From: Gyrodactylus bullatarudis
Taxonomy: Eukaryota > Platyhelminthes > Monogenea > Gyrodactylidea > Gyrodactylidae
DNA length: 64,000 bases
Assembly (NCBI GenBank): GCA_012064415.1
Contig: SSNU01000235.1
Location: 124,001 to 188,000 of the forward strand
Direction of reading: 5' to 3'
Made by a program: the position numbers and the translations under genes. Of the stretch, positions 1 through 64,000 are shown piece after piece (the stretch's first letter is position 1; every line of letters starts with the position of its first letter). The notes under the pieces were generated by a model. The model saw nothing but the letters and a program-made list of their open reading frames with translations. It was not told the DNA's origin and searched no databases.

Positions 1-800
1 ATTCTAAAATTATTTAAAAACTCACGTAAATTAAATTCGGATTCTAATCTCATATTGGTCACTCCAAACGTTTTGATGCCCACCGCCATCGAAATGTTTG
101 AAGTGACCGAAAAATTCTTGAATTTAAAATACATAATATTTATTACGTATCTATTGATATTTTCATGTATTGTATACCCTTATGAATGGTGACCCGAAGA
201 AAATCTACAGAATGAAATAAGTTACATGTTTTCCATACTGTACTAAAATGAAATACCTAACTAAACAAACCTACTTGTGCATGGGAAAGGAAAAAAATAC
301 TGTTTAAAGGATCTGGTTTATTTCCATAAAATTTGATTTTCATTTCCTTCGAAAGACTCACGAGATTACCTTTAATAAAAACGACAACTTATCTTAAATG
401 ACCCTAGCTTGGCTAGGGTGAAATTTTTTTTTCCGGACAACTCACGAGAGTACTAACTTTTCTGATAAAATTTAGCATTCGGATCATGTTTTGTATATTT
501 TTAAAGGGTGAAAGTCATTCTACATTATTTCATTGCCCATTTTTCTCCAGATTGATGATTGTGTAGTAAAAATTCATTGAAAATTGAGAAAATTCTGAAT
601 TTTTAAAACTGAATGACATAATGATGAAGCATTTTCGATACATGCTTCAATACAAAATAATGTTTAGAACTGTAGGAATGATTTCATGAAAAGATTTCCA
701 TACAGGCAATTTTTGTTGTTTTCAAATTTTTGATGGTATAGAGTTTTTACTGAATTATATCAAAATTGATTTCTTGAAAAGCATCTACTCTTCATTAAAT

Positions 801-911
801 ATGGAATTGTCAGATTTAGACTATTTCATGTTTGAACCTTTATCTAATTGGCAAAGAGCATTGACAAGAGGAGTCCTTGAAAGATCAGGATCACATCTTC
901 TGCAGGGATAA
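801..911 (+). other. short exon-like ORF, unassigned
   Basis: An open frame of 36 codons from ATG 801 to TAA 909-911. It is less AT-rich than its surroundings and has an ordinary-looking amino acid mix (it includes SNWQRALTRGVLERSGSH). It could be an exon of the gene that continues at 1357 or of an upstream gene, but no good splice donor follows it. I do not recognise the peptide. The flanks (1-800, 912-1356) show only AT-rich sequence. Confidence 0.2.
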
Positions 912-1356
912 CAGATTTATTTTTTTAAAAAAAGAATCAAGAATTTAACGTTAATTTTTATTGCTTGATAAATTTGTATTTCATAATTAAATTGAATTTG
1001 CTATCAGATTATGGCTCGGACAAGTGATATCAAAATTTCATCTACCTCTAATACTTATTGTAAATGTAGAAAAGTAAGAATTCTCTATAGCACCCAAAAA
1101 TCCGCCAATTTCGGAATTATAACTCTAAAAATGATTCATACGTAAATTGTAATAGTTTGATGAATTTAAAATTTAATAGTGTATATAAATTTCCGTCTTT
1201 CGATTATAATCCAAGCTTTCAATTTCTCAAATATTTTCTCGGAACTCTTATTTATCATGATTAATTCAAGTAGTTAGATTTTGAGTACCGTCATTGTCCA
1301 AAAAGTATTGAATTCCATTGTACATTGTTCCTTAATTTATTTCTCTCTAATTCTAG

Positions 1357-4300
1357 AGATGAAATATTTGCCAACAGAACTAGTGGACAGGATTAAAGCA
1401 TACCTCAGTTACACACAGAACAGTAAAAAGGATAACAAAACTACAGCATCATCTGAGGAGGATAATAGCAATTCAAAGAATTCTACTCATTGCATTCACG
1501 AGAAAGTTGACGCCTATTCAGATAAAGTGAGATTTTTCTCTCAAAAAAATTAAAGAGTTGAAATTTTAATTTGCTTCTGTATGCTCAATTTATTTATTTC
1601 TCCTATCAACACTTTGCATTCTCACGAATGAGACTTGAGAAAATACTCCCCATGAGTTTAAAATCTTTTCTTCTCATTTTTAGACTATTAAATTAACTAG
1701 AATATGAAGTTGAGAATCGAGAAAATTTTATTGATTTCAAAATGTAAGAGGGATCAAATTTTAACGGCAATAATCGGTTTTTTTGTCTAATTTTTAGCCT
1801 GTAAAAACTTTTTCCCACTATAGAACAAAATGGATAGTCTCCACAAGATAAACCTGATGAATAAAGTAGATTTATTGGTTAGAAACTGGTTAATTGCACA
1901 AGACATGATGATTTTATTGCTATTTTCTTTCGAATTCGATTGCTTTTCACAATTTAATAATTTCCAATCTCTCCTTTTTGGCTTTCTTCCTCGTTATTCT
2001 TCTCCTACTCTTCAACAATTTTCTGAATTATCCTTTATTATTGTCTACCTTGTTTTTTCCTATATATATTTTTGCTAGGTGAAATAAAACTAACACCAAG
2101 AGGCATCTATTGCAATAAAAGTAATCTTTTCTATACACACCAAATTAATTTTAAGCATCGTTGAATGAAGAATACAGAGCTGATAAAATCAAAAACTATG
2201 AATGATTTATCAAGCTAATTAATTAGCTTAAATTAAGATGAAAATCCCAAATAAATAAACTCAAATGATGCATGTCTAATGGTTACTAACCATTGGTTTG
2301 TTGAAAATTACACTTGAGTTATTCTTGCAAATGAAATCTCGATTTTAATCATACAGACTGTAAATTTGCTAATGTGGTCAGTTTTTCTTTTCTGAAAAAA
2401 AGCGATCTTTAGATAACTAACTTAGCTTATTGACCGTGATTTTATTTACCAAATAATTCTCAAATTAAAGATGACTTCTTCTTTACATACAGGCATACTC
2501 TTTAGTAATAAGATTCTTTCTCAAGCTCTTTCCTGAACTGACATAAATTGCACAAAAAGATATCATTTTTAAGAGTTATCGAATTTTATTTCAGCCCATT
2601 TGAATAACAAGAGAACCGTAATTGTGAAGTGTAAAACTACACCCCCATTCATTTGTGTACAGTTTTTCAATAAATAAATAACGTGGCGTTGTACTTTGAA
2701 GTTGGTCTATTAGGGTCCTGGTTTAAATTTTATTTGGACCAACTTTAATCTGATTTTAAGCTTATAAAAACAACCTCCTCCCCAATATACGATATCATTC
2801 TGATCAGAATTTATTTCTCAATCGATTGATCTAAAAATAAAAACCTTTTGAAATTTTTAGACAAAAATTTATACCAGGATCCTAATAGACCTACTTCAAA
2901 GTACAATGACAAGTTATATATTTATTGAAAAACTGTGTAAATACACAAATGTACACAAAATTAAATGAATGGAGGTGTAGTTTTACACTCCACAAATACG
3001 GATCTCACCTTTGATTAAAACTATAGATGCCATACTCAAGAATCAAACCTTCTCTTATTTAGAATTACGATTTTATTTATACAATATATTTATACGACTA
3101 TATATTTTTCATCAGATATTTTTGAAATACGATTATTATCTTTCCTATAATTGGTTAAGAGAGAAATCAAATTGTTTGAAAAACTATATAAACATGCTAA
3201 TCTTGAAGAAAAATTTCCATTTAAAGAAGCACACTCATGATTGTTATTTGGTGAGTGAAAGGATTCCCATTTCTATTACATAATTTTAATTTCCTCTTGT
3301 TAAATCGAAAATAAAAATTGATTCTCAAGTTTTCCTGTTAAGAAAACTTATAATATAGCTAGATCATGTCTTTCAAACGAATTTTTGAAGGAATATTGTA
3401 TTAAAAATTTTTATTTTCAAATTGTATTATATTTTCTGAATTCTTAAACGGAATCAAATTTTTCACCTTCAAAAAATCAAATTCATCACCTTTCCAATCA
3501 TAAATCTTTTTGGGGGAATTGTTCTTTATTCCCTATCGCCAAATTTCGCTACAATTCTTACATTCCGAAAAGTTTATACAGTTGAAGAATCCTGTTTCGT
3601 GCCCCCTCTGCTCGATTTATCACTCAACTTGAAATTATCTGAACCAATGAGAGGGTGTGAAAATGTTAACCAATAAAATTGTGGGACATTTTTCAAATTT
3701 CGATACAATAATTTCACTCTCTAAGCCTGAAATATGCCTGTAATTAACGATCAATGCCTATTTTGAGATAGTTCATCTTATCATTTAATTTTATTGACTA
3801 ATGATTGGGAAGCACAGTATTGAAGCTTCACTAAAATGTCTCATATTTTTTTCATTGGTCTAAATTTCCCTTTTTCAAGTCTCTTTTTAGATACACTAAC
3901 TTGAATTCCAGAACTAAAAAGAATTCCAAGTCTTATTTCCATGATTAAATGTTTTTAATTTTAAACCATCTATTCATTTTATTCCATCTCTACATTTCTT
4001 TCGTTTCTATATAGCCCTCTTTTTTTCATAACCAGTTAATCCTATTTCAAGTTTATTTTTCTTTGAAATCTTTAAACTAGACATATAAAATATGAAATTG
4101 ATTCACGCCTCTCAAGATTAAATTTTTTCCGATCGATATATAAATTTTAAGAATCGTTTTGTATTCAACTGAGTGTCGAAAATCCCTCATCAATATGTAA
4201 TTCAGGTTTAACTATCCTTAAATTTCCAATGAATGTAGTAAAATTAAAAAGAATTAATTTGAACTTCATCAAGAATATTTTCGTTTGGTCCTAAACTCAT

Positions 4301-7300
4301 ATATTTGAGGGATAAAAGTTATATTTCGACGGGTCTCTTTAGACTCGGTAACATTTAAATATTATTCCAATGCAAAATATTTCATGGCTTCCATTGGTCC
4401 ATTTCGTGATTTTATTCCAGCCCTCACTAGAGCAGGAGGAGGAAAAGAATTGTTCAACGGAGTAATGTTACCGGGGTAGAGTCTAAAGAGACCCGGTGAA
4501 ATATAATGTTTATCCCTCAAATATACACTAGTTTTCTTTAACATTCCTTATGAGTTTAGGACCAAACGAAAAAAGAATCAAGAATTTAACGTTATTTTCT
4601 GCATGAACAAAGTGCCCAATGAACAGATGTTTATTTTCAATGAAAATTGAATATGAATTTCACTCGTCAAGCTAAAGCCGAACGAATAAATTGATTATCT
4701 TGTATTTAGTACAATTCTCGGTTGATTATCGTAATTAGATCTTGTTAGGTTTTCAATACCTATGGGAGGTTACTTTGCAGATACGTTACATGTTAAAAGT
4801 GCTATACTGATAGAGCATATTTTAACACGATATTCACGGCTTAAATATTTTTAGATGGCTTGTTCGGACTAATAATACGGATACAAAATTTTACATTGTT
4901 AAAGTTGGATGATATTTATGAATTTTGGGAATCCATGATTCTTACAATTTTTGCATCAAGAATTCGAATTTGTTTAAATTTTTTGCTTTTATCCTTTGAA
5001 GTAAAGTAATCTATAAGAAATTATTAAAAAATTTGGATTTGGCGCCAAAATCCCTTTTTAATCAGAAGATATCGCTATTAAATTTATTTTGAAAACCTCA
5101 CCAATTTCGAGGGATTTTGAATTATCGAAATTTCATTGTTTTCTCAAGTAGTGAGAATAAGTTGAAGCATTGGAACAGATAATAATTGATTTTCTTGTCT
5201 AATGCTGATCCTAAAAGCTTCATTCCTCCACTTTCAAATAAATTTAAAAAAACTTCAGTTCAAAGTTCAAAAAATAATTTTCTCAAATTTTGAAATGATC
5301 TGGATTCCAAAATATCTTTAGTAAATTCGAATTTTGAGGTTTCAAACCTCATATCAACTAGCTTGATTTCTTCCATTGAAAATTTTTTTGTTGTAAATTA
5401 ACTTGTAAGAACCTGAATTCTGAAATTTAATAATTCAAAAGCATGCCCATTTAAATGTGAAAACAGGGATTCAATAATCTATTTTTAGGAGTAACATTTT
5501 TGCTTTAGGAGGTGTGAAAAGAGGCTAGTTTTAACATTTGGCAAATTATCATAATCTTTAAATTCAGCATCTATAATTTTATTATGGTCTGTAAAAATGT
5601 AACTTGAATTTATCATAGAAAAATTGTCAGTTGAGTTTATTCTTTGAAAAAACCTTTTTCAGATTCTGTAGTTCCAAATTCTCTTTCTTAAACAGTAACC
5701 ATTACATGCTGATTTGAATCACATGACAATTCTTCTTTGATTTATGTGGGCTACTATTCTCCGAATTCAAAAATATTTTAATTAAATTTCTCGAAAAACA
5801 TGAAATTTTAATCTTTCATCTTTATAGAAAAGAAATTGAAAAAAAATTTTCCAACTCTTTCTCTTCATGTGTTCGAGTGTGTGTTTTTGGCCTATATTCA
5901 CCGACTTGTATCATGCAAGGGGAGTGGTAGATCATTACTTTCTTAGCTTCATGAATAAGTCCACATAGAGTATTTTAAAATCATTCTGGAAAAGCTCAAA
6001 AGTTTAGTTTTTGAATAGTCAATTTCATAGTAGAAATTTGAGTAAATTTCAAAAATAACCCCAAAATCAATGCCGAAAAAACATAATCTTATTTAACTTC
6101 CCTTCAAACTCATTTAAATTAACTGAGAATGAGAATTTAGTCGGGTTTATATGCTGATAACGAATATGCAATTTTTTTCAAAATCCAACCTTTAGTCCCA
6201 AAAAATTACCATTTTTAGACCTCAAAATTTCAAGAGGTGATAACATATTTGAATAATACGGGTAGGGTTTCTCAATACGAGTTTCTTTCTTTTTTCTCTT
6301 CGATCTCTATAAGAGGTTTTTCAAAATACGTTCTTTATATTTTTTCAAAAACGAGTCATTTTTAAAAACTTATAACTTCTTAATAAACTATTGTAGCTTT
6401 ATAAGTCATAGTTCATTGAAAAGAATATTAGTTCTTCTTTCAGAAAAGTGGTCAACAAACTAATTTTAGTTATTTTAAAACAAAATCGTGGCTTGAGAAC
6501 CTGACTAGTAACCTGTCCCATAGCTATGAACTGTGACCTGAAACCAAAATACAAACATTGAATGAGTTAAAAATTCGGAACGAATCAAAAACAAAATTTG
6601 ACTTAGAATTCTATAGTTCTCGGGCTAGATCATTGGTTAAATTTATAAGCAATTCAAAATTAAAGTGCGAAATCTAAACAATATGGATTTTATTTTATAA
6701 ATATTATAGAAAGGATATATGCTATGAGTATAAACTGAAATTTGAATCAATCTTATGGAAGTAAAAGGAATACAAGAATTACTAATTTTCGACGACATTG
6801 AACTTCAAAGATACTCTTACTATAAATTGAAATTTGAGAATCTTTTGATCTTTTTTCATCCACCATCTCTTCTTTTTAATGAGCTCATGTGAAATTTATT
6901 GCACTGATGAAAATGTCCTGAAATATGGGTTTGATATATCTGGAAAATGGCACAGAAATAATAATTTTATCTTACCTTTGAAGATGATTGACTCTTAGGA
7001 GTAGATTTTTCAAATCTCCAATTTTCAGACTGGGTCAGAGTCTAATTCAGTCTCTTGAAATCATTCTATTGATGTATAAAACATTTCTCATTTTATCAGA
7101 ATATTTTCCTACCAAAGGTCTTGCTTTCTTTATGTATGTAGGATTGCAATTATTTATGTAATAAAAATATTAAAAATCAAACAGGAACCTAAAAATCTTC
7201 AGAATAACAAAGTTTACTTGTAAGTAGTCAGGCCATCATTCTGCTATTGAACGCCTAAAAATAAAACTTCGGCTCTATTATGTCACTACTTTGGAGATAT

Positions 7301-10300
7301 TTTTAATACAATTCGAAATATTTCACACAATAACTTAATAACTTTTACGGCCGGAAATTTCAAAATTACCAAAATTGAATTGACTATCCCAGTACCGAAA
7401 CGTCTGGTTATATTCCAATTGAGTATATGTTTACTAAAGTCTCATTGAAGATACCAGATCTTATCAAGTTCCTTTTACAGTAAAACATTTCTAGGCTTCT
7501 GAGAAGAAAAATGGCAAAAATCTTAGTAATTTTATTTCAAAATCTTTGTTTCTACCCAATCTATTAGGAGGTTCTGGACCATGAATCACTTGAATTCTCC
7601 TAAGATTCTGACACACAGGCTAGAAATTGAAAAATCTCTCTTGCATTTTCGAATTTCTTCCATTACCAAAGATTCTTTTTTCTTCCGTGATTGACAGCTT
7701 CATTGTTTTCCATACTCTCAGTGCTACTTGTTAAATGCAATAAACATCTTGACGGGGGTTGTATCTCCCTCTCATCAATACACCTAGAAATAATTGAAAA
7801 TATAATTCCAACCGAAATACATGTCCTTCATATATATGTAATCCTTTTTTTATCGATTGTACTGAAGTAAATCTCGATCCTTAGTTGAAGCACCCTCCAG
7901 AAAAATCATCTGTTGATGAAAAATGAAATTTCCCTTTTATGCCCATCAATAAACTAATGATGTGGTCTTCTGTTTGTTTTTTTACGAGTATTATGTAACT
8001 ATAAACATTTCATGTATGAAATTGTTATTGTCACATGTACAATGAAATACATGTGATTCTTCTAGTTTGATATAATGATGCAGTGAACATTTTGAAAGCA
8101 ACATGTAACTGGGAAATTGACATTTCTTTCACAGGAACAAAATATGACTAGAGTCTTATGCTGTAATTGATTCTATTTGATTTCAGACTATTTAGAATCA
8201 CTCTCGACAAAGCTGTGAAATCTTAAGTTTGGACACAATTTTCTAATGAAAGTGAATTTGGGTTGAAATCAAGTTAATAATAATAATATTTATTAAACAA
8301 TACATGTGTTATCTATATAAAAATTAAATAGATTCTTCAGTTTTGTGGAAATTTATAAATTATAAAGTTTTTTAAATTCTTTTTTAAATTCATCATTATC
8401 AAGAGTTTTCATCTTATGATTAAGTTTTTTAAATATGTTTTTGGCTTTGTTGAAAATTGATAGCTTTTTTAGATTGCCATATTCAGGAACATTGGAGCGT
8501 AGGCCTTGACGATTGGAGTTAGCCAGGGGTGAGAGTTTGATTAGGGTAATTGTTTTGAGTTCTCTTCTTAGCCACAAGGAGTTCTTCGTGGATTTCATTC
8601 CAGTTTGGTATGTTGATGACAAAAGGCGCGTAAATCTGTTGCATGCAGTTTGTATTTTTTTAGACCATTTGCCACATTCAGGGTTCCAGATTGCAGAACA
8701 GTATTCAATTACTGGTCTAGCATAAACTTTGAATAAAAGTAGTTTCATGCTGTCGATTTTGATGCATTTGTGAATGTGGATGAGCCGGCCAATGAATTTT
8801 TTAATAATTTCTTTATAGTGATCAACAAAATCAAGTTTCCATAAATAAGTAACCCCAAGGTCCTTAATTATAGTTTTATGGTGAATTTTATTTTGGTTGA
8901 TGTAGATATTTAAATCAGTGATCCTTGATTCATTTGGAGTCGAGTAGAATGATTTTTCTATGTTAGGGGACAATCCAAAGCTGATTAATTTGTTGATGAT
9001 TGTTGATATTTCTGAATTTATAATATTTGTGTTATAGGTACCATCAAAATCAAAGACTATTTTAAAGTCGTCAGTATATTTAAAAATTTTGAATGAGGAA
9101 GGTTGAATATCAGCAAATACAATATTGAAATGTAGAGGTCCAACTCTGGATCCTTGAGGGACTCCTGATTTGATTATTTGACTATATGATCTTTGGCCAT
9201 TGCATTCGACAAATTGATTCCTATTGATGAGATAGTTTTCGAGATAGTTTAAAAGTTTACAGCAGATACCTTGTTTATGACAGGCTTCAAGTATAGTTGG
9301 GAAGTAGACTTTATCAAAGGCCTTACTAAGGTCAATGTATACAACAACTATTTTTTTCTTTTTGCTTTTTAAGCATGAGATGTAGCTTAGAAATTGATAA
9401 AGATTAGTTTCACATGATTTACCCCTACAGAAGCCATGTTGATTGGGGTCAATTATGTTAATGTTTACAGTTTTCCTTATTTGAATAAACAGGAAGGAAT
9501 CAATGATTCTCATGAGTGTTGACAGTAACGAGGACTGTAATTTGGGACTCTAGGATTTTACAGGTAGTTTATCAATTTGCGGATTGGCGCCAACTTCTCA
9601 TTTTTTCGAATTTTGAGTTTAAAAATTTCATTGTTTTGCTAAAAGGGATTGTTCCTTCAGGATTACAATTAGATAACAAGATGGACATCTGATAATCGAA
9701 ATTTTCATGATTTTTAGTCTAATTGATTTTCTTGTCTAATCTTGATCCTGAAAAACCTTTAGCTCAAAGATCGAAAAAAGGAACATGTGGCGCCATCAAA
9801 ATTTGAAATTGATATTTTTCGTACAATACTTTTCTCTAGAATTTCTTCCTTCCAACAGTAAAAGTAGGAATTATGATCTGGATTCCCAAAAAAAAAAAAT
9901 AAAATTCTTAATGATTTCTCTTTATTCTGTTTCCAGTTGGGTCTTTGTACATCTCGAATAAGAAAAGGAGTAAATTAATTACTATTATTATAATAATTAT
10001 AGATATAGTTTTTATCACTATAATTATACACAAAAACTTCATCATAAAATAAAGTGTGTCGAAGAATTCTGTTTCTACCCACAATAGACATCTTCTTCTC
10101 TTGGTTATCTTGCTCTTGGTAAATTATGGCTCTCACCAAAATCATTACAGATCAGATTGAAAATAACAAGATGAATATTTTTTGAAAAAAACTAAGATCC
10201 ATCTAGAAATAAGCTTTTTTTGAGGTTCTTTAGGGATTTTTTGGCAAAAAGAATCAAATATAAGTTATTTTTTACGTTAGATCACTGAAAATATTTATCA

Positions 10301-13300
10301 TTTTCTAGCTATTTCATGTTGGCCAGACAAAACATCCAATACAAAATACTCTGAATAATTTAATTAGTTAAGACTATCATTATAATGATAATTATCTGAT
10401 CAACTCTTGCTTATTTTATCCTGGCAATTGTTTATTCTAATTTGCTAATTATTAAAGATGGAAATTTATTTTTACGAAATTTTCAATTCTTTTATCAAAA
10501 ATTCAAAGTTGATCGAGATATTTTGGAATCTAGACCACAAGATCCATTTTTATCATATGGAGAAAAAATTTTTGAATGAATCAGTTCCTAAGGAAATACA
10601 TGATTCTTTCTCATGTTTGCAATTATTTGTCATGGGCTTTGTGAGGAAATCTATCCTTGATGCTCAAGAATTTTGATTTTATAATTCTCGTGAAAATTCT
10701 AGCAAAAAATAAAAAATAGTATTTCACTGCCCTAGATATTTGATGTTAAACTTGCACGAAATTTCGCAAAATTACTTGAATCGCCCATCGATATGAGAAA
10801 TCTAATCTTTAATGATTTAAATATAATCCCACCAAATTTCGCTTGGAAATACCTTTCCATGCTTCTGAAATAAGAATTTAGAAATATTTGAAAGAAAAAT
10901 ATTTTTAACCAAATGCGCATTTCTCAAAGGATCATCAGTGGAAGAATAAGAATTTTGAAAATTTTCAAATTTAAAACGTTTTTAATGTTTTATATTTATA
11001 ATTTTAACTTGAAATCCCATTATTTCTTACGAAAATTTGCAAAAATAACTTAAATCCCTAAAAAAAAATTTTTTCAATAGTTCAAAACGAAATTTCTCAT
11101 GAATATTACAATTCTTATCAGTCAAAGAACATTTTTTAATTTTCACAATTTTGTTTATCTTATTCCAGAAGCATGGAAATGTATTTCGAAGCGAAATTTG
11201 GCGGGATTATATTTAAATCATTAAAGATTAGATTTCCCATATCGATGGGCGATTCAAGTAATTTTGCAAAATTTCGTCCAAGTCAGGTCCCATGGGTCAG
11301 ATCTGGTCGAATGATCTCATTTTTTTCTTCTTCTTCAATAAAGCAAAAAATATTCCCTTTCTTTTAGATGAATAGATAATAATTCATTTTAGATGACATT
11401 TATCAACCTCCACACCCTATACAATGTAATACGCAAGAACAATAAACTATGAGGCAAACTTGTTATAACTTATCTCATTCATTTTCTGTTATTTCTTACC
11501 TTCCTATAGTATTTTTATGCATGCCCTATTTCAAGAGATTTTTCTTGTGCAAGGAAGTTCTTTCTATCTCTCTCTCTCTTTAAAGTCATTTATTGTTTCA
11601 AATTTACATCTTGGCCTATCCCTTGTCAGTGTGCTTTCTTTATTGATTTGCCAACGAATCTTTCTCTCAATCTGTATTTATTGAACATTTTAGTTATTGA
11701 TTTCTTCTTCTTTTCTCTGCTGATAACTAATACAGTGTATTCTGTATTATTCTTTTTTAGTTTTTTGTCCATTGTAAACTGTATATTTATAGATCATATT
11801 TTATTAGAAAACAATTCTAATGTATCAATATGAGTTAAACGTGAACTTTACCTATTTACTTCTCTCTATCTCTCTTGTCGGTGCACCATTTTATAAATTT
11901 TTCTTGTTAAATTGTTTCATTTAGAGAGTAGTTTCAAATTCCACATCAACCTTAAGTTATCCATCGATCTAGGAAAAAGAAGTTGATAGTTCATAGGAAT
12001 AGTTTGGTTCCCCCTCAGAGAATTTTTGGTGATGTTTACTCTTGGTTTATTTCTATCACCGAGAGCAATTCATTATTTTTTAGAGGTATTTGCCAAATTA
12101 AATTGATTTAAATTTATATAAATACAAATCGGTATAGTCCTGGATGAAAATACTCATGAAAAATCTTGAGTAGCTATCAAAAGCGAATTTTTTTAACTAC
12201 GGGTGAGAACCGTATTTGTGGAGAGTAAAATTACACCTCCATTCATTTAAATTTGTGTATTTTCACAGTTTTTCAATATATAAATAACTTTTCATTGTGC
12301 TTTGAAGCAGGTCTATTAGGGTCCTGGTATAAATTTTTGTCTAAAAATTTCAAAAGGTTTTTATTTTTAGATCAATCGATTGAGAAATAAATTCTGATCA
12401 GAATGATATCGTGTATTGGGGAGGAGGTTGTTTTTATAAGATTAAAGTTGGTCCGAATAACTTTTCTACATTTTTCATGTCGATTTTAGTGTCAAATGAA
12501 AGAGGATAATTAAAGGTGACTAATACATTTCTAAATTTAACTTTTAACAGTTTCCAAAATACAAAAAAATCGATATGGGGTTTTTCTTGATTTGTTTTCA
12601 CTAGATTTTGTGTATGAGAATGTTCAGTGAACATTGCTCCCCCCAAAGAATATAAAATAAACCTTGAAATGGAAAAACTATTGTGTCCCCCTTACAAGTA
12701 GTCACGATTTATAAAAGAGACTTTTGAGGGGTAGAAATTAGGGGGATAACTTTTAAGCAGTTATCAAAAAGAGAGTAATCTACCTCGAATATCACCTGCT
12801 TTATCTGACACCTATTGTTTTTGACCTTTTTACTCACCCTACCTATTGTTTTTGTAATTTTATTTAAAAATCTTCATTCCATTCTATAGATAGAACTTAG
12901 TGAATAAACTTTTGTACATGTCAAAGATTTTCAATTTCACATCAATTATTGTGATTGAATTCAATGATTTAAACAAAAGCTCTGAATCTAATCTAAATTT
13001 CCAAAACGCCATTGATTTTAAGTGCATTGGTTAGCAAAAAAACGTGTGTAAGATATTCTGTATTAATTCAAGTTAATATTTTACTCAGTTAGCATATGGC
13101 CAAAGAATAGAATAGACAATCTTTACTGAACATCTGGATTAGATTCGTCGAAAAATAAGGACCAATCAGAGTTTCAAGAAGTTTTAAGAACTGTCATTAT
13201 ATTTTCAGCAGAAAACTTTGAGTTCCAAGTATAAAAAAACCACATTCTACTTTTCAATTGCTAATAATTCCAAGACTATACCCATGTCTAGAATTTTATC

Positions 13301-16300
13301 TTCTTCGCTTAAAATAAGTATAGATAGGTTCAATCGAAATACAACCAATCTTTTTCCAAAGCTTCTTCCACACGTTTCGATACTGATATATTTAGTACCT
13401 TCTTCAGTGGATGAGACGCTTGTTACCTGAAATCTCTTCAATTTTATCTAAAAACCTTAGCATTCCTATTGGTCCAGATCTAAAAAAAACCATTAAAAAT
13501 TAAATAAACCTTAAAACCAATCAGAAGACCTGATCAAATTTTAAAAAAACCTGAAATTAATGATCTGCTAAACCATCATCCACTGAAGAAGGTACTTGAC
13601 TATCTCAGTATCGGAACGTCTGAAAGAGGCGTTGGAGAAAGGTCGGTTTTATTCCGATTAAATCTACTTTTACTAATATTTATTGAAGATTTCAGATTCC
13701 ATCATGGAACAAAAAAAATTTACCTTCTTCCCTCTGCCCCTTTCAAATTTATTATTCTTTGAAATCATCATATTTATGATCAGGGTTTCTAAAGCAAGTT
13801 GACAAGAAGATGAGTATTTACTTTTTTTACAAAAAACTCAATATTTTTCTCCGGAAAGCCTGGAAAAAAATTATTTTTGGAATTCCATAATAAAATCAAG
13901 TTGTGGATAATTCTTGAAAAAATTCAATCTGACCAAAATTAGGCCGTTCTTCGAATTTCAAAAATGCACCAAATTTTCATTTTTTTAACTTTTGGGCTCC
14001 TTGAGTCCCTTCCTTTTTTTCTATTAGTTTTTCACGCAATGTACTTTTAAATTAGTTTCATTAGTTGACTATCTTGGTGGTGTAAAATAAGAGAAAAGAG
14101 ACAAAATTAGGCATCAAAATTTATTGAGCTACAAAATTATGTAAAGCTAACTGATATGAAGTTGGGAATCTATAATTTTAACTGAAATCTCGATATTTTC
14201 ATCAAGAATTCGAATTTTTTAAAGATTTTCTGGAATCCTTCTCATGCTGCCTACTTTTACCATTTGAAGAAAGAAAATCTGAAAAAAATCATTTTTTCAA
14301 ATTCCCATTTGGCGCCAAAATCGCATTTTTTCGAACTTTGAACTGAAAACTTTTGTTGATTTGAAAGTGAGAGAGTGATCAGAAATTGATTTTCAGGATC
14401 AAGATTAGACAAGAAAATCAATTCAACTGAATCTGATCTTATGCTTAACCTTATTATCGTTTGGGAGCGGAATTTCGTTTTTTTGATCATTTTCACTACT
14501 TTAAAATCAATGATATTTCGATACTTGATAATACTACTGATGAACCATAAAGAAATGTACATTTGGTGAATAAAACTTTTTCTTCTATAACTACAAATAT
14601 GATTTTAAGCGGATTTTCGGACGTTTTTGATAAATTACGTGAATCATATCAACGCCAAAATATTTCGATAATTCAAAATCTCTCGAAAATGGGGTAACTG
14701 TCGATAACTTGACGGTGCTAGTCAGCTTTCTTGTCTAATCTTAATCTTGAAAATCAATTTTTGATCACACTCCGACTTTCAAATCAACAAAAGTTTTCAG
14801 CTCAAAGTTCGAAAAAATGTGATTTTGGCGCCAAATGGGAATTTGAAAAAATGATTTTTTTTCAGATTTTCTTTCTTCAAATGGTAAAAGTAGGCAGCAT
14901 GAGAAGGATTCCAGAAAATCTTTAAAAAATTCGAATTCTTGATGAAAATATCGAGATTTCAGTTAAAATTATAGATTCCCAACTTCATAATTCATAAAGC
15001 TAGCCTGTCACTGATGCTAACGAAAGTAACTTAGATAAGGGTGATTTTTTTGAAATCTAGTCAAATATTTTAAAAATATTTAGAACGTTTTTATCGTAAA
15101 CCCATTTGCTGAGGCCTAAAAAAATTAAAATAACTTTCATTCATAGAATTGGTGATCATAAAAAAAATAATGTTTAATTTCTCTCACCGACTGAAATCAC
15201 CAAAAATGTTGAACTCAAATTCCAAAAAAAATTGAAAACCGCGCCAAATCGTTATTTTAAAATCCTCCTATTCCTTACGATTTTTTTTCTTAAATCAGTT
15301 AATGTGTTTCTTTTGAACCGGTTTTCAATGAATTATCAGACCTTGATGAAAAAATAGAATTTTGCGCAAATTCCTGCATTCATCTAGAATAGCTGTATTT
15401 TAAAATTCTCAGAATTTTTTATTAAATTCAATTTGAAGAAGAGTAAAATTTCATACGTATCTAATAAGGCTTTCAGTTGCAGTAGACGAAAAAATCATAA
15501 CACAGTCTAGCAAAAAAAGTAGGTAACGATAAAATTTGGAGGAATGGTAGAGTTTGATGTGAAAGTAAAAAATATCAACCAAAAAAATTTTTCAACGTGT
15601 AGTTTTCGAGTAATTTGACATTTAGTACGAAAAAAATTGAGTCAAATTTTATCCTATAGAATTTTTATTTCTCAATCAATATTCATAAAAAACATACCAT
15701 TTTGAAGAGGAGAAAATTTGCTACAATCCCTTGCCTGACCACTTTGAGCTTCGACGTATAAATTCCAAGATATTTCCAATAACAGTGAAATTTGTTCAAA
15801 AATTGAAAAAAAATGAAAAATTTCAAAAGCTTTTTTCAGTCCTTTACCGATGGCCTAGAAAATTTTCCTTCCAATCCTAGATAGGGAGATAGTTGAAATT
15901 TATTTTGTTGCTTTTAAATTTCCAAAAAAGTTAATTATATGGCGTGTATTCGTGAAAATGTATACAATTTTACGGTTTTTCAAAATTTACAATTTCTGAT
16001 GTGAATGAACTTAGAAAAAATTTTGAGAAGAATATTTACTCTAATTGTAAATTCTTCCATTGAAATATTTGTAAAATTCATTCGCATCAAATTTTTTCAT
16101 GAAATGGAACCTTTGAACGTTTCTTCCAGAAACCAGTGCTCTTTTAATAGATCTAAATTCTGCATCATCTGCGGATTATTTGGCTCAAAGAAAAATCCTC
16201 TCCTTGAATTATCTGATAAAACAATTGAAAAAGCTTTTGTTAGATATTCTATTAAACTTGAAGTTAAACCCTATACTCCTGACAAGATTTGCAAGTGTTG

Positions 16301-19300
16301 TCATGCAAAAGTATTTTCAAATAGAAATCTTAAAATAAAACCGAAAAATTGGAGAAACCCTATTAATCATGATGAAAACTGTTTCTTTTGTAACTCCATA
16401 AAGATTCCTTTTCAAAAACAAAAACATCATTTATACGTATCATATTCTGATAGCGAACCTATACTACCTAAGCAAGAAGATAAAGAAGAAAGTCAAAATG
16501 AATGTAATCTTAAGGATATAATTTTCAAATCGATTAAAAAGTTTAACATACCAAATTAATCCAGTTTTATGGAGACTATTCATTGATAAATCAGTGAACA
16601 GTTTGAAATTCGTTTTATTGTCTAATGGGAATAAACTTAAGCCGGTACCAATCGCATATTCAAGATCATGTATTGAAGATTACGAAACCATTAAAGAGAT
16701 TCTGGAACTAACTAACTATAAGGAATATTTATGGAAAATAATTTCAGATTTTAAAATGTGCAATATATTAAGTGGTTTATCCAGTTCTGGAAATTCAAAG
16801 TTTCCATGCCATAGATGTTTGTTTGATTCGAAATCAAATAATTTCAAAAATAACAAATGGCCTAAAAGGAACCAATTGATTGAGGAATATAACCAAATCA
16901 GAAGACCTTTGGTAAAAAGCCACCTTTTGTTGCCTCCTCCTTTGCACATAATGCTTGGTTTATTTCAACAAATCTCTAAAAACCTTTCAATCGACGCATT
17001 GATGTTTATAAAACGTAAATACCCAAAAGTATCAGAAGTTAAAATCAAAAATGGTATTCTAGTTGGGCCGAAAATAAGGCAATTAATTAAGGATGAAAGA
17101 TTTTCAAATTTTCTGAATCCATTTGAAAAATGGGCTATTGAAAGCTTCAAGAAATTAATGGGAGGATTTTTTGGAAAGAGAAAGTCTAGAAATTATAAAA
17201 GATATATTAAAGAATTTTTATCAATCTATGAGTACTTGGGATGCAATATGACATTAAAAACCCACTATTTGAAATGTCATTTGGACGCATTTCCTAGTGG
17301 ACCCCTATCAAAAAATTCAGATGAACAGGGCGAGCATTTTCATAAATTGATGAAGAAAATAGAAGAAAGATATTTTGGAAAGAAGGATATCAATATGCTA
17401 GCTGATTATTGCTGGCAGATTTCCTAAAAGTATAATTTTTTAAAAATAAAATATTATTTTCAAAAACCTAATATTCTTTTTAAATGGAAACCTGATCAGT
17501 TTTAAAACAGAATCCTTCTAAATTTTATTTTTTGCTATGAAAGTAGAAATATTCTTCTCAAAATTTTTTCTAAGTTCATTCACATCAGAAATTGTAAATT
17601 TTGAAAAACCGTAAAATTGTATACATTTTCACGAATACACGCCATATAATTAACTTTTTTGGAAATTTAAAAGCAACAAAATAAATTTCAACTATCTCCC
17701 TATCTAGGATTGGAAGGAAAATTTTCTAGGCCATCGGTAAAGGACTGAAAAAAGCTTTTGAAATTTTTCATTTTTTTTCAATTTTTGAACAAATTTCACT
17801 GTTATTGGAAATATCTTGGAATTTATACGTCGAAGCTCAAAGTGGTCAGGCAAGGGATTGTAGCAAATTTTCTCCTCTTCAAAATGGTATGTTTTTTATG
17901 AATATTGATTGAGAAATAAAAATTCTATAGGATAAAATTTGACTCAATTTTTTTCGTACTAAATGTCAAATTACTCGAAAACTACACGTTGAAAAATTTT
18001 TTTGGTTGATATTTTTTACTTTCACATCAAACTCTACCATTCCTCCAAATTTTATCGTTACCTACTTTTTTTGCTAGACTGTGTAATTCAGTGATAATTT
18101 CATTGAACCAAAACTCATGAGTTAAAATCTAAAATTATTTTACTAACTTTTGATATCAAGATAATTATGGCTGAAATAAAAAAATTTAATGATTGTAACC
18201 ATGTTTTTCTCCAAGATTACCTAGACTTTAAATTTTTATAGTAATAAATAATTCCAACATTTAATTACTTCACGTAGTTTTGTCTTTATCTTCTAATTAC
18301 TCTTCTTGATCAATGATCCTCATGAAGTTACGCTATCATGAGAAATAATAAACTTATGACAAGACAAATAGTTTTTCTTTAATTTTTAAATTGTCTATTA
18401 AACCCTGTTTTTCTTTCTGTCATTGTATATATTTTAATGGGAAAAAGTAAGAAATATTATGTTAGTTTAACTATTTTTCTCATACGATCTTGAATAATAC
18501 TCAAGTATTTCGATAGACAAATTTCAGCCTTTGCTAGAACCGCGTCTAGAGAGAATTAAATTTATTTTTTAATTGTTTCCTTCTGAATTTATCATGTAAT
18601 TTCTACTCCTTCTAGTTTACTGGGGAATCAAAATTGCCCATTCTGAAGAATCATGTTTGCCATGAGGTCGTCAGTGAGATGACGAAAAGAAGATCGTTCT
18701 TCTACCACATGGACAAGGATACAAGCCACAATTCCCACAGTACAGTCACACTCAGAAAAACAAAGTACAACAGTCGAGCGAAAATTGCCAGTGTTTCATC
18801 AGGTAAGCTTTTCGAATTTTTCAAAATTTTCTACTCCTATTACCTATTAAAATTTTGATAAATTTAAGTCAAAAGATATTCCTTTAAAAACAAGGATTAT
18901 AAAAATTATAGTGATTTTTCTAGTGTAATATATTTCATCACTTGAAGGAAAATTAAAATTAAGATTAGAATAAAAACATTTATAGATTACCCTGTTAAAG
19001 AGTCAATTTCTAATCCATATTTATTTTAGAATCAACTGCAGAATCTTTGATTAATAATCGGCCAGTTTCCATGTCAGCCTCGTATCATTCATCAGTTTTA
19101 CGAAGGAAAAAAGACCTTCTTCCCTCTAATAATAACAATGATTTTGACAACGACAAATCCCCGGATAATAGTGAGAGTTTATGCATTGTCGGTTCAAATG
19201 CATCCTCATTTAGACGCCCCAGACGAAACACTCTTATGGCATACGCCAAGAATACTAGCAATAGTATTAATTCTCAAAAAGGTTTGTCCCCATTTATTGA

Positions 19301-20994
19301 TAGGATATTTTATTACTTTAGAGATAAACTTGATTAATAAGTTCTTGTTACTTATCAAAGCACTGCTTTTATTTTTGGGGATTTTTTTAATCGCAAAAGT
19401 ATTTCAATTCTTATAAGTATTACATTATTTCATTATTTAAAAAGATAAAAATACGGATTCGTAAAATAAGAAATTAGGTTTGGTGCTCACACTAAATTTT
19501 ATATTAACCACGTACAGAGTTCATATCTGAGTCCAATTAAATTTTGAAATTAGCTTTCAGAAATTTTCCAACTCTTGGATAAAGATTTTCGCAGGAATAA
19601 AATGCTTAGATTTTTTGTAAGTATATTATTTAATTTTGCTAGTTTATTGAAGAAGATTCCTCGTTGAGAATTGAAAGTACAGAAATATTAGGATTGCATT
19701 TTCACTGGATTATCTTATGTGTAGCGATAATGGGATATTGCCGTTAGACTCTTCATCATATGTGACATGCTCAGATGCCATGGTGTGGCGTGGGCTCTCA
19801 TTAGACTCAATTTTTGGCATGATTAGTTGTCTTTTAAGAGTAGCAACAATAAGTATGCTAGATGTTGAAGGGCCTTTCAAGATCATTTCAATACTTAGCC
19901 CTAGTGATAAATTGTGTAACAGTCGTGAAGTTGTAATTTTTAAAATTTCACAATATAAAGAGTTGATAAAATATTCGAATTAGGAAATTTTTTCTGTGAA
20001 TATGCTGACGATTCGATATTTTTTACTACAGATTATGTTATAAAGCTAATTAATATTAAGATGGGAATTTATGATTTTTACAAAATTATAAATTTTTTCA
20101 TCAAAAAATCGAATTTGATCAAGATTTTTTGGAATCTAGATCGTAGGTTCCACTTTCAGGATCCGAAGAAAATAAAATTGAACTTTGAGTCGATAATTTT
20201 TGTTGATTTAAAAGTGAGAGAGTGATCAAAAGTTGATTCTTAGGGTCAAAGAAACCGATTATGACTATAAAAATTTCAATGGACCCGCCAATTTCCAGGG
20301 ATCTTGAATCATCAAAATTTCATCGATTTTCAAGTAGTGAAAATGTCCAAAAAATCAAAATTCGATTTTCACACGAAGATGGCGGATTTTCAAAATCTGA
20401 AGCAGCATATTTGAATTCTTTGACTAATCGGGATCCTAAAAATCAACTTTTGATCACTCTCTCACTTTCAAATCAACAAAAATTATCAACTCAAAGTTCA
20501 AAAAATGGGAATTCGGCGCCATCGCTAGATTTGAAATATGCCATAACTTTCTTAAAATTTGATTTTTTCAATTTTATTTTCTTCGGATCCTGAAAGTGGA
20601 ACCTACGATCTAGATTCCAAAAAAATCTTGATCAAATTCGATTTTTTGATGAAAAAATTTATAATTTTGTAAAAATCATAAATTCCCATCTTCATATTAA
20701 TTTGGTGCATATAGGCCAGTCATTTGAATTAACCTTTATCATTCTTTCTTCTCTGGGCTTTCAGATATATCTTGGCTATTCTTACCAGAAAATACTGAAA
20801 TTTTACTATTTTATTCGAGAAATATGCCCCCTAATTTTCTGCCCTAGTCATACATTGTAAAAATGATCAAAATGAAAAAATTTTCCATATTTTCAACAGA
20901 TCCTGACAAAATTTCAAGGGACACTCCACCCAAAAGTGCTTGTACGCGAGAACTTGAAGATTTTGGCGACAAGAGAATTCAGTCAAAGTCTTAG
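1357..20994 (+). CDS. 3' part of an unrecognised multi-exon gene (5' end outside or undetected)
   Basis: Four exons splice in consistent phase: 1357-1526, 18616-18802, 19030-19281 and 20900-20994, ending at TAG 20992-20994. Acceptors are pyrimidine-rich AG sites (TTCTAG, CTTCTAG, TTTTAG, TTCAACAG). Donors are GTGAGA, GTAAGC and GTTTGT. The joined 233-residue tail begins with MKYLPTELVDRIKAYLSY, is then hydrophilic and rich in Ser, Asn, Lys and Arg, and contains no membrane segment. That fits a disordered, probably cytoplasmic C-terminal tail. The first intron is about 17 kb and holds a LINE, a long-TIR transposon and many fold-back repeats. I could not assign a family; the tail is too poorly conserved. 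The exon chain is well supported by phase and splice sites, but the function is unknown. Confidence 0.55.
2611..3007. repeat. fold-back repeat / MITE, family A copy 1
   Basis: Two arms of about 130-140 bp are inverted copies of each other. The outer end GAGAACCGTAATTGTGAAGTG at 2611 matches the complement of the segment ending in CACAAATACGGATCTC near 3007. The inner parts both carry the AGGGTCCTGGTWTAAATTT block. The central loop contains CCTCCTCCCCAATATACGAT. A second, one-armed copy lies at 12205-12458. No protein is encoded; the 90-codon frame just downstream (3011-3283) looks like chance. This is a non-autonomous inverted-repeat element. Confidence 0.75.
4278..4571. repeat. fold-back repeat with ~90-bp inverted arms
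   Basis: TTTCGTTTGGTCCTAAACTC at 4278 is mirrored by the complement ending at 4571. Inner blocks TGAGGGATAAA and GGGTCTCTTTAGACTC are also present in inverted form (near 4310-4350 and 4470-4520). It has MITE-like structure with no coding capacity. The base run AAAAAGAATCAAGAATTTAA directly after the right end also occurs near 930-950, so the element may have landed in or beside another dispersed repeat. Confidence 0.7.
4910..5362. repeat. fold-back repeat, family B (diverged full copy)
   Basis: Family B is recognised by ends with ATGAAGTTGGGAATC, a GGCGCCAAA block, a TCTTGTCTAAT block and a right end reading ATATCAACTAGCTT. Here the left end is diverged (TTTGGGAATCCATGATTC), GGCGCC is at about 5041, TTCTTGTCTAATGCTGATCC near 5190-5210 and the right end near 5340-5362. 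It is non-coding. Other copies lie at 9585, 14148, 20036, 26672, 47966 and 57930. Confidence 0.65.
5386..8270. other. intron sequence, nothing recognised
   Basis: About 2.9 kb of AT-rich sequence inside the first visible intron. No frame of convincing length or composition was found. The only recognisable piece is a short fragment near 7375-7450 (CAGTACCGAAACGTCTGG) similar to the Penelope-like repeat at 13.3-13.7 kb. Confidence 0.4.
8273..9565 (-). mobile_element. 5'-truncated non-LTR retrotransposon (LINE, CR1/jockey-like)
   Basis: The element runs on the minus strand. Its 3' end is marked by a short ATT tandem run (8275-8291), typical of CR1/jockey-type LINE tails. Its 5' end is truncated near 9565, with loss of the first frame, the endonuclease and the start of the reverse transcriptase. 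The left part of a family B fold-back repeat ends at about the same point (remnant from 9585 on), suggesting insertion into that repeat. It lies in an intron on the antisense strand of the host gene. Confidence 0.8.
8353..9552 (-). pseudogene. LINE reverse transcriptase, N-terminally truncated
   Basis: This is an open frame of about 400 codons with no in-frame stop; the first ATG is at 9513 but the frame is open from 9552. Reverse transcriptase motifs appear in order: HGFCRGKSCETNL, the palm motif YIDLSKAFDK (motif A), GVPQGSRVGPLHF (motif B) and KYTDDFKI (motif C). The thumb/connector follows with YARPVIEYCSAIWNP. In this family motif C is normally F/YADD; here Ala is Thr. The copy cannot be autonomous, because the endonuclease domain and frame 1 are missing. 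The intact frame suggests a recent insertion. Confidence 0.85.
9585..9930. repeat. fold-back repeat family B, remnant
   Basis: Contains GGCGCCAACTTC at 9586, a TCTTGTCTAATCTTGATCC block near 9730-9750, and a second GGCGCC near 9790 followed by a GATCTGGATTCCCAAAA end block near 9875-9895. It is directly next to the truncated 5' end of the LINE. Confidence 0.55.
10452..10575. repeat. family B left-arm fragment
   Basis: AAAGATGGAAATTTATTTTTACG through GATCGAGATATTTTGGAATC resembles the left arm of the copy at 20036 (AAGATGGGAATTTATGATTTTTAC and GATCAAGATTTTTTGGAATC). The 72-codon frame over it is a by-product of the repeat. Confidence 0.45.
10738..11285. repeat. fold-back repeat with ~120-bp arms
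   Basis: The segment 10738-10872 and the segment 11166-11285 are inverted copies. Both carry AATCGCCCATCGATATG, or its complement, and a block ending with GAAGCATGGAAA. The two short frames over the arms (10732-10920 minus, 11173-11367 plus) encode the same peptide because of the inverted repeat. They are not genes. Confidence 0.7.
11286..12200. other. intron sequence, nothing recognised
   Basis: AT-rich sequence with a short TC-rich run (about 11565-11580). The frame at 11648-11833 is very rich in Phe, Leu and Ile, as expected for translated AT-rich non-coding DNA. Confidence 0.4.
12205..12458. repeat. family A fold-back repeat, copy 2 (one arm plus loop)
   Basis: GAGAACCGTATTTGTGGAG, the GGTCTATTAGGGTCCTGG block and the loop GTATTGGGGAGGAGGTTG all match the complement of 2770-3007. 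Only one arm plus the central loop is present, so it is a half element. Confidence 0.7.
13295..13690. repeat. inverted pair of Penelope-like end sequences
   Basis: Minus-strand 13420-13300 and plus-strand 13575-13690 share ATCCACTGAAGAAGGTACT, a block TATCAGTATCGAAACGT (GTATCGGAACGT in the second), and a TTCGATT/TCCGATTAAATCTACTTTTAC tail. The CTGAAGAAGG...GAAACGT arrangement is typical of terminal sequences of Penelope-like retroelements, which are often found as inverted partial copies. No reverse transcriptase is present. A third fragment is near 7375-7450. The overlapping ORFs 13218-13430 and 13247-13441 are by-products. Confidence 0.5.
13800..14015. repeat. fold-back repeat family C, left-arm fragment
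   Basis: AAGATGAGTATTTACTTTTTT, CTCAATATTTTTCTCCGGA and CTGACCAAAATTAGGCCG match the left arm of the full family C element at 51003-51720. Confidence 0.6.
14148..15003. repeat. fold-back repeat family B, complete copy
   Basis: Inverted arms at 14151-14430 and 14720-14995 are nearly identical. They include ATGAAGTTGGGAATCTATAA, the ATTCGAATTTTTTAAAGATT block, TTGGCGCCAAAATCGC, GAGAGAGTGATCAGAAATTG and the TTAGACAAGAAA block, with their complements in the right arm. Both outer ends carry AAAGCTA(G). About 290 bp separates the arms and holds no gene. The short frames 14257-14562 and 14731-14925 translate the arms and are not genes. Confidence 0.8.
16104..16559 (+). pseudogene. N-terminal half of transposon protein, CxxC zinc-binding region
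   Basis: The frame is open from 16005, but its first 11 codons lie inside the terminal repeat. ATG 16104 is the more likely start. It has three CxxC pairs (CIICG, CKCC, CFFC) spaced over about 80 residues, suggesting a zinc-binding DNA-recognition region at the N-terminus of the putative transposase. After about 150 residues it runs into TAA at 16557-16559. The continuation is in the next frame (see 16543-17427), so a frameshift or an undetected intron separates the halves. It is not autonomous as read directly. Confidence 0.6.
16543..17427 (+). CDS. C-terminal half of the uncharacterised transposon protein (putative transposase)
   Basis: The frame is open from about 16543 (first ATG 16594) to TAA 17425-17427. 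It begins with WRLFIDKSVNSLKFVLLSNG and continues with FPCHRCLFDS, PPPLHIMLGL, GPKIRQLIKD, YLGCNMTLKTHYLKCHLD, a DEQGEHFHKLM motif, EERYFGKK and final MLADYCWQ. I recognise this order as the multi-copy family of uncharacterised proteins common in aphids, hydra, ticks and molluscs. The acidic residues FID, CLFD and DEQGE could form a DDE-type RNase H-like site, but this is inference. It occurs here as the only gene of a long-TIR element, which supports a transposase role. The stop falls close to the usual family C-terminus. The 77- and 61-codon minus-strand frames over it are shadows. Confidence 0.75.
   Translation, partial: LTYQINPVLWRLFIDKSVNSLKFVLLSNGNKLKPVPIAYSRSCIEDYETIKEILELTNYKEYLWKIISDFKMCNILSGLSSSGNSKFPCHRCLFDSKSNNFKNNKWPKRNQLIEEYNQIRRPLVKSHLLLPPPLHIMLGLFQQISKNLSIDALMFIKRKYPKVSEVKIKNGILVGPKIRQLIKDERFSNFLNPFEKWAIESFKKLMGGFFGKRKSRNYKRYIKEFLSIYEYLGCNMTLKTHYLKCHLDAFPSGPLSKNSDEQGEHFHKLMKKIEERYFGKKDINMLADYCWQIS
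18087..18615. other. intron sequence, nothing recognised
   Basis: About 530 bp of AT-rich sequence between the transposon and the next host exon, ending in the pyrimidine-rich acceptor TTCTACTCCTTCTAG. Confidence 0.4.
19710..19979 (-). other. antisense open frame of ~89 codons, possible exon or relic
   Basis: On the minus strand, inside the last intron of the plus-strand gene, a frame opens after TAA (19980-19982) and ends at TAA 19710-19712. Its composition (for example LIMPKIESNESPRHTMASEH) looks more like protein than the surrounding AT-rich DNA. The opposite plus frame (19717-19983) is also open. I do not recognise either. It could be a captured exon, a pseudogene fragment or chance. Confidence 0.2.
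20036..20705. repeat. fold-back repeat family B, complete copy (variant)
   Basis: Inverted arms lie at 20036-20250 and 20425-20705: AAGATGGGAATTTATGATTT, GGAATCTAGATCGTAGGTTC, CACTTTCAGGATCCGAAG, GAGAGAGTGATCAAAAGTTG and their complements. A GGCGCCATCG block is in the right arm. The centre (20260-20420) carries TTTCATCGATTTTCAAGTAG, also seen in other family B centres. The 110-codon frame 20261-20593 is a by-product. Confidence 0.8.
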
Positions 20995-22000
20995 ACTCTT
21001 CCCAATTGCAAATAACAAAATGCATTTATATTTTCAAAGTTACCACATTTGATCGTATTCTAATCGTATCTTATTTTTTCTGTATTATTGAATTTTTAGT
21101 AAAATTCTATTGATAGGACGGCTTAATTTTTATTCACCAAAATTAAACATACATGCTGCGTTTCATCAAATTAATTTCTCTCTTACTCTTTGATGCCATT
21201 CTGAATTTTGCTTCTATAAGACATGTCTTGCTCTATCGATCATCAAATAACTTGGATTTAAAAGAAACAATTCGAAAAGAACAAAAAGTTGAAGTAAACA
21301 GCGAAATAATTGAGCAATTCAGATATTATTGTCTATAATCTTTCCCAACTCAATCTAGAGACAATCCATTTTTAATATGTAAATAAATTTTATTCTGTTA
21401 TACAATACGATTCGATAATTTTATTTAATAAATTTAATCTATTCAGAGACTTTTCATTTGATCCTAAAAGACACTGCATTGTATACTAAAAGCTCAATCT
21501 TTTCAATAAGAAAATCGAGAATCATGAAGATCTCAAATGCAGTCTTTCTTTGAAAAAATCTACAAAAACCCCTTTCTTCAAAAGTCGTTTTTACTAATTT
21601 TACTTTGAAGTAGTGTTTTTTCATGTCTATAGGCCCTATAGTATATGATTTATAATTGGTAAAATAGATCCATTTATATATTATATATACCGAAAAAAGA
21701 GATTCATAAATTTATGAAAATTTATTTTCAGAATGGCTTACTCTAACAGCTCTATATGAAAAAAGCGTATTTCTCGTGTTAATCTAGATCATTAATTAAG
21801 AACCAAATCTGTATTATGTTTGGATTTACGAAAAATTGGGATTGGCAGTGGTGACCACATTCAAATTTATTCCCTGTTCATTTCTAAATTACACTTCTGT
21901 AAATATCCATTATTTCTGTAAAATTTAATGGTTCATGTAGTCACATGCTAACCAAGTATTCAGAATCAAAAAATATTTTTTAAAAAATTTTGAAAGTAGT
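20995..22000. other. intergenic region between the 5' gene and TRAPPC5 (convergent)
   Basis: About 1 kb between the TAG at 20994 and the minus-strand stop of TRAPPC5 at 22001. The 61-codon frame at 21153-21338 is not convincing. I see no RNA gene or known repeat. Confidence 0.4.
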
Positions 22001-22724
22001 TTATTTCACAGTAGAAACATTATCTCGTTTTATCACAATCTCATCAAAAGTAATTCTATAGGCAGTACCCACCTTCCACCACATCGTTTCTACCTTGCAT
22101 GTCTGCAAATGAAAAGGAATAAACTGAAAATCTTACATATCCAAGATCACTGAGAAAACTCTCGATTATTCCACCATTGAAAGCAGCAGGATTATGAGGC
22201 ACTGAGTATAAATAAAAAATAAAGTCTCACTTTCACGATCAGTATTTGGATTATAATTGTACTTTATGAATTTATTCATTATAGGTTCCTTTTCCAGAAG
22301 ATAGTCTATATCGATAATTAAGAAAAATTACAAATCTTAGAATCAGTAAGATCTTTTTCAATTCCGTCAGCTTCTTTATTGTATATTGCCTTCCAAAGTG
22401 TAGATTTAAGATAGAGTAAACACGAAATCAAAGTCAATGGGCGCTTAATATTACTATAACCATCTTTGGTAAAAATATAGTTGACCAATTTGTGTCCAAC
22501 AGACTTTCCAAACACTGCTATTCTGAATAGTAACTAGAATATATATTACGATTTATTCATATTCATATCTTTTGAAGATCCTCGATGAGTGTACTGCACA
22601 AGCTCACAAAAGAGATATGAAAAACTTGCGATATCAATCTGAAATCGTTAAAATCATCACATACATCAGGCCTAGCCTTGTGAAGCGGACGAGAGTCTAA
22701 AAAACTTTGGGTTACAGATTTCAT
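22001..22724 (-). CDS. TRAPPC5: TRAPPC5, TRAPP complex subunit 5 (Bet3-family, Trs31 orthologue)
   Basis: TRAPPC5 is a core subunit of the TRAPP vesicle-tethering complexes, which act as exchange factors for Rab1 in ER-Golgi traffic. Six exons on the minus strand join in perfect phase: 22724-22665, 22638-22550, 22522-22332, 22305-22237, 22201-22137, 22102-22001. They give 191 residues, close to the usual 188. Family landmarks in order are SFSYLFCELVQY, VFGKSVGHKLVNYI, LYLKSTLWKAIYNKEADGIE, YYLLEKEPIMNKFI, NPAAFNGGIIESFL and WWKVGTAYRITFDE. The aligned stretch ELVQ to GKSVG has exactly the length known from the mammalian protein, which confirms the second intron. Introns are only 26, 27, 26, 35 and 34 nt, all GT-AG. 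The start ATG (22724) is 81 bp from the divergent TAF1C-like gene. Stop TAA overlaps an AATAAA. Confidence 0.9.
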
Positions 22725-22805
22725 TTTAGTTCACATAAAAACAAAAGTAAAAGCCCCGAGTTTTATTGTTTTATTCTGATAAAAATTTGAATAAAAAATG
22801 AAAAA
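22725..22805. promoter_or_regulatory. 81-bp divergent (bidirectional) promoter region
   Basis: This is the whole space between the inferred start codons of TRAPPC5 (minus) and the TAF1C-like gene (plus). It must hold both 5' UTRs and core promoter elements, or these overlap the genes. No TATA box stands out beyond the general AT-richness; a GC-richer island AGCCCCGAG lies near 22752. If the TAF1C-like gene starts instead at ATG 23009, the gap is 284 bp. Confidence 0.5.
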
Positions 22806-25485
22806 ATGTATCATTCCAAATTCTCTAACGTTGACTTTCTAAACAAAAGTATATGAATGAAAAATTTCGAGACTCCTCATATTTATCCAGTAGGGAACAT
22901 AACTCCCCTGATAGAATACTCAAATGACTCTTTCTTCAAAAGATTAAATGCATACATTCCATCTCTAGATTGTCTCTACTTGAAAGAAACTAAATCCTCT
23001 ATTGATGTATGGACTTTTTGACGTATTACTTTCAGATTTTCAATCCTTATCCTTTAAAATTGGATTGTTGCCTTCAAGAAGTATATGGACCTCTTCTTTT
23101 ATCCCGTCATCCTTCTAATCATAAAGCATACTTACCTGATTTAGAGCGTATGATGACTTTGGATGATTACCTCGGAAAAATATTCCTTGCAAGATGCTAT
23201 TCAAATATGACTCGAGTTTCAAGAAGGAAGAAATGCAACTTTCACAATTTCGATCTACTTAGAAGTGATCCACTGATTATCAAGAGAAGGAATTTAATAG
23301 CTAATCCGAGACTTGCATCCAATGGTCTTTTAGTTAGGACATTGGATGGAAAAATTTTCACCATTCGAAATAATCCTAACATGCTTTTAGTTATCAGTGA
23401 AGATCGTACAAGCTGTTCCATTGATTTAGGAATTGATGAGATTGCCGAACAATTCAGTATTCGCTGGATCTCTTCTGACCTCTACGAGGGAATCATTAGG
23501 TTTTGGAATAATGAAAAAAGAACTTATTCAATCTTCATATTTACTTACAATAATACCAATAGAGAAATTCAGTCTAAACATACACTGAAAAATGAGAAAT
23601 ACTTTAATGGCTTTGCTCAGAGTCCTTTTGATAATGAACACTTTAATTTATCACACACAAAGTTCAACAATAACCAATATGAAGCTTGTATTGGATTATT
23701 CTCCAATCTTAATGTTCCCTATTCACCCCTTTGGGGGGAAAAAGTACCCCTTATAGAGAGTGGAGAAGCCTTTGAACCATTCCAATGCATTTTAAAAAAA
23801 CGAATTGCCAAGAAAAATAAGGCTTCCAAACAAAAGAGTGGCCGGAAACTCTTGGATGAATTTAATCCGTTTGCCTCGGACTCTTCAGAATCTGCTAGTG
23901 AGAATGAAGAAGATCAACCTCAAACAGAAATTCATACTGAACTAGTTGAAGATGTTAAAGACCAACTATTCCAAGAGTACATGAGTAAATTTGAGGATCC
24001 TCTTAGACTGTCTCAGACCTTTTTATTTTCCCATGCGAATAATTTTCTTAAAACTGGCTTTGGTTCTCATCCCGCTATAGTCTCCTTGACAACGGCAAAG
24101 AGAAGCCTTCTCTTTGATACAAGATTCAAAGCGAAAAACTCATCAAGAGCCGTTTCAACCTTGTTGAATCTCAACACCCAAGAATTATCCAAAGGCTATG
24201 CGAAATTTCTACCAACTGAAATGTTCTACTATGCTTCTCAAAGTAATTTTGCTGGGGAAATGTTGTCTGCCCTTGGGACACAGAATTCCTTCCTCATAAT
24301 GGATAAAAGATTTCCAGATCATCCTCTTGTGCATTATCAAAATCCCTTGTATGGCCCAATCACCAATGTCAGCATTGAATATTTAAACCTGGAAAATGTT
24401 GACATGAATGTGAGTCAAAGAATTTCTTGTTTATTTCTATACAATCTATTCTCAATGTATTGACTTTATTATTCCAGCACATTGCCCTATTCTCATCACA
24501 GTATCCAAAGGAATCAGTCTTAATGGGCCTGAACATACACACGGAAAAGACGCAGGTTATCGGCATCCCAAAGAAAATGAAATCCCTGGCAATTTTGAAT
24601 AAAACTGTCTATGATTATATGGATTATTCAGTGCCCTGTTCTCGGTATGAGGCTTGTTGTCTTACTGGACAAACTTTGTATTTGGATGGATGTTTAGCTT
24701 ATGCTAATATCTCTACTTCGCAAGGCGATATTTTTGAATACTGCTATCAGATAAATCCGATCAAAGGTAATTTCAATTTTATTGAAAAATTTATTCCCAG
24801 AAATTGGTACTTTTAATCCTTTAAGTCTTTGAGAATTTTTTTTCTTTTTAATTAATTAAAGTTACGTTTTCAATCTAAATTCAGAAGAACCTGTTTCGAT
24901 TTCTCTAAATAATCAAGAGTTTCACAGACAAAAGACTCAAGATTCCACTAGTGGCAATCAAAGTGAAGAGGACATCTTAGTACGCATGCCTACAGCTGAA
25001 GAGACCAGATCTGAGGAGAGAAGAAAATATCTCGAAGCGAACACTAATAACTGGCAATTACAGGCCAAGGAATCCATTGACGATGTTATCAGTCAAAATA
25101 AACCGAAAAAGTTGGTTCTATTCTCGTTGTGAATAAAAATTTTTTCAATAAAATAATTCAGATTAATCCTAGCAACATGATCAATGTATCTCAAATGGCT
25201 CACTTTGAAAAAAGGGATCAGTATTTTGATGATGAAAACTTGGTCTATTGTCCCACGTTTAGTCTATCCAATCTTGACAAAAATTATCCGGAATTATCCA
25301 AAGATCTCAACCAAATTATCGAGGGAAATGTGCCAGAGAATTTGTCTGAGAAGCGTCTCTTGGAGGAAGACCAACGATGGGAAGAGTTGGTCAACACCCT
25401 AAGGGAATGTTATGAACAAGAAAAGTTTTTTATTACTTGTATTAATGCGGCCAAGATAAGATCATCAATATTTGGAAGAAAATAA
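22806..25485 (+). CDS. TAF1C-like RNA polymerase I selectivity factor subunit (SL1/TIF-IB)
   Basis: TAF1C is part of the SL1/TIF-IB complex that places RNA polymerase I on rDNA promoters. Exons 22806-22848, 22891-23006, 23036-24409, 24478-24766, 24885-25114 and 25162-25485 give about 791 residues (mammalian TAF1C about 870). Support for the family: a beta-propeller-like middle region, and the pair HPAIVSLTTAKRSLLFDTR followed about 90 residues later by LIMDKRFPDHPLVHYQNPL. The latter corresponds to the conserved VDER-LP-P-L-W block of TAF1C. An acidic Ser/Glu linker (around residues 340-370) follows FNPFASDSS. The C-terminus is charged. The first two introns (42 and 29 nt) are less certain; a simpler model starts at ATG 23009 within the 29-nt intron. 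The assignment rests on motif resemblance only. Confidence 0.6.
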
Positions 25486-25582
25486 ATAAAGATTCTTGAA
25501 AAAAACTCTTCTTTCAAATACCGTTATTGTATCTCCTAAACTGAATTTATAATTTCTCCTATAGAAACAATAAATACAAGCA
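25486..25582 (+). promoter_or_regulatory. 97-bp gap with poly(A) signal and splice-acceptor-like site
   Basis: AATAAA occurs at 25481-25486 and again at 25485-25490, overlapping or touching the upstream stop codon. The gap ends with a pyrimidine-rich tract and AG (TTTATAATTTCTCCTATAG) only about 20 nt before ATG 25583. Such an arrangement is expected where a downstream operon gene receives a spliced leader, but it may equally be a short 5' UTR. Confidence 0.4.
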
Positions 25583-28500
25583 ATGACCAATGTTGGCGGA
25601 CACCTGAAAAGATTTATCAGTAAAAAGTTTACAGTTGATAATATCCTCGAAGTGGAACAGTTGTTATTGTTCCCAGCACAACATGACTTTCACAGAATGA
25701 TGGATGCCTACTCAACACTTTACGGACGCTGTTCACCCACTCGGAGTGCAGTCATTTCCAACTCAAAAATTATCATTCAGACCTTTATCAAGTTGTATGA
25801 GAGGGCCAATTTCATCGATGAAGTCAAAAGACATGATCAAATTGAGAAATTAAAGTCGGCTGAATTCTCCCTCGAGAAATTGATCAATGCTGTAAGTTTG
25901 AATTTTTCAAACTACAGTAGCGCTTCAATTGATAGATTTATGACCGATAAAGTCCTAATTTAGTATCTTTCCACATGGAAAACAGAAGAGGAAATCTTTT
26001 CAAAAGTTATTGATTCTCTCGCTGTTTCAGCAATTCGTTCAAATAATGTTTGGGTTTTAAATTCTGCTATTGATAAGTTCCCATTTTCTCTGATGTATTC
26101 AAGAATAGTTGGTCGGTCTAAGGCAAGTATTCTTTTCATTTCAAACTTGTAAATGCTCCATATCGGTTCAATCGGGTTCAATAAGAATCAATATGGGGTT
26201 AATCTTAAAATTTTAAATTACTTCTTCTTCTATCCTTGAATGAGCAGGAGCATTATCTATTATAATCGTCATTGGGGACAAATGTTATCAATTCATTAAT
26301 TCAGAAGATCATAGATTTATTAATGGAGTAAGGAAGATAAGAGACATTTCCAAATTAATTTTCATTTTATTAAAACTCAGATTGAAATATTATCAATTAA
26401 GAATGAAAAAATTTGAAATCAGAATGAAAAATGTTAAATAATCACCCTACCACCCTAATTACTGTTCTGGACTCTTTGCTAATCAGAATGAATATTTTTC
26501 AGTTTAGATTGAAAAATGATGAATTTAGAATGCAAAAATTTCAATTCAGATTCAAAATTATAAAAATAATTACCCCCAACCTCCTATTACTTCTCTGGCC
26601 CTTTGCTAATCAGAATGAAAAAAATTTATTTTAGATCAGAATTCTTAACTTGCAACTAGCTCTGAATATAATTAATGTATGAAGTTGGGAATCTATAATT
26701 TTACAAGAATTTTTTCATCAAGAACTCAATTTAGATAAAGATCTTTAGGAATCCAGATCACCTTTAAAGAAAAAATACTCTGAAAATAAAATTTTTTTAA
26801 AGAAAAATAAGGTATTTTATTTTTAAATTTCGATTTGGCGCCAAATCCTTTCTTTTGAACTGAAAATCTTTAGGAAAATAATAAAATATTTTCTTATGAT
26901 GAAGAAATCTTCATGAGGAATTAAAAGTCAAGTGAATAAAGCTTTGGATCTCATCAGACTATTGAACCGGCTTGATATTTATGAGAATATGCAAATGTTT
27001 CAAATGGTTTTTAGGTATGTTTAGAATCATAGGGGGTAAGGGCTGTAAAAGGTTAAATTTTCAAAATTGATTTGAAAGTGGGAGTGTGGTCCAAAGAAGA
27101 TTTTCAGGATCATAATTAGCCAAGAAAACCAAAATTGTCTGTTCTAATGCTCAACTTCATTATAGTATGAGAAAAAAATCCCTCGAAAATTGTGTCGAAA
27201 ATTTAACCCTTTCGATACCATAGCTAAACGAAGAAAGTTTCAGGCTTACTTCTCTCACAGGATTACCTAAAATGGGATGATAAAAAACATTTACTAGGAC
27301 AAAATTTTATGAAAATCTTTTCTTACACATAATTTCATCAGGGTCTGATTTATATTGAAATTCCCATCTACTGTTGAGTAAATGAAATTGTAACTTTGCC
27401 GATGAAGGAATTTATTTGAAAGTTAATTTTTTCAAAGACTCAATTAATGTCAAAAAGGATATCTTTTAAATTTCATTCGATCTTATTACAAAATAACCTA
27501 GATATTGAAGATCTAAGGTAAAAATTGCCCCATTTTCACGAGACTATTGATGGAACTGCTCATTGATTTCATGCATAAAAAATAAACCTTGTTTTGGATT
27601 AACTATTTAGCTTCTACGGAAATTGATCTTATTATCTCTGAACATTGATAAGTTTAATAATTTCAATCAAAAAGAATCATGAATTAAGGAATTCTACTTC
27701 AAAGTTCAAATATCTATGGCATTCTTATGTCTGACTAGCAAAAATATAACATGATAGCAAACTAAGATAGTTTGTGATATACTATCAAAAAAAAGAATCA
27801 TGAAAAAATGTTTCTAAAATCATTGGAAAATGTCAGTTTGAACATAGAGGTCATAAATGACCTCTGGTATCGAAAGGATTAATGACATTATTCGTTATTT
27901 TGTCTAATTCTGATCTCGTAAAATTTCAACTTATCATTCTCCCACTTACCAATCAATCAAGATTTTCAGTTCGAAAAATGGATATCTAGTGTCAAATCGA
28001 TATTTGACAAATTATCATATATTTCACTCCCAACTTCAAATCAACCAAATTTACATCCTTTCTTTTCAGATGTCAAATGTATTCAAGATCACGAGTCAAC
28101 TCAAATCCCTGCAGAATTCTAGGAATATCTATGAAGTGACTTGTTGGGCTTTGGAAATTATCCAACCCCTTTGTCCTAGTTCTTTGTATTGTCTCAATCG
28201 TAAAAACTCGGATGATTTTGACTATGAAATATTTCGAATTCTTGACCGATGGAAAAATTGCGGGGTTGTCAATAAGCTCTTGGAACTGTTACAGACAATA
28301 TTCCTAGTAAGCCATTATTCATCTGAAGGGGGGATATCTTTCATTTCATATCATATCTATAATAATTTCTTTTTAGTCTCCAACCTCAAACATTAACAGC
28401 ATATTCTCCCTGATCAAGTCAAGTCCAGACACTATAGACTCAAATTTACCCTGGCAACCACATTGGATTATATACTATCTGACCTATTCGAATCATCGAA

Positions 28501-31500
28501 GCAACTCGAGTGAAAACTGTAAGCATATTTAATTCTGGATTTAATGTGTTGAAATACATCATTTCCTACTCATACAGTTGACAGTCTCAAGAATTTATCA
28601 AAATTATTAATGGACTCAGCCAATAATTATCAGGAATATTTGACTGTAACCTGCCTTTCTGACGAGGTCAAGGGTAAATGCGACGACAAAGATGTTTGGG
28701 TAAGTTAACTTAGACTTGACTCTGTCTATAAATTTTTACTCATTTCATTCTGCTTCTTCTTCAGATACTTCGATGTTTAACCTGTCTTAATTTTATGGGC
28801 AAGGCATGTATTTGTGGTGTTGAAGAATGGCTATCTTCCCATCTAGACAATGTCTGTCCTCATCTCTTGATACGGATCATGATGCAGTTGACAGTGATAA
28901 ATGATTTCAGTTCCTTTTGTCGTACTGGACCAAGTGATTTATCCGGTCCCTTTCAGCCTAGAATTCCTATATTTTCTGCTCCTCCACCACCATCCATGAT
29001 TAGGTTTGTACGACCTATGACCAAACAAGGAGGTAGGCCATCAATTTTATTTCATATCCACAGTTGCCTAATAAGAAGTGATTAAGTTTGATTAAAATGT
29101 AGGAATTACAGAGTGATATGAGACATTCAAAGTACTCACACAAGGCTTGTTGCTAGACACTCGTAATTTTGAGTACTCTGCTAATTTTGATGAATTCATG
29201 AACTTTGAAATCCCATAGCTTTTGACAAAATAAACTAATTAATTATTTCGCTACATTTTAAATTTGTTCTCTTGGCCTATAGTCGAGAAAAGTTACAGCC
29301 TTTATAAGAAAAAACTCATAAAAACTTTAACGGCCGATGGTGGCTGTCATAATAAAAAGATTTCGAGAATTATCGATATTATATCTTTGTTTCTGATTGT
29401 GATAAAAAGGATACGTTTGTTTTTCATATCATCTGTCCTCTTCAACGATGAAAAGTTTCCAAAAGTTTGACTCCTCCCCCCCCTCACAAATATAAAAAAT
29501 ATTCCTGAAATATAAATTTTTATTCAAGCTCAAATTAATAAGAGGCTTCGAAACTATCATGGCAAGTGTTTCTAAATGCTCAAAGTTTTAACTACTTTTT
29601 TATTCTCTAACCTTAATTTATGCACGAACTATCTCATCATGTTGTAACTCAGTCTATGGAATTTTTTATATGTGAACAAACCCAGCATCATCTTTTTATT
29701 CATTTAAATTATGACTTCGATTACAAATCTAAAAACCAATTTTAGAAATAACCTCACAGTTATAAAACAGTAATAAAAAACACAAATCCAAATGAACATC
29801 GATCATTTAAGAACCAATAAGATTTCTTTTTCAAAACTATAACCCTCAAGTACCACATTGTACTGGGTTCAATTTTCTTTCATCAATAGTATCGAACAAT
29901 ACTAAACAATTATCAATTTATGAAAGTGTTGAAGAATATTCGAATTAAAAATAATTTTTATTAACTCGATTATACTCGTCAGTACATAGCAACTGCATTA
30001 AATTTTAAGAGCATAATCCAAAATTGAAAAATATTTTAGTTCCCATGGACGTTGATGCAAGAGTTCGACCACCCCATTTCAGTCCAATGGTGATACCTGC
30101 TGATTCAACTAGACATCCTAGACAATTCTCGACAGTCCTAGGTAATTCTTAATTTCTCTTGATTATTTTCCTTTAATACCTTGATTATATTCTTAGATAA
30201 CTGGGTCGTAGCAACACTCAAAATGACAGCTAGTGACCTCTTCAATTTGGCACTAGAAGCCTTCATCGTATACTTTACCAAGTTTACCAATTATTCTTGC
30301 ACCCTTGTCCAGAGTTCATTCAAAGCATGGCTCTTGGATATAATAAAACAATATGATGAACACTTTTTGATATACCTTCTAAACTGTCTATTTCGCCTCA
30401 TCATACCGGAAATTTCTAGTGAGTCTATCAATAATTATCGATCAAAATCACTCCAGAACTTTGGCAGTTTACTCATTAACAGACCGGGTTAAAATAAGTA
30501 TGGTTAGAATAAAGATTATAATTAGGGCTACAAAAATATGCATGAAGAACTTAAAAAAATTATTTAAAATGTGAAAAAACGTGTATCTAAACTTGTAATT
30601 TTTCAAAATATTTTGTTGCAGCAAAAGTTAGGTCAGTTTTTTTTCGAAATATACTCGATATTTTTCTCCAGATAGCCAGGCACGTGAATATATTTTGGTT
30701 CTCATTATAAAATAAGCTAAAAAGTTTTTAAAAGAAGAAAAATTCAATCGGATATTAATTTGACCAATTTTGAAATTTCGAAAATGCCTCTCACATTTGA
30801 GCTCAAAATATTTTTCGATTTCAAAGATTTGAAGCAATCAAATGCTGATATTTAGAATTATCATTAGTCGAAGAATTCGAATTAACCTAAGAAGTTTAAG
30901 GAAGAAATTTGTCATAATCGTGGGAAATCGAACCGTTTGAATTTTTCGATTATCACGAAGGAAGTGCTCCAAAATTTAAAAGTTTAACTATTTTCTTGGA
31001 AATGACGAGTTTCTCTCTACCTCTTTGGCTAATCCGAATTCTTCATCGAACAGTGAACCGAAATTTCATTTTCGAATCTTTTTGAATCTTCGAAATCGAT
31101 AAAATCTGGCGCTTTTTTGAGAATCAAAATATGGCCTTATTTTGAGCATATTGATTAGTTTTTCAAATTTCTTTTTATTTTAACAATTCATGGGCTAATG
31201 GAATTCAAGAAAAAATGTTCTGTTCCTCACTCTCTAAAGAAAAATAACGAATTTTTTTCTCAAAAGAAGTAATTTCTTTTAAAGATATATTTTTATTTTA
31301 TTTCAGAAGAATATACAGTCTCCTTCCTGAGAGTATTCTTCTCCATAAACTCATTGATTGAGGTTATAATCCTTGAGTATGGAGATGATCCAATCGCCAA
31401 ATACTGGCATAATGGCTTCAATAGTCTGCGCAACTTTCTACTTACCTCAATCTCTTTCAACTTATCCTGCTATACAAGCGCATTAAAGTTACTTGTCCAG

Positions 31501-34500
31501 GCAAGTCGGCCAGCAAATTTGCTCAAGGATAAGCCGCCAATCTTGGAGAACATACTCCTATCTACACATTATATCATCCAGAAAGATCCTAACTTTTTCA
31601 TCAACCATATACTCAACGATAATTCTGACTTTATCCTAAAACTGTTCATCTATTCATCCTTAGTTTGTTACAAGAATACCGATCGAATATCAACTTCTAT
31701 TAGTCAAATTATCTCCGCAATCATTTCATGTCCGGAGAATATTGTCAAAATGGAATCATTTCTTCAAAACTTTTACCAAATTAACAAGGTCCTCGGTGAC
31801 TCTTGCCACGAAATTGACAAGAAAATTATTAGTATTTTCACTGAGACATTTGAATACACCTTTACACTGAATACTACCCCAAGAAACTCTAGTCAAGAAC
31901 ATGAAAAGCTAATTGATTCTCTTGGTAATATAAAGAGATTTATTCATTGTTATTCAAATGAAAAGAACTGTTTACAACTCTCCATCGCATTGACAACCAA
32001 GATTCCTTTGGCTATTAGACATGTCTTTCGCTTAATGCTCAATGATGAAACAAGGGTATGCCTCCTTTCATTTCCATGGTAATATCAAGTATATTCTGTT
32101 ATGCAGATAAACACATTTTATTTTTCCTTTTTCCAACTAGTTCAAGATAATTTAATTTGTACTTTTTACGTCTAACCTTCTCTGGGTTTTACAGGAGAAT
32201 CAATTGAATTATGCAATGAAATATAATTTGCTGATACTGGATCATAAAATTGGCTGACTGAATTAAATTTTTGAAAATAATATTAATATGAAATTTCATA
32301 AATTCTTCACATATTTGTTCAGGCTATAAAGATTTTTTATTAAACGATCCAACAGTGTAGGGACTTATTCTACAATTTTAACGGAATAGCTCGTTAACCT
32401 TAAGAATAGTGTGATTAAGATGATTTCTGTGAAAAATTTCAGTGTCGACAAGGCATAGTCGTAAAGTTTGAAATTCGAAAAGTTTTGAAACTAGTCTCTA
32501 AATAATTATTCAAAAATTTCAATCTTCTAGATTCTCAAGGAAGTGGAACTATGTGGAGATCTATTCAACCTTCTCCTACAGTCAGAAGAGAAAATCGATC
32601 AGATCCAAAACTTCACCTGGCAATTCCAAACAGCTGATGTGATTGCCGAATTTCTAGTCCATTTTGACAAACGTCTCTTTGAATGTTGCTACAATCCTAC
32701 ATTTAGCCGAGTTATATTCTCCTTCCAGAATAAAATATGCACTTTTATCAAGGGTCTCTTGAAGAGAAGTTATTACTCTTTTGGTCAACTGCTCAGTGAA
32801 TTTCTTTTGAATCATCTTTTCGGCAAAGATCGGCTAAATTTGGTAAGCATCATTGGTCAGGCTCTCTAAAGACTTGAAGTTAAACTAATCTAAAGAATTA
32901 TCATTCTCAGATAACATTCAAGACAACCTTCATCTGTCTTTTTGAGCAATAAAATGAATTTTTAAAAATTAAAAAGAATATTATTCTCTAAAGCTTCAAA
33001 GAGATTAAACCCCTATCAAATACTGTATCTCGAATAAAATATTTAATTTTTGTTCTTCAAATACGAGTTTAATTGCACAAATATTGAAAAGTTGACAGTT
33101 TTAATGAAACTTTTTTTTACTGAAGTTGGTAAGCCATTGACAAGGTTTCTTTTATTTTTTCAGGAATCCTTGTTCTGCAATAACACACGACATGACCCGG
33201 ATAATAGATTGAGCCAATTGAAGCCGACAGAAAATTTTCTACCCCAAGAGTTTTTCGATGAATCCTTCAAGTCTGATCGGGAGTACGACAAAATTCTAAT
33301 TTGTCAGCCTCAGCCAACAGAAGATGAAATTCTCTCTGGTTGCTTAATAAAACGAAAACGTCTAGATATTAACCAAGATGTTGATCACTTTGCCAATAAA
33401 GATTCTCGTGTTTTTTTTATCAGTGAGTTTTCGATAACACTGGTGGTGAAATTTGATACTTAATCCAACTGGTGTTTCGTTTGAGTTTATTTTATTCCTG
33501 GTCTCGAGTTTATTAAGCTCCACATTTCTTACTCTTTTGATTATATAGCTGTTCTTGATTTGGAGAAAATCCAATTCAAGTTTTCGCTTCTTAGGAATAT
33601 TCTGATCGAAAATTAAGTTTAGAGATTTTGACCCGTGTGAGTTTCAAAACTCATTAATATTTTCCTGAGTATTAAAACTGCTTTCTAAATTCACGGTTTA
33701 CGTGAGTATTGAAACTTGACCTATTCTTCAATATCTATCAATTTATTTTTTATAAGAAAGCGCTAAATTTAAAATTTGAAAAACCCTGAACTCTCTTAGA
33801 TGATGTTAATCAAAAACTAACATTATGAAAGTCTGAGTAACAAAGTAAACTTTGACGCAGACACTTGCATTTATTTGTCTTGCTATTCAGTTTTCAATCA
33901 CATTTTATGAAACCCTATGAGTCAAATAGCATGTAAAGAAGACAGCTTTTGAGACATTGTTTGATCCAAAGTTTCTTTCTCAAATGTTTAATCTTTTCAG
34001 CTATTGAAGAGTATTGGAATAATATTTGGTCAAGTTTATTGGCCCATAACAATCCTGAGAGACCATTTCATTATCATCTCGGCAAGTTAATCGAAGAGAA
34101 AACCCTCCACAATGGTCTCCGACTTTCCCAGACAATCATTCCTGATCCGGAAGATGTTCAGAACCCAATGATGAAGGTCATTCCACCACATGGAATATCC
34201 CTTGAATGGGCTGTCAAATTTTGTTCTGTCCTCATCAATCAAGGTAAAAATAGAATTTTCATTATATCTCAAAAGAACTCCTTCGAGCTCTATGATTCCT
34301 TAGTTTTCTCACAGGCTTAAGTCTATTGATAAACCATCTGAAGGATTCAAAATTTAGAATTCAATGTTTTCTTACCTTTAGGACATTCCCTTCTTCTTTT
34401 TATTCTTTCTAATAATAAGCGAAAAAAGTTTTAATGAAATTCGCATAAATCTTCTTCAATATGTCTGTTATATTACGAAAGAATAAAATATTCTACTACG

Positions 34501-35642
34501 ATCCCTTGTTATGTTTGAATTATATTTTCAAGTGACATTTTGTCAATTCTAAAAGAGATATTTCAGTTTTGTCCTTGCAATTTTCAAACTTCCCAAGGGG
34601 ATATTCAATCGAATTTTCTTTCCTCAGATAAAAAATGCATTGACATCAAACATACCTGTTGCAACCTTTTTTGGCAGCTTCTAGCAAAAATTTTGAATGA
34701 ACATGAAAAGTTCCTTTCAACTCTACTGTCTGATCGGATTTGTGAAAGATCAGAAAGTCAAGAGGTTACCAGTCTTGTGAAGCCAAATCAAACCCTTGAT
34801 AATATTCTGAGAATTTATCAAGTCTACAAACTCTCCTATAATTCAATCCAGATAGAGACCATAAGTGATGCTCTAGATGTTTGTCCTTTGGGTCCATGTA
34901 AGGCTCTGATTCTTACCCTGCTAATCATCATGGAAACTGTATGGACGTCGGCAATCTATTGTCCAAAGGCAACTCTCGACACTGAGCGCATTATTAAATC
35001 ATCGATATTCCCAATTGATAGTCAAGAGTATTCAACAATCATTCAAGACAAAATCAATAAGGTTAGAGACACAAAGAGATTTTATTTATTTCACACCATT
35101 CAAAATCAATGGATGTGTTTCAAGAGATTTTATGTGATAATGATTTTTTCTGCCTACAGAACCTACATGGTGACATGTACAAAACCTATGATTCGGATAA
35201 CTACATTTTTGAATGGACCCGTTACCTACTCTGTTATGTATTATCAGTTTCAAAAAAGAAATCCTTATTGAATAATTTACTAAAACATAATGATCGCGTC
35301 TTTGACAATCAGAGTATTGGAAAAAATGAAGATGTGTCATTGGAAATTTGTCAAAATCTTATGGGCTGTTTGCTGAAGAGACTAAGTTCCAGGGAAATTG
35401 TCATCCTCTTATCTGATATACGTAAAAAGTTTAGAACTATTGCATTCAACTCGTACAAATATTTGACAATAAACTCAGATTCTCATTTCGATGGGGAAAG
35501 TGATTTTGGGATTATCACTGCTATTATCCATGCTCATATTTGTGATGATAGACAAACAACCTGCCATCTTGCAGATATTTTTAGATATTTTGGCAACGAT
35601 CTTATCTTTAAAGAACAAAATGATACTGAGGAAGTCAAATAA
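25583..35642 (+). CDS. large helical-repeat protein, candidate Integrator complex subunit 5
   Basis: Thirteen exons join in phase: 25583-25891, 28070-28306, 28377-28518, 28578-28699, 28765-29032, 30040-30141, 30197-30418, 31307-32055, 32531-32842, 33164-33422 (or donor at 33407), 34001-34243, 34556-35061 and 35160-35642. They encode about 1317 residues, almost wholly helical with repeated Leu/Ile/Phe pairs, as in HEAT/ARM-like scaffolds. There is no catalytic motif or membrane segment. The layout resembles INTS5: an N-terminal segment, a C-terminal region with TLLIIMETVW...TERIIKSS, and an end LSSREIVILLSDIRKKFR followed by a short hydrophobic block. INTS5 acts in nuclear snRNA 3'-end processing and transcription attenuation. 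Similarity is weak and the protein is longer than INTS5 (about 1000), so another helical scaffold is possible. The first intron carries transposon relics. Stop TAA overlaps AATAAA. Confidence 0.7.
25960..26300 (-). pseudogene. Tc1/mariner-type transposase fragment, degenerate
   Basis: Reading the minus strand from about 26290, LSPMTIIIDNAPAHSR contains the IDNAPAH block of the second catalytic Asp of Tc1/mariner (IS630-type) transposases. A stop follows after EEEVI. About 30 codons later the frame gives MNPIEPIWSIYKFEMKR, the NPIE-W-K block carrying the last catalytic acidic residue. Only these C-terminal pieces remain, with an in-frame stop and a frame change, and no terminal repeats were found. 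It lies antisense in intron 1 of the large helical gene. Confidence 0.8.
26672..28050. repeat. family B fold-back repeat split by a piggyBac-type MITE
   Basis: The left part 26672-27206 (TATGAAGTTGGGAATCTATA, GATTTGGCGCCAAATCC, AGTGGGAGTGTGGTCC, ATAATTAGCCAAGAAAACC) and the right part 27879-28050 (TTTTGTCTAATTCTGATCTC, TCATTCTCCCACTTACC, CCCAACTTCAAATCAACC) belong to one element. The insert between them is the TTAA-flanked element at 27207-27878. Confidence 0.7.
27207..27878. mobile_element. non-autonomous piggyBac-type MITE (672 bp, TTAA target site)
   Basis: TTAA at 27203-27206 is followed by CCCTTTCGATACC. The other end reads GGTATCGAAAGGA followed by TTAA (27879-27882). Thus 13-bp terminal inverted repeats with one mismatch lie directly inside a TTAA duplication, the hallmark of the piggyBac superfamily. 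No transposase frame is present. A diverged internal copy lies at 38434-38990. It is nested in the family B repeat of this intron. Confidence 0.8.
29033..30039. other. 1-kb intron of the large helical gene, nothing recognised
   Basis: AT-rich, with pyrimidine-rich acceptor at 30031-30039. The 68-codon frame 29264-29470 is not convincing. Confidence 0.4.
30613..31235. repeat. fold-back repeat family C, diverged copy
   Basis: The left arm has CTCGATATTTTTCTCCAGAT and GACCAATTTTGAAATTTCG. The right arm has CGAAATCGATAAAATCTGGC and GAATTCAAGAAAAAATG. The centre shares GGGAAATCGAACCGTTTGAA with 51335-51355. It is intronic and non-coding. Confidence 0.6.
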
Positions 35643-35778
35643 AAATACCATTTTATAATAGAATTATTATTTCTTAACATTCTCAAAATTAGGGAGAAAC
35701 TATACAGCTTCGTGTTAAAAATACTTTATTCAAAGCTAAATGAAGTGAGACCAAAATAGATTATGTAGGCGGGATAAA

Positions 35779-36243
35779 TTAATTATTTTCAATAATCCAT
35801 TCATGATCGACCTTGGTGAAATCAAGGACTTCTTTAGGTTCGAACCAGAGTGCAATTTCCTTTTGAGCACTTTCAACTGAGTCAGATCCATGAATGACGT
35901 TTCTTCCAACACAGAGACAGAAATCTCCACGAATTGTACCAGGATTTGAGTCAATTGGGTTTGTAGCACCAAGGATTGCGCGACCGGTCTTGACAGCGTT
36001 TGGTCCTTCAAAAACCATTGGAACGACTGGACCAGAGTTCATGTATGCGACCAAACCGTTGAAGAATGGTTTTGAACTAAGATCAGAGTAATGTTTTTTG
36101 AGGAGGTCAAGATCAGCATGCATGAGCTTCATACCAACCAATTTCAGGCCACGTTTTTCAAAACGACTGATGCATTCGCCAACAAGTCCACGTTGGACAC
36201 CATCGGGTTTCATCATGATAAAAGTTCTTTCCTTGGGGTTCAT
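35779..36243 (-). CDS. NME1: nucleoside diphosphate kinase (NME1/awd type)
   Basis: The enzyme transfers the gamma-phosphate between nucleoside tri- and diphosphates through a phospho-histidine. The intronless frame gives 154 residues, the standard group I length. ATG 36243 is preferred over the in-frame ATG 36279 because [15 protein letters not shown] matches the usual start. Key features are [11 protein letters not shown] near residue 10 (catalytic-site Lys), the [16 protein letters not shown] loop and NVIHGSDS with the active-site His. The C-terminus is [10 protein letters not shown] followed by the short tail. A minus-strand AATAAA lies near 35725-35730. It is convergent with the helical gene (136 bp) and divergent from afadin (163 bp). 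The lack of introns in a genome with many could mean ancient intron loss or retroposition. Antisense frames over it (35894-36091, 35736-36011) are shadows. Confidence 0.97.
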
Positions 36244-36406
36244 GTTTGAAAATAGCTTATTCACGTAATGAGAATTCAAAACTAGATACCTAATTGATTT
36301 ATAACAAAAAAGAAAATTCTTTCATTCTTTTGTTTTTCTTTAGTTTTGCGCGAATATTTGAAATAAGTTTACAAAATATTATGACATTAATGAGCATTGA
36401 TAAAAG
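36244..36406. promoter_or_regulatory. 163-bp divergent promoter between NDP kinase and afadin
   Basis: It contains both 5' regions. TTTTGCGCGAATATTTGAAA at 36343-36362 is one of the few CG-containing spots. A TTTTCTTTAG tract at 36334-36343 could be an acceptor for a 5' UTR intron or spliced leader on the afadin side. No TATA box is distinguishable. Confidence 0.45.
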
Positions 36407-39400
36407 ATGAAAGACCTCATTAAGCTCATAAATGCTTGGAATTCATCTCGACTGGATTTATTCAGCATAACTGTCCCCAACGAGGTGAGTTTTAATCTCA
36501 TATTTACTGTATTATAAATAAAAGTTTAGGATTTAGAAGTCTTGAAGACTTTATGACTTGAAATAATGTACACAATAAATTCTAGATTAATTATAATTGT
36601 ACTGTCTATATTTCTACTGCTTTCAAAACATGTATTTTATGATAAAAATTAAGTGTATTCATTCATTCTAACTATCAAGTATGAATCTGGCTACAAGATT
36701 CTGGTACTTTGATGATTTTTTTCAATCTCAAAATAAATAGAAAATTTGAGCTTTCATAACTATCAACTGATGAACCTAAATAGGAAGAATTCAGTTCTTA
36801 GAACGTTATAAAAATGAGTAACCATTGATAATTACATTTTTTGTAAGCATATTTCATTTTTTAACGTATACAATTTGGACAATTTTCAACTGATCATGCT
36901 GTATGAGGAAATTTTTTAATGAAAATTAGAAAATCCTTGGTCATTGAACGTTCATTCAATTTTGTCTGTATTTAAGTGAATATGATAGAAATCTAATTTT
37001 TGGGCGTTTCCTCTTTCCTGGTTTCCTCAAAAAGTCCCCTTTAACAATACATTAGCTTGAAGAATAAAATCCATAATAAAATAAACAATAAAACAATATT
37101 TAAATCTAAAAATAATTCTTCTCCGAGCATTTCTAAGATTTCTTCTCGTAGTTTCTACTGATTTGAGACACTAGATGAACGCTTGTCACTTTTTTCATTT
37201 GTCAGCGAGATTTTTCGAAAGATTTAACCGAATTCTCTTCCTTTAGATGGGTGAATATTTTGGAATTATTCGATTCTACTTTCAAGCAGCTGATGGGAAA
37301 TATTTTTCAAAATGTATTCGAATTTCGAACATGGCCAGTGCTAGACAATTGGTGGATGTTCTAGTTGAGAAATTCCATCCAGACTTGAATATGCTCCCAA
37401 ATGGCAGGTATGCCTTGTATGAGCAAAACTCCAATTTTGGCGGTGAGCTATATCATATTATATTTAATGTATTTTTTTTAATTCCTCAAGCAAGCAATAT
37501 AGAAATGATTCCATCGTCTTTTCAAATAATAATTTCAATACTTCTTTATTTAGAGAAATGGTTGACGGCTCAAAATATAGCTCACTGATTTGAGCCAATA
37601 CATTTTTGTGTTAAGAATTTCGTATAATAATATTAATTCAATCATTGAAATTTGAATAAATCAATTTTTAACTTAATTTCTAACTGAGCATATTTGTCTG
37701 GGATTACAAATTTTCACATTGATAATTATAATTTCTATTGAATAAATCGGTATATTTTTAATGAAAAAAATGTAATTTTCAACCTGATAGTTTACTACAG
37801 TTCTTCTAATTCTTTTCTGGTAAAATGAACCAATCAGAAACTGTCGTTTTATTCAAAAGCCTCGATGAAAAAAAATATAGTCTGAGAAAAAGAAAAGGTT
37901 AATGATTACACACAATTTCATGAGAACAATGCATCGAAATAACTGTGGGACATTTTCAAAAATAATTTTCAATTTCTATCGGAGAACTGATACGAAAGAA
38001 AATTGTTTTAGTAAAATCTTCATTCGATCATCTCAGGGCAGAGATTTCTATTGACGAAACCAAATTTTGCTAAATTTAAAAGTTTTCTTCTCGAGACAAA
38101 TCAGGGTCATTGATAGAATTCAAGAGTTCATCAAACCTCCTCCCTTGTAAAAATAAATCATTAGCCCTGCTAAGAGGTTGTTATCAATAAAGAATATTGG
38201 AATAGGCGCAATGCTGAAAAAATTTTAAAAATTCAGAATTACTTGAAATATGATTGTTATGGACTACGGTATGGGTATTGGGCAAGTACAAACAGTAGAC
38301 GTATTGGACTGGGACTTTATTAAGTTGGGCGAACCATGGGTTACAAGATAAATAACAGATTAATAATACAAATCCTAGGGTTCTTTTAAAGAATATACTT
38401 GGCGTATATTCTAACATCATAACAGTGATAATAAAAACAGGACGAAATTTTATGAAAATGTTTTTTTTCGCATAATTTCATCAGGGTCTGATGTATATTA
38501 AAGTTTACTGGTGAGAACTTAAAAGAATGAAATTCCCGCCAATGAGAGGATTTATTTAGAAATTAATTTTTATAAGACTCAATTAATGTCAAAAAAGATT
38601 AATTTCAAAAAATAATTTCGATCTGATTACAAAAAAACTTAGATGTTGAAGATTTAAAGGGAAAATGGGGTTGAAATTTACTCCATTCTCAAGAGACTCT
38701 TGAGGGATCTACTTTTTAATTTAATGCATAAAAAATATAGCTTGCTCTGAATATAAACTATTCAGCTTCTATGGACATGAATCTTTGGACATTGACAAGT
38801 TTTAATAATTTCCATCAAAAAGGATCCTTTCTGAAAAAAGCTAAAATATCAATGGCATTCTTACGCCTGGTTAACAAGAATTTAGCATGATAGCAATCTT
38901 GGATAGTTTGTGATAAACTATCAAAAAAAAGAATCATGAAATAATGTTTCAAAATCACTGGAAAAAGTTGGTTTGAATATAAGGGTTAATAATCTATGAT
39001 AGAAAAATATAAATCTGTATTTAGGACATTTTTTCCATAGAGAAAGGTTCAGTTTGCCTAAATTATACACTCTGTAATTATTATTTGGATTAGTAGTGGG
39101 GTAAATTCCTTACACAGAGATATGACTAGATGAAGGGGGGGGGTTGATGTAGAGAATATATATACAAGGTTCTACGATGGAACTACACAATGAGTTTTTA
39201 TGATCAATTTCATATCTGTGAGATCGGTTCCTGTTTCTTGCCATCTTTCTTTTGATGCTGTTTGCTGTTCATCTTTGGATTCTAATTTGGACTAATAAAA
39301 ATGTATCTTTTATCATTATTAATTAAAAGTTTATGCATATTTTTTGGATTTTGGTTGAAATCCTTGAAAAAATATCAGAATTGAATTTTTGAGATTAATC

Positions 39401-42400
39401 TTTTATCGCGGTTTCACATTATAGTCATATAAAAATACAATTCGTATAAAACTAAAGCTGACATGTGCTATTTTTACAAAAAAATCAAAATTTCTCTCCG
39501 GATGGTCAGGAACCCTTCATGGAAATGATTTTTTTTTGAAATTTCAAAAATGTGCTAAATTTTCTCTTTTTCAAGTTTAGAGTTTGAAAATTTTGAATTC
39601 CGACGTTTTTCAATTTTGAGCTAAAAATTATTTTTTGACTTCAGTAGAGAAATCATGATAGGCATGGGGAGTTGATCCAGTGAACTTTCAACGCTCATGA
39701 CTCTGGATCGACTTTTCGACTACGATATACTGAAGAGTCTCAATGAAGATGAAACCCTTCTATGCCTGCCAGACATTTTTAAATTGTTTCTTTACGAGCT
39801 TATAAATTACTTCACCGCATCGAACTAGTGATAATAAAAGACAATTATCAAAACCTATAAAAACTAACGATAAAATTTATTATATAAAATACTTATAGAA
39901 AAACAAATATATAAAAAAGTTTACCCTCCTTATCAGACGTAGCTATCCACTTGTTAGATAAAAAATATATCAGACAACTGCTCTAAAATACAATGATTTA
40001 CAATAAAATGTTTAAAATGTGGGGAAATCCTCGATTTTTAAGAAACACAAGGATTTTAGAATAAAATGGAAATTTGATTTTTTCCATTGCAGAAAGGAGA
40101 ATGGGCGCTGACGAATGTCCATTGAAGAATCAGCTGAATTTTGCTTTTGGTAATTCCGAAGTCCGATACATCCTGAGAGACGAATCTAGACTGAATCGTA
40201 GTAACTCTTTCCAGAATATGAATGCACCAGATCCTGTAAGTCTTATTTTCATTTCATAACTCAGAATTTAGCCTAGTCTAAAACAATTTTATTCCTGATG
40301 GAAACATGATTCACAATATGCTTTCAAAGATTCTTAGGATTATTTAGCTGTGTGTACTTTTACAAAATCAAACTAAAAGTGTGCAAATATATATGAATGT
40401 AAATTGATAATTTATAATATATTGGAGCAGAGAAAAAAAATATTTATCAATTTGATCTGATTTTATTATTATTGATACCTAACTAGCAAATATTAAGTCT
40501 TGTAAGAATTCATCAATGTTCCTCATTGTCTTGCATCGATAAAGATATATATTTTATCATTCTAATTAAAATTAACATTTCTTGCATTCCTAACACCTCA
40601 ATAAAACTTGTATGCAAACGTAAATCTTGAAAAAGGGCAGTAAACAATACTAACATAATTTAATTATGATAATTATAGTTACAATTTTAATCGTATTTTT
40701 CATTGGATACAGATGCGACTCATCAACTAATCTCTAATCCTGAATCATTTTAACTAAAATATTACGATTGATGATCTTTTCAATATACCTACAGAAAAAG
40801 ATGTGTTAAACACCAAATTTACATCTTTAAAGGTATCATTAGAGGGATCACTTTAAAAATTATAAGAAGTTTTTCCTTTGATTTTAAGTGGATTTTCAGA
40901 CATGAATTACTGATACATGATGTTTAAAATACATTATCAAGTTTAGATAGTCTTCTTGTTATTACTCTCAAGTATTCATTTAATAATCTGATTCTTTTTA
41001 AACCAATTGAAAATTTCCAATGTAAGGTTACCTACTAAATTAAGAAAATTGAGAGGCGCCTTATTAAAAAACCCCTCTTTTTCACGTGAAAGACGTTGAA
41101 TTTCATCTGGAAATTCCAAAGTTGAAATACTCCACTGATACAACTTAGTATTTTATTTATTGAAAAAATGGAAATCGAAATATTCATTTGGGGATTAATT
41201 CTATCCCATGATTATTAAGAGTTTTCAATGCAATGTATGAAATGGTGAAAGTTAATGATGATTTTATTGAAATAAGAAATTCTCTGCTAATAATAAAAAT
41301 AAGTCTAGTCATCTTAATTCTACCATAGAAAAGGTAGACAGGATAATTTTTAGGTAAGCTAGTCTGCACTAAAGACGCTTCTAAATTTTAAATGCTTTTG
41401 GGTTAATACAAGTTAAGTTTCAAACTTTACACTTGAATTTACATCATTCACCTTGCAAAAAATTGGAATGCTTAACCCTTAAAGTCCCACAGTGATAGTT
41501 CTATCACACATCATTTTAACAACTCATTATTATTCATTAAAGCCTCAGAAAAATTCCCGTTTACCAGCCATTCGATAGGAAATTTATTAATCTCTTGGAA
41601 TACGCAAAGATCTTGGCTATATCATTCGTCAAGCTCGCGCTATTCTAATTTAAAGAGAGTTGTTTTTAAAACGTTTTTTTAAAAATTACTTCCCAGAGTA
41701 ATAATATGATAAAAAATCTTGCTTTTGTGAAAATTTCAGTGACATCACATATAAAAGTCAAATTGAAGGGAAGGATTTTTTTACGTGAAAAGATTTTAAT
41801 TATTGGGCATCTCATGATATTTTTAAATCCGATTTTCACGTCAAATTAATTTTAAATATGATGTCAGTAAACCCTATAAACTCCTTAAAAATTAATAAAT
41901 TAGGGGGATCCTACCAAAATGCATCCCTTATAAATCAAAATTCTTTGTCTACATAGAAGTTAACGAATTTTTCAATAATCTAATAAAATACAGCCCACAA
42001 TTCCAACTGACAAGAAGGAGAAAAAGTCCTCGAAAAGAAATGGATCCAAGACGAGGAAAAAAGAATCCTCTGAACCGCCAATGAGCAAACTAGGTAAGAA
42101 AAATAAACTCAATAATCACAAATATTCATTGATTGTAATTGAAACTCTGATTGATAGATCCGCCATCGAAGAAGGACAAACTCTCTAAGGACTCTTCTAA
42201 ACCTGGGAATAAATCTATGAATGGTAGTTTGAAGAAAATCAACTCAGAGCCAGCCGATGAAATTTTAGCCAGTGAGTAATTCTCATCTCGATAAGTAGAT
42301 TTAATAAATACATGACCTCTTACTACTTGTGAGTAATTAAAATAAAACGGGTATCACTTCAAAGACAACGAATAAAATTCGAGGAATTTTTTTTTGAGTT

Positions 42401-45400
42401 TTTTGTAAATATGACCTTCCTTAAAACTAGATTCTAGCTTTTACTTATCATATACTTTTATTTTTCTCTTGAATATTGTTGGGGTTTGAAATTCATAACC
42501 GGGGCTAAGGAGAACTAGAGTATTAGACCCTTTATTATTAATAATAAATTAATTTCTAATTACTAATTATTAATTAAAAAACCGGTCGTTCTTTAATTAT
42601 TCTGTTGATCTTAGCTAGCTAAGTTGGTCTGAAATATTTAATATTTATTCCTCTCTGCCCTTTTTGTACACCTTGATTACACCATGTATTAGTCATAATA
42701 AAATTTAAGAATGTTTAGAATTATAGATTTATTTCATAGTAATTATATCATAAATATAAGAATATATAAAATCAAAAATTTTCAAGATATGTATATAAAT
42801 CTCTTTTAGCAAATTGAATGTCTTTTCGGGCAATTTCGTTAAATAATGATAGAAGTCTATCGAAGAAGTACAGGGATTTTAGTGCATAATTTAAAGGTCT
42901 ATTCAATTGAAGACATTTGAATGTTGTCATTAGCAAGCTGGAGACATCTCTAGTTCCTTCGGTGTCTCAGAAGTCTTATTTTTGCAAACCCGTTTGATGG
43001 AATGTTACATAAACGAAGAAACCGTTTTTGAATGGCTTCAAGAACAAAAGACATTGATATGACAGAGGGACTTCAAATAGTAGAACAGTATTCAATGGCA
43101 GGTCGAGCATATGTTTTAAAGAGGAAAATGTTTAGCTGCATTGTTTTTGCAGGACTGTGGATGCGCACAGTCCTTGCAGCAAAAATATTAGCAATCGTTT
43201 TTATGTAATTATCGAAACGCAAGTTGTAATCATATTCAAGACCAAGATCACAAACTAAAAATTTTCTTTCAAAAAACTGGATATTAATATTATCATATAT
43301 ATTATTCGAGGGATGAGAAAAAGGAATAAGGTAAAAACTTTTTCCAAAGTTAATTTATAAAGAAAAATAGGACAAGTCTTGTTGCGATTTTGAAATAAAG
43401 TTCATAACAAGATCGGTATCAACAGCATTGTCAGGAAACGAAAAACATATTTTCAAGTCGTCAGCAAATTTGAAAAGTTTAATATTGTCAATATTTGATT
43501 GGACTTTTGAAAAAATAAGATTAAATAATAATGGACCAATACGGCTTCCCTGGGGGACACCAGAGGTAATTTCACGAATTTTTGTTATTGATAGAGACAT
43601 ATTGCGACCGAGACGAAAAGAATAAGTTGATTACATTTAAAAGGTTATAATCATTAACATACTCTGATAGAACATTCATAATGGAGCTGAAAGAGATAGA
43701 ATCGAATGCTTTTTTTAAATCAATGTATATAACTAAATTAAGAATATTTAAGGATTTACATTCTTGAATGTGGGAAAAGAAAGCTAGGAGATTGGTCTCA
43801 GTAGAACGAGAGTTAATAAACCCATGTTGAGTTGGATCAATTCGATTAATATTAATGTGTTTTTTCAATAAGAATAAAATTATTGAGTCCAAAATACAAG
43901 TTAGTTTAGGCAACAAAGAAATAGGACGAAAATCATTTACGGATTCAGGAGATTTGTTCTTGGGGATAGGGTTAATTTTGATTAATAGTAACTCTTTTGG
44001 TAAAGAAAATTTAATAAAAATGGTATAATAATAAAAAGTATACAGGAGATATTTGAAATTAGGGGAACAGTACAATCTTGTTGGTTTCTTTGGAATAGTT
44101 TTAGTAGACAGCTTAATAATATGGTACAAAAATAGGCTAATGTTAAGATATTCATTGTAGTATTTTGAGAGGGAAGAAATAAGTTCAAAGTTTAGGATTT
44201 TTAGGTTCTTTGAGGGAATAACAGACTGATCAGGATTAATATCGATATATCCTAATAAGGAGTAAGGATCTTTACCAGATATAATATCAAGGGAATAATA
44301 TGACACATCTAAAAAGTCAGGCTTCAGTATTACATCAAGAATATTATTACTGGCTTTGTGAGTGGGGTGGCTAACAATCTGATTGATTCCATAGTAATGA
44401 AAAAATCTAGCAAGGAAATTCTTTGGAAAATTCCAATTTTCTTTAGGTAGATTAAGATCACCAATTACGAATGGGAGTAGGTTAAGATCCATGATAGGCT
44501 TTAACTTATTGACAAGGAGAATATCATCAGGTTTACGTGAAAGGGGAGAATGATAAATACAAATGATCAAATAATTAATATCACCGGATGATATGGTAAA
44601 TGCAATGTATTCTATCTTACTAGAAAGACTATCAGTAGCAATAATTTGGAATTTAATGTTTTAAATGTATACTAAGGTGCCAACATGGTATCTTACGATC
44701 GCATCTAATAAAGGAATAGTTATTTATGAATAAAGTATTATCAAGACATGAGTCGTTCAACCAAGTTTCTGTCAGGAATATGATATCAAAGTTATTGAAT
44801 GTAATAAATTTTTTTAACATGTCAAAAATTGTGAAAATGGACATAACATTGGCATAAAATAAAGGATAAACGCTTAGAATTAGATTCAGGTTTATGGTTA
44901 AAATAGTTAATTCGGATCTTGGACTGGAAATAATTTCAACTTACGTCTTTTGGCCTCTATCATACTTTGAGATAAATCACGACCAATATAAATTTTCTTT
45001 AGTTCATCAATTTGAGATATTTTTTTTCATGAATACGGTATAAGGAATACGAGAGGTGAAAACGACTAAGTCTTTTGGGTTTTTTATCAAAAGATTTACC
45101 AAATCTAAAGTGGCAATGTATAGATGGTTTTGGAGTACCAGGGCAAGCAGCCTCAAAGATTTTAGCACAGATATTTTCAACATCAGCATCTTCTGGAGAA
45201 TTGTATATCATCATATTATTTTCACGAAGAGTTTCTTCTAATAGTGGTGTTTATTCAAATATCATTAGCTCAACCCCTCTTGACTATTAGAAAAAACCTC
45301 TTTTGATAAATTCATGAATTTTATTAGCCAATAATACAAATAAGTACAAATTTTCACAATACCAAACCTGTCATTGTTATAAAACTAATACAAATGAATA

Positions 45401-48400
45401 CTGTATTAATAATTCAAAAATGTTGAATGGACAATATTTGAGTCCTATTGATATCGGAGATTCTATCCTAGTACCAATTCTAGAAATCGAAAGGCTCAAT
45501 CATATGAGAAAAGCATCATCGGTCATTGATGAGAAAAATGGTTCGTTCAAGATTGTTACCCAGCATCGCGAATTAAAGGGGCTAATGTGTCGTTCAGACT
45601 TGTAAATGCCATTCTGATCGTGCGTGTAAAAATTAAAAAAATAATTTTTTATTTATTAAAAGTAGTTCCTAAGAATACATTGTGTATTCAAAGTGTACAA
45701 AAAGGGCAAAGAGGAATAAATATTAAATATCTCAGACGAATCTAGCTAGCTAAAATTGTCTTAAGACGAATCTAACAGTTCAGACCATACTAGCTCCAAC
45801 ATATACAATTTATAGCTTCTGAGTCTAAAGGACAATTCAGTTATTCTTTTTTTTTTACTCCAAATTTTACGAATTTCTGGTTAAAAAAATATTTGTTTGA
45901 ATTTCGCATTCAGAAAGAAACCGCTCATTAAATAATGGGTTATGAAAACACAAACTTTTCGTTAATGCAAAAAATAATTTCTTATTGGAGATAAATTAGC
46001 ATTTTACAAGTATTTTTAGGATATTTTATTTCCTCTAGGAGCATTATTTATGTAATCCCCTAGGACTAAAACTATAAAAGTATCATATCTTTTTCAAGTT
46101 TTAACAGCGAAATCTCTCTCTTGACATGATTTTCCACATATATCAAATAATACTGACTTGAATATCGTATTATATTTATGGTACATTAAAACCTTTGCAT
46201 TAGTATTATACTAACAGTATATTTATAAAAAAACTGTGGCAAAAGTTTTAAGCCAGTACGAAAACAGTTTATCCCCAAAAAATTCCTATTGAAATAGAAA
46301 ATTTCGAAATTGAAGCCCCGTGGTTTTCAACTAGTCAACGTTAATTTATTGAGACTTATTCTATTCTAATTAACGTTTAAATGCTCTATTTGGTTTGAGC
46401 TCATTTTCTTTTTGGTATCTTCAGTCACTTATATTTAAGATGTTGTTATTCTGACAAACATTTCATTTATGAAACTTGGATTGGAAACATTTTTTGTACC
46501 TACAGAAAGGGGTCTTTCTAGTTTTGTCAAGGCATTTATTCAAATTATTTACTGATATCATACTTGATCTCGAATATATATTTTTTAAATTCTCAACTGA
46601 AACAACATCATCAAAATTCTATAAAGATTCTAATAACTAAAATGCCTTTTTCGGGTTACATGGGCTACCAGGGGTATACTTCCTTCTTAAAAGTGCGCTT
46701 CTCGATACCCACAATGTATAAATACAATCTTGCATCCAGTTAAAGAAAAACAAAGTTCTTTGCATTGATCGAAATAACAACTCGATCAGTTCACCTCTCA
46801 CTCAGCAATAGAAACAGGCTTTCATGTCGTTGTTTTTCTGTTGAAAAGTAAACAAATTAATACTATACTCCAGATGACCTGGTAGAGAAATTCTCTTACT
46901 TTCTCAACATTGAGCGCCGTTCTTTTGTTGGTCAATGTTGTTGCTACATTTCAACTCGCTTGCAAATAATTAAAGATTACTACTATAAATCATACTAGTC
47001 ACAGTATTATTATTGGTTATTATTTTCAGATTCATTCTAAAATCATCCACTAAGAAAGTATACAAAATTTTCTTTCTGAGTTTAGTGTATTTTTCGAGCT
47101 ATCCGACCTAAACCAAAAACTTGACCTACTACCTTATCAATGCCCCTGATTTTTTTTCTTCAATCTTGAGACAACATAAGAATAGATCATTCGACGCAAA
47201 AGTAAATTCTGTACAACTTTTTCTTGTATCTTTTTGGGGTATATTCATCTCCAAAGGTAACAAGAAAGTCTATTATTAAGGGTTCAACATTTATTTTTCT
47301 GAAACTGTATCAAATGAACCTCATCAGTTCACGCAGTTAAAACGATACATGTCATCCTACTTTCTTTGGTAAATAGTGTGTCTCAAATTTACGGACATCT
47401 CATTGCTGTGATGGATGATTAAGGGTGTGATGATAAACTCAACTCCTATCCACATGCATAGAAAAAAAAGATGGAATAGCATTTTATTAGTTATGCTTAG
47501 TAATGCTTTGATCAGGAAATATCTCATTCCATACTGCCTTAACATATAGTAATAAAATATCTGCCTGACCTCTCTTGGAAATTTTTTTTTCCATTAGAAA
47601 ACTTTATTATTCATCAATAAAAAACAATTTCAACAAAAACATGTTAAAGCCATCTTTGCATTCATGTAGTTATTTTTCCCTACTTTGAGTTATCATTTTT
47701 TCTTACTCAGTCGATTTTTCAGTAAATTTTCATGTAAAAGTTTAGTGTTTTAGTTGATAATCAAGGATTTTTAAAACACAATCATGCAAAAAAAGTGGGG
47801 TGCAACAAAATTTGGAGGGCCGGTAGAGTTTGATGGGAGTTTTCGAGTAATTTAAAATTTAGTACGAAAAAAAATTATAAAATTTTATCCCATAGTTTTT
47901 TTACTTCTCAATCAATATTTGTAAAAATATAAATATTTCTTTATGATTTGTAAAAAACATACTAAAGCTAGTTAATATGAAGATGGGAATTTATGATTTT
48001 TAAGAAATTTTCCTTTTTTTCATCAGATTTGAAATCTTGAAGTAGCGCCAAATTCCCATTTTTTAAGTTTGAGTTGAGAAATTTTGCTGATTTCAAAGAG
48101 AAAGAGTGATCAAAAGTTGATTCTTAGGATCACGATTAGACAAATATGCTGAATCTGATTTTGAAACTTGAAATTATATTTTGATCATTTTCCCGACTTG
48201 AAAATCGATGAAATTTCGTTAGTTCAAGATCTGTGAAAAATAACGAATTTTTCCAAAATTTTTTATGGTGATAATCGGTTTTCTTGTTTACATTCCCTTA
48301 CCCGATAAGGTTGAGCTATTCTGAGATATTTTTAATAAGGATTTGTTCGAAATTGGAAAAATATTTAAAAACTCAAAAGTTTCCTCCACCCCCAGAATAT

Positions 48401-51400
48401 TTTCCTTCCAATATTACAGATAGTGAAACAGATTAAACTTATTCTGATGCTTTTGAAATCTCAAAAATGTCTTTTAATAAGCCGAAAAATCGCGAAAATG
48501 CGTACCATTTCACAGATTTTTAAAATTTGAAATATTTTATGTCTTGAAAAAAATTATTTTTTGAGTCCCTGCTTTTAAATAAGCGAAATTTTTGTGATAT
48601 GCCAAAAAGTTTGATGGTTATTATCTGTTAATTGTCATATTAAAATACTCTAAAATTCCACATTTTCCCTTAATCTAGATTTCGGTAATCGCATCTGATA
48701 ATTAACAAATTCTAACAAATGTAATTTAATTTTAGATGGAAAATTCCGAGTTAATTGTAGTCAAGTTGATCCAGTCCTCTCAAATGTTGGCATAAGTCTC
48801 ACTTATAATCATCGAACAGAAGATGTCATGGATGAAATATTCAATACAAATTCTCTAGTTGGCTATGACCCGGAGAGTTATGTTCTGGTCATGGTCTCAG
48901 TCAAGAAAACAAATCCATCTATTCAACAGTGAGTTTAAATATTTTGTATCATTCATGTGAGATTATTTAAAGTTCACTTGGTATTTGACAAGTTGAAAAA
49001 GAAGAAGGCCAGCTGCATTTTCATTATGATGGACAAGGCTTTCATCTTTTAGAATAAAATTCACTCAATAGTAGTTGACTTAGAGTTTTAAAGTATTACA
49101 ATTGAGTCACATATTGACCATATATACACTGTGTTTAGTCAAGATTGCTGGTTAGTAGTATAAAGTCATTATTTCATTCAAAATGATGAAATAGATTATT
49201 CTACATTTCATTCACATATAAGAGAAATTGTACGACCAAAAATAGATGAATGAATAAAGATAATAATGCATATTTGTAGACGTATGAGTAAATATGTAAA
49301 CCCTCTCTTTGCTTGGCTTTGTTTTGTACAAAAATTACTCAATCAATGTTTCCGCACAACCGTCAAGAGATTGTATTTCTGTCCAAGTTTTCTCTCTTTT
49401 ATTCAATCTTCTCAGCATAAATCTCTAGGTAGAGAAAGAAGAGAAAACCTTTTGTATGCGATATGCGTCTCTCTTGGATAGAGTTTATTACATAAGATAA
49501 AATAAAAATATGAGAATGAAGTATTCATGACTAAGACACACAAGCATTGGATGCTTCAGTTATGACGAATTCCTCTAAGCTTTCAATTTCATTCATATTT
49601 ACCAAGAGTTATTGCTTTTTCTGTCTAAATTCGTAGAAAATAATTACAATTACTCAATTTGTTATCTGTTAACCAATTGGATGATAAGAGATTCGGGCCT
49701 GTTTTTCGTTGGTCAATAAATTTCTTGCTGAAACAATAAGGTGAATAGGGTAAAGCTTTATTTTCTTAATAAGAATAATTAAATAAGTCGAATGGGCTTA
49801 AGTATAGTAAACAGACTCAGAGAATTTCTTAAATACTGAAATCTTTGCTTGAGATTATCAAAGAATTGGACAAGTAAGAGAATTCAATTCTTTAAGTCAA
49901 TTTTTCATGACTTTTATTTGATATTTTGTCTTTCATGTAGTTAGTCTGAATACAAATCTACAGACACAAGACAATTTTTTTTATTCAGAAAATATCGATC
50001 GGAAATAGAGTCATCTTTTGATCCAAAAATCAGCCATTCCTCAAATTTTTGCAGATAGTGTTTGGATATTTGAATTCTTGTCTTGCAGAAGTTTACAAGA
50101 AATCAAATCAATATTTTAATACTCAAAATAAAGAATGTTTATACTGATTTTAGGTTAAATTTAAGCTCCAACAACCCAGTTTTAAATTGCATCAATTTAT
50201 GGTTGATATTTTCGAAAGATTCTTTGCTCCTTTGAACTAGGAAACCAAAGCCAATAAATAATTTTTGCAACTTGGCATGGACAAAGGCTGCATATTAACA
50301 TGATAAACGATGTAACTTGTTAAATTCTATCTATCTATCTCTCTGAATGATTCACTCTCTAATTAGAGATGTAAAGTTCTAAAAGTACTGATGAATATTG
50401 AAATAATTTCTTGTCAATATAATGGTATTTAATAATATGTGTATAGCTTTCATTTCTAACAGTCCATAAATAGTCTTGAGATTTATTTATGTAAATTAGG
50501 TTGTATTTTTCAATAATTTATAATTATTATTCATGATAAATCTTATTTTCTAGTGAAAAACTAATTCAGAGTGATGAGTACCCACTAGAGGTGTATGAGA
50601 GTGAATTGAAAAAGTACGGCCTAGAGTACAAGTATGAATTTCGATTGAAGCGTAAACCCCTCATCCTAACACAAAAGAATAGCATAAGCAAAGGAGATTT
50701 GAGGTCGTTGCACAGTTCGATAATTTCCCAAACGCAACCTGTCCACGTTCTACAATCGTTGAATGGAAAAAAGGCCGAATATTCCCTAAACCAAGTTCTT
50801 GAGAGTAATAATGGGCTGACAATTAAAATTGGTTCCTCCTACGATGTTACAAAGATTCCTCCAAATATTTACATTGATAAAGTAAGAATTTTATTCCAAG
50901 GAATGGTTATCGGGTTACGAACAACCGGTACCCTTTTTTGAGCAGCTTATTTGTTGTGTCTCAAAGGTCACGAGTCAAAATGTAGGAGGACCAAGAATAT
51001 TTAAACCTAATTGACATGAAGATGAGAATTTACTATTTTTACAAAAAACTCGATATTTTTCTCCAGATTCACAGAAAAAAAATAACTTTTTGAATTCTAA
51101 AACGGAATGAGCTTATAAGGTGTGGATATTCAAAAAATTTCGAAAATCTGACCAAAATTAGACCAATTTTTTGATTTCGAACATGCACAAAATTCCCACT
51201 TTTTCAACTTTTGAACCCAAAAATATTTTATCGATTTCGACAATTCGAAGCAGTTAAATTCAGTTATTTGGGATCAACATTAAATGAAGAATTCGAATTC
51301 ACCTGCAAAAGTTCCCTGAAGTTCGTCATTACGTGGGAAATCGAACCATTTGAATTTTTCGATGGCAAATTATCCAAAATCTGGGAGTTTAACTTTTTCT

Positions 51401-54400
51401 TGGAAACAGTAAGTTATTCGATATTTCTTTGGCCAAATTCGAGTTTTTTGTCTAATGCTGATCCCGAATATCATTACTTAACTGCTTCGAATTATCGAAA
51501 TCGATAAAAATTTTGGGTTCGAAATATGAAAAAGTGGGAATTTTGTGCATTTTCGATATTCGGCTTAATTTTGGTCAGATTGAATTTTTTCGAATATCTG
51601 CATCTTATAAGCTCATTCCGTTTTAGAATTCAAAAATTATTTTTTCTATTGAATCCAGAGAAAAATAACGAGTTCTTCTTGTAAAACTAGTAAATTTTCA
51701 TCTTCATATCAACTAGCTTTATGTAGTGGTAGTTAAGAAATAAATTTAACGTAAAATAATGAAAAAAAATTTTATTTTATAATTCTATAGATTTACTATA
51801 ATAAGTTTACACATTGCTTGTAACACTAATAGTATTGTCAATCCAAGGTATATTAATAGAATAGAAAAATCATCATATCAAGGTTTTTAAATTTTCAGGG
51901 GCAAAAGTCTTTTGTAAAAACCATCTCAAGTTCCATTCAACGACGTAGAAAACAGATTTTGAACAATTCAAGCTAACTTTTTTTATTATTCTTAGTAAGA
52001 AAAAATATTTTACAGCTTTTACTGTATTATGCTTTAGTCAAGTTAAATTTTATTTAAACGTGTATTATTAAAAGGTTTTAAAAATAATAAACTAATTCCT
52101 CCTCCACCCTAATGTTCCTATAAATCTACTATATATCTGGAATAAATAAAAATATACTTCTGGGTTGCATATAGCCTACAATATAGACCCTCTTACATAC
52201 TAGGACACATATGGATCACATAAGCAGAGTGCATAATTAAGTTTTGTATAAATTAAAAGTTTCCCCTATTAATTTGTTTTATTACATCAATTAGAATTAA
52301 AGAGAGATTAGAAAATAAATCCAGTAAAAGCTTCTTGTAGAGTTATTTATCTGTACAAACAGTTGTAATTTTGTAATGGTTGGGGTCAAAATATATTCAA
52401 ATAACTTTGAATGATCGAGCTATTAAAGAAATAAATGTAAATCGATCAAGCCTTGAATCAAAGAAAAGATATCCTGAAAAAAATTAAATCTGTAATTTCA
52501 GAATGAATATCCGGATATAAGATCAGTTCACTGTTCCATATTGAAAAAGAAAGATTCGAATTATCTTATAATAAGTCCAGCTCTTGATGCTTTCACAAGA
52601 CCACCAGGTCCAGCATATCTTCTCCTCAACGGTCAACGAGTCAATGGTCCAACAGCTTTGAAAAGCGGCGACGAATTAAAACTGGGAAATAATGGTTTAA
52701 CATTCCGATATACAATTAGAGAGAAGACTGTGGAAGAAGAAGATATTGGTAGCCAGTATGCCTTGCAATCAGATGTTCCAGATAGAAATTCTCTAAATAG
52801 CAGAAATCAAGTTGAATATTCTCCCGTTATAGAAGATGATGTAAGTTTATCATTTAATAATGAAAACTTTTGAATTTGATTCGAAAACGTTTTTTTCATC
52901 CCAGACAAGTGTCAATGATAATCTTCCCCTCAAAATGGATGTGCCAATGAAGTTGAGGCGGATAAATGAAGAACCGAGTGTTGATCCTGAAGTACTAATG
53001 ACCATATCCAACTATTTAATTGATCATGGAATTTTAACATGTAAGATAATTGATATAATCTAGAATAGACTAAGTTTTACTTAATTTTCTCTTATTAACC
53101 TTGTCGATGAATTTCTTTTTTAGTTGGAAAATCCCGGCCGAAATTCAAGTTGAGTCTCAGCTATTCCCTCTATCTCTTGGCACGACTTGCCCATCGTCAA
53201 TATTATCCAAAGAACACTCACCATTTGAAAGACGTCATTAACCAGATATCTAGTCAGTTAGCTGGTGTAAGTTTAATTGAGAATTATTAAACCATATAAA
53301 TTGTAAGGCTATTCATCAAGGTATCAAAATTTTCTGAGGATATTTTGGAAACAGATTCGAAAGGAACTCCTTCACTGATTTAATGGTTTAATTTTTCGTT
53401 GATTTTAAGGTTTGAAAGGAATCAAATGTTATTTTTTGTGGATCACAAATAGACAAAAAGACTAAAAATAGTTGTGAAGATTTTAGGAAACCCTCCATTC
53501 ACGTGAGAACGTCTACTTTCTATTTTTCGATCACTTTTACTGCTTCGAAATGGATAAATTAAGATGATCCAAAGTAAGTTCGAAAATTTTTTTTCTTAAA
53601 TCATTCAAGGTGTTCCTTTTGAATCTGTCTTTAAAATATCTAATAGAAATTTTTGATACCTTGGTGGAAAAATGAGGTTTTTGTAAAATTCATCAATAAT
53701 AGCTAATATTATTTGGTTGAATTTATTTACGTTTCTTTAGACTTCACAAAACGTTAGTAAGTCAAATCGAAATGGTGACATTGAACAGATAATCTTCTGG
53801 TTGAGTAACACCTCGGAATTTCTACACATCATAAAAAATGATGAGGATTTACAGTCAATCATGACCAAGGGAACTACTCGAAGCGATCCAGAGGCATATT
53901 CAATACTGACATCAGCGATTGACCAGTTATTCCACACTTTGAAAAATATCACTTTCAGCTCACTGGAACATTTATTCGCTGGATTTCTGTTTACTGGAAA
54001 TAACGATTTCAACGTGAGTGTCTCGATTTTAGTTTTTTTTGTTTTAGAATATTTTTACGCATTGAATACAAATACAATTTGTAAAATATTCATTCACAAC
54101 GTTCGAAATTATGTATTTATCAAGACCGCTCAATGGCAGAACAAAATCAAATTTTTTTACTAATTTTGGTTATTTAATCGAAGAACTTTTGATGATAAAT
54201 TATCACTTATTGAATTTCATATCTTCCATGATGAACCCTTGAAATGACGTGCGAAGAAAATCCCCGTAGAAAATTTTATTCTGCTGTATTAAATTTTTGA
54301 AATCATTGTAGACATACTTGAACATTTTAGGATGACCTGAACGAAGATGAGAATCCCAAAAATCTCCCGGAGCAAATAAGAATTGATCCTGTAGATGTAG

Positions 54401-57400
54401 ATTATTCCCTATGTGACGGGTATTTACAATATCTTCTTCAAGCTTCGTCCTTCCTAATGGCAAAACTTCGCAAGGGAAGCGTCAATCCCTATCTAACGTT
54501 CCAATTATTTGCTCAGCTATTTCATGCAATCAGTGCCTGGGTTTTTAATGCCATTATAGTCCTTGAAAATATCGGAGAGTATACCTGGCTAACTAGAAGT
54601 GGAGCTAAGAAGATTATGAAGCGAGTTGAACGAGTGAAAATGTGGGCAAAACGCCAGGGTCTTGAGGAATCGGCTCAGTGTTATCTTCTCAAATGTACCC
54701 AGGTTAGTTGAATTTGATTTTTGTCGATTAAAGTTCCAATGATGTAACGATTATAAATCTTTTGAAACCGTGTTTATCTCATGAATCTGAAATTCTCAAT
54801 GATTCAATACATTCAAATTTCACTAAGGCTTTGTTCCCCTCACTATGTATCTAAATATATATTTTGTATTACTTGTAAGCATCACAAGTTCAAGTCCAAT
54901 TGATAGAAATTTATCAGATACTAGAAATTTCGTCCCCACCCAAAATGATACAACCTACCTAGTGTATATAAAATTAAAAATCTATTAAAACTGTTCTCGA
55001 TGAATTTGGAGAGTTTATGAATTTCAAGATCGCAGAAAGCCTCAAATATTTCTGGGTTCCGAGTCAGATTAAAAAGATAAAATTAAACATATGTATAATG
55101 AGAAATAAGATTTAGTTAGTTTAGTACAGTTTATATCGTGTTTACACCAAATTTTCTTTCAGTTATTAGTAAAAACCTATTACCTACATAGTTCAAATAA
55201 TGGCTGAATAAAATTTACGACTCATAAAATATTTAGCGCGCAGATTTTAGCATGAATAAAATGCTTAATTAGTTACGCAGTAGGAAACTATGTGCAATAG
55301 GATCAAAATTTTGTGCTGTTTTTAGATCTGTAATTATATTTTCTAAATTGTGTTTGGTTTTTGAGATAAATAGTAAAACCGAATTTGAAAATTTAAAATT
55401 ATTTAAAACAATTAAATTTTGATCTTACAGAAGCTCAAGTAAAACCTCAAATGTTTAACTCAATTAAACTTACAATAGATTTCACACATCCAAAAATCAA
55501 GCTAGAACTTATACTATAGTTACACCCTCATTCGGGATCGTCAGGAAGCCTGCTACTAGATTCGAATTTCTGCCCGGCAAAGAACTCAACCATTTAGTCC
55601 CCCGTTATCTTGTTGTTTTGGGCGACACTCAACCAATAATTAGATAGGAAGTTGAATTTGATTCTAATGATTTTTTATTTTATTAAAAATTTAATTGTTT
55701 GAAATTTGTTTTCAATTTTAAATTCTAAAATTCGGTTTTTTACAATTTATCTCAAAAACCAAACACAATTTAGAAAATATAACTACTGATTTAAAATTTT
55801 TTCTAAAAGTTTCCTTATTTATTTAATTTTACTAGTCTTCTGAAGAAGACATGCTCCATTATTATGTGAAAGTCTACTTCGCATTTTTACGGCTTGAAAA
55901 AAATAAATAAGGATACTCCGGTTCGTTTTATTAAGGGTGAATTATAAACTTGACGTTTCTAAAATAAGTAGAAAAATCGCGCCAACTTAATTATCTTAAA
56001 TATTTTTTTACAAATAATTTTGGTGATAAATTGATATTTTTTCCAAAAATCATAAATTACCAAAATTCACCGAGAATAAAATATTCTCATCTCTCATTTG
56101 TAGACTTGCGAACTTATTCTTGCTGATCGATCAAAGTTGGAGATTCTCTACAAGAAATGTATGTCCTCCTTGTCTCTGAATTCTTTACAAATCGAATGGA
56201 TTCTCGCTCACATTCATGATACTCCACCAATCTCTGAAGACTGGGTCGATATAATCATTGCTGGTGCTAAAGAAGTGAGTAGAAAAAGAAAGAATATTTA
56301 TCAACGAATTATTTTGAAATCAATCCTAACCTTTGTCAGAATTTAGAACATATGTTTCCAAAATTTTGTGTCAAAATTTCCTCAGAAATAATCACATGAA
56401 ACTTGTATCAAAGCCAGCATAGTTTTTCTCTAATTCTTCGCTCTCCTTCTGATAATACTCTGTATTATTTGTTCTAAGGGAAAAACATTCTTACTTTGAA
56501 TAGTCACATTTTAGGGAGATAAAGTGAATTAGCTTTAATAATCTCTCGAGATAACAACAACAACACCTTGATTGGTGTAATCTTTATTTAATGTGTCAAA
56601 AAACAAAGCGTATTTTTACAAATAAAGATGTATTAGAGATTTAGTTTTTTTTATCCGCTCAGTACAACTTGACGAAATTGGGATGCCATTTTTAACTTTA
56701 ATTTTGCAACGACTTCAAAATTTGCAATGAATATTTTTTACGATATTACTATAGAGCGGAGAAAAAATCGCAAAAAAGTGTCCTTCTCTGTTTCATTCAA
56801 TTTCAATGAGTTTATCTATTTGAATTCAAAATCTTGAAAAAGTTCTTTCCACATCCACTACAGCCTATCAAATAATTACATTGTCCAGGACTTGTTTCAT
56901 ATTTTGAATATTATTATTATAGACGGATTGTGTAAATAGCCAGAGACAAAAAAGGGAGAAAATGATTCAACTAATACACCTGAGTAAATGAAAAGGCTGA
57001 CTTAGACACAAAAAAAATTATCTTGGACAAAATTTTCACAACAAACAGTCATCTTGTTATGGTGAAATTAGTTACTCTATAATTTTAATGAAATTGGTAT
57101 AATTTATCTGAATATTTTGTAAAATGTAACTCATTGATTTGAGCAATAATGATTTTTTTCTTTTCATTTAATTGTGTGTTATAAATTCTCACCAGCAGAG
57201 TTTACACTCATCAAAATAAATATTTGTAATGAGATAGTGAGATCAATTCTGGACAACACTTTGAAATGTGATTATTAATAATCACGTCATCGTGGTAGAA
57301 TTTTTCTTTCAAATTCATTCTCTTAGAAACAAATTACACACTACATTAAATGATTTTCAATAACATTTGCCTTTCATTGAACAGAGATATTTAGAGGAAA

Positions 57401-60400
57401 AATAATGCCGAGCTTCTTCAAAAATATTTTCTGATAATGAAGGAATCTTGGCTAATCCATAGAACATTTGCCCCCTCTTGTTTTCTAGTAATTCTTCTGA
57501 ATGACAAAGAGACTGAGGGCTTTTTAACATCGATGAAATGAAAACGAATCGCTTGCGGTAATTTTTCATGTCATCGATAATAAAAAGACCAACACGATTC
57601 GAGAGAAATAAGAGGGGGCAACTGTTTTCTAATTTAACCGGAATCTTCATGAGGAATTAGAAGTCAAGTGAATATTTAGTGATAAAGCTTATATTTCACC
57701 GGATCTCATCAGACTAATACACAATGGCTTAATATTTATATTTAATTTATGAGAATAGGCAAACTGTTTTTGATGACATTTAGGTAGGAAAAGTTTATTG
57801 GAAATTGGGTTGTTATTTGGATTTCTTCCAATCTGAATTAAGGGGTCGTTTGGAAAATTTTCATTATTTACAAATCAATATTTAGATCAGATTGTGATTT
57901 ACAGAGTGGAAGAGTTATCAAATTTTTTTCATTATCACAAATAGACAAGAACGTCAAATCTTTCTAAATGTGATTCAGCTCAGTATGATGTCTAGATAGT
58001 GAGTTTTGATTTCTTGATCAAAAACAGCATCCTTGTCAAAATCAATGAAATTTCGATAATTCAAAATCTCTCAAAAATGGGGTAACTGTCGGTAATTTGA
58101 CGGTGCTATTCAGCTTTCTTGTCTAATCTTGATCCTGAATAAACTCTTTTAAACCTCCAACTTTCAAATCAATAAAAATTTTCGCTTCAAAGTTCGACAA
58201 AATAGGATTTTGGCGCCAAATCGATATTTGAAAATTTTTTTTCATTAATTAATTTTTTTTCAGAATTTTTTCCCAACTTCATATCAACCAACTTTATGTC
58301 CATTTTCCGATTTTTTGAACCTTCATACCCCTACCAGTCTGATCAATTAAAGTTTAAATTGAAGCCCACAATGGGAACTTGCATTAGTAATATTTTTGGC
58401 CAAATAACTTGGTATCTTCATAGCTAAATTTTGGTTTTTATAAAAATTGTGAAATAGTCTCGGCACCGTAAGGGTTAATAACTTTATTTTAAATTAGTTT
58501 TTTATCATCTTTTAAAATGAATCTTCTTTTATTTTTAAGAATTTCATGAAAAATTTATCTCTTTTTATGTACATTGTACATCGATAAACTTCCCAAAATT
58601 ACGCATAATCTTTTATTTTCGTATCTCTCTTATAAGTCTTGATATATAGGAAAAAAGGATTTTAAATCTGATTCCTTCAAAATCATTCAAGAGTTGATAA
58701 CAGGATGGAAATTTCAACAGAATATAAAGTTTGCCATGTAACTAATGAGTCTATTCCTCTAGGTAAATGATCAAGCATTGATGGATGCAGCTCAAAGTCC
58801 CATAGGTACAAGTCAAGAGAGTTTTGTTTCATTACACGAATCTTCTGACTTGTCCTTGCCTCTATTTGTACCCACGGATGGGTATGCCATTGATGCCAAT
58901 TCTTCCCAGCAAAATTTTCAATTTCGAACGGATTCTGTCATTGAATTTTTAAGGCCTAGTGTGGATAGAAATCATATTTTGCTTTCGCGAAATGCTGATA
59001 AAGAAAATAGAAATTTAATCTGGAATGCTTTCATGTTACCTACCCCTGAAGATGCCGATGTAAGTGCCAAGACTAGCTGATAATTGAAAAAATGAGTAAT
59101 CATAATTTTAAAAATTTACTCAAAAAGTCACAAAGACAGTGGAATTTTTTCATCATCCTCAAGAATTACAATCAAAACTCTATTTCTATAAATAGATTGA
59201 GTAATCACAAAAAACTTGTTTCATATGACTTTAATCATTGTTGGTTTTATTCGCTCTCTTGATTAAAAAAAGTATATATACTCATTGAAACGACGTAATA
59301 ACCAGTTATATTTTTAATCTTTTTTCTAGTATCAACTTGATGAAAACGAAAAATTGAGCTACAATCAAGGAACAAAGATGGCCAAAAATAATCAACCCAT
59401 TTATGCTACATCTGATAGAAAGAAATTGAATCCAACTAGCACTGATATTGACGAAGATTCGGGCAAAGAGTTGAAAACATTTCAACCTAATCTCGACTAT
59501 AAGCGATTGGCCAAGGATGCCAACATAAAAATCGAAAACATTCAACCAATTTTATTGAGAAAGACTAGTAAATCCATTGGATTGAGTATTCTCTCAGCAA
59601 AGGTGAGTCTATACTAAACAATTTAAGGACGTTTAATAACTACTCTTTTTGATGAAATGAGTGTCCTGATTTCCTTAAAAATATTTTGACCCTGCTGACT
59701 CGAAGACATGCTTGTGTTGAGACAAATAGGAATTATCCAACCAATATTGACCAATGGGGGTTAAGTGTGCTCAATGAGCACTGCTCATACTCTTGGAGCA
59801 TCTATTGTCTGATTATTAATTGGTGATTGAGTAGGGGCTTGTACTTCCGGTTGAGAAAAATACCTCTTTCGATCATCAATTGAAAAAAACTATATTAATG
59901 AATAGTGCAGCACCTATACTTACAAAGTTTACTAGAAATAATTCGTTCTAGGTGCTTAGGTAATATATCCCACAGGATATTCTTATTTGGTAATGGATTA
60001 GCCATGTCGCTGAATGTTACAGCTTACTAATGGATCCCACCGAGACTGGTACGAAAGAAACTCACAAAGCATTTAGAAATAATCTAAGTATACATATATG
60101 GTGGACATATACGCGCGTTTCGTCCTCTTTTGGACTCGTCAGTATGCCACAATCTGGGATTTGAACCTAGGACCTCTCGTCCAATGCTCAATCCACTCGT
60201 CCAACATCCCATGCAATTCGGATTATTTCTATATGCTCTGGCGTACCCCTAAGGTTTTTCTAACTAATGAATACTGCAGTAAAATAGTACTTACAAAGGA
60301 TGACTAGAAATAATTCGTTCTAGGTGCTTAGGTAATATATCCCACAAGAGGACGAAACGCGCGTATATGTCCACCATATATGTATACTTAGATTATTTCT

Positions 60401-61514
60401 AAATGCTTTGTGAGTTTCTTTCGTACCAGTCTCGGTGGGATCCATTAGTAAGCTGTAACATTCAGCGACATGGCTAATCCATTACCAAATAAGAATATCC
60501 TGTGGGATATATTACCTAAGCACCTAGAACGAATTATTTCTAGCAAAAACTATATTCTTTTTGTAGCCTGTTGGTCCAAATAGCAATTATGGAATCTACG
60601 TCAAGGATATAATACCAAATGGTTCTGCCGAGGCAGATGGAAGAATAGCCATTGGTGACCAATTATTGGCAATTGGCGAGGAGTCTCTAATTGGAGTTGA
60701 AAAGAGTGAGGATGTTGGACAGATAATGCAAGATAACGTTAGGAAAGATGGCTATGTCCCAATAGTCATAGGTAAAGAGGCAGCAATGTTACACGGAGTC
60801 TATCAACTCCTTGGCCAAACTGAAAAGCAAGAAGATAAATCAACCCTCTCGTCTAGCCAAGATATCATGACAAGGAAAGATAATGAGGTAACTTTTTTCA
60901 AGCTCTTTATTATGCAAAATTCCCGTTCAACCGGACTTGAATTCAAGAGAAATTATTTTTTCATTTAGAATTCTGATTCTCTAAGTGAAGACATAAAGAA
61001 TATGAAAAATTTCAGCAGTGAAACCAAGTTCGATCATGTTCCAAGTAAGAGTCATCAATCGACCAATCAGAACAAAGATAGTGGATTCATGGAGACAGAT
61101 GAAGAGCTCTCAAAAAATACTAATGAGAAAACTGTGAGTTTCCACTATCAATAACAAGTTTATTTTCATCCTATTGATTCATAAGATTTGTCTATTTTGA
61201 TCTATAAAATACAATGATTCACTGGGTTTTGTGTTGGATTGAAATCCCTATGCAGTGATTTCGAAAATATTCATTGCCAAGAAATATTTCCTTTATTTAA
61301 TGAATAAATTTAATTTAATTAAAATCTAAAGGATCCAAAACCAGTGAAAGTGAGTCCTGGATCATTTACAGTCATTGATCATTCTCATAATGAATCCCAC
61401 CCCACCCCCAATACATTTATTAAATCACATCATATTTCACATAATATTTATTCATCATTCAAGAATTTCAAAGATAAATTTAATTCACGAATTCACATCA
61501 ATCAAATTTTGTAG
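36407..61514 (+). CDS. cno: afadin / canoe (AF6), junctional scaffold
   Basis: Afadin links Rap/Ras GTPases and nectins to the actin cytoskeleton at adherens junctions. Exons: 36407-36484, 37247-37442, 40093-40235, 41994-42093, 42158-42271, 48736-48928, 50554-50881, 52502-52840, 52905-53040, 53124-53266, 53741-54013, 54331-54702, 56104-56274, 58763-59059, 59330-59602, 60567-60887, 60969-61133, and possibly 61332-61514. Phases agree throughout, giving 1214 residues to 61133. Domains in order: RA1 (about 27-140; FGIIRFYFQAADGKYFSKCI, VEKFHPDLNML), basic Lys/Ser linker, RA2 (about 211-380), FHA (about 365-500; LLLNGQRVNG), DIL (about 542-805; FQLFAQLFHAISAWVFNAI) and PDZ (about 1030-1125; SIGLSI, GIYVKDIIPNGSAEADGRI, GDQLLAI). 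The last exon has a weak acceptor. If real, the protein ends at about 1274 residues and lacks most of the long C-terminal region of known afadins; otherwise the gene continues past the window. Confidence 0.93.
38434..38990. mobile_element. second copy of the piggyBac-type MITE (ends degenerate)
   Basis: ACGAAATTTTATGAAAATG, ATAATTTCATCAGGGTCTGA, GACTCAATTAATGTCAAAAA, AGATGTTGAAGATTTAAAGG and TTTGTGATAAACTATC match the 27207-27878 element in the same order. The left end is missing. The right end reads AAGGG then TTAA near 38983-38990. Located in afadin intron 2. Confidence 0.65.
39455..39680. repeat. family C fold-back repeat, left-arm fragment
   Basis: AAAGCTGACATGTGCTATTT, AAAATTTCTCTCCGGATGG and TTTGAGCTAAAAATTATTTT match family C left arms. 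The remaining half is absent. Confidence 0.5.
42640..45240 (-). mobile_element. decayed LINE (CR1/jockey-like) with frame 1, endonuclease and RT pieces
   Basis: The minus-strand element lies in the afadin intron 42272-48735. From its 5' side: 45214-44999 has ENNMMIYNSPEDADVENI, typical of LINE frame 1 proteins. 44844-44653 has FDIIFLTETWLND (endonuclease start). 44570-43572 holds endonuclease and reverse transcriptase. 43600-43355 holds the catalytic RT motif. About 43140-42980 decodes to YARPAIEYCSTIWSP, then a diverged tail. The 3' end probably lies near 42640, where AGGAATAAATATTAAATATT (minus strand) matches a second tail at 45715-45735 in opposite orientation. It is broken by stops and frame changes. 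Confidence 0.8.
43355..44570 (-). pseudogene. LINE endonuclease-reverse transcriptase remnant
   Basis: Two overlapping frames (44570-43572 and 43600-43355). The endonuclease block FVIGDLNLPKENW is followed by DVILKPDFLDVSYY. The expected SDH motif is replaced by SGKDPYSLL. The linker between endonuclease and RT is much shorter than usual, indicating an internal deletion. RT motifs then follow: NDFRPISLLPKL, DPTQHGFINSRSTETNL, YIDLKKAFDS (A), and in the second frame GVPQGSRIGPLLFNLIF (B) and LFKFADDLKI (C). Plus-strand frames such as 43428-43625 are shadows. Confidence 0.85.
45420..45605 (+). pseudogene. fragment resembling the C-terminal region of KRBA2/Ginger-like integrase proteins
   Basis: A 61-codon frame from ATG 45420. 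Its core IGDSILVPILEIERLN, then SSVIDEKNGSFKIVTQHREL and MCRSDL, fits the pattern GD-V-VPI--VDR...GVI......Y.I.T..G.L....R..F. I know that pattern from domesticated and transposon-borne integrase-like proteins that carry this segment after the DDE core. Nothing of the catalytic core is nearby. It is a transposon relic in an afadin intron; the assignment is tentative. Confidence 0.4.
45690..45760 (+). repeat. LINE-tail-like repeat, inverted relative to 42610-42690
   Basis: GTGTACAAAAAGGGCAAAGA, GGAATAAATATTAAATATCT and CTAGCTAGCTAA match the complement of 42610-42690 with few changes. Either two LINE tails in opposite orientation or terminal inverted repeats of a larger composite. Confidence 0.6.
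47777..48540. repeat. relic of the long-TIR transposon arm, interrupted by a family B repeat
   Basis: 47777-47965 matches the outer TIR (GCAAAAAAAGTGGGG, AAAATTTGGAGGGCCGGTAG, AGTTTTCGAGTAATTTAAAA, CTTCTCAATCAATATT), with internal deletions. 48390-48540 matches its inner part (AATATTTTCCTTCCAATATT, GATGCTTTTGAAATCTC). Between them, from AAAGCTAGTTAATATGAAGA at about 47966 to about 48350, is the left half of a family B repeat with GATTAGACAAATATG and the TCGGTTTTCTTG block. Confidence 0.65.
48929..50553 (+). other. afadin intron, no recognised element
   Basis: 1.6 kb between the two RA2 exons, AT-rich with a CTATCTATCTATCTCTCT microsatellite near 50323-50342. The 71-codon frame at 49266-49481 is likely chance. 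Confidence 0.4.
51003..51720. repeat. fold-back repeat family C, complete copy
   Basis: Arms at 51010-51250 and 51490-51715 are inverted copies: GACATGAAGATGAGAATTTA, CTCGATATTTTTCTCCAGAT, CGGAATGAGCTTATAAGGTG, AATTCCCACTTTTTCA and complements. The right end reads CTTCATATCAACTAGCTTTA, the same terminal sequence as family B, so the two families are probably related. The centre has GGGAAATCGAACCATTTG. The 98-codon frame 51211-51507 is a by-product. Confidence 0.75.
54703..56103 (+). other. afadin intron with a ~75-bp inverted repeat pair
   Basis: 55328-55400 and 55715-55790 are inverted copies (TATTTTCTAAATTGTGTTTG, GTTTTTGAGATAAA, AAAACCGAATTT). The 315 bp between them has a GC-richer part with GATTCGAATTTCTGCCCGGC near 55560-55580 that faintly resembles a tRNA T-arm in antisense, but I cannot fold it into a tRNA. 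Probably a small fold-back element. Confidence 0.5.
57930..58294. repeat. family B fold-back repeat, right half
   Basis: ATGGGGTAACTGTCGGTAAT, TTGACGGTGCTATTCAGC, TTCTTGTCTAATCTTGATCC, TTTTGGCGCCAAATCG and CCCAACTTCATATCAACC match 14690-14990 closely. The left arm is missing or decayed. Confidence 0.7.
60101..60150 (-). ncRNA. type-I hammerhead ribozyme
   Basis: On the minus strand, 5' to 3': GUGGCAUA (stem I), CUGACGA (core), GUCC-AAAAGA-GGAC (stem II and loop), GAAA (core), a minimal stem III CG-CG-CG, GUA as the cleavage triplet, then UAUGUCCAC, which pairs with GUGGCAUA with one bulged U. All invariant core positions are present: CUGANGA, the GAAA box, the A15.1-U16.1 pair and an H at 17. 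Both ends lie in stem I, so it is type I. The very short stem III is the form known from schistosome Sm-alpha repeats and Penelope-like elements, which often work as dimers. Cleavage is predicted after the A of GUA, at minus-strand position 60110. Confidence 0.9.
60150..60212 (-). promoter_or_regulatory. tRNA-like head with Pol III A and B box-like sequences
   Basis: On the minus strand, TGGACGAGTGG (60203-60193) resembles an A box. GGTTCAAATCC (60167-60157) is a near-perfect B box, 25 nt downstream. It ends a few bases before the ribozyme. The spacing is shorter than in a real tRNA and no acceptor stem can be drawn, so this is a tRNA-derived promoter, not a functional tRNA gene. Confidence 0.6.
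60346..60374 (+). other. half hammerhead in opposite orientation
   Basis: On the plus strand AAGAGGACGAAACGCGCG followed by UAUAUGUCCAC repeats the 3' half of the ribozyme (part of loop II, GGAC, GAAA, stem III, cleavage site). The sequence upstream is the unrelated unit end TATATCCCACA. There is no CUGANGA core, so it should be inactive alone. Confidence 0.75.
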
Positions 61515-64000
61515 GTCTTTTTGAAAAGTCTTCTCTTTTCCTTTCTTTTGAAATCTTGTAAAATAAATTTCACTGATTCCAAGCAGTTTAAATGAACGAT
61601 AAACCACAATTCGACTCTCATATTTTTTTCATTTTCTTGTCTAAGCGTAATGCTAAATAAATTTTTTAATTCGTACGAATCCCTAGCCAATTCAGTACTT
61701 TTAGTAAATTTTCATCTTTGACTCTAAATAGCTCAGAAACCAGAAGAGTCAAGGGAAAGTTCTCTACTACTCTCTTGTTAAGAATTTATTCCTGAACAAG
61801 ATGATGTCATTTTTGTCTTTCTATCTCATTCATCTTTTTCTCTATTGAAAGGTAAAAGCACTGCAAGTCGGGTTTTCAATTTTTACCGAATAACTCGAAA
61901 ATTTTATTGTAGAATTTTTTAAGAAGCACGTATATGAAATAACTGAAAAATTCTCAATAAAAGAGGAAAATATCGTTGAGTAGAATAATTCCATGTAAGA
62001 CTGTGTCAGTGATAAATTGATTGCAGAAGTTGAATTAAATAAAAACCTGCACGTATAAATAATAAACCATTATGATTTTCGAAATATAGGATTAGAAAAG
62101 CAATCTGTAGTAGTGATGCCCAAAGTTCTATGTAGGGGATACAAAATCTAATTTATATGGCCAAATAGCACACAATTTTAAAAATCTCCTAAGAAAATTC
62201 TTCTCTCTATGCACTGATAATTCATGTTAAGGGCCCAATTAGATAAGTAGGAATTAAAAAATTCAGCCTTTTGACAACCACAGATTGGTTTCCTAATTCT
62301 CTATTTCAGAAAGGCATAGCACAGAATCATTATTACTGAATGGGCTGTAATGGGCACTGTAACACATATATAACAACTGAGAGGTTACCAACTACTGGTT
62401 ATCTAAGAATAGAGACGCAATTTTTCACAACTAATTCTTTTAATAGGCTCCACCGAAAACTTTATATTTTGAAATAAAACCCATTCGTAAAGTAGAACAG
62501 AAAATTCTCCGAATGGTTTTTTATCAATTTCTATTTTTCCCATGAGAATTTCTTTCTCTGTTTAGATTCCTAAGGAAATATCACAATTATTAATACACCC
62601 TCTAAAGTACCTCTAATCTGGCTACAATATTTTCAAGTAAAAGTCCTTAATTATAATTGATATTTATGTGCATAAATGAATCGATAATTTACTTGTTTTT
62701 CTGATAAACTACCATTGATGGTGATCATTAAATCAGGAGGAATATTTGAAAGTTCTTATTTTCTCTACTCTGTTTATGATATTTTTTCCTGGTTGCCCGT
62801 AAAAATGAGGAACCTTGTAGGTCGCTTTAGAAAGCACTTTAATAATCATAGATCAAGCTTATAGTGAGTAAAAAAACACTCATCTAAAGAGTCTTTAACT
62901 AAACCTGATATTTTGAATTATAAATTTATTCTAGGAATTATCATGATTTTTCTAATAAAATTAGTGTTCCCAACCATTAATCATCTTCAATGGTACGGCA
63001 AGCTTATCAAACACAAAAAAACTATTTAAAGCGAGTGAAAATAATCACTATCGAAAAGTTTGAATGAACAATGGCCGTCATCAGAGATTATCAGTTTTTT
63101 TCTTAAAATTGGACTCTCCCGAAGAATTCGAATGATGTATAAAACCTTTGTAAATCTTTTTCAATATAGTGTAACTGAAATAAGTCTTATGAATCAACGA
63201 TTTCAATCAAAAGCCTTGAAATCTTTGATTACTACTAGAAGGAGATTTTAGAGATTTTTTACTAAAAATGGAAAAATCCATGCCTACTAGCCAGGCTTAA
63301 GAATGCCATAGATATTCTTTCAGATTGAAACAAATAAACTCCAAGCCCATAACAGTTGAATACATTTCAGTGAATAGCTAATACATAACAAAGATTCACT
63401 AGTAACTCTAAAGGTTATTTTTCTAGCATTGGCAATATTCCTTGGGGTCTCTTGTTTTTTGACTTTAGAATGATTTTGATGAATAAAAAGTGTAAAAAAA
63501 TTATCCTTGATATCCAGGATTTGCACACGTATTAAAACTTTTTTATTACAATCTGTGGTGAAAATTATCAGAAATTTATAAATAAACCCTACTTCTTGTT
63601 TTTCTCGCAAATTATAGGAAAAAATAATATTATTTTGGAATACATCATACATGATAACTTCCAAAAGCATCAATATAAAATGTCTGAATACAGTTTCCAT
63701 ATAGATTTTTATTATTCATTACAAATTAACAAAATATGTGTGGTGCTTATTCAAAAAACTCAAAGAAAGATGATCCCTAGTTGATATTTACCAAATTCAA
63801 AATACAATACTGCAGTACAATCTGTATTTAGTAAAATTTAGTTTATATCAAAAGAGGGGATTGGTAAATGCTATACTCTGAATAACTCTTCTTAACTATA
63901 TAACTTCTTTGTGGATTTGTGATTGAGTTACTACTTTGCATTATTCAAGTTCGACATTGATTACCTTAACATTCATCAAGACTGTATAATTTCCTTTAGA
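61515..64000. other. no recognised gene; AT-rich
   Basis: Could be a long afadin intron or intergenic DNA. Frames here (63060-63251, 63320-63700, 63596-63784) have translated-noise composition, and I found no exon with good borders that continues afadin. Confidence 0.35.

Follow-up and report, generated by a model that had tools for sequence, protein, structure and literature searches.

The closest described systems to the element reported here are the Sm-alpha and Sj-alpha repeats of schistosomes, the animal non-LTR retrozymes and the GIY-YIG Penelope-like elements. Sm-alpha comes from a flatworm host, as does the present element, and carries a type I hammerhead ribozyme. Its size is similar (a 335-bp Sm-alpha-like repeat is given in PMC8490949), and its head is tRNA-like, thousands of copies having first been called tRNA-Gln-TTG (PMC2770079). 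Animal non-LTR retrozymes are described as non-coding, low-GC repeats of about 170 to 400 nt with a type I hammerhead (PMC7229834), arranged as direct dimers to multimers. In a 2020 review, the repeats of animal hammerhead retrozymes are described as carrying no motif that would reveal their partner retrotransposon, and Penelope elements are named as the likely movers (PMC7761336). In the literature found, the Penelope link of hammerhead elements was a proposal only, and a search combining hammerhead ribozyme with monogenean returned no paper. Published Penelope insertions have inverted pLTRs, an optional tail on one of them and target duplications of 8 to 10 bp (PMC3846280), and a purified Penelope protein is described as cutting both target strands and extending them from two internal start sites that lie next to each other (PMC11167929).

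The locus analyzed here lies within a 64-kb stretch of DNA (the window), and its anatomy resembles parts of each of these systems. It is very probably a non-autonomous, Sm-alpha-like hammerhead retroelement, related to the animal retrozymes, that GIY-YIG Penelope-like machinery placed in antisense orientation within an intron of afadin.

Results

A profile search of the window against Rfam gave one hammerhead match (RF00163) at the gathering score of 34 bits or above, located at 60148-60104 on the minus strand with 38.3 bits and an E value of 4.2e-6 for the 64 kb. The ribozyme itself was placed at 60101..60150 (minus) from this match, the core letters and the predicted fold. The core motifs CUGACGA and GAAA and the cleavage triplet GUA were all found on the minus strand. 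The hammerhead is close to the Rfam consensus, in which the triplet is GUC. Read from the sequence, stem II has 4 bp (GUCC/GGAC) with the loop AAAAGA, stem III has 2 bp with the loop GCGC, and stem I has 8 bp ending in the outermost pair 60150/60101; the open end lies at stem I, consistent with type I. The cut is predicted between 60110 and 60109. An earlier note, made from the letters alone, had claimed a complete type I hammerhead on this strand with a 4-bp stem II, a minimal stem III and an 8-bp stem I at the outermost bases, and all of this was borne out, except that stem I is interrupted by a bulged U at 60105.

Unconstrained folding recovered stems I and II at -12 kcal/mol (z = -0.91). 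Since 33 of 200 shuffles folded equally well, the folding energy alone provides no evidence. Among sibling copies, which are too alike for covariation, two stem pairs were changed on both sides, compared with 1.8 in shuffles, and 96.9% of the stem II cells were still paired. Conservation of the core columns did not clearly exceed that of the other columns (0.960 versus 0.940), with 2386 of 10000 random column sets scoring as high. Judged from the hammerhead sequence, RNA of the element should cleave itself.

The ribozyme pattern was found, within three mismatches, at at least 139 places in the 77.3-Mb genome (471 contigs), and the reversed pattern at none, which excludes a chance origin. In the COX1 gene of this genome, 12 in-frame TGA codons occur and the three AAA codons listed align with Asn sites of a COX1 from the PDB, in agreement with genetic code 9 (flatworms or echinoderms); a search for SSU rRNA found none. 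For two schistosomes, about 38,500 and about 5,000 hammerhead candidates have been given (PMC2770079). The genome search with an Infernal-type hammerhead model that the earlier note had proposed yielded at least 57 Rfam matches at an E value of 1e-3 or better, the best 73 of 11180 candidates being scored. The surrounding DNA is also repeated, with at least 136 matches (best 40 of 952 candidates scored). The suggestion that such ribozymes work as tandem dimers found no support in this family, as no same-strand pair within 1 kb was present among the 100 places listed of the 139.

Comparison of copies defined a unit of about 370 bp, running from GTTAG to ATTCATTA in the order promoter-like boxes, ribozyme, body and 3′ tail; in the L037 copy it measures 369 bp with 41.7% GC. 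In size, type I hammerhead and low GC, this non-coding unit agrees with the animal retrozymes. Exact matches to the unit junction CACTATTCATTAGTTAGNAAAACC numbered 12 genome-wide (reversed control, 0). By eye, 8 nt of the head that several other copies contain are missing from the window copy. A B-box-like motif, GGTTCAAATCC, lies at 60157..60167 (minus) and is the only match to GGTTCRANNCC on either strand of the window. The A-box-like motif TGGACGAGTGG at 60193..60203 (minus) is weak, with one mismatch, and unspecific, the two strands of the window holding 383 and 381 such matches. Of the tRNA-like promoter claimed directly upstream of the ribozyme, promoter-like boxes were seen just upstream, but no tRNA was called there by ARAGORN at default settings; relaxed settings gave tRNA calls all over the sequences examined. 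A run of seven T at 59883..59889 (minus), just past the 3′ end of the element, may serve as a pol III stop. No open frame of 90 aa or more was found in 59897-60544, so the element has no reverse transcriptase (RT) or GIY-YIG of its own and is not a Penelope-like element by encoded protein. In several copies with different neighbors, arms as well as upstream partial units break off on their 5′ side at unit positions U287-288 (window about 60345-60349).

The ribozyme is part of a composite insertion of 648 bp at 59897..60544, of which both outer ends are 3′ ends of the element (60544 is one extra base). It is flanked by a 12-bp target-site duplication, AAAAACTATATT, at 59885..59896 on the left and 60545..60556 on the right. 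In minus-strand order, the insertion consists of an inverted arm, a partial unit and a full unit. The full unit, 59897..60265 (minus), has its head at 60265 and a tailed 3′ end at 59897; the 3′ tail (59897..59928, minus) is present on this arm only. The partial unit at 60266..60345 (minus; 60345 is approximate) lies upstream in direct tandem with it, and the second arm, inverted and head-to-head, occupies 60346..60544 (plus; 60346 is approximate), without a tail and without the 5′ half of the ribozyme. The two arms have 206 nt in common that are 99% complementary, and they are 99.0% identical to each other, compared with a median of 92.7% to other copies. A head-to-head inverted copy, a partial tandem, a tail on one side and a short duplication are likewise described for GIY-YIG Penelope-like elements (PMC3846280).

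Of four plus-strand frames tested near the insertion, three contained FHA, DIL or PDZ domains and the fourth had no Pfam match. This domain set fits an afadin-like host gene, which we take to be afadin. The exon with the PDZ domain is read from 60567, 22 bp past the end of the element and 10 bp past the right target duplication. With the host frames on the plus strand and the ribozyme on the minus strand, the ribozyme is antisense to the afadin-like gene. The plus-strand arm begins inside the ribozyme loop; it retains the 3′ half alone, which scores 18.9 bits and contains no CUGANGA, and the afadin pre-mRNA therefore has no complete hammerhead here. Both the location in an afadin intron and the antisense placement, with a host pre-mRNA that is not self-cleaved, had been correctly recognized in the earlier note. 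The inverted repeat, the target-site duplication and the partial tandem had gone unnoticed there. The near-perfect inverted repeat 59928-60133/60342-60547 would place a double-stranded hairpin of about 206 bp in the afadin pre-mRNA.

To describe insertion anatomy across the family, 62 copy rows were compiled after seven repeat loci were omitted, and a set of 52 insertions was obtained by removing five fragments of ≤150 bp, four rows belonging to L064-L066, and L030, which duplicates the L020 place. As the searches scored best candidates only, the sample is weighted to young copies. Thirty-one of the 52 were head-to-head and 21 were not, with a single 3′ end; among opposite-strand rows, 26 of 27 were head-to-head and one was tail-to-tail. 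The table behind this count enters L020 and L030, which are one place, separately, gives two rows to each of four loci and includes one pair 952 bp apart. The two arms of an insertion overlap by up to about 240 nt, and the arm joints vary from copy to copy. Direct-order units amounted to about 1.25 per insertion at most in the 62 rows, so tandems were partial only and the direct dimers or multimers of animal non-LTR retrozymes were not seen. Exact target duplications of 11 to 13 bp were present in 14 of the 52 (counted in a 53-row table with one place twice), the longest match in 2756 mismatched flank pairings being 10 bp.

The outer 3′ ends clustered at two sites separated by about 33 nt. Of 83 mapped ends, four lying no further along than an alignment gap (U171) were excluded. 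U324-346 and U360-369 each held 34 of the other 79, and 11 fell in the roughly 165 positions left. In 9 of the 31 head-to-head insertions, an end lay outside the two sites. Of the 22 that could be resolved, 21 used each 3′ site once with either query copy, i.e., carried exactly one tail (binomial P = 5.5e-6 at even odds). The sole exception, L007, appeared by eye to have a tail with an internal gap.

Twelve further loci were then chosen by hand down a list of 32 one-mismatch places. Five were head-to-head and two of these could be resolved; the one-tail pattern was followed by neither with one query copy (both short/short) and by one of two with the other (L102, long/short), while L099 was short/short with both. 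In L102, a 12-bp duplication follows the tail, which by eye has a gap inside it. These copies are older, with an exact duplication of ≥11 bp kept in only 1 of 12. Pooled with the first set, 21 or 22 of 24 insertions fit (binomial P = 1.4e-4 or 1.8e-5), and the follow-up set is too old and too small to confirm the one-tail rule.

Penelope elements of the same genome were examined in the same way. There were 19 GIY-YIG matches, including L069, which has RT and GIY-YIG in one frame. Eight opposite-strand neighbor pairs within 5 kb were present in the match table, all head-to-head, and with three from fetched loci, 11 pairs were read. Nine could be resolved at both ends, and all nine had exactly one tail. 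Here ends reaching P260 or further were counted as long, 4 of the 9 long ends stopping at P264-266, short of P284-286. Exact shared flanks measured 11 to 15 bp in 8 of 11 pairs and ≥10 bp in 9 of 11; exact duplications of 11 to 14 bp accompanied 7 of the 9 one-tailed pairs, and the longest shared flank in 110 mismatched pairings was 10 bp. A short opposite-strand piece at L084, outside the 11 pairs, was tail-to-tail. In the L066 family, the two sites at which the pLTRs end are separated by 57 nt, compared with a tail of about 33 nt in the hammerhead element.

A letter scan of the pLTRs of L062, L063, L064, L066, L067, L069 and L071 revealed a hammerhead-like motif, CUGAUGA...GAAA, with a very short stem II. 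An Rfam hammerhead search of 10 Penelope loci up to an E value of 0.5 gave one match only, which belonged to the neighboring element in L064, where the Penelope copy appears nested inside a hammerhead element. No similarity was found between the 3′ region of the element and Penelope pLTRs beyond such nested or neighboring copies. By sequence, the element is not a Penelope hammerhead, the motif of the pLTRs being a different one. L067 and L071 have AAAA instead of GAAA at the site closest to the core of the pLTR motif. The pLTRs are more alike between Penelope families than are the coding parts (67 to 76% in several pairs).

Elsewhere in the window, non-LTR-type RT fragments are present at 8353-9549 and 43572-44660 (minus), 700-bp pieces of which matched 45 and 48 times. 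At 16005-17427, there are two overlapping open frames of 184 and 301 aa, the latter without a Pfam match at an E value of 0.01.

Discussion

The insertion anatomy was weighed against three other explanations. The short size and the A/B-box-like head would agree with a LINE-mobilized SINE of tRNA origin whose 5′ inversions arose by twin priming, and LINE-type RT copies are present in the window. Twin priming splits one RNA into non-overlapping parts, whereas here the arms overlap by up to about 240 nt and a 3′ end lies on either outer side. Two LINE queries (700-bp pieces, the LINE 3′ ends being unmapped) gave no head-to-head pairs, the match tables (48 and 45 matches) listing no neighbor on the opposite strand within 5 kb. 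On these grounds LINE twin priming was rejected, and this origin is considered very unlikely. The inverted-repeat outer ends of head-to-head copies, many with target duplications, could also be expected of a foldback or MITE-like DNA transposon with the arms as terminal inverted repeats and the ribozyme as a passenger. This explanation was likewise rejected and is extremely improbable, given that 21 of 52 insertions have a single 3′ end and that the joints between arms differ among copies.

A canonical animal retrozyme, in which tandem arrays are transcribed, cut to monomers, circularized and moved by an unidentified RT, differs from the preferred reading mainly in the partner. It accounts for the type I hammerhead, the unit size and GC content of the L037 copy and the fixed junction at 12 places, but it does not readily explain the lack of same-strand hammerheads within 1 kb among the listed places, where collapse in the assembly is possible, or the low number of direct-order units. 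It is judged very unlikely. By comparison with animal retrozymes described as direct multimers, the element has partial tandems and inverted arms.

From its insertion anatomy, the element instead appears to have been moved by Penelope machinery, because the Penelope elements of this genome show the same anatomy, one-tailed in 9 of 9 cases and with short duplications. It differs from them in encoding neither RT nor endonuclease and in its hammerhead. Under this Penelope reading, the internal A/B-box-like promoter would drive RNA synthesis, and the hammerhead would cut the RNA, with multimeric or circular RNA being formed; the fixed unit junction suggests RNA templates longer than one unit. Penelope RT/endonuclease, acting in trans, would cut both target strands, and each cut end would prime a copy with an internal start on the RNA; the end positions suggest that one copy begins at the tail end and the other some 33 nt deeper. 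The two cDNAs would meet head-to-head, leaving the target duplication of about 12 bp that is seen in the anatomy. With both strands primed and the cDNAs joined in this way, the insertion would thus be a two-sided target-primed product rather than a simple SINE. The two starts on both strands reported for the purified Penelope protein (PMC11167929) would yield just such a head-to-head, one-tail product.

Whether this applies to animal hammerhead retrozymes in general, Sm-alpha included, is an even call: they would be SINE-like Penelope partners, and reverse transcription coupled across the two target strands, with a single start on each, would begin at two fixed positions of a multimeric or circular ribozyme RNA and give a head-to-head product with exactly one tail. 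Such insertions are absent from the Sm-alpha descriptions found, the comparison being with published descriptions alone. If the proposal is true, the two-start, both-strand property described for one purified Penelope protein (PMC11167929) extends to a non-coding passenger. Insertion anatomy provides a genome-only test of the mobilizing partner, which here points to Penelope, and the outer-end test can be applied to the genome of any flatworm, mussel or salamander.

At L065:2670-2735, another hammerhead-like stretch was observed, which is divergent and is preceded at nearly the same distance by a B-box-like motif, GGTTCGAATTC. Because of this nearly equal spacing, it may represent a second family of the same hammerhead and B-box design.
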